Counted from the stretch's first letter, positions 1-64,000 are shown. The stretch: DNA of 64,000 nucleotides from an uncultured Roseobacter sp. (GCF_947499265.1 NZ_CANMNK010000005.1:180173-244172); one strand, 5' to 3'. Notes: generated from the sequence alone by a model not told the origin. A program made the numbers and translations.

Positions 1-1
1 C

Positions 2-517
2 GCGCATAACTACCGCGAGCGGGGCATGGTGCCCTATCTGTTGACCGCCCGGTTTGACAAGCGCGCAGGCGAGGCCTGTATCGCCTCGCGCATCGGGATC
101 CGCGAAGAGGCCGATACCTTCGCCTCCAAAGACGACCTCTTTGCACGTATCGCCCAGCGCCAAAATGAGGGGCCCATCGCCTGCGTCTTCATCGACGAGG
201 CGCAATTTCTGACGGAGGAGCAGGTCTGGCAACTGGCCCGCGCGGTGGATGATCTGGGCGTGCCCATTATGTGCTTTGGACTGCGCGTCGATTTTCGAGG
301 CAAGCTGTTCCCAGGATCCGCCACGCTTCTGGCATTGGCCGACGAAATGCGCGAAGTCCGCACCATCTGCCATTGCGGGAAAAAGGCGACGATGGTGGTG
401 CGGATGGACGCCAGTGGCAAAGCCCTGCGCGATGGCGCACAGGTGCAGATCGGCGGCAATGAAACCTATGTTTCCCTCTGCCGCCGCCACTGGCGCGAAG
501 CGGTTGGCGACAGCTGA
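2..517 (+). CDS. tdk: Thymidine kinase, 3' part (5' end outside window)
   Basis: The reading frame is open from base 2, upstream of the first ATG at 26, and continues the typical type II thymidine kinase sequence (AHNYRERGM). The gene is therefore truncated only by the window edge. The Walker-B-like segment CVFIDEAQFL and the structural zinc cysteines (CHCGKKA and SLCRRHW) are visible, as is the lasso region ending GGNETY. The family phosphorylates thymidine to dTMP with ATP in nucleotide salvage. It is convergent with the hydroxyacid dehydrogenase gene, only 4 bases away. The identification is secure; the missing N-terminus should carry the P-loop. Confidence 0.93.
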   Translation, partial: AHNYRERGMVPYLLTARFDKRAGEACIASRIGIREEADTFASKDDLFARIAQRQNEGPIACVFIDEAQFLTEEQVWQLARAVDDLGVPIMCFGLRVDFRGKLFPGSATLLALADEMREVRTICHCGKKATMVVRMDASGKALRDGAQVQIGGNETYVSLCRRHWREAVGDS

Positions 518-521
518 AACA

Positions 522-1475
522 TCAGACCTTGTTGGGCGGCGCTTCCCCTGCAAAGAAGGCCTTGAGGTTATTGACGGTCATCATCCCCATGTCTTCGCGC
601 ACTTCCAGCGCGGCGGTGCCGATGTGCGGCAGCAACACGACGTTTTCCATCGCCTTCAGCGCATCCGGCACGGCAGGTTCGAATTCATAGACATCCAGAC
701 CGGCCCCGCCAATCTGACCTGACGCAAGCGCGCTGATCAGGGCCGCTTCCTCGACCACATTACCGCGCGCAATGTTGATCAGATGCGCATGGCCCTGCAT
801 GGCGGCCAGGACATCTGCATTGATCAGGTGATGGGTCTCGTCCCCGCCCGGCACCGCGATCACCAACACATCAACGGCCGCGACCAGGGCCAGCAGGCTG
901 TCCTTTTGCTCCGCCGGGAAATCGAGCGTTTTCGCGGACCGGCTGTGGTAGGCCACATTCATGCCAAATCCGAAATGGCAGCGTCGCGCGATGGCCTGGC
1001 CAATACGCCCCATGCCGACGATACCGACTGTCTTGCCACCCAGGTGCATGCCCAGCAGTTGGGTCGGATGCCAACCATCCCAATGGCCCGCGCGCACCAT
1101 ACGTTCGCCTTCGCCGGCACGGCGCGCGCTCATCAGCATCAAGGTCATCGCGGTATCGGCGGTTGCATCCGTGACCGCACCCGGCGTGTTTGTGACGGTC
1201 AGCCCTGAGGCCGCAGCTGCATCCACATCAATGTGGTTATACCCCACCCCGAAATTCGCGAGGATCTGGCAGCGCCACGCAGGTTCTGCGGCAAAAATCT
1301 CTGCCGTGAACATATCGCCCAGCGTCGGCACAACACCATCATAGTCGCTGAGCGCCGCGCGCATCTCTTCAACGGTTAGGGGCGTCGTCATGGGCCGCAC
1401 GGTCAGATCAAAAAGCGCCGCCGCAGCCGCTTGTACGCTGTCCGGCAAAGGCCGGGTCATGAAAACCTTGGTCAA
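522..1475 (-). CDS. D-isomer-specific 2-hydroxyacid dehydrogenase (glyoxylate/hydroxypyruvate reductase type)
   Basis: This 317-aa protein has the Rossmann motif VGIVGMGRIGQAIA and the catalytic set of the family: Arg in NIARGNVV, Glu in the FEPAVP segment and His in LPHIGTAALE. It is likely an NAD(P)H-dependent cytosolic reductase of glyoxylate or a related 2-oxoacid; the substrate cannot be read from sequence. The start is a TTG at 1475 in a TTGA overlap with the stop of the CsaA-like gene. A strong Shine-Dalgarno (GGAGGAGG) lies 9 bases before it, while the first in-frame ATG (1460) is too far from that site. It is the last gene of a four-gene minus-strand operon starting with the YbjN protein. 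Confidence 0.88.
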   Translation of the reverse strand: MTKVFMTRPLPDSVQAAAAALFDLTVRPMTTPLTVEEMRAALSDYDGVVPTLGDMFTAEIFAAEPAWRCQILANFGVGYNHIDVDAAAASGLTVTNTPGAVTDATADTAMTLMLMSARRAGEGERMVRAGHWDGWHPTQLLGMHLGGKTVGIVGMGRIGQAIARRCHFGFGMNVAYHSRSAKTLDFPAEQKDSLLALVAAVDVLVIAVPGGDETHHLINADVLAAMQGHAHLINIARGNVVEEAALISALASGQIGGAGLDVYEFEPAVPDALKAMENVVLLPHIGTAALEVREDMGMMTVNNLKAFFAGEAPPNKV

Positions 1476-1810
1476 TGCATTCGCCCTCCTCCGGGCACTT
1501 CAATATCCGGTGTGATCAATACGATTTCGCCGGTGTCATCCGGCAGGCCAAGCACCAGCACTTCTGACATGAAGGGGCCGATTTGCCGTGGCGGGAAATT
1601 CACCACCGCCAGGACCTGTTTCCCAACAAGCGCCTCGGGCGTGTAATGCGCGGTGACCTGTGCAGAAGACTTGCGCTCGCCGATCTCATCTCCGAAATCG
1701 ATCCACATCTTGATGGCGGGTTTGCGCGCCTCGGGAAAGGGTTCGGCGCGCAGCACCGTGCCACACCGCACATCGACCTTCAAAAATTCGTCAAAGCTGA
1801 TGTTATCCAT
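1472..1810 (-). CDS. csaA: CsaA-like tRNA-binding domain protein
   Basis: This 112-aa protein has the single OB-fold tRNA-binding domain of the CsaA/EMAP-II type: VDVRCGTVLRAEPFPEARKPAIKM, then QVLAVVNFPPRQIGPFMSEVLVLG. CsaA was described as a chaperone-like, tRNA-binding dimer; its exact role is not settled. The track ORF starts further out, but the family N-terminus (MDNISFDEFLKVDVR) begins at the ATG at 1810. This start overlaps the end of proC by 8 bases, and its own stop overlaps the next gene's TTG, so translational coupling is likely. Its length matches the family. Confidence 0.88.
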   Translation of the reverse strand: MDNISFDEFLKVDVRCGTVLRAEPFPEARKPAIKMWIDFGDEIGERKSSAQVTAHYTPEALVGKQVLAVVNFPPRQIGPFMSEVLVLGLPDDTGEIVLITPDIEVPGGGRMH

Positions 1811-2618
1811 TTGCCAACTCCCGTGATCTGTCAGTGGCCGCTTTGACCGCGCGCGCCAACAGCGCAGGAAAGCCGGTCTCTTCATCCATCAGAACCTCAA
1901 GCGCTGCCTGCGTCGTGCCATTGGGCGAGGTGACATTGATGCGCAATTGCGTTGGGTCCTCCTGCGCAGATTGTGCAAGCGCGCCAGCACCGGCCACCGT
2001 TGCCTTGGCCAATTGCATCGACAGATCGGCAGGCAGCCCCTGTGCTGCGCCGGCGGCCGCCAGTGTTTCGATCATGTGAAAGACATAGGCCGGTCCTGAT
2101 CCACTGACCCCGGTGACCGCATCGATCTGGCTTTCGGTCTCCAGGCGGACAACCTCACCGACCGCGCTCAAAAGGGCTTCTGCCTCATCAAGGGCCGCAG
2201 CCTCCACAACCGAATTGCCGACAATTGCGGTGATGCCGCGCGAGATCGCAGCTGGCGTATTGGGCATGGCACGCACAATTGGCGTTTGCACGCCCAGGAT
2301 GCTCTCGAAAGTGGCGATCGTGATCCCGGCCGCAACGCTGACAAAGACGGTTGTGCCATTGCCCATGGCTTTGAGTGTTGGCAACGCATCGGCCATCATC
2401 TGAGGTTTCACCGCCACCAGAACAACCGCGGGGGCCGCTGGCAGGGAGTCGCCGAGATGCACGCCAGTCGATGTCAGCCAGTCGGAAGGATTTGGGTCAA
2501 CCACCCAGACGGAGGAGGCGGGCAAACCCTTCGCAAGCCACCCGGCAAGCATCGCAGAGCCCATCTTGCCGCAGCCCAACAGGACAAGGCCGCTTTGCGC
2601 AATACGACTGTCTTTCAT
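1803..2618 (-). CDS. proC: Pyrroline-5-carboxylate reductase
   Basis: This 271-aa protein catalyses the last step of proline synthesis, NAD(P)H reduction of pyrroline-5-carboxylate. It has an N-terminal Rossmann motif (LVLLGCGKMGSAMLAGWL), the cofactor loop VAVKPQ, the MPNTPAAI segment and the C-terminal family signature GVSGSGPAYVF ... LAKATVAGAGAL ... VTSPNGTTQAAL. The ATG at 2618 is preferred over the track's GTG (2633) because a purine-rich GCGGGGG sits 8 bases ahead and family members start here. It lies 36 bases downstream of the YbjN gene and overlaps the CsaA-like gene by 8 bases. Confidence 0.95.
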   Translation of the reverse strand: MKDSRIAQSGLVLLGCGKMGSAMLAGWLAKGLPASSVWVVDPNPSDWLTSTGVHLGDSLPAAPAVVLVAVKPQMMADALPTLKAMGNGTTVFVSVAAGITIATFESILGVQTPIVRAMPNTPAAISRGITAIVGNSVVEAAALDEAEALLSAVGEVVRLETESQIDAVTGVSGSGPAYVFHMIETLAAAGAAQGLPADLSMQLAKATVAGAGALAQSAQEDPTQLRINVTSPNGTTQAALEVLMDEETGFPALLARAVKAATDRSRELANG

Positions 2619-2654
2619 GTGATACCCCCGCACCTTTCGCGTCAGGGGTGAGTG

Positions 2655-3155
2655 TTACGCGCGACCGTAGGCCTCTGCAATGGCGACCTGCAGCGCCTGC
2701 GTTGGTGTCTGGTTGCCCCAGACCAGCAATTGCATCGCGGGATAGTACCGCTCAGCACTCATCACCGCAGCCCCGATCATCGTATCGATCTGATCGGCGC
2801 TGGCCACATGACCACCCGCCAGCACCAGGCCATAGCGGTAGACCATCAGCTTTTGTTCGTCCCAATAGGTAAAGGCACCTGCCCAGCACTGGTCATTCAC
2901 GTGATTGAGCAACTCGTATAGCTCGGGCAGTTTTTCCTCTGGCGGCTCCATGTCGAAGGTGCAGATCATGCGCAGCGTCTCATCATAGGCCGACCAGGCC
3001 AGCGTTAGGGAATAGGTGCGCCACTGGCCTTCCACGGCCATCGCGATCTGCTCGTCCGAAATACGGTCGAAATCCCAATCATGATGGGTTGCAAGATGCT
3101 CTACAATGTCGATGGGGTGAATATCGTCTTCCAGATACTGCTCTGACAGGGCCAT
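2655..3155 (-). CDS. YbjN domain-containing protein
   Basis: This 166-aa cytosolic protein belongs to the YbjN family common in alphaproteobacteria. The start ATG at 3155 has a good Shine-Dalgarno (AGAGGTGG), so the 17 extra residues in the track are upstream sequence. The YbjN/type III chaperone-like fold is suggested by the alternating pattern YSLTLAWSAYDETLRMICTFDM followed by a helix (LYELLNHVNDQCWAGAFTYWDEQ). The function in alphaproteobacteria is unknown; E. coli YbjN has been linked to stress and motility regulation. It is the first gene of the proC operon. Confidence 0.75.
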   Translation of the reverse strand: MALSEQYLEDDIHPIDIVEHLATHHDWDFDRISDEQIAMAVEGQWRTYSLTLAWSAYDETLRMICTFDMEPPEEKLPELYELLNHVNDQCWAGAFTYWDEQKLMVYRYGLVLAGGHVASADQIDTMIGAAVMSAERYYPAMQLLVWGNQTPTQALQVAIAEAYGRA

Positions 3156-3347
3156 GATGCCACCTCTTTTTATCGCGCTAGCGCTGCGGACCGGTGACGG
3201 CCCCAAAGCTAGGCGCCTGCTCTACAGACCGGGGCGATCCCCCGTGCCCATACCAGATATGGTGCGGTGTGAAATGCGCTGTGGCAACCCCTATTCTTGT
3301 GGGTAACCGCAATAAGTTGTGGATGTTTGGGATTTCGGCGCAAAATG

Positions 3348-3370
3348 TCACCAATCGTAACGATTGGTGA
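3348..3370. repeat. Perfect 10-bp inverted repeat with 3-base centre
   Basis: TCACCAATCG, TAA, CGATTGGTGA: both arms match at all ten positions. There is no T-run on either side, so it is not a standard terminator. A protein-binding site is possible; see findings. Confidence 0.7.
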
Positions 3371-3403
3371 TCGTGCTTAACCAGATCTTAACTGAGGTTA
3401 ACC

Positions 3404-3427
3404 CAAAAAGCGGCCAAAAGGGCCGCT
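3404..3427 (-). terminator. Intrinsic terminator after ubiK
   Basis: Read on the minus strand, the stem AGCGGCC/GGCCGCT with a short loop is followed by TTTTT. It lies about 30 bases beyond the ubiK stop. Confidence 0.7.
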
Positions 3428-3456
3428 GGTGCTTCGTCATCACGGTAGATTTTGGG

Positions 3457-3699
3457 TCAGTCTTTCGCGTCCAACGCGTCGAGACGGGCCTTGAGCGCTT
3501 CGTTTTCTTCGCGGGCCTTCTGTGCCATCGCGCGGACCGCATCAAATTCTTCCCGCGTGACAAAATCACGATCCGCAAGCCAGCGATCCATCATGCTCTT
3601 CATCGCGGTTTCGGCCTCATCGCGTGCGCCTTGGGCCACGCCCATCGCATTTGTCATCAACTGCGAGATATCGTCGAAAATCTTATTGCGCGTTTGCAT
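3457..3699 (-). CDS. ubiK: UbiK-type accessory factor (BMFP family)
   Basis: This 80-aa protein begins [20 protein letters not shown] and ends in a C-terminal coiled coil ([25 protein letters not shown]). That layout is typical of the UbiK/YqiC membrane-fusogenic family. UbiK supports ubiquinone biosynthesis in proteobacteria by assisting the UbiJ-type lipid carrier complex. The start at 3699 has GGAGG about 6 bases before it; the longer track ORF runs into the promoter shared with lgt. The gene is divergent from lgt across about 94 bases and is followed by its own terminator. Confidence 0.83.
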
Positions 3700-3793
3700 C
3701 TGTCGCCTCCGGCTGTTCACAAATGACATATGGTGGCAAACTGCGGCCGCTGCAAGGTTGACTTCCACGCCTCACCGCCCGAAAGGATGCGCC

Positions 3794-4678
3794 ATGCGTG
3801 CTCTGCTGCCTTTCCCCGACATCTCGCCGGAGATCTTTTCGATCTCCATTTTTGGTTTCGAGCTGGCACTGCGCTGGTACGCACTGGCCTATATTGTCGG
3901 CATCCTGATCGGCTGGCGGCTGGTGGTGCGCGCGGTCAGAACGCAACGCCTTTGGCAAGACAACAGCCCGGTCATGACAACCCAACAGATCGAAGATTTG
4001 CTGACCTGGGTGATTATTGGCGTGATCCTCGGCGGACGGCTGGGTTACGTCGCCTTTTACCAACCGGCCTATTATCTGCAGCACCCGGCTGAAATCCTCG
4101 CGGTCTGGCAGGGCGGCATGGCTTTCCACGGTGGCTTGCTGGGCGTAATCCTTGCCGGCTTGATCTACACCTGGCGCCATAGCATTCCCCGGCTGAGTGC
4201 TGCCGACATCATGGCATTGGGCGTGCCGCCGGGGCTGTTGCTGGGACGCATTGCGAATTTCATCAACGCCGAGCTTTGGGGCCGCCCGACGGATCTGCCA
4301 TGGGGCGTGGCCTTTCCGACCGAAGCTGCGCAATACTGCCCGGATGTGGTCGGCATCTGCGCGCGCCACCCCTCGCAACTTTACGAGGCGGCGCTTGAAG
4401 GTTTGCTTTTGGGCGCAGTCCTCATCTGGCTGGTCTGGCGCTCCGGCGCCCTGAAAACACCGGGGCTGGTGGCTGGCGTCTTCTTTGCGGGCTATGGCAT
4501 GGCGCGGTTCGCGGTCGAATTCGTCCGCCAGCCCGATGCTCAATTTATCACAGACGGCAACCCGCTGGGACTGGCATGGCATATAGGCGGATGGGGGCTG
4601 ACGATGGGTCAAATCCTTTCGCTCCCCATGATCTTGCTGGGCATTTGGCTTGTTTCCAGAGCCCGCCGGATGTCATGA
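3794..4678 (+). CDS. lgt: Prolipoprotein diacylglyceryl transferase
   Basis: This 294-aa inner-membrane enzyme transfers diacylglycerol from phosphatidylglycerol to the lipobox cysteine of prelipoproteins. The family regions are visible: [25 protein letters not shown], the active region [38 protein letters not shown] and [13 protein letters not shown]. About seven hydrophobic helices are apparent. The ATG at 3794 fits family N-termini ([17 protein letters not shown]); the track's 408 aa include upstream antisense sequence. Its stop overlaps the next ATG as ATGA, making it the first gene of an lgt - midA-like - pgeF operon. Confidence 0.96.
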
Positions 4679-5733
4679 GCCTGCGCGACCGTCTTTGTGC
4701 CCGCATCGCCGCGCAGGGCCCCATCTCTCTGGCCGACTACATGGCCGACTGTCTGCTGCATCCCGAGTTCGGATATTACACAACCGGCCTGCCCATCGGT
4801 GCAGCGGGTGATTTTATCACGGCACCGGAGATCAGTCAGATGTTCGGGGAACTCATCGGGCTTTGTCTGGCGCAGGCCTGGATGGACCAGGGGAGCCCCG
4901 ACCGGTTCACATTGGCTGAATTGGGACCGGGTCGCGGCACCCTGATGGCGGATCTGCTGCGTGCCACGCGCGGTGTCCCGGGGTTTCATGACGCCGCTGA
5001 TATCTTTCTGATCGAAGCCTCCGCGCCACTCGCCGCCCAGCAAAGGCAGGCCCTGGCGGACCATAGCGTCAGCCACAAGGCTCATGTCGACGCACTCCCG
5101 GACGGCCCCTTGTTTGTCGTGGCAAACGAGTTTTTCGACGCACTGCCGATCCGGCAATTCACGCGCGCTGAAAGCCACTGGCGCGAAACCCAGATCGGCG
5201 CGCAGGATGGGGTTTTGACGCTGGGCCTCGGCCCCGAACTGCCGCAACCCGCGCTCGCCGACCGGCTGGGCGACACCCGCGCAGGTGACGTGATCGAATA
5301 TGCACCCTTTGCGGCGCCGATAATCGACACGCTGGGCAGCCGGATCGCGCGGCACGGGGGGGCTGGTCTTATCATAGATTACGGCGATTGGCACAGCCTG
5401 GGAGACACCTTTCAGGCCCTGCAAAACCATCAGCCGGTTGACCCTTTGGCGGAGCCTGGTCGGGCGGACCTCACCGCACATGTGGATTTTGAAGCCCTGG
5501 CCGTCGCAGCACCCTGCCCGACAACCCGCCTGACGCCGCAGGGCGTTTTTCTGGAACGCCTCGGGATTACCCAGCGCGCGCAAGCGTTGGCTGCAGGTTT
5601 GAACGGCACCGCCCTCGACCGGCACATCGCCGCGTATCGGCGCTTGACGCACCGGGATGAAATGGGAAACCTGTTCAAAGTAATTGGCCTGTTTCCCAAA
5701 GACAGCCCACCGCCGCCTGGGTTGGAGATATGA
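4675..5733 (+). CDS. MidA/NDUFAF7-family SAM-dependent methyltransferase
   Basis: This 352-aa protein belongs to the DUF185/MidA family (NDUFAF7 in mitochondria, which methylates an arginine of complex I subunit NDUFS2). The diagnostic parts are [19 protein letters not shown] near the N-terminus, [18 protein letters not shown], the SAM-binding [17 protein letters not shown] and [15 protein letters not shown] role in complex I assembly is inferred from the mitochondrial homologue and fits an aerobic alphaproteobacterium. The start ATG overlaps the lgt stop (ATGA at 4675), and its stop overlaps the pgeF start in the same way, so all three are translationally coupled. Confidence 0.88.
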
Positions 5734-6485
5734 CGCTCGAAATTTTGACCTCTGAAAGCCTCGCGTCTGTCCGACATGGCTTTTTCACGCGGCGCGGTGG
5801 CGCATCGTCCGGCGTTTTTGCCGGGCTGAACTGTGGGCAAGGCAGTTCCGATCAATCCGAAATCGTCGCGATCAACCGCGCCCGTGTTGCAAAGGCCATG
5901 GGCGTGCCGCCTGAAAATCTGCTCAGCGTGCATCAGGTGCATTCAGCAACCGCTGTCACGGTGGCGGATACCTTTGAGGAAAAACCCCGCGCTGATGCGA
6001 TGGTCACGAACACACCGGGTTTGGCCCTGTCGATCCTGACCGCCGACTGCCAGCCGGTTCTCTTTGCCGATACGGACGCCGGCGTCATCGGTGCCGCCCA
6101 CGCAGGATGGCGCGGCAGCCTGGAAGGCATCCTAGAGGCAACCATTGATGCAATGTGTACCCTGGGCGCGAGCCGCGACGCGACTGTAGCGGTGATTGGC
6201 CCCGCCATCTCCCAGCGCGCCTATGAAGTCGGCCCTGAGTTTTTCGAGATTTTCCTTACCGACGATCCGGGCAACGCCCGTTTCTTTGCCAATGGCCGGG
6301 AAGACCGTATGCACTTTGACCTTCCCGGATACGGGCTGCACCGCTTGCGCAATGCTGGAATTGCATCCGCAGAATGGACACGACACTGCACCTACGCCGA
6401 TCCGGATCGCTTTTATTCTTATCGTCGCACGACACATGAAAAAGAGGCGGACTACGGTCGCCTGATTGCCGCCATCACATTGTGA
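5730..6485 (+). CDS. pgeF: Purine nucleoside phosphorylase PgeF (YfiH/LACC1 family)
   Basis: This 251-aa member of the multicopper-polyphenol-oxidase-like family is now assigned purine nucleoside phosphorylase/adenosine deaminase activity. Family signatures with the Zn ligands are present: SVHQVHS, the ILTADCQPVLFAD cysteine and GAAHAGWRGSLEGI. Also present are VIGPAISQRAYEVG and the C-terminal RFYSYRRT. The ATG at 5730 overlaps the previous stop as ATGA. It is probably cytosolic. In other bacteria a copy has been linked to peptidoglycan editing; nothing in the sequence decides between the roles. Confidence 0.88.
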   Translation: MTLEILTSESLASVRHGFFTRRGGASSGVFAGLNCGQGSSDQSEIVAINRARVAKAMGVPPENLLSVHQVHSATAVTVADTFEEKPRADAMVTNTPGLALSILTADCQPVLFADTDAGVIGAAHAGWRGSLEGILEATIDAMCTLGASRDATVAVIGPAISQRAYEVGPEFFEIFLTDDPGNARFFANGREDRMHFDLPGYGLHRLRNAGIASAEWTRHCTYADPDRFYSYRRTTHEKEADYGRLIAAITL

Positions 6486-6779
6486 AACATCTGTGAACTG
6501 GGCGAGAATTCGGCACATCTCGCCGCTTCATCGCCGCATTCTGCGTCAACAATCCGCATCTTCTGGCATGATTGGCGTCGATTCAAACCCCTGATGTGGC
6601 GTTTTCCTCTTAAAAATAAGCGCGCACTCCAATTGCGGCAAATTCTGCGCAATTTGCTGAATTACGGCGAAAGTTTTTCGAAAATTTTTTTCAGTTGGTC
6701 AAAAAGCGGCCAGAATGGCCTGCCAGTTTGATCATCAACAAGAGGCAAACGCCCAGATCAACATTGAGCAGGAAAACCG
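6486..6779. other. Long leader/intergenic region before the 48-aa gene
   Basis: These 294 bases have no supported gene. They become AT-rich towards the end (AAGTTTTTCGAAAATTTTTTT near 6670-6690) and contain several short inverted repeats (GCAAAT...ATTTGC; GGCCAGAATGGCC). This is consistent with a promoter and a structured leader for the small gene at 6780. Confidence 0.45.
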
Positions 6780-6926
6780 ATGCACACCAATAAACGCTTT
6801 ATCAAATCAGTCGTCGAAGCGGCCGCACAAGCAGACGTCGAAATGCCATGGGCACGCGGCAAACGTCGGGCAGCCTTTGTCGCAAAACGCGCAGAGGCAC
6901 AGAAAACATCACGCAAAACAGGCTAA
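6780..6926 (+). CDS. 48-aa basic conserved-type small protein
   Basis: This ORF is not in the supplied track. ATG at 6780 gives a 48-aa, strongly basic protein (MHTNKRFIKSVVEAAAQADV..., then MPWARGKRRAAFVAKR, and a Lys/Arg-rich tail). AGGA lies 6-7 bases upstream and TAA is followed by another in-frame TAA. A rho-independent terminator follows about 50 bases later, so this reads as a complete single-gene transcript. I recall short proteins of this NKRFIKSV...MPWxRGxRRAAF type in Rhodobacteraceae annotated only as hypothetical; that recollection is not checked here. The charge suggests nucleic-acid or ribosome binding, but no function is assigned. Confidence 0.72.
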   Translation: MHTNKRFIKSVVEAAAQADVEMPWARGKRRAAFVAKRAEAQKTSRKTG

Positions 6927-6977
6927 TAAGAAGGCCACCTCCAGGGTTATCTCTGGAAAAAAGAACCCTCCAATGGA

Positions 6978-7014
6978 AACGCCCCCAGCTTCGAATCGCC
7001 GGGGGCGTTCTCGT
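6978..7014. terminator. Intrinsic terminator after the 48-aa gene
   Basis: Stem AACGCCCCC / GGGGGCGTT with a 14-base loop, followed by CTCGTTT on the plus strand. The hairpin is symmetrical enough to act from either side. Confidence 0.75.
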
Positions 7015-7071
7015 TTGGAATGTGGCAAACTTTGCAGATAACGGGAAACAAACCCTGTGAAACCACAAAAA

Positions 7072-7266
7072 CTATGTCCCCGCCTCGGCCAATCGAGCCC
7101 GTACTTTGACACGCTCTGACTGACGAAGGTATTTTGAGAGATCAAAGAACACGAAAGTACGCGTCCCGTCCTTTCCGTGTGCGTCGGTGGGGCCGACATG
7201 GAATGCGACCAACTTGAAAAGCGGATTGTATGAAGTCCAAGTTCCCCAATGCCACTGGTTCGGCAT
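7072..7266 (-). CDS. Candidate 64-aa ORF, antisense to the Hint gene start
   Basis: The 3' part of a longer minus-strand track ORF reads like real protein rather than shadow: WTSYNPLFKLVAFHVGPTDAHGKDGTRTFVFFDLSKYLRQSERVKVRARL. Most of it lies in the gap before the Hint gene, where no plus-strand gene explains it. The ATG at 7266 is inside the 5' end of the Hint gene on the other strand; only a GGGGGG directly abuts it as a possible ribosome site. I recognise no family. It could be a small gene, a decayed 3' remnant, or chance. Confidence 0.25.
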   Translation of the reverse strand: MPNQWHWGTWTSYNPLFKLVAFHVGPTDAHGKDGTRTFVFFDLSKYLRQSERVKVRARLAEAGT

Positions 7267-7985
7267 CCCCCCGGTCTGCAGATGTGCCGTCTGACCCCGT
7301 TCAAAACACACTTGGTGTTCGCATCGCCGATATTGCAGCGCTGCGCACCGATGGCAGCATTGTGATCGGACAACGCAAAATACCCAGTCTGCCCCTGTTC
7401 GATGAGGCATTTTCCGCTTTTGCGCATGGGACAAATTTGCAATCGGATAAGGGCCCGATCGCAATCGAGGATTTGCAACCTGGCGATCGTTTGTTGACCG
7501 CTGACGGCGGATCCAGTGAAATTTCGTGGATTGGGTCTTCTACGTTCATGCCCTCGGACAAGGGCAATTTCACGCCGCTGACACGCATCATGGCCGATAG
7601 TTTTGGGGTCAGCAGGCCGGACAGTTTTCTGAGCCTCGGCCCGGCAGCGCGCCTGTTGCAGACGCCTGCGCATTTACGCAGCGAGGTGGGTGAAAAACGT
7701 GTGTTTACCCCTGCCCGCGCGTTTGTCGATGGTGTGAATGTCATCGAGGTCACGCCGCCGACACCGATCCGCATGTTTCACGTGTGCCTGCAGCGTCATG
7801 CGGCCGTTATTGCCGGTGGTTTGGAGATAGAGACCTATCATCCGGGTGCCAACCCCATGCGACTGTTGTCACATACCCTGCGCACGGTGTTCATGTCCGT
7901 CTTTCCGCAGATCAGCCACGTCAGCGACTTCGGGCCAATGAATTATGCGCGCGCCTCAGTGGAAGACGACCTGACCGCCGCCTGA
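7230..7985 (+). CDS. Hint (Hedgehog/intein) domain-containing protein
   Basis: This 251-aa protein contains a Hint module of the type abundant in Rhodobacterales. It has GTNLQSDKGPIAIEDLQPGDRLLTADGGSSEISWIG near residues 68-106, then LTRIMADSFG, LSLGPAARLLQTPAHLRS and the late block PIRMFHVCLQRHAAVIAGGLEIETYHPG. Canonical Hint domains start with a nucleophilic Cys or Ser; here the position before the GT motif reads AFAHGT, so autoproteolysis is doubtful. The N-terminal 60 residues look unconserved. No secretion signal is obvious. The start at 7230 is the track's; the ribosome site is poor and a later start is possible. Confidence 0.75.
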   Translation: MKSKFPNATGSASPRSADVPSDPVQNTLGVRIADIAALRTDGSIVIGQRKIPSLPLFDEAFSAFAHGTNLQSDKGPIAIEDLQPGDRLLTADGGSSEISWIGSSTFMPSDKGNFTPLTRIMADSFGVSRPDSFLSLGPAARLLQTPAHLRSEVGEKRVFTPARAFVDGVNVIEVTPPTPIRMFHVCLQRHAAVIAGGLEIETYHPGANPMRLLSHTLRTVFMSVFPQISHVSDFGPMNYARASVEDDLTAA

Positions 7986-7993
7986 CAACCCGA

Positions 7994-8494
7994 TTACGCC
8001 GAATTGCTGAGACGTTCTTCCAGCACCTCAAAGGGCACGCCGGGTTCATCCTTTGCGCCGCGGATGACCAAGGAGGTCTTGACGCTTTCGACATTGGGTG
8101 TGGTCAGCAAGTCGCCCGTCAAAAACCGCTGAAACGTCGAAAGATCCGGTGCTGCGCATTTGAGGATGAAATCCACCTCTCCGTTCAGCATATGACACTC
8201 GCGCACCAGCGGCCAGGCGCGGCATCGGTCCTCAAATGCCGTGAGATCGGATTCGGCCTGGCTCGCAAGGCCAACCATCGCGAACACCTGCACTTCGAAC
8301 CCCAACTCGCGGGCATCTACATCCGCATGGTAGCCTTTGATATACCCGGCCTCTTCCAGCGAGCGCACGCGGCGCAAACAGGGCGGTGCAGAGATGCCAA
8401 CACGATTGGCCAATTCCACATTGGTCATACGTCCGTCGGCCTGAAGTTCCGCAAGGATTTTTCGGTCAATCGGATCTAGTCGTGTTCCAGCCAT
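7994..8494 (-). CDS. Lrp/AsnC-family transcriptional regulator
   Basis: This 166-aa protein has the Lrp layout. The N-terminal winged helix is LDPIDRKILAELQADGRMTNVELANRVGISAPPCLRRVRSLEEAGYIKGY, followed by a RAM ligand-binding domain (EVQVFAMVGL ... VRECHMLNGEVDFILKCAA). The ATG at 8494 with upstream GGGGGTG is preferred over the 13-residue longer track start. It is divergent from trxB. A 10-bp palindrome and two 15-bp direct repeats 21 bases apart lie just upstream and are likely its own operator. The amino-acid effector cannot be read from the sequence. Confidence 0.9.
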   Translation of the reverse strand: MAGTRLDPIDRKILAELQADGRMTNVELANRVGISAPPCLRRVRSLEEAGYIKGYHADVDARELGFEVQVFAMVGLASQAESDLTAFEDRCRAWPLVRECHMLNGEVDFILKCAAPDLSTFQRFLTGDLLTTPNVESVKTSLVIRGAKDEPGVPFEVLEERLSNSA

Positions 8495-8515
8495 TTCACC
8501 CCCAATATTTGCGGT

Positions 8516-8574
8516 TGTTATAACACCGCCCAAGCTATGCGCAATATTCTTTCGCTCCAGCGCAAGATTCTTTC
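8516..8574. promoter_or_regulatory. Probable Lrp-type operator array
   Basis: TGTTATAACA is a perfect palindrome at 8516-8525. Two copies of GCGCAAKATTCTTTC follow at 8539-8553 and 8560-8574, identical at 14 of 15 positions and spaced exactly 21 bases, which is two helical turns. This phased arrangement just upstream of an Lrp gene suggests an autoregulatory site. It could also influence trxB. Confidence 0.55.
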
Positions 8575-8693
8575 CTCAACTCCCGAAACATGCAAGGCCG
8601 GGTTGCAGCCAACGCCTGCACGCGGGGGGTTTAAGCTTGGCCCACCCCACTATATATCCGTTCTCGCTGCTATGATATTCTTTGGGGGTCCTT

Positions 8694-9695
8694 ATGGCCG
8701 AGACAAGACAAACACGCGTCCTCATCATCGGATCAGGACCGGCAGGCTATACCGCCGGCGTCTATGCAAGCCGGGCCATGCTGAACCCCATTCTTGTGCA
8801 AGGGATCGAGCCGGGCGGTCAGTTGACAACCACCACGGAAGTGGAGAACTGGCCCGGTGACACCGAAGTGCAGGGCCCGGACCTGATGGTGCGCATGCAG
8901 GGGCACGCCAAGGCCATGGGCACCGAGATCATTGGTGACATCATTACCGATCTGAACCTGGATCAACGCCCCTTCGTTGCCAAGGGCGACAGCGGCACAA
9001 CCTATATTGCCGATGCGGTCATTCTGGCGACCGGCGCGCGGGCCAAATGGCTAGGATTGCCCAGCGAAGAGAAATTCAAAGGCTTCGGCGTGTCGGCCTG
9101 CGCCACCTGCGATGGGTTCTTTTATCGTGGACAGGAAATCGCGGTGATCGGCGGCGGCAATACCGCGGTGGAAGAAGCGCTGTTTCTGACCAACTTTGCC
9201 TCCAAGGTCACGCTGGTTCACCGCCGCGACGAGTTGCGCGCGGAAAAAATCCTGATCGACCGGTTGATGAAAAACCCCAAGATCGAACCCCTGTGGTTTC
9301 ACGAGTTGGACGAGGTTGTCGGTACAGAAAGCCCGCTGGGCGTGGAAGGCATCCGCGTCAAACACACCAAGACCGGCGAGATCACCGAAATTGCGGCCAA
9401 GGGGGTCTTTGTGGCCATCGGGCACGCGCCCGCAAACGAATTGGTCAAAGACGTGCTGGACACTCACATGGGCGGCTATGTCGTCACGAAACCCGACAGC
9501 ACAGAAACCTCGATCCCTGGCGTTTTTGCAGCGGGTGACCTGACTGACCACAAATACCGTCAGGCGGTGACGTCTGCGGGTATGGGATGCATGGCCGCGC
9601 TGGAAGCGGAGCGGTTCCTGGCCGAGCATGAGGACGCCGATACCTCCCTGCCCCTTGGCTACGGCGCAGAGGTTGCAAACAGCGCTGCCGAATAG
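8694..9695 (+). CDS. trxB: Thioredoxin-disulfide reductase
   Basis: This 333-aa flavoprotein transfers electrons from NADPH to thioredoxin. It has the N-terminal FAD dinucleotide fold (VLIIGSGPAGYTAGVYASRA), the redox-active CATC at residues 136-139, the NADPH fold IAVIGGGNTAVEEALFL with the HRRDELRA selectivity motif and the C-terminal GVFAAGDLTDHKYRQAVTSAGMGCMAALEAE. The ATG at 8694 is used; the track starts at a TTG 12 bases earlier. GGGGGTCC upstream may act as ribosome site. A strong GC hairpin follows the gene. Confidence 0.97.
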   Translation: MAETRQTRVLIIGSGPAGYTAGVYASRAMLNPILVQGIEPGGQLTTTTEVENWPGDTEVQGPDLMVRMQGHAKAMGTEIIGDIITDLNLDQRPFVAKGDSGTTYIADAVILATGARAKWLGLPSEEKFKGFGVSACATCDGFFYRGQEIAVIGGGNTAVEEALFLTNFASKVTLVHRRDELRAEKILIDRLMKNPKIEPLWFHELDEVVGTESPLGVEGIRVKHTKTGEITEIAAKGVFVAIGHAPANELVKDVLDTHMGGYVVTKPDSTETSIPGVFAAGDLTDHKYRQAVTSAGMGCMAALEAERFLAEHEDADTSLPLGYGAEVANSAAE

Positions 9696-9723
9696 CGACA
9701 CACCGAATTTGTAGCAGTCAGCA

Positions 9724-9747
9724 CGCGCCGGGCAACCTCCCGGCGCG
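9724..9747 (+). terminator. GC-rich hairpin downstream of trxB
   Basis: Perfect 9-bp stem CGCGCCGGG / CCCGGCGCG with a 6-base loop, 29 bases after the trxB stop. No T-run follows, so it may be a weak terminator or mRNA-stabilising end rather than a classical intrinsic terminator. Confidence 0.45.
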
Positions 9748-9896
9748 ATGCTAATGGTCGCGCCATGCCCACGTGAAATCCACATGGTGTTGCGTGCGCA
9801 CGGTGGGTTAAGACGCCTCTCACTTCGTGACCGGATAAGTCAGCCGGTGCCCGCCTTGGCACGCCCTGATTTCTCCATGTCCACGAGGTCTCTCCC

Positions 9897-11216
9897 ATGC
9901 CCACCAAAGCCGCCCTGGCCCATATTCCCGGCCCGCCCGCACTGCCGCTGATCGGTCACACGCTGAAAATTGCCCGTGACAGCTACGGCACGCAGCAGGA
10001 TTACATCGCGCGCTATGGATCAGTGTACAAGACCAACATGCTGGGGGTGTGGCGGGTGAACCTCTGTGGCGCGGATGCGATGGAAATGGTGCTGATGGAC
10101 AAGACCCGCATCTTTTCATCCCAAGGCGGGTGGGATGCGCTGCAACGCATCTACCCCGGCGGTTTGTTGCTGCAGGATTTTGATCACCATCGCGCCAATC
10201 GCCGGATCATGCAGGCGGCCTTTCGCGCTGCGGCGATCCGCGACTACCGGGTGCGTATGACCGGTGCGATGAAGACATTGCTGGACACCTGGCCCGATGG
10301 AGAGACGTTCTGTTTCTACACCGCCATCAAGAGCCTGACCCTCCGGTTGGGCGGCGCGGTCTTCATGGGCCTGCCGCTGGACGGGGACCTGGCGAATAAG
10401 GTGAACCGCGCCATTCAGGACGAAATCAGAGCGGCGATTGCCGTTATCCGACGCCCGGTTCCTTTCACGCCAATGTGGCGCGGTGTACGTGGACGGCGGT
10501 TCCTGCGCGAAACCTTCCGTACCCTGATCCCGGAGCGTCGGGCGCAAGGCGGCGATGATTTCTTCTCGCAGATGTGTCTGGCCACCGATGAAAACGGCCA
10601 AGGGTGGAGCGAGGATGAAATCCTCGATCAGTTCAACCTGCTGATCATGGCAGCACATGACACCACGGCCACGGCACTTTCCGTCATGATCGCAGCCCTT
10701 GGCGCCCATCCGGCGTGGCAGGACCGTCTGGCACAGGAAGTAGCAAACCTAAGCGACGGCCCGTTGGACGAAGACGCCCTGGGCAAGATGGTGCAGACCA
10801 ATCTGGTTTTCCGCGAAGCCCTGCGGCTGGTGCCGCCCGTGCCCTTTATCCCCCGCTTGGCGGTAAAGGATTTCCACTGGAAAGGGTTCGACATTCCGGC
10901 CGGTACGTCCATCACGCTGAACCCCGGTGTGACCATGCTATCGGCTGAACACTTCAGCAACCCGACCGAATTTGATCCCGAAAGGTTCGCGCCGGGGCGC
11001 AACGAAGATCAAAGCCATAAATTCGCCTGGAGCCCATTTGGCGGTGGCGCACACAAATGTATCGGCATGCATTTCTCTAGCATGCAGGTGAAGCTCTTTG
11101 TCGCGACCCTACTGCGCGACCATCGGGTGCAATTGGCGGGCAAAGCGCCAGAGTGGCAACGCATGCCGATCCCCAAACCCAAAGGCGGTCTGCCGGTGAT
11201 TCTCACCAAAGCATAG
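9897..11216 (+). CDS. Cytochrome P450
   Basis: This 439-aa protein has the complete P450 signature set: proline-rich start (IPGPPALPLIGHTL), I-helix MAAHDTTATALS, the ExxR motif in FREALRLVPP, the PERF segment FDPERFAPGR and heme loop WSPFGGGAHKCIGMHF with Cys388 as thiolate ligand. The FGGGxHxCIG form and overall look are closest to the CYP51/CYP26/CYP120-like clan rather than camphor-type bacterial P450s; this is inference. It has no signal or membrane anchor. No ferredoxin or reductase gene is adjacent, so redox partners must come from elsewhere. The substrate is unknown. No strong ribosome site precedes the ATG. Confidence 0.92.
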   Translation: MPTKAALAHIPGPPALPLIGHTLKIARDSYGTQQDYIARYGSVYKTNMLGVWRVNLCGADAMEMVLMDKTRIFSSQGGWDALQRIYPGGLLLQDFDHHRANRRIMQAAFRAAAIRDYRVRMTGAMKTLLDTWPDGETFCFYTAIKSLTLRLGGAVFMGLPLDGDLANKVNRAIQDEIRAAIAVIRRPVPFTPMWRGVRGRRFLRETFRTLIPERRAQGGDDFFSQMCLATDENGQGWSEDEILDQFNLLIMAAHDTTATALSVMIAALGAHPAWQDRLAQEVANLSDGPLDEDALGKMVQTNLVFREALRLVPPVPFIPRLAVKDFHWKGFDIPAGTSITLNPGVTMLSAEHFSNPTEFDPERFAPGRNEDQSHKFAWSPFGGGAHKCIGMHFSSMQVKLFVATLLRDHRVQLAGKAPEWQRMPIPKPKGGLPVILTKA

Positions 11217-11348
11217 CGCCCCTGCCAAAGCCGTAGGCGACACTGAACTCGCGGTGTGCGGAAATCAGCGCCCACTGGCCAAATTGCCAGAATTTGCCGC
11301 ACTCTCCACTTGAAAGAGCCATACGACACGCGTTAAAGGCCTCGCGAG

Positions 11349-11369
11349 GGCATTTTGGGGGGAAATGCC
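11349..11369 (+). promoter_or_regulatory. Leader hairpin before sat/cysC
   Basis: Perfect inverted repeat GGCATTT / AAATGCC with a G-rich 7-base loop ends 25 bases before the sat/cysC start codon. It may be an mRNA leader element or an operator; nothing in the sequence identifies a known riboswitch. Confidence 0.35.
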
Positions 11370-11394
11370 ACACCTTTATTAAGCGAGTAATTTG

Positions 11395-13113
11395 ATGACC
11401 ACACCAAACCTATCACCGATCCCCGAGCTCTATGTTTCCTACGACTCCGCGCAGAAGCTGAAGAGCGAAGCAGGCGACCTGCTGAGCTGGGATCTGACCC
11501 CCCGTCAGATCTGCGATCTTGAGCTGCTGATGAACGGCGGCTTCAACCCACTCAAAGGGTTCCTGACGGAAGCAGATTACGATGGCGTTGTCGATAACAT
11601 GCGTATGGCGGATGGCGCGCTCTGGCCGATGCCGATCACGCTGGATGTAAACGACGCCTTTGCCGATCAGTTGGAAATTGGTCAGGACATCGCGCTGCGT
11701 GATCAGGAAGGTGTCATCCTCGCCACCATGACCGTGACCGACCGCTGGACGCCGAACAAGGCAAAGGAAGCGGAAAAGGTATTCGGCGCGGATGACGATG
11801 CGCACCCCGCAGTAAACTACCTGCACAATCAGGCGGGCAACATCTACCTCGGCGGTCCGGTGACCGGCATTCAACAGCCCGTGCACTATGATTTTCGCGC
11901 CCGTCGCGACACGCCGAACGAATTGCGCGCCTTCTTCCGCAAGGTGGGCTGGCGCCGCGTGGTTGCCTTCCAGACCCGGAACCCGCTGCACCGCGCGCAC
12001 CAGGAACTGACCTTCCGGGCGGCCCGCGAAGCCCAGGCCAACCTGCTGATCCACCCGGTCGTCGGCATGACGAAGCCCGGTGACGTCGATCACTTTACCC
12101 GCGTGCGCTGTTACGAGGCGGTGCTGGATAAGTATCCGGCGGCAACAACGTCGATGTCACTGCTGAACCTTGCCATGCGCATGGCGGGCCCGCGCGAAGC
12201 CGTCTGGCATGGTCTGATCCGCAAGAATCACGGCTGCACCCACTTCATCGTGGGGCGTGATCACGCCGGTCCTGGCAAGAACTCCGCCGGTGACGATTTC
12301 TATGGCCCCTATGACGCGCAGGAGCTGTTCCGCGCGCATCAGGAGGAAATGGGCATCGAGATGGTGGACTTCAAACACATGGTTTGGGTCCAGGAACGCG
12401 CGCAATACGAACCCATGGACGAGATCAAGGACAAGGATGACATCACCATCCTCAACATCTCCGGCACCGAACTGCGCCGCCGTCTGGCCGAAGGTCTGGA
12501 AATCCCCGAGTGGTTCTCCTTCCCCGAGGTGGTCAACGAGCTGCGCCGCACACGGCCACCGCGCGACCAGCAAGGGTTCACGGTGTTTTTCACCGGTTTC
12601 TCCGGTTCCGGCAAATCCACCATTGCCAACGCTTTGATGGTCAAGCTGATGGAAATGGGGGGCCGTCCCGTCACGCTGCTGGATGGGGACGTGGTGCGCA
12701 AAAACCTCAGCTCCGAGCTTGGTTTCTCCAAGGAACACCGCGATCTGAACATTCGCCGCATCGGCTATGTGGCCTCCGAGATCACCAAGAACGGTGGTAT
12801 CGCGATCTGCGCCCCGATTGCGCCTTATGCCACCACGCGCCGCGCGGTACGCGAGGACATCGAAGCCTTTGGCGCCTTTGTCGAGGTTCACGTGGCCACC
12901 TCGATCGAGGAATGCGAACGTCGGGACCGCAAGGGGCTCTACAAGCTGGCGCGTGAGGGCAAGATCAAGGAATTCACAGGCATCTCAGATCCCTATGACG
13001 TGCCGCAGAATCCTGAACTGAGCGTCGAGACCGAGAATGTCGAGGTCGACAACTGCGCGCATCAGGTATTGTTGAAACTGGAAAGCATGGGGTTAATCAG
13101 CGGTCGCGTCTGA
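11395..13113 (+). CDS. sat/cysC: Bifunctional sulfate adenylyltransferase / adenylylsulfate kinase
   Basis: This 572-aa fusion has ATP sulfurylase at residues 1 to about 395 and APS kinase from about 400 to the end. The sulfurylase half has QTRNPLHRAHQEL and the GRDHAGPGKNS motif. The kinase half has the P-loop GFSGSGKST at residue 401, DGDVVRKNLSSELGFSKEHRDLNIRRIG and the lid segment. Together they turn sulfate into PAPS in the cytosol for assimilation or sulfation. The ATG at 11395 is chosen over the TTG one codon earlier. It is a single-gene unit ended by a very strong terminator. Confidence 0.96.
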   Translation: MTTPNLSPIPELYVSYDSAQKLKSEAGDLLSWDLTPRQICDLELLMNGGFNPLKGFLTEADYDGVVDNMRMADGALWPMPITLDVNDAFADQLEIGQDIALRDQEGVILATMTVTDRWTPNKAKEAEKVFGADDDAHPAVNYLHNQAGNIYLGGPVTGIQQPVHYDFRARRDTPNELRAFFRKVGWRRVVAFQTRNPLHRAHQELTFRAAREAQANLLIHPVVGMTKPGDVDHFTRVRCYEAVLDKYPAATTSMSLLNLAMRMAGPREAVWHGLIRKNHGCTHFIVGRDHAGPGKNSAGDDFYGPYDAQELFRAHQEEMGIEMVDFKHMVWVQERAQYEPMDEIKDKDDITILNISGTELRRRLAEGLEIPEWFSFPEVVNELRRTRPPRDQQGFTVFFTGFSGSGKSTIANALMVKLMEMGGRPVTLLDGDVVRKNLSSELGFSKEHRDLNIRRIGYVASEITKNGGIAICAPIAPYATTRRAVREDIEAFGAFVEVHVATSIEECERRDRKGLYKLAREGKIKEFTGISDPYDVPQNPELSVETENVEVDNCAHQVLLKLESMGLISGRV

Positions 13114-13132
13114 TCGGTTCTGCAGCAGATCG

Positions 13133-13168
13133 AAAGCCGCCCGCATACCCATGCGGGCGGCTTTTTTA
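13133..13168. terminator. Strong intrinsic terminator after sat/cysC
   Basis: Perfect stem AAAGCCGCCCGCAT / ATGCGGGCGGCTTT with a 4-base loop and a T6 run. The next gene (PhzF-like) is convergent and ends at 13173, so the hairpin probably serves both directions. Confidence 0.92.
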
Positions 13169-13172
13169 TTGG

Positions 13173-14045
13173 CTAAGACAGGAATGCCTTACCGGACATC
13201 ACCAATGCGCCCTGTCCAGAAACTTCCACACCTGTGATCGCATCGCGCGCGCCGAGGACCCTAACCGATGCCCTGCCCGATCGGCCCATGCCATGCCCCT
13301 GCTCCGCCACGAAAGCCGGTTCAGGGATCATGCCCTGCGCCCAGAGATAGGCCGCCATCGCGCCGGTGGCGGAGCCGGTGAAGGCATCTTCCGGCGGGCT
13401 GGGTGGGGCCAGCAAAAGCCGGCTGAACGTATCGCCATGATCCGTGGCCCCGGACAGGGTCACCCAAAACGGCTCCATCATATCCGTGTCGGGTTGCCCC
13501 AGAAATGTGCTGAATCTGCGCAGGGCGTCCACGTCAAATTTGAGCCGCTCCAGCGTCGCGCGATCCTTGAGGACAGTGACGCAAAATGGCAGGCCGGTTG
13601 AGACCACCTGCGGCTGTCCAACGATGTCGTCGGGCGCGATCCCGCCCACTGCGGCCACCACGTCAGCAGGAACTGTTGGACCGAAAGTCGGCGCGATCTG
13701 GGTCATCTTCACGTGATCGCCTGTCACTTCGACCGGAATGACACCGGCCTGCGTCTCCAGCGTCAAGGGTCCATCGGTCACCAGACCCCGCGCACGTAGC
13801 GCCATAACGGTCGCGACTGTCGGATGACCGGCAAAAGGGATCTCCCGACTTGCCAGAAAATACCGCACCCGCACGTCCGCAACATCGGATGGGCCGGTGA
13901 ATGTGCATTCGACCAGCGACGTTTCCCGCACATAAGCCATGCAAACCGCATCAGGCAGGTCGGCCCCTCCGTGTACGACGGCGCAGCCGTTGCCGCCAAA
14001 GACGACATCCGAAAACGCATCCACCCAATCAAAATCATAGCTCAT
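13173..14045 (-). CDS. PhzF-family isomerase/epimerase-like protein
   Basis: This 290-aa protein of the PhzF (diaminopimelate-epimerase-fold) family has the N-terminal block FSDVVFGGNGCAVV, the central REIPFAGHPTVAT motif and the C-terminal half with EDAFTGSATGAMAAYLW and GHGMGRSGRASVRV. Family members isomerise phenazine precursors or act on unknown small acids; no phenazine genes are near, so the substrate is unknown. The ATG at 14045 follows a GGGGGCTGCC stretch; the track's TTG adds only four residues. A terminator separates it from the upstream Hsp20 - DUF1150 unit. Confidence 0.85.
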   Translation of the reverse strand: MSYDFDWVDAFSDVVFGGNGCAVVHGGADLPDAVCMAYVRETSLVECTFTGPSDVADVRVRYFLASREIPFAGHPTVATVMALRARGLVTDGPLTLETQAGVIPVEVTGDHVKMTQIAPTFGPTVPADVVAAVGGIAPDDIVGQPQVVSTGLPFCVTVLKDRATLERLKFDVDALRRFSTFLGQPDTDMMEPFWVTLSGATDHGDTFSRLLLAPPSPPEDAFTGSATGAMAAYLWAQGMIPEPAFVAEQGHGMGRSGRASVRVLGARDAITGVEVSGQGALVMSGKAFLS

Positions 14046-14060
14046 GGCAGCCCCCAAACC

Positions 14061-14089
14061 AAAAAAGGCCGCAGCGATCTGCGGCCTTT
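14061..14089 (-). terminator. Intrinsic terminator after Hsp20 - DUF1150
   Basis: On the minus strand, the stem AAAGGCCGCA / TGCGGCCTTT with a short loop is followed by a T-run (A6 on the plus strand at 14061-14066), 30 bases past the DUF1150 stop. Confidence 0.82.
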
Positions 14090-14118
14090 GTCATCAATTT
14101 CACCCTGCGGGTCGGGCG

Positions 14119-14343
14119 TCAATGCACCGCCACAGGCGCATAGTCATTTTGCCGTGCCAGGCGAAAGGCGAGGCCGCGATCCGCTACCAAGGCCAGTTGT
14201 TGGCCATCGCTGTCGTGCACCGCATAGAGATGGTCCAGATCACCCGCCTGATCGCGGACTTCACTGGGCAATTCGGTCACATCAACTGTTTTGACGTAGA
14301 CGATGCGATTTTCAGCTGGCGCTGTTTCAAATGGTTCTTGCAT
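14119..14343 (-). CDS. DUF1150 family protein
   Basis: This 74-aa acidic small protein is MQEPFETAPAENRIVYVKTVDVTELP..., ending in the family-typical HDSDGQQLALVADRGLAFRLARQNDYAPVAVH. The track places it at the end of a longer frame; the real start is the ATG at 14343, 4 bases after the Hsp20 stop. DUF1150 is commonly next to small heat-shock genes in alphaproteobacteria, which suggests shared heat-stress expression; its biochemical role is unknown. Confidence 0.85.
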   Translation of the reverse strand: MQEPFETAPAENRIVYVKTVDVTELPSEVRDQAGDLDHLYAVHDSDGQQLALVADRGLAFRLARQNDYAPVAVH

Positions 14344-14347
14344 GTCG

Positions 14348-14761
14348 TCACCCTTTCTTGATGTTGATGGTTTGCACCACCGTCTGCGGTTTGGCGCGGC
14401 TGAGGTCCACGTGCAGCAGACCGTTTTCCATGATCGCTTCGCCGACATCGACACCGTCTGCGAGCACGAAGCTGCGCTGAAACTGGCGCGCTGCGATCCC
14501 GCGATGCAGAAACACGCGGCCTTCACTGTCATCTGTCTGCCGCCCCCGGATCACCAGTTGGCGATCTTCCACGGTGATCGACAGGTCATCTTCGGCAAAT
14601 CCCGCCACCGCCAGCGTGATCCGGTAGGAATAGTCGGAGGTTTGTTCAATATTAAAAGGTGGGTAGCCTTCATTGCCGGATTTCGCGGTGCGTTCCAGCA
14701 AACGCTCAAGCTGTTCAAATCCCAGCATATGGGGATAGGAAGCAAGGGTCATCTTCGTCAT
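14348..14761 (-). CDS. Hsp20/IbpA-type small heat shock protein
   Basis: This 137-aa alpha-crystallin-domain chaperone has a short N-terminal arm (YPHMLGFEQLERLLERT) and the PPFNIEQTSDYSYRITLAVAGFAEDDLSITVEDRQLVIRG sheet region. The conserved RGIAARQFQRSFVLADGVDVGEAIMENGLLHVDL block follows. It has no cleavable signal and should be cytosolic, holding unfolded proteins during heat stress. AAGGAC lies upstream of the ATG. A sigma-32-like promoter is visible about 67 bases upstream. It is co-transcribed with DUF1150. Confidence 0.93.
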   Translation of the reverse strand: MTKMTLASYPHMLGFEQLERLLERTAKSGNEGYPPFNIEQTSDYSYRITLAVAGFAEDDLSITVEDRQLVIRGRQTDDSEGRVFLHRGIAARQFQRSFVLADGVDVGEAIMENGLLHVDLSRAKPQTVVQTINIKKG

Positions 14762-14827
14762 GCGACACGTCCTTATTCGTCAAGCGACAGTCAGATAAAG
14801 GCCCCGTTATGGCGACCTTTGGTATGA

Positions 14828-14856
14828 ATATGGGTAGCAATCATGCCGGACGCAAG
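14828..14856 (-). promoter_or_regulatory. Candidate sigma-32 (RpoH) promoter of the Hsp20 operon
   Basis: On the minus strand CTTGCGT, a 15-base spacer and CCCATAT resemble the RpoH consensus (CTTGAAA and CCCCATNT). The -10 ends about 67 bases before the Hsp20 ATG, a sensible leader length. Confidence 0.5.
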
Positions 14857-14920
14857 GGCTAGGCGTATTGATGGTGAATGCTTATGATAAGACCTATATC
14901 TTGTACGGAATCACGCGCCC

Positions 14921-15145
14921 ATGAATGCTCCAACCGATCTGTCGATGAAAACGGACGAAGTGCTGCGGGTTGAGCTCGCCGTCTTCCGCCGCGAGCACCG
15001 CGATCTGGATGAGGCGATTCACGCCCTTGTGGACAAGGGGATGGGGGATCAATTGACGCTGCAACGGCTGAAAAAGCGCAAATTGCGGCTCAAGGACATC
15101 ATTGCGCAGATCGAAGACCGGCTGACCCCGGATATTATCGCCTGA
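14921..15145 (+). CDS. YdcH/DUF465 family protein
   Basis: This 74-aa, helical, charged protein carries the DUF465 pattern: [48 protein letters not shown]. The QLxRLKKRKLxLKDxIxxIE tail is the family core. Function is unknown; the fold is a short helical hairpin/coiled coil. It is divergent from the Hsp20 operon and 91 bases ahead of purE. A second short DUF465 protein lies at 61154-61318. Confidence 0.85.
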
Positions 15146-15236
15146 GCCGTTTTCACGCAGATTTTCAACGCATTGCCTACGCCCCGCGTTTGGCTATAGT
15201 GCCGCTTCCAGAAATCGGGCCAGGGGAGCCTTTGAC

Positions 15237-15725
15237 ATGACCGCACCCGTTGTTGGGATCATCATGGGCAGCCAGTCCGACTGGCCCACGATGCGCGAAG
15301 CCGCCAACCTGCTGGATGAATTGGCCGTCCCTTATGAGACCCGCATCGTTTCGGCGCACCGCACCCCGGACCGCTTGTGGGACTACGGCAAAAAGGCCGC
15401 GGCACGCGGTTTGCAGGTGATCATCGCAGGCGCGGGCGGGGCGGCGCATTTGCCCGGTATGATGGCATCAAAAACCCGGGTGCCGGTGATTGGCGTGCCG
15501 GTCCAGACCAAGGCGCTTTCGGGTGTGGATTCACTTTATTCGATTTTGCAGATGCCGCGCGGATACCCGGTTGCGACAATGGCCATTGGCGCAGCAGGCG
15601 CGGCCAATGCGGCTCTGATGGCCGCAGGCATCCTGGCGCTGCAGGATAATGCCTTAGCTCAGCGACTGGATGCCTGGCGCGAAGCCCTATCTGCGTCGAT
15701 TCCCGAGGCTCCCACGGATGACTGA
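15237..15725 (+). CDS. purE: N5-carboxyaminoimidazole ribonucleotide mutase
   Basis: This 162-aa class I PurE moves the carboxyl group from N5-CAIR to form CAIR in purine synthesis. Signature motifs are [16 protein letters not shown], the catalytic-site [10 protein letters not shown], the glycine-rich [26 protein letters not shown] and the C-terminal half with [26 protein letters not shown] sits just ahead of the ATG. Its stop overlaps the purK start by 8 bases, so the two consecutive enzymes are translationally coupled. Confidence 0.97.
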
Positions 15726-16785
15726 CCCATTGGAGACCGGCGCCACGATCGGCATTCTGGGGGGCGGACAACTGGGGCGGATGCTGTCGGTTGCGGCGTC
15801 CAGACTTGGGTTAAAAACGCATATCTTTGAGCCGGGTGCCGCACCGCCTGCCGGACAGGTGGCCGACCGCGTCACAACCGCGTCTTATGAGGATATAGAC
15901 GCCTTGACCGCCTTCGCCCAAAGCGTCGACGTGGTGACATATGAGTTCGAGAACATTCCGACCTCGGCATTGGACACCATCGAAGAGATCACCCCGATCC
16001 GCCCGGGTCGTGAAGCGCTGCGGGTCAGCCAGGATCGGCTCACCGAAAAGACATTTCTGCAAGATCTCGGCCTGACCGTTGCCCCCTTCGCCGACATTCC
16101 GACCCGCGACGCGCTTGAAACCGCAGTGCGAGACATCGGCTTTCCCGCAATCCTGAAAACCCGCCGGTTTGGATACGACGGCAAGGGTCAGGCGCGCCTG
16201 GGATCGCTCGATGATGTCGATCAGGCCTGGGCCGAGATGGGCGGAAATCCGAGTATTCTCGAAGGCTTCGTTGACTTCGATTATGAGGTTTCGGTCATCG
16301 CCGCCAGAAGTCCGAACGGAGATGTCGCCTGCTATGATCCCGGTGAAAACGTGCACCGCAATGGTATTTTGCACAGCACAACCGTGCCTGCGCGGTTGTC
16401 CGTGGCTCAGCGCACGGATGCAGTTTTGATGGCGGCCAAGGTTCTGAACGCTCTGGAGTATGTGGGGGTCTTGGGGGTTGAACTCTTCGTCACGCGTGGC
16501 GGATTGGTCGTGAATGAAATCGCGCCGAGGGTGCATAATTCAGGTCATTGGACACAAAACGGATGCACGGTTGATCAGTTTGAGCAGCATATCCGCGCGG
16601 TCGCAGGCTGGCCGCTGGGCGACGGGACGCGTCATGCGGATGTGACGATGGAAAACCTCATTGGTGCGGACATGGCCCGCGTTGCGGCCCTGGCGAAAGA
16701 GCGAAACTGCGCGCTGCATCTTTATGGGAAGGCGGAAACCAAACCGGGGCGCAAGATGGGCCATGTAAACCGGATCGTTACGTGA
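15718..16785 (+). CDS. purK: N5-carboxyaminoimidazole ribonucleotide synthase
   Basis: This 355-aa ATP-grasp enzyme makes N5-CAIR from AIR, bicarbonate and ATP, feeding PurE. It has the N-terminal [21 protein letters not shown], the ATP-grasp segments [20 protein letters not shown] and [18 protein letters not shown], and the metal-binding [25 protein letters not shown]. The start is the ATG at 15718, inside the purE 3' end; the 16 extra residues in the track come from the overlap. It is convergent with phnM, 8 bases apart. Confidence 0.96.
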
Positions 16786-16793
16786 AACCCACG

Positions 16794-17939
16794 CTAGAGG
16801 GACATAAAGCGCTCCGCGATCTCACCTGACATATAGCTGAACCTGCCGGCGGCAATGGTCGCCGCGACACGCTGCGTTTCGGCATCTAAAATCACGATGT
16901 CCGCCCGTTTGCCGGGCTCCAGCCTACCACGATCTTGCAATCCCAAAACCCGCGCGGGCCCTTCGGAGACCAGTTGCCAGCAGGTCGCAAAATCAGCCAC
17001 ACCGCCTTGCGCCAGCATCAACGCCGCGCGCCGTAGACTTGGGTAATGATAGTCTGAGGCCACTGCATCGCACAGCCCCATGGCGATCAGTTCAAGCGCG
17101 GACACATTGCCCTTGTGCGACCCACCGCGCACAACATTCGGCGCACCGAGGATCACCGCATCACCTGCACCCCTGGCCGCCTCTGCGGCTTCCAGAGTTT
17201 CGGGGAATTCCGCAATCGTGATGCCGCGACGATGCCAGGTATCACGAGCCGCTTTCGTGGCGTCGTCATGGCTGCCCATGCGCACCGCTTTTTCATGCAA
17301 ATGCGCGCAGAGCTGGTCCAGCGCCTCTGGGACCTTGTCGGCCTGTGCGTGCAACCGCATCATCATATCGAAATGGTCGTCCGGATTGCGCCCGGCCTTC
17401 AGCGCCTGCCCGACCATACGAGGCGGTTTGCGGCCCTGCGACAGCCGGTCATGCGGCAGGTGATCGTTGAACACAACGTAGTCGACGCCCCATGCCGTCA
17501 CGAGCTCCGGCAAGCCGTCGTACAAGTCCAAAAGGTGGATTTCGAGCCGCAGCTGCGCGCGCAAATCTGTTACCAGAGCAGGCGCTGTATCCCGGATCGC
17601 GGTAAAAACCTGATCTGCGAATTCAGGGCCGCGCAGCCCCCCTTCCCAGCTGACAAATTGCGCCAGCACCGCCGTCGTGATCCCATTTGCGGCCAACTCG
17701 GCCTCTGTCGCGACAATCCCTTCGGCCATTTCCTTCATGGCACCCCGGCGCGGGGCAAGATGACGTTCAAAACCGTCGCCATGCAGGTCCACAATGCCCG
17801 GCAATACCAAAAAGCCATCAAGGTCCACCGCGCGTCCGGTCGACCCCTCGCCAATCAGATCACCGGCAATAGACAAGTCTGCGCATGCGAGACCCTCCGA
17901 GCCCAGAACCTGCGCACCTTGAAGCTTAAGGTCGGCCAA
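16794..17939 (-). CDS. phnM: Alpha-D-ribose 1-methylphosphonate 5-triphosphate diphosphatase (orphan)
   Basis: This 381-aa amidohydrolase-superfamily protein of the PhnM type has [26 protein letters not shown] (metal-binding), [50 protein letters not shown] and the metal-ligand region SDYHYPS. PhnM removes pyrophosphate from the phosphonate intermediate in the C-P lyase pathway. The start is a TTG at 17939 preceded by AGGAGAG; no in-frame ATG is nearby. It overlaps the lipase-like gene by 14 bases. No other phn gene is in the window, so either the pathway lies elsewhere or this copy has another substrate. Confidence 0.87.
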
Positions 17940-18717
17940 TCATCTCTCCTACGCTCGGCACGCAACTGCCATCGGGGCAGCCAAGTTGCGACAGCACCGC
18001 GTCGAACCAGGTGAGCGTCCGGTCGAATTTACCGGAATTCAGAAAGGAGACCGTTTGAGCAATCACGCGTGGATTGTTCATCATGAACGTATGCGTCACG
18101 GGCAAAACGATATGGTCATTCATCCCCGCAACGCGCGTAGAAGCGACCGACACCTTGCCATCGTCCCGCCCCGGCAACAGCGATGAAAAATAGGGATTAA
18201 GCGATTGATCCCCAGCAATCACGCCGAGGTCAAAGGTCACAGGCGGCAAGCGTTGTGGCAGATTTCCGGGGCCCGTACCCAATTGCGCACCAGCTGGGCC
18301 ATTGATCCAATCAAAGGCTTCGATATCGGAAAATGCATCCACAACCTCGCTGCCCTGATTGGGCGGTGCAAGCATCACCACGCGACCGATCCGATCCGGG
18401 TTGGCATCTGCAACCCACTGGCGCAACAGGATCCCCCCCATGGAGTGCGTCACGAAATCAACCTGCCCCCGCGGGCCGCATTTGGCCATGGCATCGGGCA
18501 AGGTCCGGGCAACGAGCTCCGCCACCGGCGCAGTTGTCGAAGGGTAACCGGGCCGCACAACGGTGTAGCCCTCGGCCATCAAAGCCGTCTCCATCAGGGC
18601 AAATGAAAACTCCGTCCGCGCCAGCCCGTGCAAGAGCACGGCACATCGCGCATTGGCTGTGGTTGCAGCCAAGACGACGGCACAAGCGGCCAAAAGAATT
18701 CTCACGGTACTAGTCAT
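17926..18717 (-). CDS. Exported alpha/beta-hydrolase (lipase-like)
   Basis: This 263-aa protein has an N-terminal signal-like segment ([18 protein letters not shown]). The alpha/beta-hydrolase core is [15 protein letters not shown] as oxyanion strand, [18 protein letters not shown] with the nucleophile elbow and [17 protein letters not shown] as in triacylglycerol lipases. It is likely a periplasmic or secreted esterase/lipase. AAGGAGC is directly before the ATG; a GTG four codons in is a possible alternative. It is the first gene of a two-gene unit with phnM. Confidence 0.82.
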
Positions 18718-18789
18718 GCTCCTTCAGATAGTGTCATTGTTGGCCTTGCGAAAGTGTAACGTCACGCGCTTTTAACGGAACCTGAATTT

Positions 18790-19245
18790 ATGCCTCCAAA
18801 CCCTGTTCGCCTGGCTGCTCGCGCGGTGATTGTTCATGAGGCGCGCCTGCTGTTGGTGAATGCCTGGCCAAAGGGGCGCAGCACCCTGCTTTGCGCGCCC
18901 GGTGGCGGTGTCGAACCCGGGGCCTCCTTACCGGATAATCTGGCGCGTGAAGTCCACGAAGAAACCGGCCTGCGGGTTGATGTCACGGAACCTTGCCTTG
19001 TTAATGAGTTTCACGATCCGCGCAGTGGATTTCACCAGGTGGAGGTATTTTTCCGCTGCAAGATCATAGGCGGGTCCCGGATTTCAGCGGATTGGCAGGA
19101 TCCGGAGAATATTGTCACGCATCATATCTGGGCAACGCAGGAAGATATGGCAGAGCTTAATTTCAAGCCAAGCAGCCTTGGCCAAGTCGCTTTTGCGGAC
19201 CCCGATGCGCTCAGCTACGATCCGCTTGAGACGATCGTGATGTGA
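18790..19245 (+). CDS. NUDIX hydrolase
   Basis: This 151-aa protein carries a full Nudix box GGGVEPGASLPDNLAREVHEETGL in an otherwise typical sandwich fold (RLAARAVIVHEARLLLVNAW at the start). Such enzymes hydrolyse nucleoside diphosphates linked to another moiety; the precise substrate is not evident. The 3' end overlaps the convergent EamA transporter gene by 35 bases. It is divergent from the lipase-like gene across 72 bases. Confidence 0.88.
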   Translation: MPPNPVRLAARAVIVHEARLLLVNAWPKGRSTLLCAPGGGVEPGASLPDNLAREVHEETGLRVDVTEPCLVNEFHDPRSGFHQVEVFFRCKIIGGSRISADWQDPENIVTHHIWATQEDMAELNFKPSSLGQVAFADPDALSYDPLETIVM

Positions 19246-20059
19246 CGGCGATGGCGATCCCGCTGACCACCAGAACCGTCGCCAGAACAACAAGAATAGA
19301 TACCGGCTCGCGCAGCAAAACAGCACCGCCCAGCAGCGCGATGATTGGGACACTCAACTGCACCACCGCGGCGGTATTTCCCTGCAACTGGGGCAACACC
19401 CGGTACCACAAGGCATATCCAAGGCCGGACGTCACGCCACCGCAGATGATGGCCAGAGCCCAACCGATGGGCGATGAATGGGTCGCCAACCCGGCCAGTA
19501 TGATGGTGAGCACCGGCAGGCATAGGATGAAGTTGGCCGTTGTCGCCGCCAGCGGATCTTCGGCGGTACGGCCCGAAATCGTGTAGGCCGCCCATCCCAA
19601 ACCCGCCAAGATCATGAACCCGGCGCCAATCGGGTCTGATTGTCCCCCAGGTCCAGGCCAGAGCGCAAAAAGCAGACCACAAAACGCAAGCGATGCACCA
19701 CCAAGCTGGCGCGATGTGGGTCGCGCATTGGTGGCCGCGCCATAGGCAAACATTGACATCTGAACGACACCAAAAAGGATCAAGGCGCCGAGACCTGCGT
19801 CCAGCGTCAGGTAGGCCAGTGAAAATCCTGCCATGTAAGCCGCCAGGCTGAAAGCCCCCACGAACCGCGCGCGCGCAAACAAATGCATCCTGCCGCCCCT
19901 GACTGACAAAATCATGCTAAGTACAACCGCGCCAGCCAAAACGCGGATCAGGGCAAAGCTGCTGGGATCAATGTAGCCGCCATCGACGGCAAACCGTGTC
20001 AGAACCGAGTTCGCCGCAAAAGCGACCATGGTAAAGGAAATCAGCAAAACCAAACGCAT
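19211..20059 (-). CDS. EamA/DMT-family membrane transporter
   Basis: This 282-aa protein has about ten hydrophobic helices arranged as two EamA repeats (from VAFAANSVLTRFAVDGGYIDPSSFALIRVLAGAVVLSM and again from GAGFMILAGLGWAAYTISGR). It ends with the family-typical LSVPIIALLGGAVLLREPVSILVVLATVLVVSGIAI. It is probably an inner-membrane metabolite exporter of unknown substrate. It stands alone, convergent and overlapping with the NUDIX gene. Confidence 0.88.
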   Translation of the reverse strand: MRLVLLISFTMVAFAANSVLTRFAVDGGYIDPSSFALIRVLAGAVVLSMILSVRGGRMHLFARARFVGAFSLAAYMAGFSLAYLTLDAGLGALILFGVVQMSMFAYGAATNARPTSRQLGGASLAFCGLLFALWPGPGGQSDPIGAGFMILAGLGWAAYTISGRTAEDPLAATTANFILCLPVLTIILAGLATHSSPIGWALAIICGGVTSGLGYALWYRVLPQLQGNTAAVVQLSVPIIALLGGAVLLREPVSILVVLATVLVVSGIAIAVTSRSSQADRS

Positions 20060-20172
20060 GTATGCGCCTTAGCGGTTCTTTTGAGCAAGGCCAACTACGT
20101 GTTGGGTGTCAGATCGCTTGCGAAGGCAAACCGCGTTCACTTTCACGGGAAGACTGCTGAAATTGGTGTCGC

Positions 20173-20892
20173 CTATGCAACAATCCGTACTTCGAGCGTT
20201 GTGCCACGGTTCTCCGTGTTTTCTATAACCTTCGCGTCACCGTCGTAGAGTTTCGCGATTTTTCTCGCAATCGCGAGCCCCATGCCGCTTCCCTCGACTT
20301 CATCGCGCGGTTTCAGCGTTGTCATCGCGCCAAATACGCGCGCGTGATAGCCAGACGGGATGCCCGGCCCATTGTCGCGCACCGTCAACACCACCTGGCT
20401 GCCTTCGCGGTAGCAGGACACAATGATTTTGCCGACCGAACGGTCATGATGTTTGACGGCATTCGAGATCAAGGCCGTCAACAGTGTCAGCACATCCCGT
20501 TCGCCCATTGTCAGCCGCGCGCAATCGAGGGCACGCACAACCTTGAAACCAGACGGAATGCGTACTTCTTCCAGCACCTCATCTAAGGCATCGTTTAGGT
20601 CCACCTCTTCGATGGCCTGCATGCGCCCGATCCGTGAAAAGGTCAGGAGATCGACCAGCATGCGGTCCAACCTGCCGGTATGCTTGTTCATGAGATCGAT
20701 GCTTTCGGCGACAGAGCCATCAACTTTAACGCCCGCTTCCGCCAGATCATCTTCGATCCATTGCGGCAATTCGATCAGAGCACGGACAGAATTGCGCACA
20801 TCATGACTGATCAAATAGATGAAATCCTCAAAGTCCTGCGACCCCGCAGGCAAAGATGTTTCGATGTCGTTGATGGCAATATTGCGGGTCAT
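20173..20892 (-). CDS. Sensor-less histidine kinase
   Basis: This 239-aa cytosolic histidine kinase has only a short N-terminus before the dimerisation/phosphoacceptor helix IYLISHDVRNSVRAL (His30). The catalytic domain has N box LISNAVKHHD, G1 DNGPGIPSGYHARVFG and G2 GSGMGLAIARKIA. With no input domain, signal sensing must come from a partner. It is divergent from the receiver protein at 21154 across about 260 bases, which suggests they work together. The architecture resembles the C-terminal kinase part of phytochrome-type kinases. Confidence 0.88.
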   Translation of the reverse strand: MTRNIAINDIETSLPAGSQDFEDFIYLISHDVRNSVRALIELPQWIEDDLAEAGVKVDGSVAESIDLMNKHTGRLDRMLVDLLTFSRIGRMQAIEEVDLNDALDEVLEEVRIPSGFKVVRALDCARLTMGERDVLTLLTALISNAVKHHDRSVGKIIVSCYREGSQVVLTVRDNGPGIPSGYHARVFGAMTTLKPRDEVEGSGMGLAIARKIAKLYDGDAKVIENTENRGTTLEVRIVA

Positions 20893-21073
20893 GAAGTCGC
20901 GATCCTTAGAAGTGTCTTTTGCCGCACGCTAGCACCACCCGCTGAATACACCGTTAACAGGTGACACTTCGGGGAGAGGCAAATCAAATAGGGCGACTTG
21001 GCCGCAGGACCTGCCTCTTTGCATGCATTTTTGCGATCTGAAACTGGCAATCATCCGTAAACAGGTTGTCAGG

Positions 21074-21079
21074 TATAAT
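21074..21079 (+). promoter_or_regulatory. Candidate -10 element of the receiver gene
   Basis: A consensus TATAAT lies 75 bases before the GTG start. No good -35 is seen at 16-18 bases (TCATCC region), so an activator may be needed. Confidence 0.35.
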
Positions 21080-21153
21080 CCTGCAACGCCTGACGCACGA
21101 CCGGAGCCCAAGAACGACTTGGCCAGATTTAGACAGCCGCAGAGGATCACGAT

Positions 21154-21576
21154 GTGATAACAGACGCGACATTCCTGCTGGTGGACGACGATGCGGTCGC
21201 CATTCTGGCCGTGCGGCGCGCGTTGAAAAGGCTGAAGATCACCAGCACTACACTTGCGGCAAGCGACGGCCAGGATGCCTTGGCTGTGCTGCGCGACGCT
21301 GAACCCGCAGAAAATAGCGCCGTGGTCCCGTTTATCGTTATCCTGGATTTGCAGATGCCGCGCATGGGTGGCTTGGAATTCCTGGATGCGCTGGCTGGTG
21401 ACGAGCGCCTGCAAGATGTCATGGTTCTGGTTTTTGCGCCTCCAGAAATGCACCACCTGATCAAATCCAAATATGACCAACACGTTCACGGTTTTTTGGA
21501 CAAGGACAGGACCGAAGAGACGTTGGCGCAGGCGCTGACCAAACTGCGGGACAGCAATGCGACCGTTTCGGGATAG
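21154..21576 (+). CDS. Single-domain response regulator (Rcp1-like receiver)
   Basis: This 140-aa receiver domain has the acidic pocket (LLVDDDAVA), phosphoacceptor Asp65 in VILDLQMPRMGGLEFLD and the conserved Lys in GFLDKDRTEETL. It resembles the Rcp1-like receivers paired with phytochrome-type kinases. The switch position that is Ser/Thr in CheY-like proteins reads VLVFAPPEM here, without Ser or Thr. It starts at GTG 21154 with AGAGGA upstream. It has no output domain, so it likely acts by protein interaction. Confidence 0.88.
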   Translation: MITDATFLLVDDDAVAILAVRRALKRLKITSTTLAASDGQDALAVLRDAEPAENSAVVPFIVILDLQMPRMGGLEFLDALAGDERLQDVMVLVFAPPEMHHLIKSKYDQHVHGFLDKDRTEETLAQALTKLRDSNATVSG

Positions 21577-21657
21577 GTGACCAGAACCCTCTCGATGCGA
21601 ACAGAAAACACTTTGAAGCCATCCAAAATCGCCGCTTGATTGACTGATCCTGACCAT

Positions 21658-21685
21658 AAAAAAGGGCCCGCCAAAAGGCGAGCCC
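21658..21685 (-). terminator. Intrinsic terminator after groEL
   Basis: On the minus strand GGGCTCGCC, TTTT, GGCGGGCCC (one G-T wobble) is followed by TTTTTT, about 25 bases after the groEL stop. Confidence 0.85.
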
Positions 21686-21710
21686 AATTCTTTCACCAGA
21701 TCGGCGTGGC

Positions 21711-23378
<1,668 letters not shown>

Positions 23379-23421
23379 CTAGTTTGAGTTCAGCGAGTGA
23401 AGGTCAGAGCAGCCAGAGGGC

Positions 23422-23709
23422 TTACTCGATGATCCCCATGATGTCGCTTTCCTTCATCATCAGCAGTTCCTCGCCGTCGAGCGTGACTTCTGTGCCGGAC
23501 CATTTGCCGAACAGGATCTTGTCACCGGCCTTCACGGCCATCTCGATCAGCTCGCCGCTGTCTTTGCGGGCACCCTCGCCACAAGCAACAACTTCACCTT
23601 CGGAAGGTTTCTCCTTCGCGCTATCGGGGATGATCAATCCGCCAGCGGTTTTTTCTTCGCTTTCCGTGCGGCGTACCAGCACGCGGTCATGAAGCGGTTT
23701 CAATGCCAT
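23422..23709 (-). CDS. groS: Co-chaperonin GroES
   Basis: This 95-aa GroEL cap protein begins [42 protein letters not shown], with the mobile loop, and continues with [49 protein letters not shown] precedes the ATG. It is the first gene of the groESL operon, controlled by the CIRCE element upstream. Confidence 0.99.
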
Positions 23710-23778
23710 CTTTGCAGCTCCTTAAGGCTCAAAGTTTCTCCCATTGGATCCGGGCGATACTCTTTTTCGCCCAAACCG

Positions 23779-23805
23779 TTATCACTCACCTCTATCGAGT
23801 GCTAA
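23779..23805. promoter_or_regulatory. CIRCE operator (HrcA binding site)
   Basis: TTATCACTC, nine bases, GAGTGCTAA: one mismatch from the CIRCE consensus TTAGCACTC-N9-GAGTGCTAA. It sits between the promoter and groES, where HrcA repressor would block transcription until heat shock. Confidence 0.93.
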
Positions 23806-23812
23806 CGCGGCA

Positions 23813-23841
23813 TAGCTAGGCACCATCCGCCAGCGAGTCAA
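23813..23841 (-). promoter_or_regulatory. groESL promoter
   Basis: On the minus strand TTGACT, a 17-base spacer and TAGCTA form a housekeeping-type promoter. The -10 ends 7 bases before the CIRCE element, so the operator covers the expected start of transcription. Confidence 0.65.
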
Positions 23842-23898
23842 CAGCGCGATTTGGAAAAATGTGCGGGTTTATGCACAGCCCTAAGATCCCAAGGGCCG

Positions 23899-24561
23899 CT
23901 AGGTGTCTTCCCAGCTATACGCCCAGTGGACAAGGCCCTCGCGCCCGGCGGCGGTGAGCGCGTAAATGCCCTTGGACACACGTTCAAACCATCCGTAATG
24001 ATTGTCCGCCATCAGGCGCGTCGCCGTCGCAACCCCGGTTGCTTTCGCAACCTCCGAGCCCTTGCTTGCCCCCTGTTCGGCGAGATGTGCGGCGCAGCGC
24101 AACGCGTCCTGTCTGTAGGAAGTCACCAATCCCAAACGGGCCTGACCACCCGCGTTCGGATCCCCCCGGCGTCGCGCGAACTCTTTGATGAGGGCGGTTT
24201 TGCGCTTGGCCGATTTACGCGGCGCGTAGGGCCCAGGGTCACAATGCACCTCCACGAAACCGTCTTTCAGCCGCACGGTCATGACGCCCAACCCCAGCCT
24301 GCGGGCCATCGCGATGGTCTGCTTGCGGGACTTCTGGCCCCGCTTTCCGGCTTTTCGCTCGAACACCATATAAACAGCGTCCGTCAGGGATAATCGCTCA
24401 ACGCATTGGTGGAACAAGGCCAATGACGGCGCGAGCTTCAACTCTACGACCACAAGGTCACTTTCGCCACGCATTGCCACGACATCCGCCGCGCCAACCT
24501 CGGCCTTGACGTCATAGCCCTGGCTTTCGAGCAGCCTCTTGATCGGCGGATAGAGATCCAT
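23899..24561 (-). CDS. DUF2161 family PD-(D/E)XK nuclease-like protein
   Basis: This 220-aa protein's N-terminal half has a PD-(D/E)XK-type core: MDLYPPIKRLLESQGYDVKAEVGAADVVAMRGESDLVVVELKL. Asp in ADVVA and the ELK triad act as candidate metal ligands. A basic linker (PRKSAKRKTALIKEFARRRG) and a winged-helix-like C-terminus (ATRLMADNHYGWFERVSKGIYALTAAGREGL) follow. The start is ATG 24561; the 53 extra residues in the track have no family character. It is likely cytosolic; nuclease activity is predicted from fold only and the target is unknown. Confidence 0.78.
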   Translation of the reverse strand: MDLYPPIKRLLESQGYDVKAEVGAADVVAMRGESDLVVVELKLAPSLALFHQCVERLSLTDAVYMVFERKAGKRGQKSRKQTIAMARRLGLGVMTVRLKDGFVEVHCDPGPYAPRKSAKRKTALIKEFARRRGDPNAGGQARLGLVTSYRQDALRCAAHLAEQGASKGSEVAKATGVATATRLMADNHYGWFERVSKGIYALTAAGREGLVHWAYSWEDT

Positions 24562-24837
24562 TTCCCGAGGCGCGTTCGATGGGGGATTTTTCGACCTTGG
24601 AATGATTCGTTCCCTTCGCGGATTTCGCAGACCAGCCACCCGTTTCAGGAGGGTATTCTCGCCTCGCGAGAGCCATTCCCGGCAGGGTCGAAAATTAACC
24701 TTAAGTGCCACAGATTTCACGGCATTAAACCAACCTCCGCGCTATGAACAAGGCATGATGTCATGCTAGCGTCCGCTCACTAAAACAACATAATGCCAAA
24801 ACGACGGCAAAAAAAACGGTGTAAAGAGGGTACCAAT

Positions 24838-25551
24838 ATGAAGATTAAGACACTCATCTCCGCGGTGGCGGCGGTCGTGATTTCCGCGACGGCGAGCCAT
24901 GCTGCGGTTTTTGACGGTAAATATCGCGCAACATCTGCCGTCGGCAATGGCGCAGACCACAGCGTGTGGTTGCAAGGCGGGCTGGGAACGGTCCACGGGC
25001 AATTCTTCGGGTCCGACTTCGATTTCGCTCCGGCTGCGGGCAAGCTGATGTTGAACAGTGACGACAGCGGGTATCTGAAGGGCCGGGCACAGTCGCAGAA
25101 CGATGCGACCAGCGGTTTTGACGTGATGTTCAATTTCGGGTCGGTGCCCGGCACGGAAAACCCGGTTTTCAAGAATGAGGGTGTCGATCCCATTGGTCCG
25201 ATCCGGCTTCTGGATATGACCGGCGGCATGCTGGTTGGGTTTGGCAAACTGGCCGGTTTGAACCTGAACGCGGTGCTGAAGCCAGCCAACTATCAATTTG
25301 CGGTTCAAGTTGGTGAAGGCGCCAACAACAAGAACCAAAAGCTTGGCCAAGCCTTCTGGTTCTCGCTCTCTGCGGGCAAGGGCTGTACCTTATGTGACGA
25401 GAACGCTCAGATCCGCCGTTTACAAACATCCAGCTATCGCGGCGACGTGAACATCGAGCTGGCGCCAGTGCCGCTGCCTGCGGGTGCTTTGCTGCTGCTG
25501 ACCGGTCTGGGCACCGTGGGTGTGATGCGCCGGCGGCGCAAAGCAGCGTAA
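24838..25551 (+). CDS. VPLPA-CTERM sorting-domain exported protein
   Basis: This 237-aa protein has a Sec signal (MKIKTLISAVAAVVISATASHA). The C-terminal sorting tail VPLPAGALLLLTGLGTVGVMRRRRKAA consists of the VPLPA motif, a hydrophobic helix and a basic end, as recognised by an exosortase. Such proteins are processed at the membrane and usually delivered to the surface or extracellular matrix. The middle is probably beta-rich with one CTLC pair; no enzymatic domain is recognised. AGAGGG is upstream of the ATG; the track's start 15 codons earlier is rejected. No exosortase gene is in the window. Confidence 0.87.
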   Translation: MKIKTLISAVAAVVISATASHAAVFDGKYRATSAVGNGADHSVWLQGGLGTVHGQFFGSDFDFAPAAGKLMLNSDDSGYLKGRAQSQNDATSGFDVMFNFGSVPGTENPVFKNEGVDPIGPIRLLDMTGGMLVGFGKLAGLNLNAVLKPANYQFAVQVGEGANNKNQKLGQAFWFSLSAGKGCTLCDENAQIRRLQTSSYRGDVNIELAPVPLPAGALLLLTGLGTVGVMRRRRKAA

Positions 25552-25578
25552 GCGGCCCACTTTGACCTACAACAGAAT

Positions 25579-25612
25579 GTCGCGCTGCCTTCGGGGGGCG
25601 CGACTTTCGTTT
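25579..25612 (+). terminator. Probable terminator after the VPLPA-CTERM gene
   Basis: Stem GTCGCGC / GCGCGAC with a 12-base loop is followed by TTTCGTTT, 28 bases after the stop. Confidence 0.6.
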
Positions 25613-25650
25613 GAGATGACAGAAACCGCACCACGTCCTATCCTGGCCAG

Positions 25651-26004
25651 ATGACACGCGATGACTTCAACGCCTTTTGCGCGGCGCTCCCCGCGACAAC
25701 CCATGTGGTGCAATGGCGCAACGCTGATGTCTGGAAGGTGGGCGGCAAGGTTTTCGCCATTTGTGGCTGGAATGACGGGCTGGACGCCTTTACCTTCAAG
25801 GCCTCCGATCTCGCATTCGAAGTTCTGCAAGATACGCCGGGCGTGCGCCCGGCCCCCTATATGGCCTCGCGCGGGCTGAAGTGGCTGCAACACTATGCGG
25901 CACCTGGCCTCTCGGACAGTGAGCTTCAAAATCACCTGAAAGCATCATATGACATGGTCATCGCCGGATTGACCAAGAAGAAACGCGCCGAATTGAAGCT
26001 GTGA
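25651..26004 (+). CDS. MmcQ/YjbR family DNA-binding-like protein
   Basis: This 117-aa protein of the CyaY-like-fold YjbR family starts MTRDDFNAFCAALPATTHVVQWRNADVWKVGGKVFAICGW. It ends with the family-typical SRGLKWLQHY ... LKASYDMVIAGLTKKKRAEL. Related proteins bind DNA in vitro (YjbR); the physiological role is unknown. It stands as a single gene between the VPLPA-CTERM gene and ppaC. Confidence 0.85.
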   Translation: MTRDDFNAFCAALPATTHVVQWRNADVWKVGGKVFAICGWNDGLDAFTFKASDLAFEVLQDTPGVRPAPYMASRGLKWLQHYAAPGLSDSELQNHLKASYDMVIAGLTKKKRAELKL

Positions 26005-26095
26005 TGCTGCGCCGCAGCAGAGGCGGGGTGACACCGGTGATGCCCGTGTTATAAGGCGCGAAATTTTTAGTTCCGCAACTGTAGGATTCCCCAGT

Positions 26096-27016
26096 ATGAC
26101 AACCCTCGTTTTTGGCCACAAATCTCCGGATACCGATAGCACCGGCTCGCCCATCATCTGGGCGTGGTACCTGAACCAGATCAAAGGCGTCGACGCCAAA
26201 CCGGTCCTTCTGGGAGAGCCAAACACCGAAGCGTTGTTCGTTTTGGACCGCTGGTCGCTGGACAAGCCCGAGATCATCTCTGAGGTTGCCGCGGACACGC
26301 CCGTGGTGATCGTGGACACAAACAACCCTGCGGAACTGCCGGACAACATCAATGATGCCGATATCCAGGGTATCATTGATCACCACAAGCTGGTGGGCGG
26401 GCTGGAAACCAAAGGGCCCATCGACATCCGCATCGAACCGCTCGCCTGTACCGCGACGATCATGTGGAAAATGATCGGCAAGGACTTGGCGCAGATGCCG
26501 CAGAGCATCCAGGGCGCGATGCTGTCCTGCATTCTCAGCGACACGCTGGAGTTCCGCAGCCCGACGACGACAAACGAGGACAAGGCCGTGGCCTGGGATC
26601 TGGCGCAGGCGCTGGATGTCAATATCTCTGAATATGCCGCAGAGATGTTTGCCGCGAAATCCGACGTCTCGGCCTTTTCCGAAGCCGAACTGCTGCGCAT
26701 GGACAGCAAGGAATACGAAGTCGGCGGCAAACAGTTCCGCGTCTCCGTTTTGGAAACGACCTCGCCAAAAATGGTGCTGGATCGCAAGGATGCGTTGATG
26801 GCGGCGATGCCCGGCGTCGCCGATGAGGACGGCGCAGATCAGGTCTTGCTGTTTGTCGTCGATATCCTGCAGGAAGAAGCGACGCTGATGGTCCCGAATG
26901 ACCTTGTGAAATCCGTGGCTGAAAAGAGCTTTGACGCTAGCGTGGATGGCGACACGGTCGTTCTGCCCGGCATCATGAGCCGCAAGAAGCAGATCATTCC
27001 CAATCTGAAGGTCTGA
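26096..27016 (+). CDS. ppaC: Manganese-dependent inorganic pyrophosphatase (family II)
   Basis: This 306-aa DHH-superfamily phosphatase hydrolyses pyrophosphate to phosphate in the cytosol. It has the metal-ligand motifs VFGHKSPDTDSTGSPI, VIVDTNNPAE and GIIDHHKLVGGL, and the C-terminal substrate-binding end GIMSRKKQIIPNL. It lacks CBS domains, so it is the simple, unregulated form. A short leader precedes it and a hairpin follows. Family II enzymes are an alternative to the more common family I Ppa. Confidence 0.95.
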   Translation: MTTLVFGHKSPDTDSTGSPIIWAWYLNQIKGVDAKPVLLGEPNTEALFVLDRWSLDKPEIISEVAADTPVVIVDTNNPAELPDNINDADIQGIIDHHKLVGGLETKGPIDIRIEPLACTATIMWKMIGKDLAQMPQSIQGAMLSCILSDTLEFRSPTTTNEDKAVAWDLAQALDVNISEYAAEMFAAKSDVSAFSEAELLRMDSKEYEVGGKQFRVSVLETTSPKMVLDRKDALMAAMPGVADEDGADQVLLFVVDILQEEATLMVPNDLVKSVAEKSFDASVDGDTVVLPGIMSRKKQIIPNLKV

Positions 27017-27023
27017 TATCCCG

Positions 27024-27049
27024 GCCCGCAGCTCCGGCGGCGGGCTTTT
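27024..27049 (+). terminator. Probable terminator after ppaC
   Basis: Stem GCCCGC / GCGGGC followed by TTTTC, 8 bases after the ppaC stop. The stem is short, so termination may be partial. Confidence 0.5.
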
Positions 27050-27114
27050 CAACAGGTGGGCCGGTCGTGGGTTGATCGACCGTGCCTGACAGCAGCAATA
27101 AAGCGGGCCGGAAC

Positions 27115-27987
27115 ATGACACGCATCATCACTTCTCTCAGCGAGATCTCCGCGCAATATGATGCGCTCTTCGTCGATCTGTGGGGGTGCGTTCACAACGG
27201 CGTCTCCGCCCTGCCCAAAGCGGTCGCCGCCCTGAAAGACTATCGTGCATCCGGCGGCAAGGTTGTCCTGGTGACAAACTCGCCCCGCCCCCGCGCTGGC
27301 GTCGAAAAGCAACTGGTGGCTTTTGGTGTGCCGGACGACAGTTGGGACACCATCGCCACCTCGGGCGACAGCGCGCGCTCGGCCATGTTTCGCGGTGTGG
27401 TGGGGGAAAAAGTCTGGCACATCGGCTATCCTGGGGATGAACGGTTCTTTGAACCCATCGGTGTGGTGCAAAACCCTGTGAACGTATGCGCCGTGCCTCT
27501 GGAAGAGGCCGAGGGTATCGTCTGCACGGGCCCGCGCGATCCGCTGGCCGACCCCGACGTTATGCGCCCCGAGTTTCTGATGGCCAAACAGCGCGGGTTG
27601 AAACTGCTCTGCGCCAATCCCGACATCGTTGTCGACCGGGGCGAGCAACGAGAATGGTGTGCGGGCGCGCTGGCGCAACTCTATACCGACATGGGCGGTG
27701 AGAGCCTCTACTTCGGTAAACCGCACCCGCCGATCTATGATCTGGCGCGCCGCAGGCTCTCCGCGCTCGGCACGGATGTGCCCGACAATCGCATTCTGGC
27801 GATCGGGGACGGCGTGCTGACGGACATCGCAGGCGCCATGGGGGAGGACATCGATTCGCTGTTCATCTCCGGCGGTCTCGCCGCGGCGGAGACCAAAACA
27901 AACAGCGATCCCGATCCAGATGCGCTAAAGGATTATTTACAAAGGGAAATGTCCAACCCAACCTATACGATAGGGTTCCTGCGCTGA
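27115..27987 (+). CDS. HAD-superfamily hydrolase, TIGR01459-type (subfamily IIA)
   Basis: This 290-aa protein has the HAD nucleophile motif YDALFVDLWGCVHNGVSALP, motif II VLVTNSPRP, the substrate Lys in YFGKPHPPIYDLA and motif IV ILAIGDGVLTDIAGAMGEDIDSLFISGG. It is a NagD-like phosphatase of unknown substrate. The ATG at 27115 (MTRIITSLSEI) is favoured over the track's GTG start, which adds 11 unconserved residues. The gene order HAD - MaoC - ribF - YcgN that follows suggests a conserved neighbourhood. Confidence 0.85.
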   Translation: MTRIITSLSEISAQYDALFVDLWGCVHNGVSALPKAVAALKDYRASGGKVVLVTNSPRPRAGVEKQLVAFGVPDDSWDTIATSGDSARSAMFRGVVGEKVWHIGYPGDERFFEPIGVVQNPVNVCAVPLEEAEGIVCTGPRDPLADPDVMRPEFLMAKQRGLKLLCANPDIVVDRGEQREWCAGALAQLYTDMGGESLYFGKPHPPIYDLARRRLSALGTDVPDNRILAIGDGVLTDIAGAMGEDIDSLFISGGLAAAETKTNSDPDPDALKDYLQREMSNPTYTIGFLR

Positions 27988-28077
27988 CCTATTTTTTCCT
28001 TGCTTTTCTGCAGTTGCGAAGTAATAAAGTTTCAACCGTTACATCGTAATGATCAGAAAATTACCGGAAGGGTCATC

Positions 28078-28521
28078 ATGTTGGACAATCTGCCCCGCGG
28101 CACCATCTGCATCGAGGACATCGAAATGGGCATGTCGCGCCACCTGCAAAAGGTGGTGACGGACGAAGACATCGAGATGTTTGCCCAGATTTCGACCGAC
28201 CGGAACCCGGTGCATCTGGATGATGACTACGCCCGCGACACGATCTTTGAGGGGCGTATTGCCCATGGGATGCTGACCGCGGGCCTGATCTCGGCAGTGA
28301 TCGGCGAGCAACTGCCCGGGCACGGCACCGTCTACATGGGCCAGTCCCTGAAGTTTCTGGCCCCGGTCCGCCCGGGCGATCTTGTCTACGCCGAGGTGAA
28401 GGTCATCGACATCGAAATGGCCAAACGCAGGGTCAAGCTGGAATGCCACTGTTCGGTAGACGGCAAGAAAGTCCTGATCGGCGAAGCCACTGTGATGGCA
28501 CCGTCACGCAAGTTCGACTGA
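28078..28521 (+). CDS. MaoC-like (R)-specific enoyl-CoA hydratase
   Basis: This 147-aa hot-dog-fold protein carries the hydratase-2 motif: FAQISTDRNPVHLDDDYARDTIFEGRIAHGMLTAGLISAVIGEQLPG, with catalytic Asp and His in the D-x4-H segment. It probably hydrates trans-2-enoyl-CoA to (R)-3-hydroxyacyl-CoA, a route that can feed PHA synthesis or other CoA metabolism. The start is ATG 28078 with GGAAGGG upstream; the track's longer frame includes 26 AT-rich leader codons. Confidence 0.87.
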   Translation: MLDNLPRGTICIEDIEMGMSRHLQKVVTDEDIEMFAQISTDRNPVHLDDDYARDTIFEGRIAHGMLTAGLISAVIGEQLPGHGTVYMGQSLKFLAPVRPGDLVYAEVKVIDIEMAKRRVKLECHCSVDGKKVLIGEATVMAPSRKFD

Positions 28522-28601
28522 CCTCACCCCTGCTGCGCCACCACCCTTTCTGACAGGTCAGAGCGCTTGCGTGTCTTGCGCGTCGAGGCTACGCAAGGCG
28601 G

Positions 28602-29534
28602 ATGAGGATTATCCGCGACTACCAATTTGTTGACCCCGAAAACCGCGGCGCCAGCGCGGCGATTGGCAATTTTGACGGCGTGCATCTGGGCCATCAATCG
28701 GTGATCGATCTGGCCCGGCAGGTTGAACCTGATGCGCCGCTGGGGATTGTCACCTTTGAGCCGCATCCGCGCGTGCATTTCGCCCCCCACGCCGCCCCCT
28801 TTCGGCTGATGAGCCGCGAAGCCCGCGCCAGCCGCCTGGAAAAACTGGGGGTGCAACGGCTCTATGAGTTGAACTTCAACGCCGCACTGGCGGCGCTCAC
28901 GCCAGAAGAGTTCGCCCGCAAAGTCATTGCCGATGGGTTTGGCCTGAAACACGTGATCGTGGGCGCTGATTTCTGTTTCGGCAAGGGGCGTGCCGGTACC
29001 ATTGATGATTTGCGACAGTTTGGCCAGGATATGGGCTTTGGCGTCACCATTGCGCCGCTGATCGAACAAGCGGACAAGACAGTTTCCTCCACGGCGATCC
29101 GCAAGGCGCTGAGCGATGGCGATCCCCGGCTCGCCGCGGATATGCTGGGCCACTGGCACCGGATCGAAGGACCGGTGATTGGCGGCGAACAGCGCGGGCG
29201 CGAGCTGGGCTATCCCACGGCCAACATGTCCATCGAAGGGCTGCATCCGCCCGCCTTTGGTGTCTATGCGGTGTTGGTCGACGTGCTGGAAGGCCCGCAT
29301 CAGGGCAGCTATCACGGCGTTGCCTCCATGGGGGTGCGTCCGATGTTCGGGGAAAATCGCCCCAACCTGGAAACCTTCATCTTTGACTTTCAGGGGGACC
29401 TCTACGGCACGCCGCTGTCGGTTGCGCTTGTCGAGCATCTTCGCCCGGAAGAAAAGTTCGACAGTCTGGACGCGCTGATTACGCAAATGGACGCGGATAG
29501 CGCACAGGCCCACCGCATTTTGGGGGCGCTGTGA
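28602..29534 (+). CDS. ribF: Bifunctional riboflavin kinase / FAD synthetase
   Basis: This 310-aa enzyme makes FMN then FAD from riboflavin. The N-terminal FAD synthetase part has AAIGNFDGVHLGHQSVI, VTFEPHPRVHF and VSSTAIRKALSDGD. The C-terminal kinase part has GELGYPTAN-like RGRELGYPTANMSIEG, GVYAVLVDV and the conserved NLETFIFDFQGDLYG. There is no FMN riboswitch upstream. Its TGA overlaps the next gene's GTG (GTGA), so YcgN is translationally coupled. Confidence 0.97.
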   Translation: MRIIRDYQFVDPENRGASAAIGNFDGVHLGHQSVIDLARQVEPDAPLGIVTFEPHPRVHFAPHAAPFRLMSREARASRLEKLGVQRLYELNFNAALAALTPEEFARKVIADGFGLKHVIVGADFCFGKGRAGTIDDLRQFGQDMGFGVTIAPLIEQADKTVSSTAIRKALSDGDPRLAADMLGHWHRIEGPVIGGEQRGRELGYPTANMSIEGLHPPAFGVYAVLVDVLEGPHQGSYHGVASMGVRPMFGENRPNLETFIFDFQGDLYGTPLSVALVEHLRPEEKFDSLDALITQMDADSAQAHRILGAL

Positions 29535-30001
29535 GCGATCCCATCGACCGCAGTGGCCTGAAAGACAGGTTCTGGGAGCGCAAACCGCTGACCAAGATGT
29601 CCCAGAAGGAATGGGAATCGCTCTGCGATGGCTGCGGCAAATGCTGCCTCAACAAACTCGAGGATGAAGAGAGCGGTGCCGTTGCGCTGACCCGCATTGC
29701 CTGCCGCCTGCTGGACGATAGCACCTGCCGCTGTGCGCATTATGAAAACCGCCACCAGTTCATCCCTGAATGCATCGTGCTGAAACCTGACAATCTGGAC
29801 ACGCACGCCTATTGGATGCCTGAAACCTGCGCCTACCGGCTGCTGTGGCAAGGGGATCCCCTGCCCGACTGGCACCCGCTGATCAGCGGCACGGCGCAAT
29901 CGGTACATGACGCGGGCGTGTCTGTGCAGGGCTGGACGCTCAGCGAATTTGACATCCCCGAAGACGAGTGGGAAGAGCATATCATCGAGGAGCCTGTCTG
30001 A
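29531..30001 (+). CDS. YcgN-family cysteine-cluster protein
   Basis: This 156-aa protein of the UPF0260/YcgN family has the N-terminal WERKPLTKMSQKEWESLCDGCGKCCLNKLED cluster with CxxCxxCC and later CRLLDDSTCRCAHYENR and PECIVL. The cysteines suggest a metal or Fe-S site (zinc/iron-chelate fold); function is unknown. It starts at GTG 29531, overlapping ribF, and its stop shares one base with the threonine aldolase ATG (TGATG), so all three genes form one tight operon. Confidence 0.88.
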   Translation: MSDPIDRSGLKDRFWERKPLTKMSQKEWESLCDGCGKCCLNKLEDEESGAVALTRIACRLLDDSTCRCAHYENRHQFIPECIVLKPDNLDTHAYWMPETCAYRLLWQGDPLPDWHPLISGTAQSVHDAGVSVQGWTLSEFDIPEDEWEEHIIEEPV

Positions 30002-31041
30002 TGTTTTTTGCCTCCGACAACGCAGGGCCTGCGCTGCCGCAAGTGATGCGCCGCATGGCGGAAGCCAACACCGGCTATGCGATGCCCTATGGCGCGGATC
30101 CGGTCATGGAGGAGGTCCGGCAGCAGATCCGCGATATTTTTGAAGCCCCGGAGGCCGCCGTATATTTGGTTGCCACGGGCACGGCCGCGAACGTGCTGGC
30201 GCTGGCCTGTTACTGCCAACCTTGGCAGACGGTGTTCTGCAGCCACATCGCGCATATTCAGGAGGATGAGTGCAACGCCCCTGAATTCTACACCGGCGGC
30301 GCCAAGCTGTGCCTCGTGGACACACCCGACAAGATGACGCCCGGCGGATTGCGCGCCCGGATCAAGGCGGAAGGCGTGCGTGGCGTGCACGGGCCCGAAC
30401 GCGGGGCCGTTTCGATCACCCAGGTGACGGAACGCGGCAGTGTCTACACGCCGGACGAACTCCAGGCCCTGACTTCAGTGGCCAAAGACTTCAACCTGCC
30501 GGTGCATCTGGATGGCGCGCGTTTCGCAAATGCGCTGGCGGCGCTGGGATGCTCAGCGGCGGAGATGACGTGGAAAGCAGGCATTGACGTGGTCAGTTTT
30601 GGCGGCACGAAAAACGGCTGTCTGGGCGTCGAGGCCGTGGTGTTCTTCGACTCTGAAAAGGCGTGGGAGTTTGAGCTGCGGCGCAAACGCGGGGCGCATC
30701 TCTTCTCCAAACACCGGTTCCTGTCGGCGCAAATGGCTGGCTATCTGCAGGACAATGCCTGGCTGGAGGCCGCCAGAAACGCCAATGCCAACGCCGCCCG
30801 GCTCACAACTGGGCTGCGCGCGGCGGGCGCAGTATTCGAACACGAACCGCAGGCAAACATGATCTTTGCCCGCTTTGCCCGCCGGGTGCACCAGCGCCTG
30901 CACGATGCGGGTGCCGTCTACTACATCTGGTCGGGCAGACTCGCGGGCGATGACCCGGACGAGTTGCTGACGGCGCGGCTGGTATGTGACTGGTCGATGA
31001 CGGCGGAGCAGATCGATCTATTCCTCAGCCACTTCGAGTAG
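30001..31041 (+). CDS. ltaE: Low-specificity L-threonine aldolase (beta-eliminating lyase family)
   Basis: This 346-aa PLP enzyme of the aldolase/beta-eliminating lyase family cleaves threonine or allo-threonine to glycine and acetaldehyde. It has FFASDNAGPALPQVMRRM at the N-terminus, the YLVATGTAANVLAL cofactor loop, LPVHLDGARFANALAALGC and the PLP-lysine motif VVSFGGTKNGCLGVEAVV. The start is ATG 30001, directly coupled to the YcgN stop. The last 24 bases overlap the convergent hydrolase gene. Confidence 0.88.
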   Translation: MFFASDNAGPALPQVMRRMAEANTGYAMPYGADPVMEEVRQQIRDIFEAPEAAVYLVATGTAANVLALACYCQPWQTVFCSHIAHIQEDECNAPEFYTGGAKLCLVDTPDKMTPGGLRARIKAEGVRGVHGPERGAVSITQVTERGSVYTPDELQALTSVAKDFNLPVHLDGARFANALAALGCSAAEMTWKAGIDVVSFGGTKNGCLGVEAVVFFDSEKAWEFELRRKRGAHLFSKHRFLSAQMAGYLQDNAWLEAARNANANAARLTTGLRAAGAVFEHEPQANMIFARFARRVHQRLHDAGAVYYIWSGRLAGDDPDELLTARLVCDWSMTAEQIDLFLSHFE

Positions 31042-31818
31042 TGCTGCAATCTCTTGCGCTACCGCGCCGGGGTGGGTGATCGGCGACATGTGCCCGGCGC
31101 CCGCAATGGTCGCGCGCCGCACATTGGGCAACCGGCGCGCGAGACTGGCATTGACCGCGTCAATGATATCGGCGGTTTGGTCCCCTTCGACCAGAAGGCA
31201 GGGCATCGCGGCCCGCTCGAGCCGCCCCGGCGTCATCAGCCCTGCGGCGTCGTCGATGATCACAGGCGACTGACCCGGCACCACATACATGCGGTCCGCA
31301 AGGTAACGGCGCGTCGTCTCCGGCATCTCGTCCCATTTGGTGCCGTCGCCCCAGAACCGGTTGAAAAGGCGGGCGGCCTTTGCCGTGTCACCTGCTGAAA
31401 GGGCCGTAAAATAGGGTTCAGCTTCGACCTCATGCGCCTGCATCCGCTTGGGCGTGTCCTTGATGGCGGCTGCAAAGAATACGGGTTCGATCAGGGTCAG
31501 ACTGCGCACCCGTTCCGGATGCTCCACCGCAAGGCGCAGCGCGATCGTGGCGCCAAACGAATGACCGATCACATCCCGGCGCACCGGCAAATGCGCCCGT
31601 GCGGCCATCATGCACAGGTCATGCAGATCAACCGTGCCGTCCCAATCGTCGCTTTTGCCATGACCGGGCAGGTCGATCGCCGTCAGTGTCACACGATCTT
31701 CCAGCGCCCTGCCGACGCCCCGCCAGGCGCCAGCATGCGCCAGGGTGCAATGGATCGCCAGCGCCTCTCTCGCCCCATGCCCAAAGGTCCGGGCATGGGT
31801 GAAATGGCCTGACGTCAT
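31018..31818 (-). CDS. Alpha/beta-fold hydrolase
   Basis: This 266-aa protein has the classical alpha/beta-hydrolase layout: LAIHCTLAHAGAWRGV as strand/oxyanion region, AIDLPGHGKSDDW, the nucleophile elbow RDVIGHSFGATIALRLAV and a C-terminal His in AGAGHMSPITHPG. It is likely a cytosolic esterase or C-C hydrolase; the substrate is not evident. The ATG overlaps the stop of the upstream thioredoxin-fold isomerase gene (ATGA), so the two are co-expressed. Confidence 0.85.
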   Translation of the reverse strand: MTSGHFTHARTFGHGAREALAIHCTLAHAGAWRGVGRALEDRVTLTAIDLPGHGKSDDWDGTVDLHDLCMMAARAHLPVRRDVIGHSFGATIALRLAVEHPERVRSLTLIEPVFFAAAIKDTPKRMQAHEVEAEPYFTALSAGDTAKAARLFNRFWGDGTKWDEMPETTRRYLADRMYVVPGQSPVIIDDAAGLMTPGRLERAAMPCLLVEGDQTADIIDAVNASLARRLPNVRRATIAGAGHMSPITHPGAVAQEIAALLEVAEE

Positions 31819-32414
31819 ATCGTTCCGGCGAGATGCGCATCCAGATCGGCGATCCGGTCCTGCCCCCAGAACCGCTGCCCGCTGTCGGTGATGTAAAAGG
31901 GCGAGCCGAACACACCGTGCTCCACCGCCTCTTCCAGATTGGCCGCATAGGTTTCCGCCCCGACCAGCAGCCCGCTGTCCGCCAGCCCGGCGTCAAACCC
32001 GGCCTCCTGCAGACAGGACCGCACCACCGCGTCCTCGGCGATGTCCTTGTCCTCCGCCCAGACCGACCGGCAGATCGAAAACATGAGCTTGCCCAGATCC
32101 CCGCCGCCCGCGTTCTGCGCCGCAATAAAGGCATAGGACGACGGGGCCGCGTTGGTCGGCCAATGGGCGGGCTTCAGGTTGAACGGCATGTCTAGCAGCT
32201 TGGCCTGCCGCACCAACTCCTGCGCGCGATATTCAACGCGGCTTGGATGGCGATCCTTGGGTGGGGTGCCCCCGGTCCGGGCAAAGAGCGCCATGATGTC
32301 GAGCGGCTTGTAGGTGATGGAGGCCCCGTGTTTTTCCGCCACCTTTTCGGCGCGATTCCCGGCAAGGTAGGCATAAGGAGAAAGCGTTGAGAAAAAGAGG
32401 TCGATATGTGCCAT
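31815..32414 (-). CDS. 2-Hydroxychromene-2-carboxylate isomerase-like (DsbA-fold) protein
   Basis: This 199-aa kappa-class GST/DsbA-fold protein starts MAHIDLFFSTLSPYAYLAGNRAEKVAEKHG, with the active-site Ser position of HCCA isomerases rather than a CxxC. The GVFGSPFYITDSGQRFWGQDRIADL C-terminus is a hallmark of the family. The type enzyme isomerises 2-hydroxychromene-2-carboxylate in naphthalene breakdown using glutathione. No other naphthalene genes are near, so the substrate may differ. It is the first gene of a two-gene unit with the alpha/beta-hydrolase. Confidence 0.85.
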   Translation of the reverse strand: MAHIDLFFSTLSPYAYLAGNRAEKVAEKHGASITYKPLDIMALFARTGGTPPKDRHPSRVEYRAQELVRQAKLLDMPFNLKPAHWPTNAAPSSYAFIAAQNAGGGDLGKLMFSICRSVWAEDKDIAEDAVVRSCLQEAGFDAGLADSGLLVGAETYAANLEEAVEHGVFGSPFYITDSGQRFWGQDRIADLDAHLAGTI

Positions 32415-32526
32415 TTTGGGGCTCCTTATGGGTGCGAGGTTCTTTGCCGATTGGTAAGGCCGTGCTAGGTGAAGTCAACATCACGAATCTGTCACATTTG
32501 CTCGACGCAACCCAGGATCGCCCCCC

Positions 32527-33546
32527 ATGCCAGAATTCCAAGAACCGAAACTGATCGCCGGCAATGCCAACATGCCATTGGCCAATGCCATCGCCCGGCG
32601 GATGTCGATGCATCGCGGCAAACAGGTGGGGCTTGTGGATGCAAGGGTTGAGCGGTTCAACGATGGTGAAATCTTTGTCGAAGTCTTCGAAAACGTCCGG
32701 GGCGAGGACATGTTCATCGTCCAATCCACCTCCAACCCCGCCAATGACAACCTGATGGAACTCCTGATCATGGCGGATGCGCTGCGCCGCTCGTCTGCCT
32801 CGCGCGTTACGGCGGTACTGCCCTATTTTGGCTACGCGCGGCAGGACCGCCGCACCAAGGCGCGCACCCCCATCACCGCCAAGCTGGTCGCAAACATGCT
32901 GGTGGGCACCGGCATCGAGCGGGTCCTGACCATGGATCTACACGCGGCACAGATCCAGGGTTTCTTCGACATCCCGGTGGACAACCTCTATGCCTCGCCG
33001 ATCTTCGCGCTCGACATCAAGGACGCGTTCAAAAACAAGATGAACGAGCTGATGATCGTCTCCCCGGACGTCGGCGGCGTAGCCCGCGCCCGCGAGCTGG
33101 CCAAGCGCATCGGATCGCCGCTCGCCATTGTGGACAAGCGCCGCGAAAAGCCCGGCGAAGTTGCAGAAATGACAGTGATCGGCGATGTGACCGGGAAAAC
33201 CTGCCTGATAGTGGATGATATCTGCGACACTGCCGGTACGCTCTGCAAAGCCGCAGAAGTGTTAATCGAGAACGGCGCCAAGGAAGTGCACTCCTATATC
33301 ACCCACGGCGTGCTGTCCGGCCCCGCGGTGGAGCGTGTTACCAAATCGGTGATGAAGTCGCTGGTGATCACGGATTCGATTGCGGCAACAGAGGCAGTGA
33401 AGAACGCCAAGAACATCCGCATCGTGCCCACCGCGCCCGTTTTCGCTCAGGCGATCCTGAACATCTGGAGCGGCACCTCCGTCTCCTCCCTGTTCGAGGC
33501 GGAAACGCTGAGCCCGATCTACGATGGCATGTACGCCGCTGAGTAA
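32527..33546 (+). CDS. prs: Ribose-phosphate pyrophosphokinase
   Basis: This 339-aa enzyme makes PRPP from ribose 5-phosphate and ATP, supplying purine, pyrimidine, His and Trp synthesis. Typical segments are [50 protein letters not shown], the PRPP loop [13 protein letters not shown] and the flexible loop RREKPGE. It is slightly longer than E. coli Prs (315 aa). It stands alone, divergent from the isomerase/hydrolase pair. ATG 32527 matches the family start ([15 protein letters not shown]). Confidence 0.97.
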
Positions 33547-33861
33547 TCTCACACAGGGTTCGCCAGCCAAAAAACGCTAGCGACGACATCCGGCCGGAGA
33601 ACAGCCCGCGACGATCTGCGCGCCCCTGGGGCGTTCTCGGATCCAGGCGCTTCTACCTCAATATCCTATCTCGAAACGCCATGCCCTAGTCCGGTTTTCC
33701 CAATCGAAAAGACCGACCAAAGTCGGTGTGCGCACCGTGCGTGCAACACGCGGTGGTTGTTGACAGGTCGGCTTTGACTACGCTGTTATATCGGATGCGG
33801 GGCGTTGCGGGTCCGCAGTGTGGGGTGTGTAGCCGCAATTCAATCAACTGGGAGGATGATC
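33547..33861. other. Intergenic region before the PQQ-type dehydrogenase
   Basis: I see no gene in these 315 bases. They hold a hairpin (ACCGAC / GTCGGT, 33712-33728), then a candidate promoter at 33761-33790. No clear terminator for prs is visible. Confidence 0.55.
33761..33790 (+). promoter_or_regulatory. Candidate sigma-70 promoter for the PQQ dehydrogenase operon
   Basis: A perfect -35 TTGACA is followed by an 18-base spacer and TGTTAT. It would give a leader of about 65 bases before the ATG at 33862. An inverted repeat lies just upstream. Confidence 0.5.
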
Positions 33862-35115
33862 ATGAAGCTACTGAAACTTGCCGCTGGACTATTGTTAAGT
33901 ACGGGGCTGGCCGGCACGGCCAGTGCACAGGATAACATGGACAAGCTGTCCAATATGCAACGCACCGATGCGACATTCACGATGGTCGATCAGTCCGGAG
34001 ACCGGGCAGAGGCGCTCAAGAACATCATTCCACATATCAAGGTCCCGGACGGTTTCGAGGTCAGCCTCTATGCGGTTGTGCCGGACGCGCGCTCCATGGC
34101 GGTGGCGCCACAGGGCACGGTGACATTTGTGGGCACGCGCAAGGACAAGGTCTGGTCCGTGGTGGACCGTGACCGCAACCGGGTGGCGGATGAGGTCAAG
34201 GATTTCGCACCCTCGATCACCTTCGACATTCCTAACGGGCCCTGCTTCTCGAAGGATGGCTTCCTGTTCATTGCCGAGCGCAACCGGGTGCTGAACTTCC
34301 CCGCTGCGGAATTCTTCTTTGAAGGGCCCGATCCCGCGGTCGCCGTTGTGGTCGAGCAGGGCGATCTGGTGCCGGTGGAGGAAGAAAGCTTCAACCACAC
34401 CGCACGGGTCTGTGACGTGGGCCCGGACGGCAAGCTCTATATCTCGCTGGGCCAGCCGCACAACGTGCAGCCCGCGGAGAAGGTCGAGATGTACGACAAG
34501 ATCGGCATCGGCGGCATCATCCGCATCAACACCGATGGCACGGGCCGCGAGGTCTTTACCCGTGGGGTCCGCAACTCGGTGGGGCAGGATTTCCACCCCG
34601 AGACCGGTGAGCTGTGGTGGACCGACAACCAGGTGGACGGCATGGGGGATGACATCCCGCCGGGCGAGCTGAACCGCCAGACCGAGGCGGGCCAGCACTT
34701 TGGGTTCCCCTGGACCAACAGCCGTGTCGAGATCATGTCCGAAGCCGAGCATCCACGTCCCGAAGGCGTCACCTTCATCGAACCGCAGCTGGAGCTGACC
34801 GCCCATGCCGCCGATCTGGGCATGAAGTTCTACGAAGGGTCCAGCTTCCCCGATGCCTATGAGGGCGGCATCTTCTGGGCGCAGCATGGCTCGTGGAACC
34901 GCACGACGCCGGTGGGCGCGCGGGTTATGTTCACGGCGCTGGATCCGGAGACCGGCGATGCGGTCGAAGCGCAGGTCTTTGCCGATGGCTGGCTGAACGA
35001 GGAAACAGGCGAATATCGCGGGCGGCCGATGGACATCGCCTTCCTGAAAGATGGCTCGATGCTGGTCTCGGATGACTTCGCCGGTGCGATCTGGCGGATC
35101 GCATACACCAAATGA
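33862..35115 (+). CDS. Periplasmic PQQ-dependent sugar/aldose-type dehydrogenase
   Basis: This 417-aa exported protein has the signal peptide MKLLKLAAGLLLSTGLAGTASA. A beta-propeller of the soluble quinoprotein glucose/sorbosone dehydrogenase family follows: IKVPDGFEVSLYAVVPDARSMAVAP, GPCFSKDGFLFIAERNRVL, VGPDGKLYISLGQPHN, RGVRNSVGQDFHPETGELWWTDNQVDG and IFWAQHGSWNRTTPVGARV. The cofactor is predicted, not proven. The ATG at 33862 has GGAGG six bases upstream. Its stop overlaps the start of a diheme cytochrome c (ATGA), which is the likely electron acceptor. The substrate is unknown. Confidence 0.87.
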   Translation: MKLLKLAAGLLLSTGLAGTASAQDNMDKLSNMQRTDATFTMVDQSGDRAEALKNIIPHIKVPDGFEVSLYAVVPDARSMAVAPQGTVTFVGTRKDKVWSVVDRDRNRVADEVKDFAPSITFDIPNGPCFSKDGFLFIAERNRVLNFPAAEFFFEGPDPAVAVVVEQGDLVPVEEESFNHTARVCDVGPDGKLYISLGQPHNVQPAEKVEMYDKIGIGGIIRINTDGTGREVFTRGVRNSVGQDFHPETGELWWTDNQVDGMGDDIPPGELNRQTEAGQHFGFPWTNSRVEIMSEAEHPRPEGVTFIEPQLELTAHAADLGMKFYEGSSFPDAYEGGIFWAQHGSWNRTTPVGARVMFTALDPETGDAVEAQVFADGWLNEETGEYRGRPMDIAFLKDGSMLVSDDFAGAIWRIAYTK

Positions 35116-35687
35116 GGCTTACAAGCCTTCTGGTGCTCGGCGTGGGGTTACACGCCGGGCCCATTTTTGCGGATATCATCGGTGACCGGGACGCCGGGCG
35201 CCAAATCTCTGGTCAGTGCCGGACCTGTCACGGGTCAGATGGGTTTGCCACCATTCCTATTGCGCCACATATCGGCGGTGAGCCCGAATCCTATCTGCGC
35301 GCACAGCTGACCGCCTTTCGCGATGGCACGCGTGAGCATGAGATGATGACCATCGTTGCCGCCAACCTTTCAGATCAGCAGATCGCCGATCTTGCGGCCT
35401 GGTACGCGGGGCATTCTGCAACGGCAGAGTTGACCGCAGACCCTGCTGGTGCCCCGGAGGCTTGTGTCGCCTGTCATGGAACAGATGGCATTCACCTCTT
35501 CGACGATGCGCCCAATCTGGCGGGAGAGACCAACATTTACATCGACACACAGCTCAAAGCCTTTCGAAGCGGCCAGCGGACACACGAGGTAATGAGCGAG
35601 GTGGCCGCGGAGCTTACCAACGAAGAGATCCGCGCCTATGCCGATTGGTACGCAGCGGTGAAGCTGTACATCGAGACGGTGGAGTAA
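35112..35687 (+). CDS. Diheme cytochrome c (c4-like)
   Basis: This 191-aa exported protein has a signal region (LTSLLVLGVGLHAGPIFA) and two heme c sites, CRTCH and CVACH, each at the start of a similar class I cytochrome half with later Met candidates (HEMM and HEVM). It looks like a cytochrome c4 duplicate. Overlap with the dehydrogenase stop makes translation coupled, so it probably takes its electrons and passes them to the respiratory chain in the periplasm. Confidence 0.9.
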   Translation: MRLTSLLVLGVGLHAGPIFADIIGDRDAGRQISGQCRTCHGSDGFATIPIAPHIGGEPESYLRAQLTAFRDGTREHEMMTIVAANLSDQQIADLAAWYAGHSATAELTADPAGAPEACVACHGTDGIHLFDDAPNLAGETNIYIDTQLKAFRSGQRTHEVMSEVAAELTNEEIRAYADWYAAVKLYIETVE

Positions 35688-35940
35688 GAGCGACCAGCGA
35701 GTGGTGGGTGATCCGGCGCACTTTCGCGCAGCCCCCCATAAGCCTCTTGATCGACAAAACCGCAAGTCGCGCGCCGCAGTGTAACACCTTATTTTTATTT
35801 CGCCTTTCCAGTCGAAACAAGAGACGTCGCCGCTCCGACGACCCGACCCGCATATTCAAAAACGACGCGAAGAGGAAAAAGAGAGGAATAACCGCTCATC
35901 TCACCCGTTCTCCCCACACGCAACTTGAATGGAGAGACAG

Positions 35941-36339
35941 ATGAAAACCCTTCTTATCGCTGGTCTGACCAGCCTTGTTCTCGCGAGTACTGCCGTCGCC
36001 GGCAACACCAGCCAGAAATCCACATACACCCAGATGACCGGGCAAGAGATCAAAAGCGCGCTTGTCGGTAACTCCCTGCGCGGCGTAGACCGGTCGGGAA
36101 AATACGTTATCCACTACAGTTCCGACCGGAAAATGAAGATCGTGTACAACAAAAAACGGATCGAATCCGGTGTCTGGCGGATCAAGGGCAACAAGTATTG
36201 CCGCCGCTGGGCGAAGCTTGGCGGCGGCAAGGAACGCTGCGTGACCTTCCATCGCAACGGCAACAAGATCGTCTGGGTCCAGACGGGCAAGATTACCGAC
36301 CACTCGGTTCTGCTGCGCGGCAACCCCGCCAGATTGTGA
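35941..36339 (+). CDS. Small exported protein (DUF995-like)
   Basis: This 132-aa protein has a clear Sec signal (MKTLLIAGLTSLVLASTAVA) and a basic mature part. MTGQEIKSALVGNSLRGVDRSGKYVIHYSSDRKMKIV, GVWRIKGNKYCRRWAKLGGGKERC and VTFHRNGNKIVWV resemble the DUF995 pattern (G-N-T..., GxWRxxGxxxCxxW, C). The two Cys may form a disulfide. Start at 35941 with GGAGAGACAG upstream. Location is predicted periplasmic; the function is unknown. It stands between the cytochrome and the atp terminator with no partner gene. Confidence 0.72.
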   Translation: MKTLLIAGLTSLVLASTAVAGNTSQKSTYTQMTGQEIKSALVGNSLRGVDRSGKYVIHYSSDRKMKIVYNKKRIESGVWRIKGNKYCRRWAKLGGGKERCVTFHRNGNKIVWVQTGKITDHSVLLRGNPARL

Positions 36340-36531
36340 TGCGGCACCTTTCAACGGCCCCTGGCGACAGGCAGTAGGCATGGCATCGGGTCTGGCAACA
36401 CAGAGTGTGATCCCGCTTTATGCCTCCCACCCGGAACGCCGTCGCACACCACTTACGACCGCGGCTGCGGTACCGGACGTCGTAACATGGGCCAAGAGAA
36501 TCGGACCCATCCAACGCCGGTCGCAACGAGC

Positions 36532-36573
36532 AAAAATGGAAAGACCCCGCCGCGCAATGCGAGCGGGGTCTTT
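36532..36573 (-). terminator. Intrinsic terminator after the atp operon
   Basis: Perfect 11-bp stem AAAGACCCCGC / GCGGGGTCTTT with a 12-base loop. On the minus strand it is followed by CCATTTTTG, 21 bases after the atpC stop. It may also end transcription from the small exported gene on the plus strand. Confidence 0.75.
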
Positions 36574-36593
36574 CGTCTGTAATCAGGCGTTGT

Positions 36594-37019
36594 TCAGCGT
36601 GCTGAGATGCCGATGTGATCGCCTACCGCAACCATATCGGCGAGCAGTTTGGCGGCATCGTCGACCGGACCGGGTTCGTTCTCAAAGGCCGCTTTGGCGT
36701 TGTTCAACGCGTCTTCGGCCTCTTTGACCATTTCGGCCAGATGCTCCGCCGTCACCTCGGCGCGTGGCAACGCGCGCTCGGCCAGAACCGTGACACCGGC
36801 TGCCGTGATCTCGGCAAAACCACCGGTGACGACATATTCCGACGTCCCATCCGGGCCTTCGGTGCTCAGCAGGCCGGGGCGCAATGTCGTGATGGTGGGC
36901 GCATGGCCCGCCATCGCTGTCATATCGCCATCAGCGCCCGGGATCTGGACCGACACGACCTGCGCAGAGGCAAGCCGCCGCTCGGGCGAGACCAGGTCAA
37001 ATTGCGTCGTATCTGCCAT
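36594..37019 (-). CDS. atpC: ATP synthase F1 subunit epsilon
   Basis: This 141-aa F1 epsilon subunit has the N-terminal beta-sandwich ([43 protein letters not shown]) and a C-terminal helix. It couples the gamma rotor to the c-ring and regulates the enzyme. It is the last gene of the atpHAGDC operon, 12 bases after atpD, and is followed by a terminator. Confidence 0.96.
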
Positions 37020-37031
37020 TAATCCGGCTCC

Positions 37032-38477
<1,446 letters not shown>

Positions 38478-39353
38478 TTAGAGCGCTTCCGCGCCCGAAA
38501 TGATTTCAATCAGCTCGTTGGTGATGACGGCCTGACGTGAGCGGTTGTACTGGATGGTCAGCTTGTCGATCATCTCACCCGCGTTGCGTGTCGCGTTGTC
38601 CATCGCAGACATCCGCGCGCCCTGTTCCGACGCGCCGTTCTCCAGCAAGCCCGCAAAGATCTGCGTGGCCACCCCGCGCGGCAGCAGATCCGCAAGGATC
38701 GCCTCTTCGGAGGGTTCATAGTCGAAGAGCGTTGAGGCCTCGTCACCCTCTTCCGCTTCGAAGGATGCCGGGATGATCTGCTGTGCGGTCGGGATTTGCG
38801 TGACCACATTCACGAACTTCGAATAGAAGAGCGTGGCCACGTCGAAATCGCCGCCATCAAACCGGCCGAGCACGTCTTTGGCGATGCCTTGAGCATCGAC
38901 GTAGCCGACGCGCTTGACCTCCGTCAGGTCGACATGGCCGATGTAGTACTGGCCATAGTCCCGCTTCATCTGGTCGCGGCCTTTTTTGCCGACGGTAAGG
39001 ATTTTGACCTCTTTACCTTCGCCCAAAAGCTTGTCCGCGTGGTTGCGCGCTAGTTTCGCGATGTTCGAGTTGAAGCCGCCACAGAGGCCGCGCTCCGACG
39101 TCATGACGATCAGCAACTGCACCTTGTCGCTGCCAGTGCCCGACAGCAATTTGGGGGCTGAATCCGATCCGCCGACCGACGCCGCCAGCCCCGCCATCAC
39201 GGCGTTGAACCGTTCCGTGTAGGGGCGCGACTGCTCGGCAGCCTCCTGCGCGCGGCGCAGCTTGGCCGCTGCAACCATCTGCATGGCTTTGGTGATCTTG
39301 CGGGTCGATTTGACCGACTCGATCCTGTTTTTCAGGTCCTTAAGACTGGGCAT
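38478..39353 (-). CDS. atpG: ATP synthase F1 subunit gamma
   Basis: This 291-aa rotor shaft protein begins [36 protein letters not shown] and ends with the conserved coiled-coil segment [54 protein letters not shown]. It transmits rotation from the membrane sector to the catalytic sites. It sits 11 bases after atpA in the operon. Confidence 0.98.
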
Positions 39354-39364
39354 GGGCCTACCTC

Positions 39365-40903
39365 TTAAGCGAAATCAGCGGCGAATTCGTTGAGAGCAGC
39401 TTTGATGCTGTCAGCGAGGTCGTCTTTCACCTTACGGTCGTTGTTGGTGATGTCGTCCAGCAGCGCCTGGTGCTTGGAGCGCAGATGCGCCAGCATACCG
39501 GCCTCAAAACGACCCACGTCCTTGACGTCAACCTTGTCGAGGAACCCGTTGGTGCCTGCGAAGATCACGCAAACGATTTCCGCGTTGGTCAGTGGCGAGT
39601 ATTGCGATTGCTTCATCAACTCGGTCAGACGCGCGCCGCGTGCCAGCAGCTGTTGGGTCGAGGCGTCGAGGTCAGAGCCGAACTGCGCGAAGGCCGCCAT
39701 TTCACGATACTGCGCGAGGGACAGTTTCACCGGGCCGGCCACCGAAGACATTGCCTTGGTCTGCGCCGAAGAGCCCACACGAGACACCGACAGACCGGTG
39801 TTCACGGCCGGGCGGATACCTTGGTAGAAGAGTTCGGTTTCCAGGAAGATCTGGCCGTCGGTGATCGAGATCACGTTGGTCGGAATAAAGGCCGACACGT
39901 CGCCACCTTGGGTCTCGATGATCGGCAGCGCTGTCAGCGAGCCGTTGCCCGCGTCATCGCCCAGCTTCGCGGAACGTTCCAGCAGACGGGAGTGCAGATA
40001 GAAAACGTCACCAGGATAGGCTTCACGGCCTGGTGGGCGGCGCAGCAGCAGCGACATCTGGCGATAGGACACGGCCTGTTTGGAGAGGTCATCATAGATG
40101 ATCAGCGCGTGGCGGCCATTGTCGCGGAAGTGCTCGGCCATGGCGGTCGCGGCATAAGGTGCCAGGAACTGCATCGGTGCTGGTTCGGAGGCTGTCGCGG
40201 CGACCACGATGGAGTATTCAATCGCGCCGGTTTCTTCGAGCTTCTTGACCAGCTGCGCCACGGTGGAGCGCTTCTGACCCACGGCGACATAGACGCAGTA
40301 GAGCTTTTTGCTCTCGTCGTCGCCCGCACCGTCGTTGTAGGATTTCTGGTTCAGGATCGCGTCCAGCGCCACAGCGGTTTTGCCAGTCTGACGGTCGCCG
40401 ATGATCAGCTCCCGCTGGCCACGGCCAATTGGGATCATGGAATCGACCGCTTTAAGGCCAGTCGCCATCGGTTCGTGGACTGATTTGCGCGGGATGATGC
40501 CCGGCGCTTTCACGTCCGCAACCGAGGAGGTCTTCGCATTGATCGGGCCTTTGCCGTCAATCGGGTTACCCAGACCGTCCACAACACGGCCCAGCAGCTC
40601 GTCACCGGTCGGTACGGACACGATGGAGTTGGTGCGCTTGACGGTATCGCCTTCTTTAATATCGCGGTCGGAGCCGAAGATCACCACACCGACGTTGTCG
40701 GATTCAAGGTTCAGCGCCATGCCCTGAATACCGCCGGGGAATTCGACCATCTCACCGGCTTGAACATTGTCCAAACCGTATACGCGCGCAATCCCGTCAC
40801 CGACGGAAAGCACCCGGCCAACCTCGGCCACTTCGGCTTCTTGACCGAAATTCTTGATCTGGTCCTTCAGGATCGCAGAAATCTCTGCTGCTTGGATACC
40901 CAT
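39365..40903 (-). CDS. atpA: ATP synthase F1 subunit alpha
   Basis: This 512-aa regulatory subunit has the N-terminal [13 protein letters not shown], the P-loop GDRQTGKT, the arginine-finger stretch and the C-terminal signature. It binds non-catalytic nucleotide and shapes the catalytic sites. Its ATG follows the atpH TAA with no gap; AGAGGTCGG inside the atpH end is the ribosome site. Fully typical of the family. Confidence 0.99.
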
Positions 40904-41464
40904 TTATCCGACCTCTTTCATTGCATTCTGGAGGGAATTCAGTTTCGAGCGGATCGACGTGTCGATCATGCGCGAACCAACTTTAACAATAAGACCGCCG
41001 ATGAGGCTTTCATCCACGGTCGCATTGAGTGTTACGGTTTTGCCTGTCGAGGCCTTCAATGACTTGGCCAGCTTGTCGGCCTGTGTTTTCGTCAGCGCCT
41101 TGGCCGAGACGACATCCGCCGTCACTTCGCCTTTTTCCGCAGCAATAATATCGCGTAGGGTTGCGACCAGTTGCGGCAGCACGAACAAGCGGCGGTTCTG
41201 CGCCATCAGCGCCAGCGTGTTGGCAAGCGTGTCCGACAGTTTCATTTTCTTGGAAAGGGCTGCGATGGCCGCGCCCTGTTCTTCGCGAGAGTAGATCGGC
41301 GAGTGGATCAAGGCCCGGAAATCTTCGCTGTCTGCAAGGGCGCCCTGTAGCGCGTCGAGGTCGGTCTCCAGCGCTTTGATGGCTTTTCCATCGCTGGCAA
41401 TTTCGTAGACTGCGGTGGCGTAACGCCCGGCAATACTCGTGGAAATCGAAGCTGGTTCTGACAC
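40904..41464 (-). CDS. atpH: ATP synthase F1 subunit delta
   Basis: This 186-aa stator subunit (OSCP-like) begins [37 protein letters not shown] and has the C-terminal block [36 protein letters not shown]. It links F1 to the peripheral stalk. The track uses a GTG at 41470. The GTG at 41464 is preferred because the AAAGG ribosome site lies 6 bases before it but abuts the first GTG. It is the first gene of the F1 operon; F0 genes are not in the window, as usual in alphaproteobacteria. Confidence 0.95.
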
Positions 41465-41778
41465 ATCCACCCTTTCGATAGTCGGACCCGGATATGCGAA
41501 AAAGTCGCGTCACCGAGAGTGTTGGCGCGGCTTGAATTAACTCAAGACGTCGAAATCAGCGGTGATGTAGCAGAGAGGATCACACCCCGCAACATGAGAT
41601 AGTGAACCGCGATTTTGCGTCTTTTCCCATGATTTCAGCGGCTTGGCCCAGGTGCGACCGTTTGGCCCCTCAGAAAGTTTGCAAAATGGCGGCGTTATTA
41701 ACGGATTTTTCGATTCCCAAGCCACAAAATGCACCGTTTTGCGCAGCCATCGCCGCCGTAGCGGTGATCGTTTAATCG
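41465..41778. other. Intergenic region upstream of the atp operon
   Basis: I see no gene in these 314 bases. They must hold the atp promoter on the minus strand, but no hexamer pair is convincing. A near-palindrome CTTGAATTAACTCAAG (41531-41546) lies 67 bases before the atpH start. No clear terminator of the upstream methyltransferase gene is seen. Confidence 0.5.
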
Positions 41779-42513
41779 CTAAACCGGCTTGGCCGTGGGT
41801 TCCAAAACGGCGCTTGCACGCAATTTGCGCAGTGGCTCAACCTTGCCCTTGGGCGGATAGACCAGTTTCGTGGCTTCGACCATGAAAGCGCCGCCTGCCA
41901 TCATCGTTGGGACACGCCGCCCGAATTTTTCAAAAGCCGGGCCGAATTTCATCCACCACCGCTTGGTCGAGGGCACCTGATAAAGCGCGCCCGCATGGCG
42001 CTCCGGCAAAAACTGATGCTTGCGCAGTTGCGTTTCCAATTGTCCGGGCGAATAGGGCCTGCCATAGCCGAAGGGCGTGCGGTCCCGCCGCGCCCAAAGC
42101 CCCGCACGATTGGGGACAATGAAGAGGGCACGCCCCCCTGGCCCCAGGACGCGCCAGCATTCTTCCAACAGATCAGACGCCCGTTCAGACGTTTCCAGCC
42201 CATGCAAGACAACCAGCTTGTCCACATGCCCGGTTTCCAGCGGCCATTCCGTTTCCTCGGTCAGTACGGAGACATTGGGCTGGCCCGGCGGCCAGGGCAT
42301 CACCCCCTGTGGTCCGGGCATCAGTGCAATCACGCGGCGCGCATCCTTCAGATAGGGGCGCAACAGGGGGGCCGCGAACCCGAACCCGACAACGGTTTGT
42401 CCTTTTGCTTCAGGCCATATCTCCTGCATGCGCGCCTGCAGGCTCGCTTGCGCCGCCCGTCCCAGGGCGGAGCGATAATAGAAATTGCGCAGATCCTGCA
42501 CGTCCAGATGCAT
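41779..42513 (-). CDS. Class I SAM-dependent methyltransferase
   Basis: This 244-aa protein has a degenerate Rossmann methyltransferase core: [15 protein letters not shown] for the SAM loop, [40 protein letters not shown] for the central strands, and a basic C-terminus ([21 protein letters not shown]). It starts [25 protein letters not shown]. The substrate is unknown. It is divergent from gloB across about 60 bases, a pairing that suggests shared control; it lies upstream of the atp operon on the same strand. Confidence 0.82.
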
Positions 42514-42575
42514 TGCAGCCCGCCCCGGTATCGGTCACTCTGGTCAGAGTGTCGCAAAAGCCAAGGAAAATGACC

Positions 42576-43343
42576 ATGCCCCTCGAGATCGTGACCATCC
42601 CCTGCCTTTCGGACAATTACGCCTTTTTGGTGCATGACGATTCGACGGGCAAAACCGCCCTTGTGGATGTGCCTGAGGCCGAGCCCATCCTGCAGGCACT
42701 GTCCTCTCGGGGATGGCGGTTGGATGAGGCCTGGATCACCCACCACCACGCCGATCATGTTCAGGGATTGGACCGCGTGCTGCAGGATCACCCGGCCTCC
42801 GTCACAGGGGCCGCTGCAGATGCGCACCGCTTACCAGCGCTGAACCGCCGCGTTGGTGATGCTGAAACCTTCGATTTCGCCGGACACCAGGTTCAGGTGA
42901 TGGATGTGTCTGGTCATACCGTCGGTCATATCGCCTATTACATCCCCGACGCGGCGGCCGCTTTTACCGCCGACAGCCTGATGGCGCTGGGATGCGGACG
43001 TCTCTTTGAGGGGACGGCAGATCAGATGTGGACCAGCCTGAGCAAATTTGCCGCCCTGCCGCCAGAGACGCTGATTTGTTCCGGACATGAATATACCGCG
43101 TCCAATGCTAAGTTCGCATTAACCATTGATCCTGATAATCCTAGCCTTATATCCCGGAATGAAGAGATCGTTGCGGCGCGCGCTGCAGGGGTTCCCACCG
43201 TTCCCTCGACTTTGGCGCTGGAAATGGCAACAAATCCGTTCTTGCGCGCTGACGACCCTGACATTCGCCGCCTTTTGGGGCTCCCAGATGCATCGAACGT
43301 TGAGGTTTTTGCTGAAATCCGCGCCCGAAAGGATGCATTCTAA
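42576..43343 (+). CDS. gloB: Hydroxyacylglutathione hydrolase (glyoxalase II)
   Basis: This 255-aa metallo-beta-lactamase-fold enzyme hydrolyses S-lactoylglutathione to lactate and glutathione in methylglyoxal detoxification. It has the dinuclear metal motif THHHADHVQGLD, later His ligands in VSGHTVGHIAYY and ICSGHEYTASNAKFALTIDPDN, and the C-terminal helix typical of glyoxalase II. The start ATG at 42576 (MPLEIVTIPCLSDNY) has AAGGA 8 bases upstream; the ATG two codons earlier is too close to it. Confidence 0.95.
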   Translation: MPLEIVTIPCLSDNYAFLVHDDSTGKTALVDVPEAEPILQALSSRGWRLDEAWITHHHADHVQGLDRVLQDHPASVTGAAADAHRLPALNRRVGDAETFDFAGHQVQVMDVSGHTVGHIAYYIPDAAAAFTADSLMALGCGRLFEGTADQMWTSLSKFAALPPETLICSGHEYTASNAKFALTIDPDNPSLISRNEEIVAARAAGVPTVPSTLALEMATNPFLRADDPDIRRLLGLPDASNVEVFAEIRARKDAF

Positions 43344-43518
43344 CGCCCAAATCACAGCCTTTCATGTCGTCTTCACACAATTTGTGACTGAGAAAACGAA
43401 GAAAAAACTTGAAGCCGGGCTGCGATCAACCAAACTCTAATACTATGAGGCCATGGTCGGCTTACGGATCGGCAAGAATCAGATCCTCCACCGACCCCGA
43501 TCAGAAGGAGCGCTTATT

Positions 43519-45840
43519 GTGCCTTCATTTTCGACCACACTAGAACAGGCAATCCATTCTGCTTTGGCCCTTGCCAATGCACGACGGCATGAGTTTGCGA
43601 CACTTGAGCATCTTCTGCTGGCATTGATTGATGAGCCAGATGCGACCCGCGTGATGAAAGCCTGCAGCGTCGACATCGACGATCTGCGCGCCACGCTTGT
43701 AGAGTTTGTTGACGAGGACCTGAGCAATCTGGTCACCGACGTTGACGGCTCCGAAGCGGTGCCCACGGCGGCCTTCCAGCGCGTTATCCAACGCGCAGCT
43801 ATTCACGTGCAATCCTCCGGACGCACGGAGGTGACCGGCGCCAACGTGCTGGTTGCCATTTTCGCCGAGCGCGAGAGCAATGCGGCTTATTTCCTGCAAG
43901 AGCAGGATATGACGCGCTATGATGCGGTCAATTTCATCGCACACGGAGTGGCCAAGGATCCCGCGTTTGGGGAACAACGCCCCGTTTCAGGTGCCCCGGA
44001 GCATGAGGAAGAGGCGCAGGGCGTCACCGAAGGCGAGAAAAAGGAAAGTGCACTTGAGAAATACTGCGTGGATTTGAACGCCAAATCCCGCGAAGGCGAT
44101 ATCGACCCGCTCATCGGGCGGGATGCCGAGGTGGAGCGCTGTATTCAGGTGCTGTGCCGTCGCCGCAAAAACAACCCGCTTCTCGTGGGCGATCCCGGCG
44201 TTGGTAAGACCGCAATTGCGGAAGGGCTGGCACGCAAGATCGTCGCCGGTGAGACACCGGAGGTTTTGGAAAATACCACGATCTATTCGCTCGATATGGG
44301 CGCATTGCTGGCGGGCACACGTTACCGTGGTGATTTTGAGGAACGTCTGAAAGCTGTTGTTGCTGAGTTGGAACAACACGAAGACGCGGTGCTGTTCATC
44401 GATGAGATTCACACCGTGATTGGTGCCGGTGCAACTTCGGGTGGCGCAATGGATGCGTCAAACCTGCTGAAACCCGCTTTGGCAGGCGGAAAACTGCGGA
44501 CCATGGGGTCGACGACCTACAAAGAATTCCGTCAGCACTTTGAAAAAGATCGCGCCCTCAGCCGTCGGTTCCAGAAAATCGACGTTAATGAGCCGTCTGT
44601 CGAAGATGCGGTGAAAATCCTGCGAGGTTTGAAACCCTATTTCGAGGATCATCACTCGGTCAAATACACCGCCGATGCGATCAAATCCTCGGTGGAACTT
44701 GCGTCACGCTACATCAATGACCGGAAATTGCCGGACTCAGCAATCGATGTGATCGATGAAGCAGGTGCTGCGCAGCATCTGGTGGTGGCAGCGAAGCGAC
44801 GCAAAACCATTGGCACGAAGGAAATCGAGAATGTCGTGGCGAAGATTGCCCGCATTCCGCCGAAGAACGTCTCGAAAGACGATGCCGAAGTGCTCAAGGA
44901 CCTTGAGAACTCGCTCAAACGGGTGGTTTTTGGTCAGGACAAAGCGATCGAGGCACTGTCATCGGCCATCAAACTGGCGCGCGCAGGGCTGCGTGAACCT
45001 GAGAAGCCGATTGGCAACTACCTCTTTGCAGGCCCGACCGGCGTCGGCAAAACCGAGGTGGCAAAGCAGCTGGCCGATACCCTGGGTGTCGAACTGCTAC
45101 GGTTCGACATGTCCGAATACATGGAGAAACACGCCGTCAGCCGCCTGATCGGCGCCCCTCCGGGCTATGTTGGATTTGATCAGGGGGGCATGCTGACCGA
45201 TGGTGTGGATCAGCATCCGCACTGTGTGCTGCTGCTTGATGAGATGGAGAAGGCCCATCCGGACGTCTACAATATTCTGTTGCAGGTAATGGATCACGGC
45301 AAACTGACCGATCACAACGGGCGCACGGTGGATTTCCGCAATGTCGTTCTGATCATGACCTCGAACGCGGGTGCGGCGGAGCAAGCCAAGGAAGCCATCG
45401 GTTTTGGCCGTGACCGTCGCGAGGGCGAGGATACCGCCGCTATTGAGCGCACTTTCACGCCGGAATTCCGCAACCGGCTTGATGCTGTGATCAGCTTCTC
45501 GCCTCTGCCGAAGGAGGTTATCCTCCGCGTCGTCGAGAAGTTTGTGCTGCAGCTGGAAGCCCAGCTGATGGATCGCAACGTGACCATCGAACTGACCAAA
45601 CCGGCAGCGGAGTGGCTGGCCGATAAGGGCTACGATGCAAAAATGGGGGCACGACCGCTTGGCCGTGTCATTCAGGAGCATATCAAAAAGCCATTGGCCG
45701 AAGATTTGCTGTTCGGCAAGCTGGCTAAAGGTGGGATTGTCAAAGTGGGCGTCAAAGGTGGGGAAATCGATCTGAAGATCGAAGGCCCGGACAAACCGCG
45801 CCTTTCCGGCGATAAGCCACCTTTGCTGACGGCCGAATAA
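43519..45840 (+). CDS. clpA: ATP-dependent Clp protease ATP-binding subunit ClpA
   Basis: This 773-aa AAA+ unfoldase feeds substrates to ClpP. It has an N domain with the double Clp-N repeat ([31 protein letters not shown]), D1 Walker A GDPGVGKT and Walker B LFIDEIH, and D2 Walker A GPTGVGKT with [15 protein letters not shown]. The C-terminus has the ClpP-docking context. It starts at GTG 43519 ([10 protein letters not shown]), with AAGGAG 8 bases upstream; the track's extra 22 residues are leader. The adaptor gene clpS is not adjacent. A terminator follows. Confidence 0.97.
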
Positions 45841-45860
45841 AGGTCATCTAAAAACAAGAC

Positions 45861-45897
45861 AAATCCCGTTGTGCTCATTCACGGCGGGATTTTTTTT
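45861..45897 (+). terminator. Intrinsic terminator after clpA
   Basis: Stem AAATCCCG / CGGGATTT with a 16-base loop followed by an uninterrupted T-run (T8), 20 bases after the clpA stop. Confidence 0.88.
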
Positions 45898-46008
45898 CGA
45901 GCGCCTGAAATCGCCTCACCCAGCTGGCGCAGCGTTCGACACATACACAGCAAATCGACTGACTGCGGACGCCTCGCCATCACGTCTGCACCTCCAAAAC
46001 GACCGGAT

Positions 46009-47916
46009 CTACTTTTCCGTGAACTTCAGCTCGATCCGGCGATTCAGCGCGCGAGCTTCTTCGGTATCATCTATCGCAACCGGCTGATATTGCCCAAAAC
46101 CGTTTGCGGCCAGCCTGTTTGGTGGAATGCCCAAGGCGTTCACCATGTATTTCACCACGGAGAGGGCGCGTCCCTGACTGAGTTCCCAGTTATCTGAGAA
46201 TTCACCAAAGCCCGACAGGGGCAGGTTGTCCGTATGACCGTCTACGCGGATGATCCAATCAATCTCTGGCGGGATGTCATCCGCGACACTCGCAATGATC
46301 CCGGCGACCTTGGCGACTTCACGCTGCCCCTCCTCGGAAAGGTCTGCACGCCCCGGCGCAAAGAGCACCTCTGAGGAAAACACAAACCGGTCGCCTTCGA
46401 TGCGCACTCCTTCCTGTCGTCCCAACACGTCGCGCAATCTGCCAAAAAACTCGGAACGGTATTGCTCCAGATCCTTGGCTTCCTCCGCCAAACGGGCAGC
46501 CTCTTCCTGCAGCCTGATCCGCTCTTTTTCCTCGAGTGCTGCGCGACGACGTTCTTCAGCCGCAACGCGGGCCAGCGCCGTGTTGAGATCAGACCCCAGT
46601 GATTGGAGCCGGACTTGAGAGGCCGCGTCTCTTGCCACCGCATCATCCAGGAGGGATTGCAGATCTCCCAATTGCGTGCGCAACGCCGCAACCTGTTGGT
46701 TCAGAAGTTCCGTTTGGCGTTGCGCTTCGGCGCTGATCTCTTCCTCCTGCGACAATGCCCGGCGCGCCTCTGCCAGCAGGGCGGCGCGCCGCTCGGCATC
46801 GGTGCTGGTATCCTCGGCAAGCGTTTCCGCCGCCAGCTTTGCAGCAAGCGCAGTGGCGAGTTGTTCACGCAAGCGTTGTTGTTCCACTTTGAGATCTGCT
46901 TGCTGCGTTTGCAGCGCCTGCTGATCAGTTTCGGCCTGTGATTGAGCCGCTTCCAATTCGGCACGCAACTCAGCTTCCGCTGCGCGCAGAGCTTCCGCTT
47001 GCTCTGCAGCGGACGCGGCAGTGCCCTCCAACCCATCGATCCGGAGCAAGGCGGCCGCCAGTTGGCTATCGAGATCGTTCTCAACCGCCCGTGCCGCAGC
47101 AAGAAGCGTCAACATGTCTTCCGCCTCCTTTCGCTGCGCCTCCAGCGCCAGGGTCATCGCCGTCAACTCAGCATCCGCATCCGCCAACCGCGCGCGCAGG
47201 GCCTCTGCGGCGGCAGCTTCCGCCAGCCTTGCGGCCTCCTCTTCGCTCAGCGCTTGTTCTGCATCCCCCAATTCTGCCGTTAACTGATCAACCTCACCCT
47301 CTGTCGCGGCATTTCGGGCCCGTAAGTCAGCGACCAGCGCGTCCAGTGCTTCACGGCGCGCGGCAGCAAGACGGGCGGCTTCAGCCTGCGCATCGATTTC
47401 CGTGCGTGCGGATGCCAAGGCGAGGTTGAGCGCCTCCTGTTCGCTCAGCAATTCCGCCTGTGTCTGCTCCAACGCATCGCGGGTTTCTTCCAATGCGGCA
47501 ACATCTCCGAGGGCCGTATCGCGCTGCGCGATCAGCGCCGCGACCTGTGCCTCAAAACTAGTGATCTGGGTTTGCGCTTCGCTCAAGGCCGCAGCCTGGG
47601 CGTCCCGTGTGGCGGTCAGCGTCGCGATACGGGTTTCCGCGTCGGTCAGTGACGCGCTCAATGCGCCGACGCGCGCTTCAAGATCGCTGCTGGTTTGCCG
47701 CTCAAGCCCAAGGGCCTGCGCCAAAGCAGCCACTTCCCCGGCAAGCTGGTCCAATTCGGTTTCCTGTCCGGTGATCCGTTCGGTCAACACAAATTGCACC
47801 ACCATGAAGATGGTCAGCACGAACATCAGCACCAACAGCAAACCCGTCATCGCATCGACAAACCCGGGCCAGATCGAAGCCTGAAAGCGTGTGCCGGTAC
47901 GTCGCGACAGCGCCAT
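46009..47916 (-). CDS. MotB/OmpA-like stator protein with very long coiled coil
   Basis: This 635-aa protein has one N-terminal membrane helix, PGFVDAMTGLLLVLMFVLTIFMVVQFV, with an Asp placed as in MotB/ExbD/ZorB proton channels. About 440 residues of Ala/Glu/Leu/Gln-rich coiled coil follow (residues about 50-490). A C-terminal OmpA/MotB peptidoglycan-binding domain ends it (FSSEVLFAPGRADLSEEG ... VDGHTDNLPLSGFGEFSDNWELSQGRA ... NRRIELKF). It should form a proton-driven stator with the MotA-like protein, whose gene ends 2 bases before this ATG. The function is unknown; no flagellar, Tol or Zorya effector genes are adjacent. Confidence 0.85.
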   Translation of the reverse strand: MALSRRTGTRFQASIWPGFVDAMTGLLLVLMFVLTIFMVVQFVLTERITGQETELDQLAGEVAALAQALGLERQTSSDLEARVGALSASLTDAETRIATLTATRDAQAAALSEAQTQITSFEAQVAALIAQRDTALGDVAALEETRDALEQTQAELLSEQEALNLALASARTEIDAQAEAARLAAARREALDALVADLRARNAATEGEVDQLTAELGDAEQALSEEEAARLAEAAAAEALRARLADADAELTAMTLALEAQRKEAEDMLTLLAAARAVENDLDSQLAAALLRIDGLEGTAASAAEQAEALRAAEAELRAELEAAQSQAETDQQALQTQQADLKVEQQRLREQLATALAAKLAAETLAEDTSTDAERRAALLAEARRALSQEEEISAEAQRQTELLNQQVAALRTQLGDLQSLLDDAVARDAASQVRLQSLGSDLNTALARVAAEERRRAALEEKERIRLQEEAARLAEEAKDLEQYRSEFFGRLRDVLGRQEGVRIEGDRFVFSSEVLFAPGRADLSEEGQREVAKVAGIIASVADDIPPEIDWIIRVDGHTDNLPLSGFGEFSDNWELSQGRALSVVKYMVNALGIPPNRLAANGFGQYQPVAIDDTEEARALNRRIELKFTEK

Positions 47917-47918
47917 GA

Positions 47919-49103
47919 TCAGCTATCTCCGGATCTGATCTTGACGTTGGAGCGGGTTCGGCCCGACCGGAGTGCTTCGGTCAGTCTGGACAGATCCATG
48001 CGCAGCTCGGCCACGCTTTCCTGACGCCCGGCGGAGATCTCTTCGAGAATCCGCAGCATTTGCACGTCGATCGACCGCAACCGCATGCGGCTTTCCGCGT
48101 CGATCCCATCGCCGTGTCCTTGATTTTCGATGGCAGAAATCAGCCGCTCCTGCCCTGCGGCAACACGCTCAAGAGCCGCGCTTGCGGGGTCCATCCCATC
48201 CATTTTCTGGGTCATCCGTTCGATGGAAGTCGCCAAGGTGCCCAGATTTTCATTCACCTCGGTGCGGCTGACATCCGATTGCTGGAACATCAGTTGCAGT
48301 CTTTCCATCTGCTCGACCATATGCTCCACCACATTTGCCAGCGCACCTTGATCACCCGCGGCCTCATCGCCCGAGGAGAAACCCACACGGGTGATGGAAC
48401 TCAGCCATTCTTCCAATTCGCGGTAAAAACGGTTCTGACCATGCCCGGCGAACAACTCCAAAAGACCGACAATCAAGGACCCTGCGAGGCCCAACAAGGA
48501 GGATGCAAACGCCACGCCCATGCCGCCCAATTGCGCCTCAAGCCCGGTCATCAACCTGTTGAAGACTTCCACACCGCCTTCACCGTCTTGCGGCGCGAGG
48601 CTACGGATGGTGTCGACCACCGCAGGCACTGTCGTTGCCAACCCGTAGAATGTACCCAAAAGGCCCAGGAAAATCAGCATGTTGACGATGTAGCGGGTGA
48701 TTTCACGCGCTTCATCGATGCGGGTGGCAACGGAATCCAGAATGGAACGCGTCGAGGTCGCACTGACCTGCATGCGCACACCGCGCGCGCGCAGCAAGGA
48801 CGCCAGCGGTGCCAGAAGTTGAGGCGCCTGAATGCTGGCATCCTGCTGATCTGACGCAAAACGCTCGATCCACCTCACCGACCCGATCAGTTGAAAGACC
48901 TGATAGAAACAGGCCAGCACACCGATGAAAAAGACGAAGATGATAAACCCGTTCAGATAGGGATTGGCCTCGAACACCGGCAGCACCCGCGGTAGCGCCA
49001 GAAAGCCACCGAAGCCGCTCAGCGCCAGCACAATCAGCATGAGCGATATCTGCCGCACCGGTTGTGAAAAAACCGGTCTTGCCTCCTGGTCTGGCAATGC
49101 CAT
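47919..49103 (-). CDS. MotA/TolQ/ExbB-like proton-channel protein
   Basis: This 394-aa protein has two N-terminal helices (ISLMLIVLALSGFGGFLALP; YLNGFIIFVFFIGVLACFYQV). A cytoplasmic stretch follows, then the MotA/ExbB channel helices ITRYIVNMLIFLGLLGTFYGLATTVPAVVDTI and LGGMGVAFASSLLGLAGSLIVGLLELF. The C-terminal ~130 residues are a helical cytoplasmic tail. The ATG at 49103 has GGGAG upstream; the track start 24 codons earlier is not family-like. It is directly upstream of the MotB-like gene, with ChaC-like 76 bases further upstream on the same strand. It is likely the inner-membrane half of a stator. Confidence 0.83.
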   Translation of the reverse strand: MALPDQEARPVFSQPVRQISLMLIVLALSGFGGFLALPRVLPVFEANPYLNGFIIFVFFIGVLACFYQVFQLIGSVRWIERFASDQQDASIQAPQLLAPLASLLRARGVRMQVSATSTRSILDSVATRIDEAREITRYIVNMLIFLGLLGTFYGLATTVPAVVDTIRSLAPQDGEGGVEVFNRLMTGLEAQLGGMGVAFASSLLGLAGSLIVGLLELFAGHGQNRFYRELEEWLSSITRVGFSSGDEAAGDQGALANVVEHMVEQMERLQLMFQQSDVSRTEVNENLGTLATSIERMTQKMDGMDPASAALERVAAGQERLISAIENQGHGDGIDAESRMRLRSIDVQMLRILEEISAGRQESVAELRMDLSRLTEALRSGRTRSNVKIRSGDS

Positions 49104-49179
49104 GCGCAATTGCTCCCCGCGCCTTATTGTTCTGCTCTCGCGGCAGCTTACACTGAAAACCGGCCCTAGCGCCAAGGAT

Positions 49180-49710
49180 TTATGCGGTCAGGTGCCGGAC
49201 CCGCTGGCTCAACCATTCAAGGTCAGGATCGTGCAGACCGATCTCTGTCAGATGAGCGGCGGTGTTGTAGAGGTATTCGGTGTTTGGCCCCATGCCGCCC
49301 CTGGCCCGGGCGATCACCTGAGCCTGCTCTTCCAGCGGCATCCCCCCGCAATATTGCGCATGTTCGGGGTTGATCACATAGCACAGTGCCTGAACCCGAC
49401 GGCCATCGACGAGATCGATATCCAATTCCCGTTCCAGATAGGCCGAAGAGATCAGTTCCCGCTCGCGCAGATAGCTCAGCGTCTGCGCCTCTTTTCCGGC
49501 GGCAACCGCCAGACCCACACCTTCGCAGGCATGCGCGGGTTCTTCATCCAGCGCCAGCACCAGCCCCGGGTTCTCTTCTGTACCGCGGTGATGAATGGAC
49601 CACATACAGAAAGAGCGCGCATAGCCGGGCAAGGTGCCCACGACCTGCTCGGCCACATCAAAACCGGGGTTCCACAACAGGCTGCCATAGCCGAATACCC
49701 ACATTGTCAT
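49180..49710 (-). CDS. Gamma-glutamylcyclotransferase (ChaC-like)
   Basis: This 176-aa protein has the GGCT-fold signature VFGYGSLLWNPGFDV and the catalytic-Glu segment ERELISSAYLERELDIDL. It ends with EYLYNTAAHLTEIGLHDPDLEWLSQRVRHL, as in ChaC proteins that cleave glutathione to 5-oxoproline and Cys-Gly. Glutathione turnover in the cytosol is likely. The ATG at 49710 has AAGGAG 10 bases upstream. It lies upstream of the stator pair on the same strand with no visible terminator, so read-through is possible. Confidence 0.88.
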   Translation of the reverse strand: MTMWVFGYGSLLWNPGFDVAEQVVGTLPGYARSFCMWSIHHRGTEENPGLVLALDEEPAHACEGVGLAVAAGKEAQTLSYLRERELISSAYLERELDIDLVDGRRVQALCYVINPEHAQYCGGMPLEEQAQVIARARGGMGPNTEYLYNTAAHLTEIGLHDPDLEWLSQRVRHLTA

Positions 49711-49775
49711 CGTACTGGTTCTCCTTGGCTGCATTGCGTAAACCTCAATTCAGCGGCAAGGGAAAGGGCTCTGTC

Positions 49776-50780
49776 ATGCGACGTTTCATCTGGCTGGCGG
49801 TTCTGGCGGCGGTGGGCTGGAGTATCTGGTGGACCGTGGCGACACTGGGATTGGTACGCGGCATCGACGGCTGGTTTGCCGCGCGGCAATCCGAAGGCTG
49901 GCAGGCGGAGACCTCCGCGATTGCATTTGAGGGCTATCCTTTCGACATTCTGCTCACTCTCAAAGATCCCGCCTTGGCAGACCCCGAAACCGGGGTCGCT
50001 TTTGAAGCCTCCGCCCTGACCCTGCAGGCAAAGCTCTGGGCGCCGGGCTCGATGACGCTCGGCTTGCCGGACGATCCCATTCTGCTGGCCAATCCGGAGG
50101 ATCGCTACCGCCTGCTGACGCAAAAGGGGCAGGCGCGTCTGTCGGTCAAGACCAACGCAGCACTTGAGTTGGAAGATATGATGGCCGCTGCAGATGCCTG
50201 GTTGTTGAGCAGGGATGCGGGTGATCTTCTGTCCGGTGGCGCATCAGAGGCCGCGGTACAGCAAGATGCCGAGGACCCCGCGACCTATCAGTTTGATCTG
50301 AATGTGGACGCCCTGCGCCCGGGCGAGGTGATGCGCGATACGCTGTTCATCCCCGAAGATTGGCCGGTGAATTTTGATCGGTTGACGGTGCAGGCCCGCG
50401 TGCATTTTGACCGCCCCTGGGATGTCACAGCGCTTGAAGTCTCCCGCCCGCAGCCACGCCGGATCGTCATCAACGAAGCCGAAGCAATCTGGGGCGAACT
50501 CCGATTGCGTTTTGCAGCGGGCTTGGAGGTGGACGAGGTCGGAAACGCCAGCGGGACGGTGAATGTGCAAGCGCGCAACTGGCGGGCCATGCTGACGCTG
50601 GCGGAAACCGGCGGCGTCCTCCCGTCGGCCTTGAAGCCGCAGATCGAACAGGCGCTGTCGACCTTCGCCGGGCTGTCCGGGAACCCCGAAGCCCTGGATT
50701 TGACCCTGACACTGCGCGAAGGTTTTGTCTCTCTGGGATTTTTGCCTCTGGGACAAGCCCCACGCCTGATCCTGCGCTAA
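49776..50780 (+). CDS. DUF2125 family protein
   Basis: This 334-aa protein has an N-terminal membrane/signal helix (FIWLAVLAAVGWSIWWTVATLG). The DUF2125 mature part, WQAETSAIAFEGYPFDILLTLKDPALADPETGVAFEASALTLQAKLWAPGSMTLGLPD and later KPQIEQALSTFAGLSGNPEALDLTLTLREG, suggests an AsmA-like envelope beta-structure. It is predicted to be anchored in the periplasm; its function is unknown. The ATG at 49776 is preceded by GGAAAGGG; the longer track frame is antisense to the ChaC gene. It is convergent with the extensin-like gene by a 4-base overlap. Confidence 0.83.
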   Translation: MRRFIWLAVLAAVGWSIWWTVATLGLVRGIDGWFAARQSEGWQAETSAIAFEGYPFDILLTLKDPALADPETGVAFEASALTLQAKLWAPGSMTLGLPDDPILLANPEDRYRLLTQKGQARLSVKTNAALELEDMMAAADAWLLSRDAGDLLSGGASEAAVQQDAEDPATYQFDLNVDALRPGEVMRDTLFIPEDWPVNFDRLTVQARVHFDRPWDVTALEVSRPQPRRIVINEAEAIWGELRLRFAAGLEVDEVGNASGTVNVQARNWRAMLTLAETGGVLPSALKPQIEQALSTFAGLSGNPEALDLTLTLREGFVSLGFLPLGQAPRLILR

Positions 50781-51568
50781 CGGCAATAGGATCCGCTGCG
50801 GTAGCGTGCGGTGTCGAAATGGAAATGGTCGCGGTGATGGCTGTCGGCATTCGGTCCCAGCACCGTGCCAAACGGGCCGCAGGCCCCCCGGTGCATGTCG
50901 CGCAACGCCTGACCGTAGTCCCGCGCCGTCCAGCCCGTCAAAACGGTGACCACCGATCCATCGCGCAACTGAAAACCCGAAATGTCGATCGCACGGCCCT
51001 TGCCGTGTTCGGAAATCCGCGCGCCCTTCTTGTTGTTCCGGGTCCGGCAGGCGTAGTGCGCCGCGACACGCAAGCCTTTCAGCCCGCCGCCCTTCTTGCT
51101 CAGGGCGGGTTTCGCCGCGTCGTTGATCCATGATTTCAACGCCTGCGCCGTCCCGCAATCCATAACCGCCCTTTGGCTGAGCGTCACATCGGACACCGAC
51201 CGCACTCGCACCGCTTGAGTGACGCCACACCCTATGACCCCGCTGGTCACAGGGCCCACGACCTCACCCTGGATGTCCGGATCGCCGCATATGGCGCCTT
51301 TGGCTCGCAGCTTTTGATGCTTGCGGATCACACGGCGCACCGCCCGTGTCCGTTCCTGCGGGCGCAGGGAGACGCGCGGCACATCCCCGCGCACCGTTGC
51401 CGCCATGGCCTCGGGCGAGCGCTCGGGCGCTGATATCGCACCCGAACTCTCCAGGTTCAGGGGCAACGCGCCTGTCGTGGGTCGGCTGACCGGTCGTTTT
51501 GACGTATCAGGGGCATTGGCAGCGGCACTACCGGCCGCAAGCACGCAAATGAGCAGCAGAAGCCTCAC
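50777..51568 (-). CDS. Extensin-like C-terminal domain exported protein
   Basis: This 263-aa protein has a signal peptide (RLLLLICVLAAGSAAANA), a proline/serine-rich linker and an Extensin_C domain with paired Cys. It contains CGTAQALKSWINDAA, GLRVAAHYACRTRNNKKGARISEHGKGRAIDISGFQL and the C-terminal DSHHRDHFHFDTARYRSGSYC. The SEHGKGxAIDIxGF and HxDHxH motifs recall zinc D,D-peptidase (M15/VanY) folds, so a cell-wall role in the periplasm is likely but not shown. Its ATG overlaps the tyrA stop (ATGA), making it the third gene of the hisC-tyrA operon. Confidence 0.85.
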   Translation of the reverse strand: MRLLLLICVLAAGSAAANAPDTSKRPVSRPTTGALPLNLESSGAISAPERSPEAMAATVRGDVPRVSLRPQERTRAVRRVIRKHQKLRAKGAICGDPDIQGEVVGPVTSGVIGCGVTQAVRVRSVSDVTLSQRAVMDCGTAQALKSWINDAAKPALSKKGGGLKGLRVAAHYACRTRNNKKGARISEHGKGRAIDISGFQLRDGSVVTVLTGWTARDYGQALRDMHRGACGPFGTVLGPNADSHHRDHFHFDTARYRSGSYCR

Positions 51569-52485
51569 GAAGACGCCTTGCCCCGTCCGAAATCCGGGGC
51601 GTCGGTATCCTGCCCCGCTTCGATGATCCCACGCCGGATCGCCCTTGTACGGGTGAAATAGTCATGCAGGTGCTCGCCATCACCGGTCCGAATGGCGCGT
51701 TGAAGGGCAAAGAGCTCTTCGGTGAACCGCCCCAGAATTTCCAGCGTCGCATCCTTGTTCGTCAAGAACACGTCGCGCCACATGGTCGGATCACTCGCGG
51801 CAATCCGTGTGAAATCGCGAAACCCGGCGGCGGAGTATTTGATCACCTCGCTGTCGGTGACACGGCGCAGATCATCGGCCACGCCCACCATGGTATAGGC
51901 GATCAAATGCGGCGCATGGCTGGTGACGGCCAGCACCAGATCATGGTGATCGGCCTCCATTTCCTCGACATTGCTGCCCATCCCTTCCCAAAGCGCGCGC
52001 AGTTGCGCCACGGCCTTCGGGTCAGACCCTTCGACAGGCACCAGCAGAAGCCAACGATTGTCAAAGAGCTCCGCAAAGCCCGCTTCCGGCCCGGAATGCT
52101 CGGTCCCGGCAATCGGGTGCCCCGGAATAAAGTGAACATGATCCGGCAGATGCGGCGAGACGTTATCAATCACATCGCGTTTGACAGAGCCTACGTCTGA
52201 AAGGGTCGCGCCCGGCTTTAAATCATCTGCGATCCCCGCCACGACACTGCCCATCACGCCCACAGGCACGCAGAGCACCACCAGATCAGCATCCTGCACC
52301 GCCTCGTTCGCGGTGTCGCACACCCGGTCACACAGGCCGATCCGTCGCGCCGTGTCCCGCGTCTCGGCGCTGCGCGCATAGCCCGTGATCTCGCCCGCGA
52401 GCCCCTTGCGTTTCATCGCCCAGAACATCGAGGAGGCAATCAATCCCAGCCCGATCAGAGCGACGCGGTTGTAAATCACGCTCAT
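51565..52485 (-). CDS. tyrA: Prephenate/arogenate dehydrogenase
   Basis: This 306-aa NAD(P)-dependent enzyme of tyrosine synthesis has VALIGLGLIASSMFWAMKRKGL (Rossmann fold), LVVLCVPVGVMGSVV, TLSDVGSVKRDVI, the catalytic His segment FIPGHPIAGTEHSGPEAG and VTSHAPHLIAYTMV. Whether it prefers prephenate or arogenate cannot be read. It overlaps hisC and the extensin-like gene by ATGA on each side. Confidence 0.92.
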   Translation of the reverse strand: MSVIYNRVALIGLGLIASSMFWAMKRKGLAGEITGYARSAETRDTARRIGLCDRVCDTANEAVQDADLVVLCVPVGVMGSVVAGIADDLKPGATLSDVGSVKRDVIDNVSPHLPDHVHFIPGHPIAGTEHSGPEAGFAELFDNRWLLLVPVEGSDPKAVAQLRALWEGMGSNVEEMEADHHDLVLAVTSHAPHLIAYTMVGVADDLRRVTDSEVIKYSAAGFRDFTRIAASDPTMWRDVFLTNKDATLEILGRFTEELFALQRAIRTGDGEHLHDYFTRTRAIRRGIIEAGQDTDAPDFGRGKASS

Positions 52486-53567
52486 TCCGCCCCCTTGAAG
52501 GACCCAAGCGCCTCCAGCACCCGGGTCACGTCCTCTGCGCGACCCACGGTGATCCGCAATGCTTCCGGGAAGCCGTAGCCTTTGACCAATCGCACCAGAA
52601 TACCCGCGGATTTCAGATGTGCATCGGCGGCGAGGGCCTCTGCTTCACTGGCAAAACGGGCCATCACGAAATTGGCGTGGCTTTCATCACAGGCGATGCC
52701 CAACTGGTGCAGACCGCCGGTCAGTCGGGCACGCTGTTCCGCGTTTTCTTGCAAACAGGTCTCGACAAAGGCGCGGTCGCGCACGGCGGTCTCAGCACCG
52801 GCCAGCGCGACGGACGACATGTTGAACGGGCCCCGTATCCGATTGAGCACATCGATGATATTTTGCGGTGCATAGCCCCAGCCAACGCGCAATCCACCAA
52901 GCCCATAGAGCTTGGAGAAGGTCCGCGTCATGACGACATTTGCGCGTGCTTCGACCAAGGATGCGCCGCCGTCATAGCCATGGAAGAACTCCGCATAGGC
53001 GCCGTCGAGCACCAGAAGGCAATGATCCGGCACCGCATCGGCCAGATGCGTCAACGCGTCTATGTCAAGCGCGGTGCCCGTGGGGTTCGCCGGGTTCGCG
53101 ATGTAGATCAGACGCGTGGCATCGCTTATTCGATCGATCAGGGCATCGACATCAACACACCGATCCTTTTCCGGCGCAACCACGGGTGTCGCCCCCGCCG
53201 AGAGCGCAAAAATGCGATAAAGCGAGAACCCGTGTTCGGTATAGAGCACCTCGTCCCCTGGTCCGGCAAAGGCCATGGCCAGCAGTGTCAAAATCTCATC
53301 CGACCCGACGCCGCAGATGATGCGTTGCGCATCCAGCCCGTGCACCTCGGCGATGGCTTGCCGCAACTTCATATGATCCGTGGGCGGGTAGCGGTGCAAT
53401 CCGGTTGCGGCCTGTGTGATGGCAGCAATTGTCTTGGCGCTCGTCCCAAAAGGGTTCTCGTTCGAGCTGAGCTTGAGCGGATCGGTTTGCCCCTCGATCT
53501 GCGAGGCACCACCCTGGTAAAGGGCGATGTCCATAATGCCGGGCTGGGGGCGGATAGCTTGTGTCAT
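52482..53567 (-). CDS. hisC: Histidinol-phosphate/aromatic aminotransferase
   Basis: This 361-aa class I/II PLP aminotransferase has KLSSNENPFGTS, the cofactor region CGVGSDEILTLLAMAF, IYIANPANPTGTALD, VLDGAYAEFFHGYD and the PLP-Lys motif MTRTFSKLYGLGGLRVGWGY. Coupling with tyrA suggests it serves tyrosine/phenylalanine synthesis as well as or instead of histidine. The start ATG at 53567 has GGAG 8 bases upstream; the 112 extra residues in the track are not homologous. It is the first gene of hisC - tyrA - extensin-like. Confidence 0.93.
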   Translation of the reverse strand: MTQAIRPQPGIMDIALYQGGASQIEGQTDPLKLSSNENPFGTSAKTIAAITQAATGLHRYPPTDHMKLRQAIAEVHGLDAQRIICGVGSDEILTLLAMAFAGPGDEVLYTEHGFSLYRIFALSAGATPVVAPEKDRCVDVDALIDRISDATRLIYIANPANPTGTALDIDALTHLADAVPDHCLLVLDGAYAEFFHGYDGGASLVEARANVVMTRTFSKLYGLGGLRVGWGYAPQNIIDVLNRIRGPFNMSSVALAGAETAVRDRAFVETCLQENAEQRARLTGGLHQLGIACDESHANFVMARFASEAEALAADAHLKSAGILVRLVKGYGFPEALRITVGRAEDVTRVLEALGSFKGAE

Positions 53568-53835
53568 CGGGTCGTCTCCTGTCTGGCGGACATTAGCGAG
53601 GTGCAGCGTGGTCTGCCACCGGAAGTTTGCCGATGCGTCACGATGCCGAAAAGTGCCCTGCTTTAGGCGCATCGCCGCAATTCTGGCCGCATGCCCATGT
53701 GATGGACGCCTGAGCATCCATCCGGGCTGGAAAGCCTTCCTGAAAACCGCGCAGGTCGCCATTGCTTCCTTAACGCACAGGCACACACCGCGGCGCGGAC
53801 TTGCCGCCCCGCCCACCCTGTGACAGTCTTTTGAT

Positions 53836-54456
53836 ATGCCGCATGACACCGCTTTGCTCGATCGCCGATACGCCAGTGCCGCGCCTAAATGGTCCGACCG
53901 CATGCGCCTGTTGGGCTATTACGATGGCTATCTGGGGTTTCTATCTCACCTACCCCATACTGCCCGAAAGGGCGGCCATGTCATCGACATCGGCGCAGGC
54001 ACCGGCGCCATGGCCGAAGCCTGGGTGGCCGTAAACGGCGCGCCCGAACGACTTGCATTGCTTGATCCATCCGCCGCAATGCTGGCAAGCGCTGAGACAG
54101 CTTTGACGGCGCGTGGTGTAGATGCGGACTATCTGATCGAAGGTCTGAGCGCCGAGATCGCGGGGCAATTTGATGTCCTACTGGCCGCACATGTGATCGA
54201 ACACTTCAAAAGCCCGCAGGAGGCGTTGAGATATATGCGACGCCTGGCGCGCCCAGGTGCCCAATTGTGGCTGTCCGTTTCCAAACCCCATTGGTGCAGC
54301 GTACTGATCTGGCTCCAATGGCGGCACCGCACGTTCAGGCCCGCAGAGATCGACCAAATGCTGCAAAGCGCCGGGTTTGTCGCGGAACAGCATTATGCCT
54401 TCCCCGCAGGCCCACCCTCGCGGACCAGCTTTGGCGTGGTCGCACGCGCGGTTTAG
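53836..54456 (+). CDS. SAM-dependent methyltransferase (class I)
   Basis: This 206-aa protein starts with a YASAAPKWSDRMRLLGYYDGYLGFL module. The SAM motif HVIDIGAGTGAMAEAWV, motif post-I LALLDPS, and the central DVLLAAHVIEHFKSPQEALRYMRRLARPGAQLWLSV follow, ending FRPAEIDQMLQSAGFVAEQHY. It is a typical small-molecule methyltransferase (UbiE/COQ5-like fold); substrate unknown. It is divergent from hisC across about 270 bases and ends close to the rpsD terminator. Confidence 0.87.
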   Translation: MPHDTALLDRRYASAAPKWSDRMRLLGYYDGYLGFLSHLPHTARKGGHVIDIGAGTGAMAEAWVAVNGAPERLALLDPSAAMLASAETALTARGVDADYLIEGLSAEIAGQFDVLLAAHVIEHFKSPQEALRYMRRLARPGAQLWLSVSKPHWCSVLIWLQWRHRTFRPAEIDQMLQSAGFVAEQHYAFPAGPPSRTSFGVVARAV

Positions 54457-54466
54457 CGGCCATCGC

Positions 54467-54506
54467 AAAAAAAAGGCCGCGCCAGATTTCTCTGACACGG
54501 CCTTTT
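54467..54506 (-). terminator. Intrinsic terminator after rpsD
   Basis: Stem AAAAGGCCG / CGGCCTTTT. On the minus strand it is followed by a T8 run (A8 at 54467-54474), about 20 bases after the rpsD stop. The convergent methyltransferase gene ends 10 bases away, so it probably serves both. Confidence 0.9.
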
Positions 54507-54525
54507 GATTAATATCGCGAAACGC

Positions 54526-55146
54526 TTAGTTTTTCGCGTAGAATTCGACGACGAGGTTCGGTTCCATCATGACCGGATACGGCACATCGCCCAGCGCCGG
54601 GGTGCGCACGAACTTCGCGGTCATCTTGGAGTGGTCGGCCTCGATATAGTCCGGCACATCGCGCTCCGGCAGCTGCGTTGCTTCGAGCAGCACGGCCAGT
54701 TGCTTGGAGCGGTCACGCACCTCGATCACGTCACCTTCCTGCACGCGGTAGGACGGGATGTTGACCTTCTTGCCGTTCACTTTCACGTGGCCGTGGTTCA
54801 CGAACTGGCGCGCCGCAAAAACGGTGGCCACAAATTTCGAGCGGTACACAACGGCGTCTAGACGACGCTCCAGCAGACCAATCAGGTTTTCACCGGTATC
54901 GCCTTTGACACGCTCAGCCTCGGAATAGATGCGGCGGAACTGCTTCTCAGTCAGATCACCGTAGTAGCCCTTGAGCTTCTGCTTGGCGCGCAGCTGAATA
55001 CCGAAATCAGACAATTTGCCTTTGCGGCGCTGACCGTGCTGGCCGGGGCCATATTCGCGCCGATTGACCGGGGATTTCGGACGCCCCCAGATGTTTTCGC
55101 CCATGCGGCGGTCAATTTTGTACTTGGCAGACGTGCGTTTGGTCAC
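54526..55146 (-). CDS. rpsD: 30S ribosomal protein S4
   Basis: This 206-aa primary rRNA-binding protein has [48 protein letters not shown], then the S4 RNA-binding domain [55 protein letters not shown], and the C-terminal [25 protein letters not shown]. It starts at GTG 55146 with AAGGAG 7 bases upstream; the track frame extends 55 residues too far. It is a monocistronic gene with its own terminator. Confidence 0.98.
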
Positions 55147-55279
55147 GGCTGATCTCCTTCTCAAGATGCCCTGTTGGGCGATGAAGGGCGTTGTCCTCTG
55201 GTTTACACCTGACAGGCATTCCCTTGCGGGGGCCACCAACACCAATGAAGCCGCGCTTATACGCCTGTCTCTGCGGGAG

Positions 55280-55861
55280 TCAACGGGTCTTTGCCAGCGC
55301 GATTTCGGCAACCTCGGCGTGGCGGTGGCAGGTCACCAAATGGTCATTGACCATCCCCACCGCCTGCATGAACGCATAGACGATTGTTGGTCCGCAGAAT
55401 CGAAACCCTTCCTTTTTCAGATCCTTGGAAATCTGCGTGGAGAGCGGGGTAAAAGCAGGCACGTCTTCGAGCGTCTTCCAGCTATTCTGCAAGGGGATGC
55501 CGCCCATGTAATTCCATAAAAACTGATCAAATCCGCCTCGTGCTTCAAGGTTTTGCCAGACGCGCGCGTTGGAAATCGTGGCCTCAATCTTGCCGCGGTG
55601 CCGGATAATGCCTTTGTCCGCCAACAACCGCTCAACCTCCACCGGTCCCCACTCCGCAATGATGTCGGGCTGAAAGCCGGCAAAGGCTGATCGGAAATTT
55701 TCCCGCTTTTTCAAAATGGTGAGCCAGCTCAGCCCCGCCTGAAACCCATCCAGCACCAGCTTTTCCCAGAGCGCCCGACTGTCATATTCGGGCACACCCC
55801 AGTCCGTATCATGGTATTTCAAATAGATTTCATCGGGCCCTGCCCAGCCGCACCGCTCCAT
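55280..55861 (-). CDS. tag: DNA-3-methyladenine glycosylase I
   Basis: This 193-aa base-excision enzyme removes 3-methyladenine. It has the family N-terminus [55 protein letters not shown] and the conserved C-terminal [32 protein letters not shown], with zinc-ligand His/Cys. The start ATG at 55861 is shared in an antisense way with the leader of the EAL gene. It stands alone between rpsD and the EAL gene. Confidence 0.95.
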
Positions 55862-55991
55862 GCTCGTTGCCCCTGTTTACGTTAACTTTCAAAGCATTAA
55901 ACTACGATTCAAATTGGAACAAAATAAGAATATTTACCGAGTATTAGGGGTTTTGGTCACAAAGTGGCGGCACGACTTGAGCGAGGACCAG

Positions 55992-56834
55992 ATGCCCGGA
56001 CCGAGAAAAAGAATGTTGGCGGATATTCCGGCTGGCGCGGAAAATCCGCTGTCCTTCGCCCTGTCGCGGCGCGATCAGAATGTCACGCAAATGGTTGCAG
56101 AGGCGATCAAGCACAAACAGGTCATGTTGGCCTACCAGCCGGTCATGCAATCACGCGCGCCGGATAAGGTCGCCTTTTACGAAGGCTTGATCCGCGTCCT
56201 GGATGCGACCGGACGCGTCATACCGGCCTCTGATTTCATGAATACCATCGAGAATACGGAACTTGGGCGTCAACTGGACACGCTCGCCCTGGGTATGGGG
56301 CTGCGCGCATTGCACGAAAACCCCGATCTACGTTTGTCGATCAATATGTCGGCCCGCTCCATCGGATATCGACAATGGAATCGCACGCTGGACCGGTGGC
56401 TCTCGCGCAATGGCATGATCGCTGAACGCCTTATTCTCGAAATCACGGAAAGCTCTGCGATGACCGTGCCGGAGCTTGTTGTTGATTTTATGGACCGCCT
56501 GCAGATCGAGGGTATTTGCTTTGCCCTTGACGATTTTGGTGCCGGTTACACCGCCTTGAGTTACTTCAAGGATTTCTACTTCGATGTGCTGAAAATTGAC
56601 GGGCAATTCATTCAGGGCATTGCCACCGATCCCGATAATCAGGCTCTGACAGCCGCGCTTGTGTCCATTGCACGTCATTTTGACATGCTGACCGTGGCTG
56701 AATTTGTCGAAAACAAGCAGGATGCCGAAACGCTTATAGAGCTTGGTTTGGACTGCTTGCAGGGATATTATTTCGGCGCTGCGACCACCCGCCCCTATTG
56801 GTTGGGCAACGCAGCAGCCAAAAGCGCTGTTTGA
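55992..56834 (+). CDS. Stand-alone EAL-domain c-di-GMP phosphodiesterase
   Basis: This 280-aa protein contains one EAL domain with its signature residues: AFYEGLIR (EGL in place of EAL, Glu64), LSINMSARSIGYR, LILEITESSAM, FALDDFGAGYTALSYFKDFYFDVLKIDGQFI, AEFVENKQ and LGLDCLQGYYFG. It is likely an active c-di-GMP hydrolase, with no GGDEF or sensor domain. The start ATG at 55992 has GAGG 6 bases upstream and follows an AT-rich leader; the track start is 44 codons upstream. A role in lowering c-di-GMP for motility or biofilm control is inference. Confidence 0.87.
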   Translation: MPGPRKRMLADIPAGAENPLSFALSRRDQNVTQMVAEAIKHKQVMLAYQPVMQSRAPDKVAFYEGLIRVLDATGRVIPASDFMNTIENTELGRQLDTLALGMGLRALHENPDLRLSINMSARSIGYRQWNRTLDRWLSRNGMIAERLILEITESSAMTVPELVVDFMDRLQIEGICFALDDFGAGYTALSYFKDFYFDVLKIDGQFIQGIATDPDNQALTAALVSIARHFDMLTVAEFVENKQDAETLIELGLDCLQGYYFGAATTRPYWLGNAAAKSAV

Positions 56835-57004
56835 AGCTCACAAGGGCGCATACATGGCGCTTGCAGCTGATGTCACATTTCCATTGGTTGCTGCTGCGCA
56901 GCGAATAAGATAAGCACTTTCCCATCATCGGTGGGGGTGCCGGGCCTTGGTTTTCAGGTGTGCGTGAAGCGTCCCTTCCCAGAAATGGCAAAGGACACAT
57001 CTCT

Positions 57005-58180
57005 ATGACGAACGTCGTTATCGCATCCGCGGCCCGCACTGCTGTTGGCAGTTTTGGCGGATCTTTCGCAACCACCCCTGCTCATGATCTTGGCGCTGCC
57101 GTGCTGAAAGAAGTCGTTGCGCGCGCAGGTGTCGATGCATCGGAAGTTTCTGAGACCATCCTCGGTCAGGTTCTGACAGCGGCTCAGGGTCAAAACCCAG
57201 CGCGCCAGGCTCATATCAACGCCGGTCTGCCACAGGAAAGTGCAGCCTGGACGATCAATCAGGTGTGCGGATCCGGCCTGCGGGCCGTCGCTCTGGCCGC
57301 CCAGCATATCCAATTGGGTGACGCCGACATCGTTGCCGCAGGCGGCCAGGAAAACATGACCTTGTCCCCCCACGCCGCTTCCCTGCGCGCCGGTCACAAA
57401 ATGGGCGACATGAAATATATCGACACCATGATTCGTGACGGCCTCTGGGACGCTTTCAACGGCTACCATATGGGTCAGACCGCCGAAAACGTCGCCGAGA
57501 AATGGCAGATCAGCCGCGATCAGCAGGATGAATTCGCCGTCGCCTCGCAAAACAAAGCCGAAGCAGCTCAAAAAGCGGGTAAGTTTTCTGATGAAATCAT
57601 GGCCTTCACCGTGAAGGGCCGCAAAGGCGATACCGTTGTGGATCAGGACGAATACATCCGCCATGGCGCCACCATCGACGCCATGCAAAAACTGCGCCCG
57701 GCCTTCACCAAGGACGGCTCTGTTACCGCCGCCAATGCCTCCGGTTTGAATGATGGCGCAGCTGGTGCTTTGATCATGTCCGCCGATGAGGCTGAAAAGC
57801 GCGGCATCGAACCGCTCGCGCGTATCGCGAGCTACGCCACCGTCGGCCTGGACCCTTCGATCATGGGGGCTGGTCCCATTTACGCGAGCCGCAAAGCGCT
57901 GGAAAAAGCCGGTTGGAAGGCCGAAGACCTCGATCTGGTTGAAGCCAACGAAGCCTTCGCGGCACAGGCCTGCGCGGTGAACAAGGACATGGGTTGGAAC
58001 CCGGAAGTCGTTAACGTCAACGGTGGTGCCATCGCTATCGGCCACCCGATTGGCGCATCCGGTGCACGCATTCTGAATACGCTGCTTTTTGAAATGAAGC
58101 GGCGCGATGCCAAAAAAGGCCTGGCAACACTGTGCATCGGCGGCGGTATGGGTGTCGCCATGTGCCTCGAGCGCCCCTGA
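57005..58180 (+). CDS. phaA: Acetyl-CoA acetyltransferase (beta-ketothiolase)
   Basis: This 391-aa thiolase condenses two acetyl-CoA to acetoacetyl-CoA. It has the active-site Cys in [12 protein letters not shown], the C-terminal [18 protein letters not shown] with His, and the second Cys in [13 protein letters not shown]. It feeds PhaB just downstream for poly-3-hydroxybutyrate synthesis. The ATG at 57005 with AAAGGA upstream is used; the track's 15 extra residues are leader. A terminator-like hairpin lies between it and phaB. Confidence 0.95.
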
Positions 58181-58188
58181 TCAATAGC

Positions 58189-58214
58189 CGGGCGGCGCTT
58201 TAAAACGCCGCCCG
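58189..58214 (+). terminator. Hairpin/attenuator between phaA and phaB
   Basis: Stem CGGGCGGCG / CGCCGCCCG with an 8-base loop, then ATACATTTTTC. It may end or reduce read-through from phaA, leaving phaB partly on its own promoter. Confidence 0.65.
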
Positions 58215-58246
58215 ATACATTTTTCCTACCTTCAATACGATTCCGC

Positions 58247-58265
58247 TGCGCAATAAAGTTGCGCA
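58247..58265. promoter_or_regulatory. Inverted repeat in the phaB leader (candidate operator)
   Basis: TGCGCAA, five bases, TTGCGCA is a perfect 7-bp inverted repeat about 52 bases before the phaB ATG. A PhaR-type or other regulator site is possible; identity is not shown by sequence alone. Confidence 0.45.
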
Positions 58266-58317
58266 ACACGAATTGAATGCGTAACAAGATTATCAGAAAA
58301 TCAAAGGAGAATCCTAT

Positions 58318-59040
58318 ATGTCCCGCGTCGCACTTGTCACCGGAGGCAGCCGAGGCATCGGCGCTTCGATTTCCAATGCGCTGAAAGACGCAGGCTACTC
58401 TGTCGCCGCCACATACGCTGGCAACGACGAAGCAGCAGCGAAGTTCACCGATGAAACCGGCATCAAGACCTACAAATGGAACGTCGCGGATTACAACGCC
58501 TGCAAAGACGGCATCGCGGGCGTCGAGGCGGATCTGGGCCCGATTGATGTGGTCGTCGCCAATGCAGGCATCACGCGCGACGCACCGTTCCACAAAATGA
58601 CACCGGAGCAGTGGCAAGAGGTGATCGACACCAACCTGACCGGCGTTTTCAACACCGTCCATCCGATTTGGCCCGGCATGCGCGAGCGCAAATTTGGCCG
58701 TGTCATTGTGATCAGCTCGATCAATGGCCAAAAGGGCCAGTTCGCGCAGGTCAATTACGCCGCCACCAAAGCCGGAGATTTGGGCATCGTGAAGTCGCTG
58801 GCACAAGAAGGCGCGCGCGCTGGCATCACCGCAAATGCGATCTGCCCGGGGTATATCGCAACCGAAATGGTGATGGCGGTACCCGAGAAGGTGCGCGAAT
58901 CGATCATCGGTCAAATTCCCGCCGGTCGGTTGGGCGAACCAGAAGAGATCGCACGTTGCGTCGTATTCCTCGCCTCCGACGATTCCGGATTCATCAACGG
59001 CTCGACAATTTCCGCCAATGGGGCGCAATTCTTCGTCTAG
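58318..59040 (+). CDS. phaB: Acetoacetyl-CoA reductase
   Basis: This 240-aa short-chain dehydrogenase of the PhaB type reduces acetoacetyl-CoA to (R)-3-hydroxybutyryl-CoA. It has the NADPH fold ALVTGGSRGIGASIS, VVANAGITRDAPFHKMT, the catalytic Ser in VIVISSING and YAATKAG, and FxxAICPGYIATEM. GGAGAATCCTAT precedes the ATG. The PHB synthase gene is not in the window, so the pathway is completed elsewhere. Confidence 0.95.
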   Translation: MSRVALVTGGSRGIGASISNALKDAGYSVAATYAGNDEAAAKFTDETGIKTYKWNVADYNACKDGIAGVEADLGPIDVVVANAGITRDAPFHKMTPEQWQEVIDTNLTGVFNTVHPIWPGMRERKFGRVIVISSINGQKGQFAQVNYAATKAGDLGIVKSLAQEGARAGITANAICPGYIATEMVMAVPEKVRESIIGQIPAGRLGEPEEIARCVVFLASDDSGFINGSTISANGAQFFV

Positions 59041-59059
59041 GCATTTGTCGTCAGAACCA

Positions 59060-59092
59060 AAAAGGGCCGGTTATCTCAACCGGCCCTTTTTG
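59060..59092 (+). terminator. Intrinsic terminator after phaB
   Basis: Perfect 13-bp stem AAAAGGGCCGGTT / AACCGGCCCTTTT with a short loop and T5, 20 bases after the phaB stop. Confidence 0.93.
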
Positions 59093-59117
59093 CATCCCGT
59101 AAGTCGGCTGCAGTCCG

Positions 59118-59231
59118 TCAGCGGGAAGAGGAGAACAACCAGCTCCATGCGTCTTTCATCGCCTGTGCCCGTTCTTCGTGGGCCCGCTGCATTGCGTTGC
59201 GTATAGCGGTATCTGTTGCGGCTTCAAACAT
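59118..59231 (-). CDS. 37-aa small protein
   Basis: This ORF is too short for the track. ATG at 59231 gives MFEAATDTAIRNAMQRAHEERAQAMKDAWSWLFSSSR, a helical, amphipathic peptide with an AHEERAQAM core and aromatic end. GAGGAC lies 8 bases upstream. I recall similar short A-H-x-x-R-A peptides in Rhodobacteraceae as hypothetical proteins; that is unverified memory. It is flanked by the phaB terminator and the LysR promoter. Confidence rests on the ribosome site, the plausible composition and the lack of another gene here. Confidence 0.6.
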   Translation of the reverse strand: MFEAATDTAIRNAMQRAHEERAQAMKDAWSWLFSSSR

Positions 59232-59346
59232 CGTTCAAGTCCTCGTAGTGGCATCAGTTGATTTGATCTGAATTTACTATGTCATTCGCAAACAAAACCG
59301 ACAAACGAGACTTTTCATCTATTCAGACAAGATATACTTAAGTGAA

Positions 59347-60291
59347 ATGATAGAACGCCTTCCACCGCTCACAGCGTTACGCGCCTTTGAGGCCGCAGCC
59401 CGGCACATGTCTTTTGCCAAGGCCGCAGACGAGCTATCCGTGACGCCCGCCGCCCTCAGCTTTCAAATCAAATCGCTCGAAGAGCATTTGGGCGCCCCAC
59501 TGTTTCGCCGATTGAATCGCGCGGTCGAATTGACGGAGGCGGGGGTGGCTCTGGCGCCCGGCGCCGCCGACGGTTTTCAAACCCTCTCAAACGCTTGGCG
59601 CGCCGCGCAGCGCCTGCAGGACAATCAAACACTGACCGTCACCGCCGGGCCGGCATTTACCGCCAAATGGCTTGCGCCCCGGCTCTACGAATTTGCCCAG
59701 GCGCATCCGGACATTGAGCTGCGGTTTTCCGCGTCGCTGAAAATCATGGACTTCGGGCGCGACGCGATTGATGTCGCTATCCGCTTTGGCAGGCATGACG
59801 ACGCGGGCCTCTACTCGCTGCCTCTGGCAAAGGAATGGGTCGCGCCGGTAATGACACCGGCCCTCGCGGCTCAATTCCCGGACACGGAAAGCCTCATGTC
59901 CGCGCCTTTGATATTTGATGATTCCATCAGCTTTCTGCGCCCCAGCTGCGATTGGAAAGCTTGGTTCGCCACTATGGGGTATGATTTTGACCCGCAGCAC
60001 GGCCCTCATTTCAGCCAGGCTGACCATGCCGTGGATGCGGCCTTGGCGGGCGTTGGAGTGGTCTTGGGGCGCCGCGCCCTTGTGGTCAAAGACATCGACG
60101 AAGGCCGGTTGGTCGCCCCTTATGGGACCGCGCTGTCAACCGGTGCGCGGTTCCGCTTTCTTTGTCCGGAAGGCACGGAAAACCGGCCTCAGGTCAAAGC
60201 GTTTCGGGAATGGATGTTGCGCGAGATCAGCAAAACGACCTACATCACCGAAGCCATCCAAGTTGTTGACCCCATAGAAAGCCTCGCATGA
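59347..60291 (+). CDS. LysR-family regulator (GcvA-like)
   Basis: This 314-aa protein has an N-terminal winged helix-turn-helix: PPLTALRAFEAAARHMSFAKAADELSVTPAALSFQIKSLEEHLGAPLFRR. A substrate-binding effector domain of the GcvA/AmpR-like branch follows (LTVTAGPAFTAKWLAPRLYEFAQAHPDIELRFSAS, DAIDVAIRFGR). It probably controls the transporter gene that overlaps its stop (ATGA at 60288). The ligand is unknown. It starts at ATG 59347 after an AT-rich promoter. Confidence 0.92.
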   Translation: MIERLPPLTALRAFEAAARHMSFAKAADELSVTPAALSFQIKSLEEHLGAPLFRRLNRAVELTEAGVALAPGAADGFQTLSNAWRAAQRLQDNQTLTVTAGPAFTAKWLAPRLYEFAQAHPDIELRFSASLKIMDFGRDAIDVAIRFGRHDDAGLYSLPLAKEWVAPVMTPALAAQFPDTESLMSAPLIFDDSISFLRPSCDWKAWFATMGYDFDPQHGPHFSQADHAVDAALAGVGVVLGRRALVVKDIDEGRLVAPYGTALSTGARFRFLCPEGTENRPQVKAFREWMLREISKTTYITEAIQVVDPIESLA

Positions 60292-61157
60292 CCCAGCCTC
60301 AGGCCACGCTGGTCGGATTTATAGCCGTCATCCTTTGGGCGCTTCTGGCGCTCCTCACCGTGGGCTCTTCCCCAACACCGCCATTCTTGCTCAATACCAT
60401 ATGCTTTACCATCGGCGGGACCTGTGGATTGATCTGGACAGCGCTTTCCGGCGGTCTGCGCGTGCTCCGCACCGTGCCGCTGAAGGTATATTTTTTCGGC
60501 ACGCTGGGGTTGTTTGGCTACCACGCGCTGTATTTCTCCGCGCTGCGCCTCGCCCCCGCAGCAGAGGCGGGATTGATCGCGTACCTCTGGCCATTGCTGA
60601 TTGTCGTCCTGTCAGGATTGCTCCCGGGCGAAAGGGTGAAACGAGGCCACCTTCTCGGCGCAATCATCGGCTTCGCAGGCGCCGCTTTGATCATTTCGGG
60701 TGGTGGTGGTGGCTTTCAGGCCGAATTTCTCAGCGGCTACCTGCTGGCACTGATCTGCGCTCTGACCTGGTCGAGTTATTCTGTGCTGTCACGTCTGGTC
60801 GGTGAGGCGCCAACACAGTCTGTAACGGTCTTTTGCCTCGCCTCCGCGGCGCTATCGCTGCCACTGCACCTGATGTTTGAGCAAACAGCCATGCCAGTAA
60901 CCGCGGTTGCCTGGGTTTCCACAATACTTCTGGGGCTCGGGCCTGTAGGGCTTGCATTCTTTGTCTGGGACATTGGCGTCAAGCACGGAGACATACAGTT
61001 ATTGGGAGCGGCATCTTATGCAGCGCCGCTTTTGTCTACGTGCGTTCTTGTAGTGGCTGGTGTTGCACCATTGTCAGCGACCCTTGGGATCGCGGCCATC
61101 CTGGTGACGAGCGGTGCCGTGATTGCGGCCCGGGCCAGCCTGACGTCGGGAAACTAG
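60288..61157 (+). CDS. YddG-like DMT/EamA exporter
   Basis: This 289-aa membrane protein has ten predicted helices and the YddG/aromatic amino-acid exporter-type features. It has the N-terminal GFIAVILWALLALLTVGSSPTPPFLL, a central FGYHALYFSALRLAPAAEAGLIAYLWPLLIVVLSGLLPGERV and a C-terminal LGPVGLAFFVWDIGVKHGDIQLLGAASYAAPLLSTCVLVV. Export of aromatic amino acids or similar is inferred from family. It is coupled to the LysR gene. It is convergent with the small DUF465 gene, overlapping 4 bases. Confidence 0.88.
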   Translation: MTQPQATLVGFIAVILWALLALLTVGSSPTPPFLLNTICFTIGGTCGLIWTALSGGLRVLRTVPLKVYFFGTLGLFGYHALYFSALRLAPAAEAGLIAYLWPLLIVVLSGLLPGERVKRGHLLGAIIGFAGAALIISGGGGGFQAEFLSGYLLALICALTWSSYSVLSRLVGEAPTQSVTVFCLASAALSLPLHLMFEQTAMPVTAVAWVSTILLGLGPVGLAFFVWDIGVKHGDIQLLGAASYAAPLLSTCVLVVAGVAPLSATLGIAAILVTSGAVIAARASLTSGN

Positions 61158-61318
61158 CTCGACAGTCGCGTTATTTCTTCCTTGAGGCGTAGTTTTTGTT
61201 TTTTCAGGTCAGCGATTGCAAGGTCGTCGATGCCGGGTGCGCGTTGCGCCTCTTCTACGGCTTCGCTCAGTGTCTGATGTTTTTTCTTCAGCTGGTCGAC
61301 ATGCGCAGTAACGCTCAT
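61154..61318 (-). CDS. 54-aa DUF465/YdcH-like protein
   Basis: This ORF is missing from the track because of its length. It reads MSVTAHVDQLKKKHQTLSEAVEEAQRAPGIDDLAIADLKKQKLRLKEEITRLSS. This is the DUF465 core, HxxLxxxIxxxxxxPxxDxLxIxxLKKxKLxLKxxIxxL. AGGAGGA precedes the ATG (5-base spacing). It is a helical-hairpin protein of unknown role. A 74-aa relative lies at 14921-15145. It overlaps the YddG-like stop by 4 bases. Confidence 0.85.
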   Translation of the reverse strand: MSVTAHVDQLKKKHQTLSEAVEEAQRAPGIDDLAIADLKKQKLRLKEEITRLSS

Positions 61319-61429
61319 TCATTCCTCCTGTTTGCTACGGTACGGCACAAGTTGAACACACCTTGCGATTCAAGTCACGCCGCATTCGCAGAATGCACAC
61401 ACTACCCGTTAAAATTGTATTAACGGCGT

Positions 61430-62170
61430 TCAAAACCGCAGCGCCGCCCCTTCCCGCAGCACGGATTTGACGAGGGGAACATAGCTGTCGGCGTCCTGCA
61501 GGTGCCGCGGGCCTTCGTGGAGAATCAGTGGCGCGTGCAGTTTGAAGGCCGCACGCCCGTTTTTGCGCGCACGGATGATCACCAGCTCTGCACGGCGCCC
61601 GATACGTGGGCTGATCGGCAAAACCTCGATGCTGCCCATATGCTGCGGCAGGGCGGCCAGGATTTCAGGCAACCGCTCTGCGCGGTGAATGAAGTGAACA
61701 AACCCCTTTGGCTTCACGCGTTTGGCTGCGACCTTCACCCAGATAAGCAAAGGGGTGTCTTCACCCAATGCGGTTTCGCGCCCGGCATCATCGGCAGCGC
61801 GGCCCGCCCTACGATCAAAATAGGGTGGATTTGCAATGACATGATCGAATTGGCGGTCACGCAGATCCAGCGGCAAATCATTCAGATCCGCCACCACGAC
61901 CTCCAACGCACCGCCGCCGTTGCGCTCTGCCAGCCGGGCATAATCTTGCTGCAGCTCCACGCCCGTGAGCGACAAGCCGGAAACCCGCGCGCCCAGACAC
62001 AATGCCGCAGCCCCGACACCGCAACCAAGGTCCAGAATGCTCTGCCCGGACACGGCTGGCACACTCGCCGCCAGAAGGACCGGATCGACCCCCGCGCGAT
62101 ACCCGGTTTTGGGCTGCAACAGCTGCACCTGACCGCCCAAAAAGTCGTCCCGCGTCAGCGCATCATTCAT
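61430..62170 (-). CDS. TrmN6-like tRNA(Val) adenine-N6 methyltransferase
   Basis: This 246-aa class I methyltransferase has the N6-adenine motif VIANPPYFDRRAGRA and SAM motif ILDLGCGVGAAALCLGARV, with the TrmN6/YfiC-like QPKTGYRAGVDPVLLAASVP start. Its predicted target is adenosine-37 of tRNA1(Val); this is by family similarity. Its ATG overlaps the DUF2007 stop (ATGA). Confidence 0.88.
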   Translation of the reverse strand: MNDALTRDDFLGGQVQLLQPKTGYRAGVDPVLLAASVPAVSGQSILDLGCGVGAAALCLGARVSGLSLTGVELQQDYARLAERNGGGALEVVVADLNDLPLDLRDRQFDHVIANPPYFDRRAGRAADDAGRETALGEDTPLLIWVKVAAKRVKPKGFVHFIHRAERLPEILAALPQHMGSIEVLPISPRIGRRAELVIIRARKNGRAAFKLHAPLILHEGPRHLQDADSYVPLVKSVLREGAALRF

Positions 62171-62382
62171 TTGCCCAGCGGAATTTCATTGTCGCGCATT
62201 ACGCGCATCGCGGCGGTGTGATCATCGGACCGGACCATCAACCGACGCGGGAATATTCCGATGCCCCCTTCGAGCACGCTCATGTTTACGTCCAATTCAA
62301 AGCAGTCTATATCCTCGCCCTGAAGAAGGGCCGTGGCAAAGGCGATGATCGTTGGGTCTGTGCTGCGCAAAAGTTCCTTCAT
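62167..62382 (-). CDS. DUF2007 domain small protein
   Basis: This 71-aa protein has the DUF2007 pattern MKELLRSTDPTIIAFATALLQGEDIDCFELDVNMSVLEGGIGIFPRRLMVRSDDHTAAMRVMRD, a ferredoxin-like fold of the GlnB-like/PII-superfamily type. The role is unknown, sometimes described as a putative signal-transducing protein. It is the first gene of a two-gene unit with the TrmN6-like gene and is divergent from the polyprenyl synthase gene. Confidence 0.83.
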   Translation of the reverse strand: MKELLRSTDPTIIAFATALLQGEDIDCFELDVNMSVLEGGIGIFPRRLMVRSDDHTAAMRVMRDNEIPLGK

Positions 62383-62437
62383 ATCAGGGATGTAAAGGCA
62401 AGCTGGCGGTCATGTCGAGCGTGCAAACGGGAAGTTG

Positions 62438-63439
62438 ATGTTGCAGACTGAAAATTCGCAAAAACCCCATGATCGGATGGCGGCCTTTCTGGCCGATGAT
62501 CTGGCCGCGGTGAACACTTTGATCCGCACGCGCATGGCATCTGAGCATGCCCCGCGCATTCCCGAAGTGACCGCGCATCTGGTTGATGCCGGCGGCAAAC
62601 GTCTGCGGCCAATGCTGACGCTCGCGGCCGCGCATATGTGTGGCTATGAGGGGCCTTATCACATCAATCTTGCGGCGACTGTGGAGTTCATTCACACCGC
62701 AACGCTGCTGCACGATGATGTCGTCGACGAAAGCGGCCAGCGGCGTGGGCGTCCGACGGCGAACCTGCTGTGGGACAATAAATCGTCGGTTCTGGTGGGT
62801 GATTATCTCTTCGCACGCAGTTTTCAGTTGATGACGGAAACCGGCTCGTTGCGCGTGCTGGACATCCTGTCGAATGCCTCCGCGACGATTGCCGAAGGCG
62901 AGGTTCTGCAGCTCACGGCCAGTCAGGATCTGGGCACAACGGAAGACATCTACCTCAAGGTGGTCCGTGGCAAGACCGCGGCACTGTTTTCTGCGGCCAT
63001 GGAAGTTGGCGGGGTGATCGCTGATGCACCCGAAAACCAGGTGCGGGCCCTTTTTGACTATGGCGATGCTTTGGGCGTGGCCTTTCAGATCGTTGATGAT
63101 CTTCTGGATTTTCAAGGGGATGCCAGTGCAATCGGGAAAAACATCGGTGATGACTTCCGCGAACGAAAGCTGACCATGCCCTTGATCAAGGCGGTTGCGA
63201 AAGCAGATTCAGAGGAGCACGCTTTTTGGGTCCGGACCATCGAGAAAGGCAAACAAACCGATGGCGATCTGGACCACGTTCTGGCTCTTTTGCAAAAACA
63301 TGATGCATTGACCGATACGGCGACTGCAGCCCGCACCTGGGCGGCGCAGGCAAAAGATGCACTTGCGCCCCTTCCCGATCACGAGGTCAAAAAGATGCTG
63401 AGCGATCTGGCCGACTATGTGGTTGAGCGGATCAATTGA
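62438..63439 (+). CDS. ispB: All-trans polyprenyl diphosphate synthase
   Basis: This 333-aa prenyltransferase makes the long isoprenoid tail used for ubiquinone. It has the first Asp-rich motif LLHDDVVDES, the GGKRLRPMLTLAAA segment, the second motif FQIVDDLLDFQGD and KLTMPLI. The product length (octa- or decaprenyl) cannot be read with certainty. The ATG at 62438 is used; the track starts one codon earlier at TTG. Its end overlaps the convergent ispE gene by 25 bases. Confidence 0.92.
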   Translation: MLQTENSQKPHDRMAAFLADDLAAVNTLIRTRMASEHAPRIPEVTAHLVDAGGKRLRPMLTLAAAHMCGYEGPYHINLAATVEFIHTATLLHDDVVDESGQRRGRPTANLLWDNKSSVLVGDYLFARSFQLMTETGSLRVLDILSNASATIAEGEVLQLTASQDLGTTEDIYLKVVRGKTAALFSAAMEVGGVIADAPENQVRALFDYGDALGVAFQIVDDLLDFQGDASAIGKNIGDDFRERKLTMPLIKAVAKADSEEHAFWVRTIEKGKQTDGDLDHVLALLQKHDALTDTATAARTWAAQAKDALAPLPDHEVKKMLSDLADYVVERIN

Positions 63440-64000
63440 GGACGCGCGCGCGCCGATTGTGACCCAAGCCGCGCGGTTTTGACCCACCAGTCTGGATGGG
63501 TCTGCGCGATGGCGAGCGCAGCACGCTCGGCGCTTTCCTGATCCAGGAACACCCCAAAACAGGTTGCGCCCGACCCTGACATGCGCGCCAGCAGGCAATT
63601 CTGCTGAGACACCAAAAGGGTTTTCACCTCGGCAATCGATGGCTCCAGCGACATTGCCGGGCCTTCCAGGTCGTTGCGCTGTTCGGCAAGCCAGGCGACC
63701 AGGTTCTGCGCATTTTTGAAGGTCGGAAGTGTCTTTGGCATGGGCGGATGGCTCTTTTGAACCAGCGCCTTGAAGACCGAGGGCGTTGATACTGCACGTC
63801 GCGGGTTTGCTAAAACCGCGTGTAGCGGGGGCAGCTCCGGCAGGGGGGCAACCTCTTCACCAATCCCCCCCACACGTGCGGCGACAGAGTGCAGGCACAT
63901 CGGGATATCCGCGCCAAGCGCCAAAAGCTCAGCGGCGCGGTCGACGCCCTCGGTGATGGCTGAGAGCCCACGATAGGTCGCCGCGGCATCCGCCGATCCA
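63415..64000 (-). CDS. ispE: 4-diphosphocytidyl-2-C-methyl-D-erythritol kinase, 3' part
   Basis: The frame is open from the window end (64000) to a TAG at 63415, so only the C-terminal about 195 residues are seen; the track begins at an internal Met. GHMP-kinase motifs are present: GSADAAATYRGLS near the window edge, LGADIPMCLHSVAARVGGIGEEVAPLP and the C-terminal RMSGSGATCFGVFLDQESAERAA. It phosphorylates CDP-methylerythritol in the MEP isoprenoid pathway, which supplies the neighbouring polyprenyl synthase. Convergent overlap of 25 bases with that gene. Confidence 0.92.
   Translation of the reverse strand, partial: GSADAAATYRGLSAITEGVDRAAELLALGADIPMCLHSVAARVGGIGEEVAPLPELPPLHAVLANPRRAVSTPSVFKALVQKSHPPMPKTLPTFKNAQNLVAWLAEQRNDLEGPAMSLEPSIAEVKTLLVSQQNCLLARMSGSGATCFGVFLDQESAERAALAIAQTHPDWWVKTARLGSQSARARPQLIRSTT

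Follow-up and report, generated by a model that had tools for sequence, protein, structure and literature searches.

A wall-binding MotA/TolQ/ExbB-superfamily gene pair with a heptad-quantised rod, a candidate envelope motor of Alphaproteobacteria

The window, the whole 64,000-nucleotide stretch of Roseobacter DNA that was analysed, encodes two membrane proteins, A and B, whose architecture, residue conservation, synteny and heptad-quantised rod length are observed directly, and which are probably a PMF-driven envelope motor of the 5:2 type, anchored to the wall by a phase-keeping rod and acting in growth or division. The sequence family of the pair is known, but its function is undescribed. 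Judged by the sequence comparisons made, it appears to stand outside the flagellar, Tol, Ton and Zorya pairs. The first-pass annotation had proposed an undescribed machine, which holds for the function of the pair; however, B already belongs to NCBIfam NF006542, and a very likely orthologue of the pair has been handled as ‘motAB’ in Komagataeibacter.

Overall architecture

Both genes are on the minus strand. The A reading frame runs from 49103 to 47919 (394 residues) and B, downstream of A after a gap of 2 bases (47917-47918), from 47916 to 46009 (635 residues). These positions, checked in the window sequence, agree with the first-pass description of a MotA/ExbB-type and a MotB/OmpA-type gene. 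The features of the locus are as follows.

49180-49734, minus strand: chaC-like gene upstream of A (80 of 80 Roseobacter loci, absent in other orders)
47919-49103, minus strand: subunit A, MotA/TolQ/ExbB-superfamily channel protein, ZorA-like branch (profile, fold and hhalign matches)
48966-49058, minus strand: A helix 16-46, TM1 (AF2 helix, hydropathy peak 19-37)
48855-48962, minus strand: A helix 48-83, TM2 (AF2 helix, hydropathy peak 52-70)
48600-48761, minus strand: A helix 115-168, TM3, containing GLLGTFYGLATT and T151, T158 (AF2, hydropathy, conservation)
48375-48575, minus strand: A helix 177-243, TM4, containing GMGVAFASSLLGLAGSL and S202, G205 (AF2, hydropathy, conservation)
47979-48101, minus strand: A C-terminal cytoplasmic motif, residues 335-375, DAESRMRLRSIDVQMLRILEEISAGRQES.AELR (alignments)
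46009-47916, minus strand: subunit B, MotB/OmpA-type, NCBIfam NF006542 (PRK09039), 914 bits
47782-47877, minus strand: B single membrane helix, residues 14-45 (hydropathy peak 26-44)
47854-47856, minus strand: codon of channel Asp21 in B (Asp in 170 of 170)
47677-47781, minus strand: B membrane-proximal conserved coil, residues 46-80 (majority fraction 0.56, gap-free in 50 orthologues)
46720-47676, minus strand: B coil stretch of variable length (residues 81-399), with a majority fraction of 0.26-0.29 and gaps of 0.41-0.48
46417-46719, minus strand: B wall-proximal conserved coil, residues 400-500, LLNQQ.AALR...RYRSEFFGRLR (alignment)
46012-46404, minus strand: B OmpA-type peptidoglycan-binding domain, residues 505-635 (Pfam, AF2, conservation)

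Subunit A

Hydropathy gives A four hydrophobic helices (19-37, 52-70, about 139-162 and 197-215). T151, T158 and S202 are invariant in all 51 orthologues of the alignment, and G205 in TM4 is also invariant among aligned orthologues. Placed by motif on a single-chain sequence, T151, T158 and S202 would be the pore-lining Thr/Ser residues. The cytoplasmic tail ends in a motif with the class-wide form D..SR.HLRNLDV...RLLEE...GR....ELR.EIKLLARTIAA, which may serve as the place where a partner in the cytoplasm docks.

Against Pfam MotA_ExbB, A scores 14.9 bits, below the cut-off of 22.9, and 46 of the 51 aligned family members match this model weakly, while the PADLOC ZorA1 and ZorA3 models are matched by all 51. 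The NCBIfam ZorA model gives A 16.5 bits (cut-off 500). The best folds are those of TolQ, ExbB and ZorA (Foldseek probability 1.00; TM normalised to target mostly 0.44-0.59), with a best E value of 3e-3 and none below 0.001. In hhalign, A aligns with five ZorA proteins at a probability of 95.7 (E 1e-8, 172 columns), with three TolQ/ExbB sequences of the window genome at 13 and with its one MotA at 1.4, unequal samples that give no fair ranking of the families. This weak but consistent signal suggests that ZorA is the nearest known family to A. A PDB sequence search with A returned zero matches, and an A profile search there returned coiled-coil noise only.

Subunit B

B matches NF006542 at 914 bits (curated cut-off 388) over profile positions 1-627 of 627, with the same domain order. 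This family (NF006542-NF006546, PRK09039, ‘peptidoglycan -binding protein’), whose sister models of 342-350 positions represent the short-rod form, is a name only, with no mechanism, link to A, or account of the rod or its quantised length. No paper naming PRK09039 was found in the open-access literature, and the open-access papers on S. meliloti Rgs, R. sphaeroides CenKR and DalA do not mention the pair under the terms used.

The single membrane helix bears Asp21 within the sequence IWPGFVDAM, and this residue is Asp in 170 of the 170 B proteins recovered with a search pattern that also admitted Glu (0 cases) and that proteins lacking the motif would escape. The Asp-bearing anchor described in the first-pass annotation is therefore present and the Asp is not lost in orthologues, a possibility that had been raised against the stator view. 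That view gains further from the invariant ring Thr/Ser, the TolQ/ExbB/ZorA folds and the invariant peptidoglycan-binding residues.

Residues 45-500 of B contain zero proline and have a single global hydrophobic period of exactly 3.50 residues; its power is 4.15, whereas none of 500 composition shuffles exceeded 1.99. Since the shuffle maximum is so far below the observed power, the coil, of about 455 residues where about 440 had been estimated, stands well above chance, and chance composition is ruled out as its explanation. AF2 models helices 23-237, 253-420 and 442-498 followed by the OmpA fold (mean pLDDT 72, pTM 0.33); the interruptions at 238-252 and 421-441 are of low confidence. The C-terminal end, correctly recognised earlier as an OmpA/MotB-type wall-binding domain, matches OmpA (Pfam PF00691, 9e-17), and its AF2 model resembles MotB, MotS and OmpA structures; D563, N576 and R583 are invariant in 50 of 50 orthologues. 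Conservation covers the membrane helix, the OmpA domain and, within the coil, the first 35 or so and the last 100 or so residues, but not the mid-coil.

Length of the rod

The rod span, taken from the channel Asp to the start of the OmpA domain, is 182-770 residues in 94 non-Roseobacter proteins and 378-842 in 76 Roseobacter proteins. In the non-Roseobacters 63 of the 94 spans are exactly divisible by 7, as are 28 of 50 distinct spans (P=7e-12), the distinct spans being used to limit the effect of kinship among the sequences, which makes all P values here approximate. Among the distinct spans outside this class, ten equal 4 and seven equal 3 modulo 7, residuals that coiled-coil stutters and stammers would yield. 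The preference is weaker in the Roseobacters (25 of 76 spans, P=3e-5; 18 of 58 distinct spans, P=9e-4). In the non-Roseobacters the only other significant period between 3 and 15 is 14, the harmonic; the Roseobacter spans give a weak signal at 14 (p=0.035).

Where the span is a multiple of 7, the hydrophobic heptads of one rod end are in register with those of the other (mean -10 degrees). Nearest-neighbour spans that differ by 7 or less (n=15) differ by 7 in ten cases, by 3 or 4 in four and by 1 in one. Two controls were made: the A distances 52-151, 151-202 and 202-343 have no modulo-7 preference, and when the spans were jittered by up to 10 residues, 28 in one class was never reached in 20,000 trials.

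Length changes in the variable coil are mainly whole heptads. The quantised spans and in-register ends argue against a set of unrelated insertions, an objection raised in the first-pass annotation. A symmetric hairpin predicts steps of 14; the largest modulo-14 class holds 14 of the 28 distinct multiple-of-7 spans, and since no such class exceeds 14 of 50, a hairpin that lengthens both arms together is unsupported. A continuous rod is therefore favoured over both. Because local packing imposes heptad insertions and deletions in any coiled coil, the quantisation shows a continuous coil but is no proof that phase has a mechanical use. Long rods are also seen outside the Roseobacters, as in a B protein of 850 residues at 8168-10720 of locus L141 (genome G362).

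Gene neighbourhood

A gene for a suhB-type inositol monophosphatase lies upstream of A on the same strand in 38 of 40 non-Roseobacter loci, giving the order suhB-A-B, with an efp-type gene beyond it in 33 of the 40. Both labels were assigned from translations; the monophosphatase label is confirmed by the annotated S. meliloti locus in CP090106, where the order is thiamine phosphate synthase, sel1, inositol monophosphatase, A, B, ABC transporter and rpmE. The chaC-like neighbour reported earlier is constant within the Roseobacters, but suhB takes its place elsewhere, and the chaC-like gene is probably not part of the machine. Since the upstream gene changes, the A-B pair is the only constant unit. 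The loci examined have no flagellar gene and no TolA, TolB or Pal-like partner among the neighbours of the pair, in line with the first-pass annotation, which had noted that no flagellar, Tol or Zorya effector gene is adjacent.

Two further neighbours are conserved in the Roseobacters, an extensin-like C-terminal protein (window 50777-51568, minus strand; 62 of 80 loci) and a DUF2125 protein (49386-50780, plus strand; 78 of 80). On the other side, an intrinsic-terminator-like sequence recognised by eye, AATCCCG...CGGCGGGATTTTTTTT (45861-45897), lies between B and a convergent clpA-type gene (43453-45840, plus strand).

Distribution

With the Roseobacter A profile, A is found in 265 of 387 sampled Alphaproteobacteria, nearly always in a single copy. 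It is missing from about one third of them, and the family is not universal. The ZorA1 model, run over 299 Pseudomonadota, gave 15 carriers outside the Alphaproteobacteria; on 14 of these the A profile found the family in two, G443 and G496. In these genomes, placed outside the class, the pair (loci L185 and L186, G496 and G443) scores 400.9 and 324.6 bits and has no suhB-type neighbour, so that either transfer took place or the genomes are misplaced. The PRK09039.1-2 model has 0 matches at E<=1e-30 in 14 control genomes, including Caulobacter vibrioides, and no A match was found among 50,697 phage records. Inheritance of the pair looks vertical.

Two database records appear to be at odds with their titles. 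JAHVJD010000004.1 (L038), titled as the actinobacterium Nocardioides marinus, carries a Roseobacter-type pair with an A 70% identical to that of the window, and is probably mislabelled or contaminated. The presence of purE, rpmE and the pair in CP090106.1 (L254), a Sinorhizobium meliloti record of 3.7 Mb with the title pSymB, suggests a chromosome mislabelled as a plasmid.

The Komagataeibacter hansenii genes

K. hansenii, which has no flagellum, has a ‘motA’ product of 348 residues with four TM helices and a ‘motB’ product of 321 residues with one TM helix and an OmpA domain (PMC6570709, PMC6315621). The reported BLAST hits of the B protein, 46-48% identity over 95-99%, are to Rhizobium, Rhodospirillum and Magnetospirillum proteins. 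Judged by its published sizes, topology and BLAST matches, this ‘motAB’ is very likely the short-rod orthologue of the pair, although the K. hansenii papers treat ‘motA’ and ‘motB’ as motility genes. Jacek et al. found that their overexpression in K. hansenii gives elongated or chained cells and a wider colony spread, with E. coli shape unchanged, and that GFP fusions show a polar or bipolar pattern (PMC6570709, PMC6315621). Strain ATCC 53582 stays viable, with denser cellulose, when motA, motB or both are disrupted (PMC7347698); the function is thus not essential in K. hansenii.

Proposed mechanism

The pair has three features of the MotA/TolQ/ExbB-MotB/TolR/ExbD 5:2 superfamily: an acidic residue in the B helix, putative pore-lining Thr/Ser in A, and the A-subunit fold, the last with a weak E value and a sub-cut-off Pfam score. 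In the favoured reading, five A subunits would surround two B membrane helices, and protons would pass Asp21 of B and the Thr/Ser ring of A, moving A relative to B, possibly by rotation. Through a continuous and presumably two-stranded coiled coil, whose length would be free while its rotational phase is kept, the OmpA domains would anchor the B dimer to peptidoglycan. The conserved end of the A cytoplasmic tail may hand motion or a signal to a partner at the inner face that is encoded elsewhere. The device would be a housekeeping part of the alphaproteobacterial envelope, most likely with a role in cell-wall growth or in division, and in many cases located at the poles.

If straight, the rods of the family would be 27-126 nm long, which for most lengths misfits a straight rod crossing the periplasm and counts against the favoured reading; for the window protein, the 60 nm or so given in the first-pass annotation should be 66 nm (440 x 0.15 nm). 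A more specific proposal, that the pair is a housekeeping PMF motor beside Tol and Ton and sister to the Zorya motor, in which a phase-locked coiled-coil shaft of free length and selected register would carry torque or strain to the wall, is put forward tentatively, as somewhat less likely than not.

Comparison with known systems and alternative functions

An ordinary flagellar or Tol pair, for which the first-pass annotation had asked for profile searches, was rejected: the window genome has a separate MotA (PF01618 57 bits, C1:285671), TolQ and two ExbB-type proteins, and A aligns poorly with the one MotA and the three TolQ/ExbB sequences compared. Neither gene is thus of the ordinary flagellar or Tol kind, even though B does fall in a named family.

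The pair shares with TolQR and ExbBD the A-subunit fold, to which the best Foldseek matches belong, and the Thr of the TM3 GLLGT motif. However, sequence similarity of A to TolQ/ExbB is barely detectable, and the pair differs by the four TM helices and conserved cytoplasmic tail of A and by the OmpA domain and long rod of B. An unlikely alternative is a Tol-like force transducer, a PMF-driven complex with B itself as the transducer, which would draw the wall and the membrane together where the cell divides. The elongated and chained cells resemble those of E. coli overexpressing tolQ/tolR (PMC6570709), and such a role would be an additional one, since the tolQ of the window genome sits in its own tol cluster elsewhere. 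Yet the operon lacks a TolA, TolB or Pal-like partner, the B domain points by its sequence to binding of the wall and not of an outer-membrane protein, and a rod of unconstrained length gauges no fixed distance between inner and outer membrane.

It is improbable that the pair has lost motor function and acts passively, as a tether to the wall or a sensor of the envelope. Unconstrained rod length would suit a tether or whip, and disruption is viable in K. hansenii, but a tether needs neither the invariant channel Asp nor the invariant pore Thr/Ser found in 51-170 sequences. The kept heptad phase also speaks against it, though packing alone might demand that.

Zorya ZorAB appears to be the closest in sequence on the A side, and its B subunit likewise has an Asp-bearing helix and a peptidoglycan-binding domain; the W...VD.M..LL of the B helix resembles the ZorB helix. 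The match of every aligned A member to the ZorA1 and ZorA3 models would also fit a Zorya-like anti-phage motor, in which B would sense phage damage to the wall and A would set off a nuclease whose gene lies elsewhere. The long element, however, is the cytoplasmic tail of ZorA in Zorya (PMC11890865) and the periplasmic rod of B in the pair. The A tail is about 150 of 394 residues while the compared ZorA proteins have 590-862, and the B family has 327-991 residues against 219-243 in the compared ZorB proteins. The accessory proteins of three Zorya loci match no ORF in 121 loci, so that no ZorC, ZorD or ZorE-like gene is found there, PADLOC reports zero Zorya genes among the window's neighbours, and the A profile fails to match true ZorA loci. 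Single copy, class-wide fixed synteny and absence from the phage records are unlike a mobile defence system, and the anti-phage reading is very unlikely.

A second flagellar stator, which would share with MotAB/PomAB the four-TM A and a B with one TM helix and an OmpA-type domain and would agree with the MotA/MotB labels that several genomes and the Komagataeibacter papers give, is scarcely credible, since A has no detectable similarity to the separate MotA of its own genome and the flagellum-less K. hansenii (PMC6570709) refutes it if orthology holds.

Biological significance

The probable envelope motor bears on several lines of work. The K. hansenii comparison suggests that the ‘motility gene’ work in cellulose-making Komagataeibacter was done on this A-B machine. 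If the pair is a housekeeping motor, it would provide a relative for the Zorya defence motor and bear on the origin of the latter. Because its rod uncouples length (182-842 residues) from phase, it would also allow a direct test of how important the register between motor and wall is. With about two thirds of the sampled Alphaproteobacteria carrying a single-copy pair, usually in a fixed place, the pair would be a core motor and a missing part of envelope biology.
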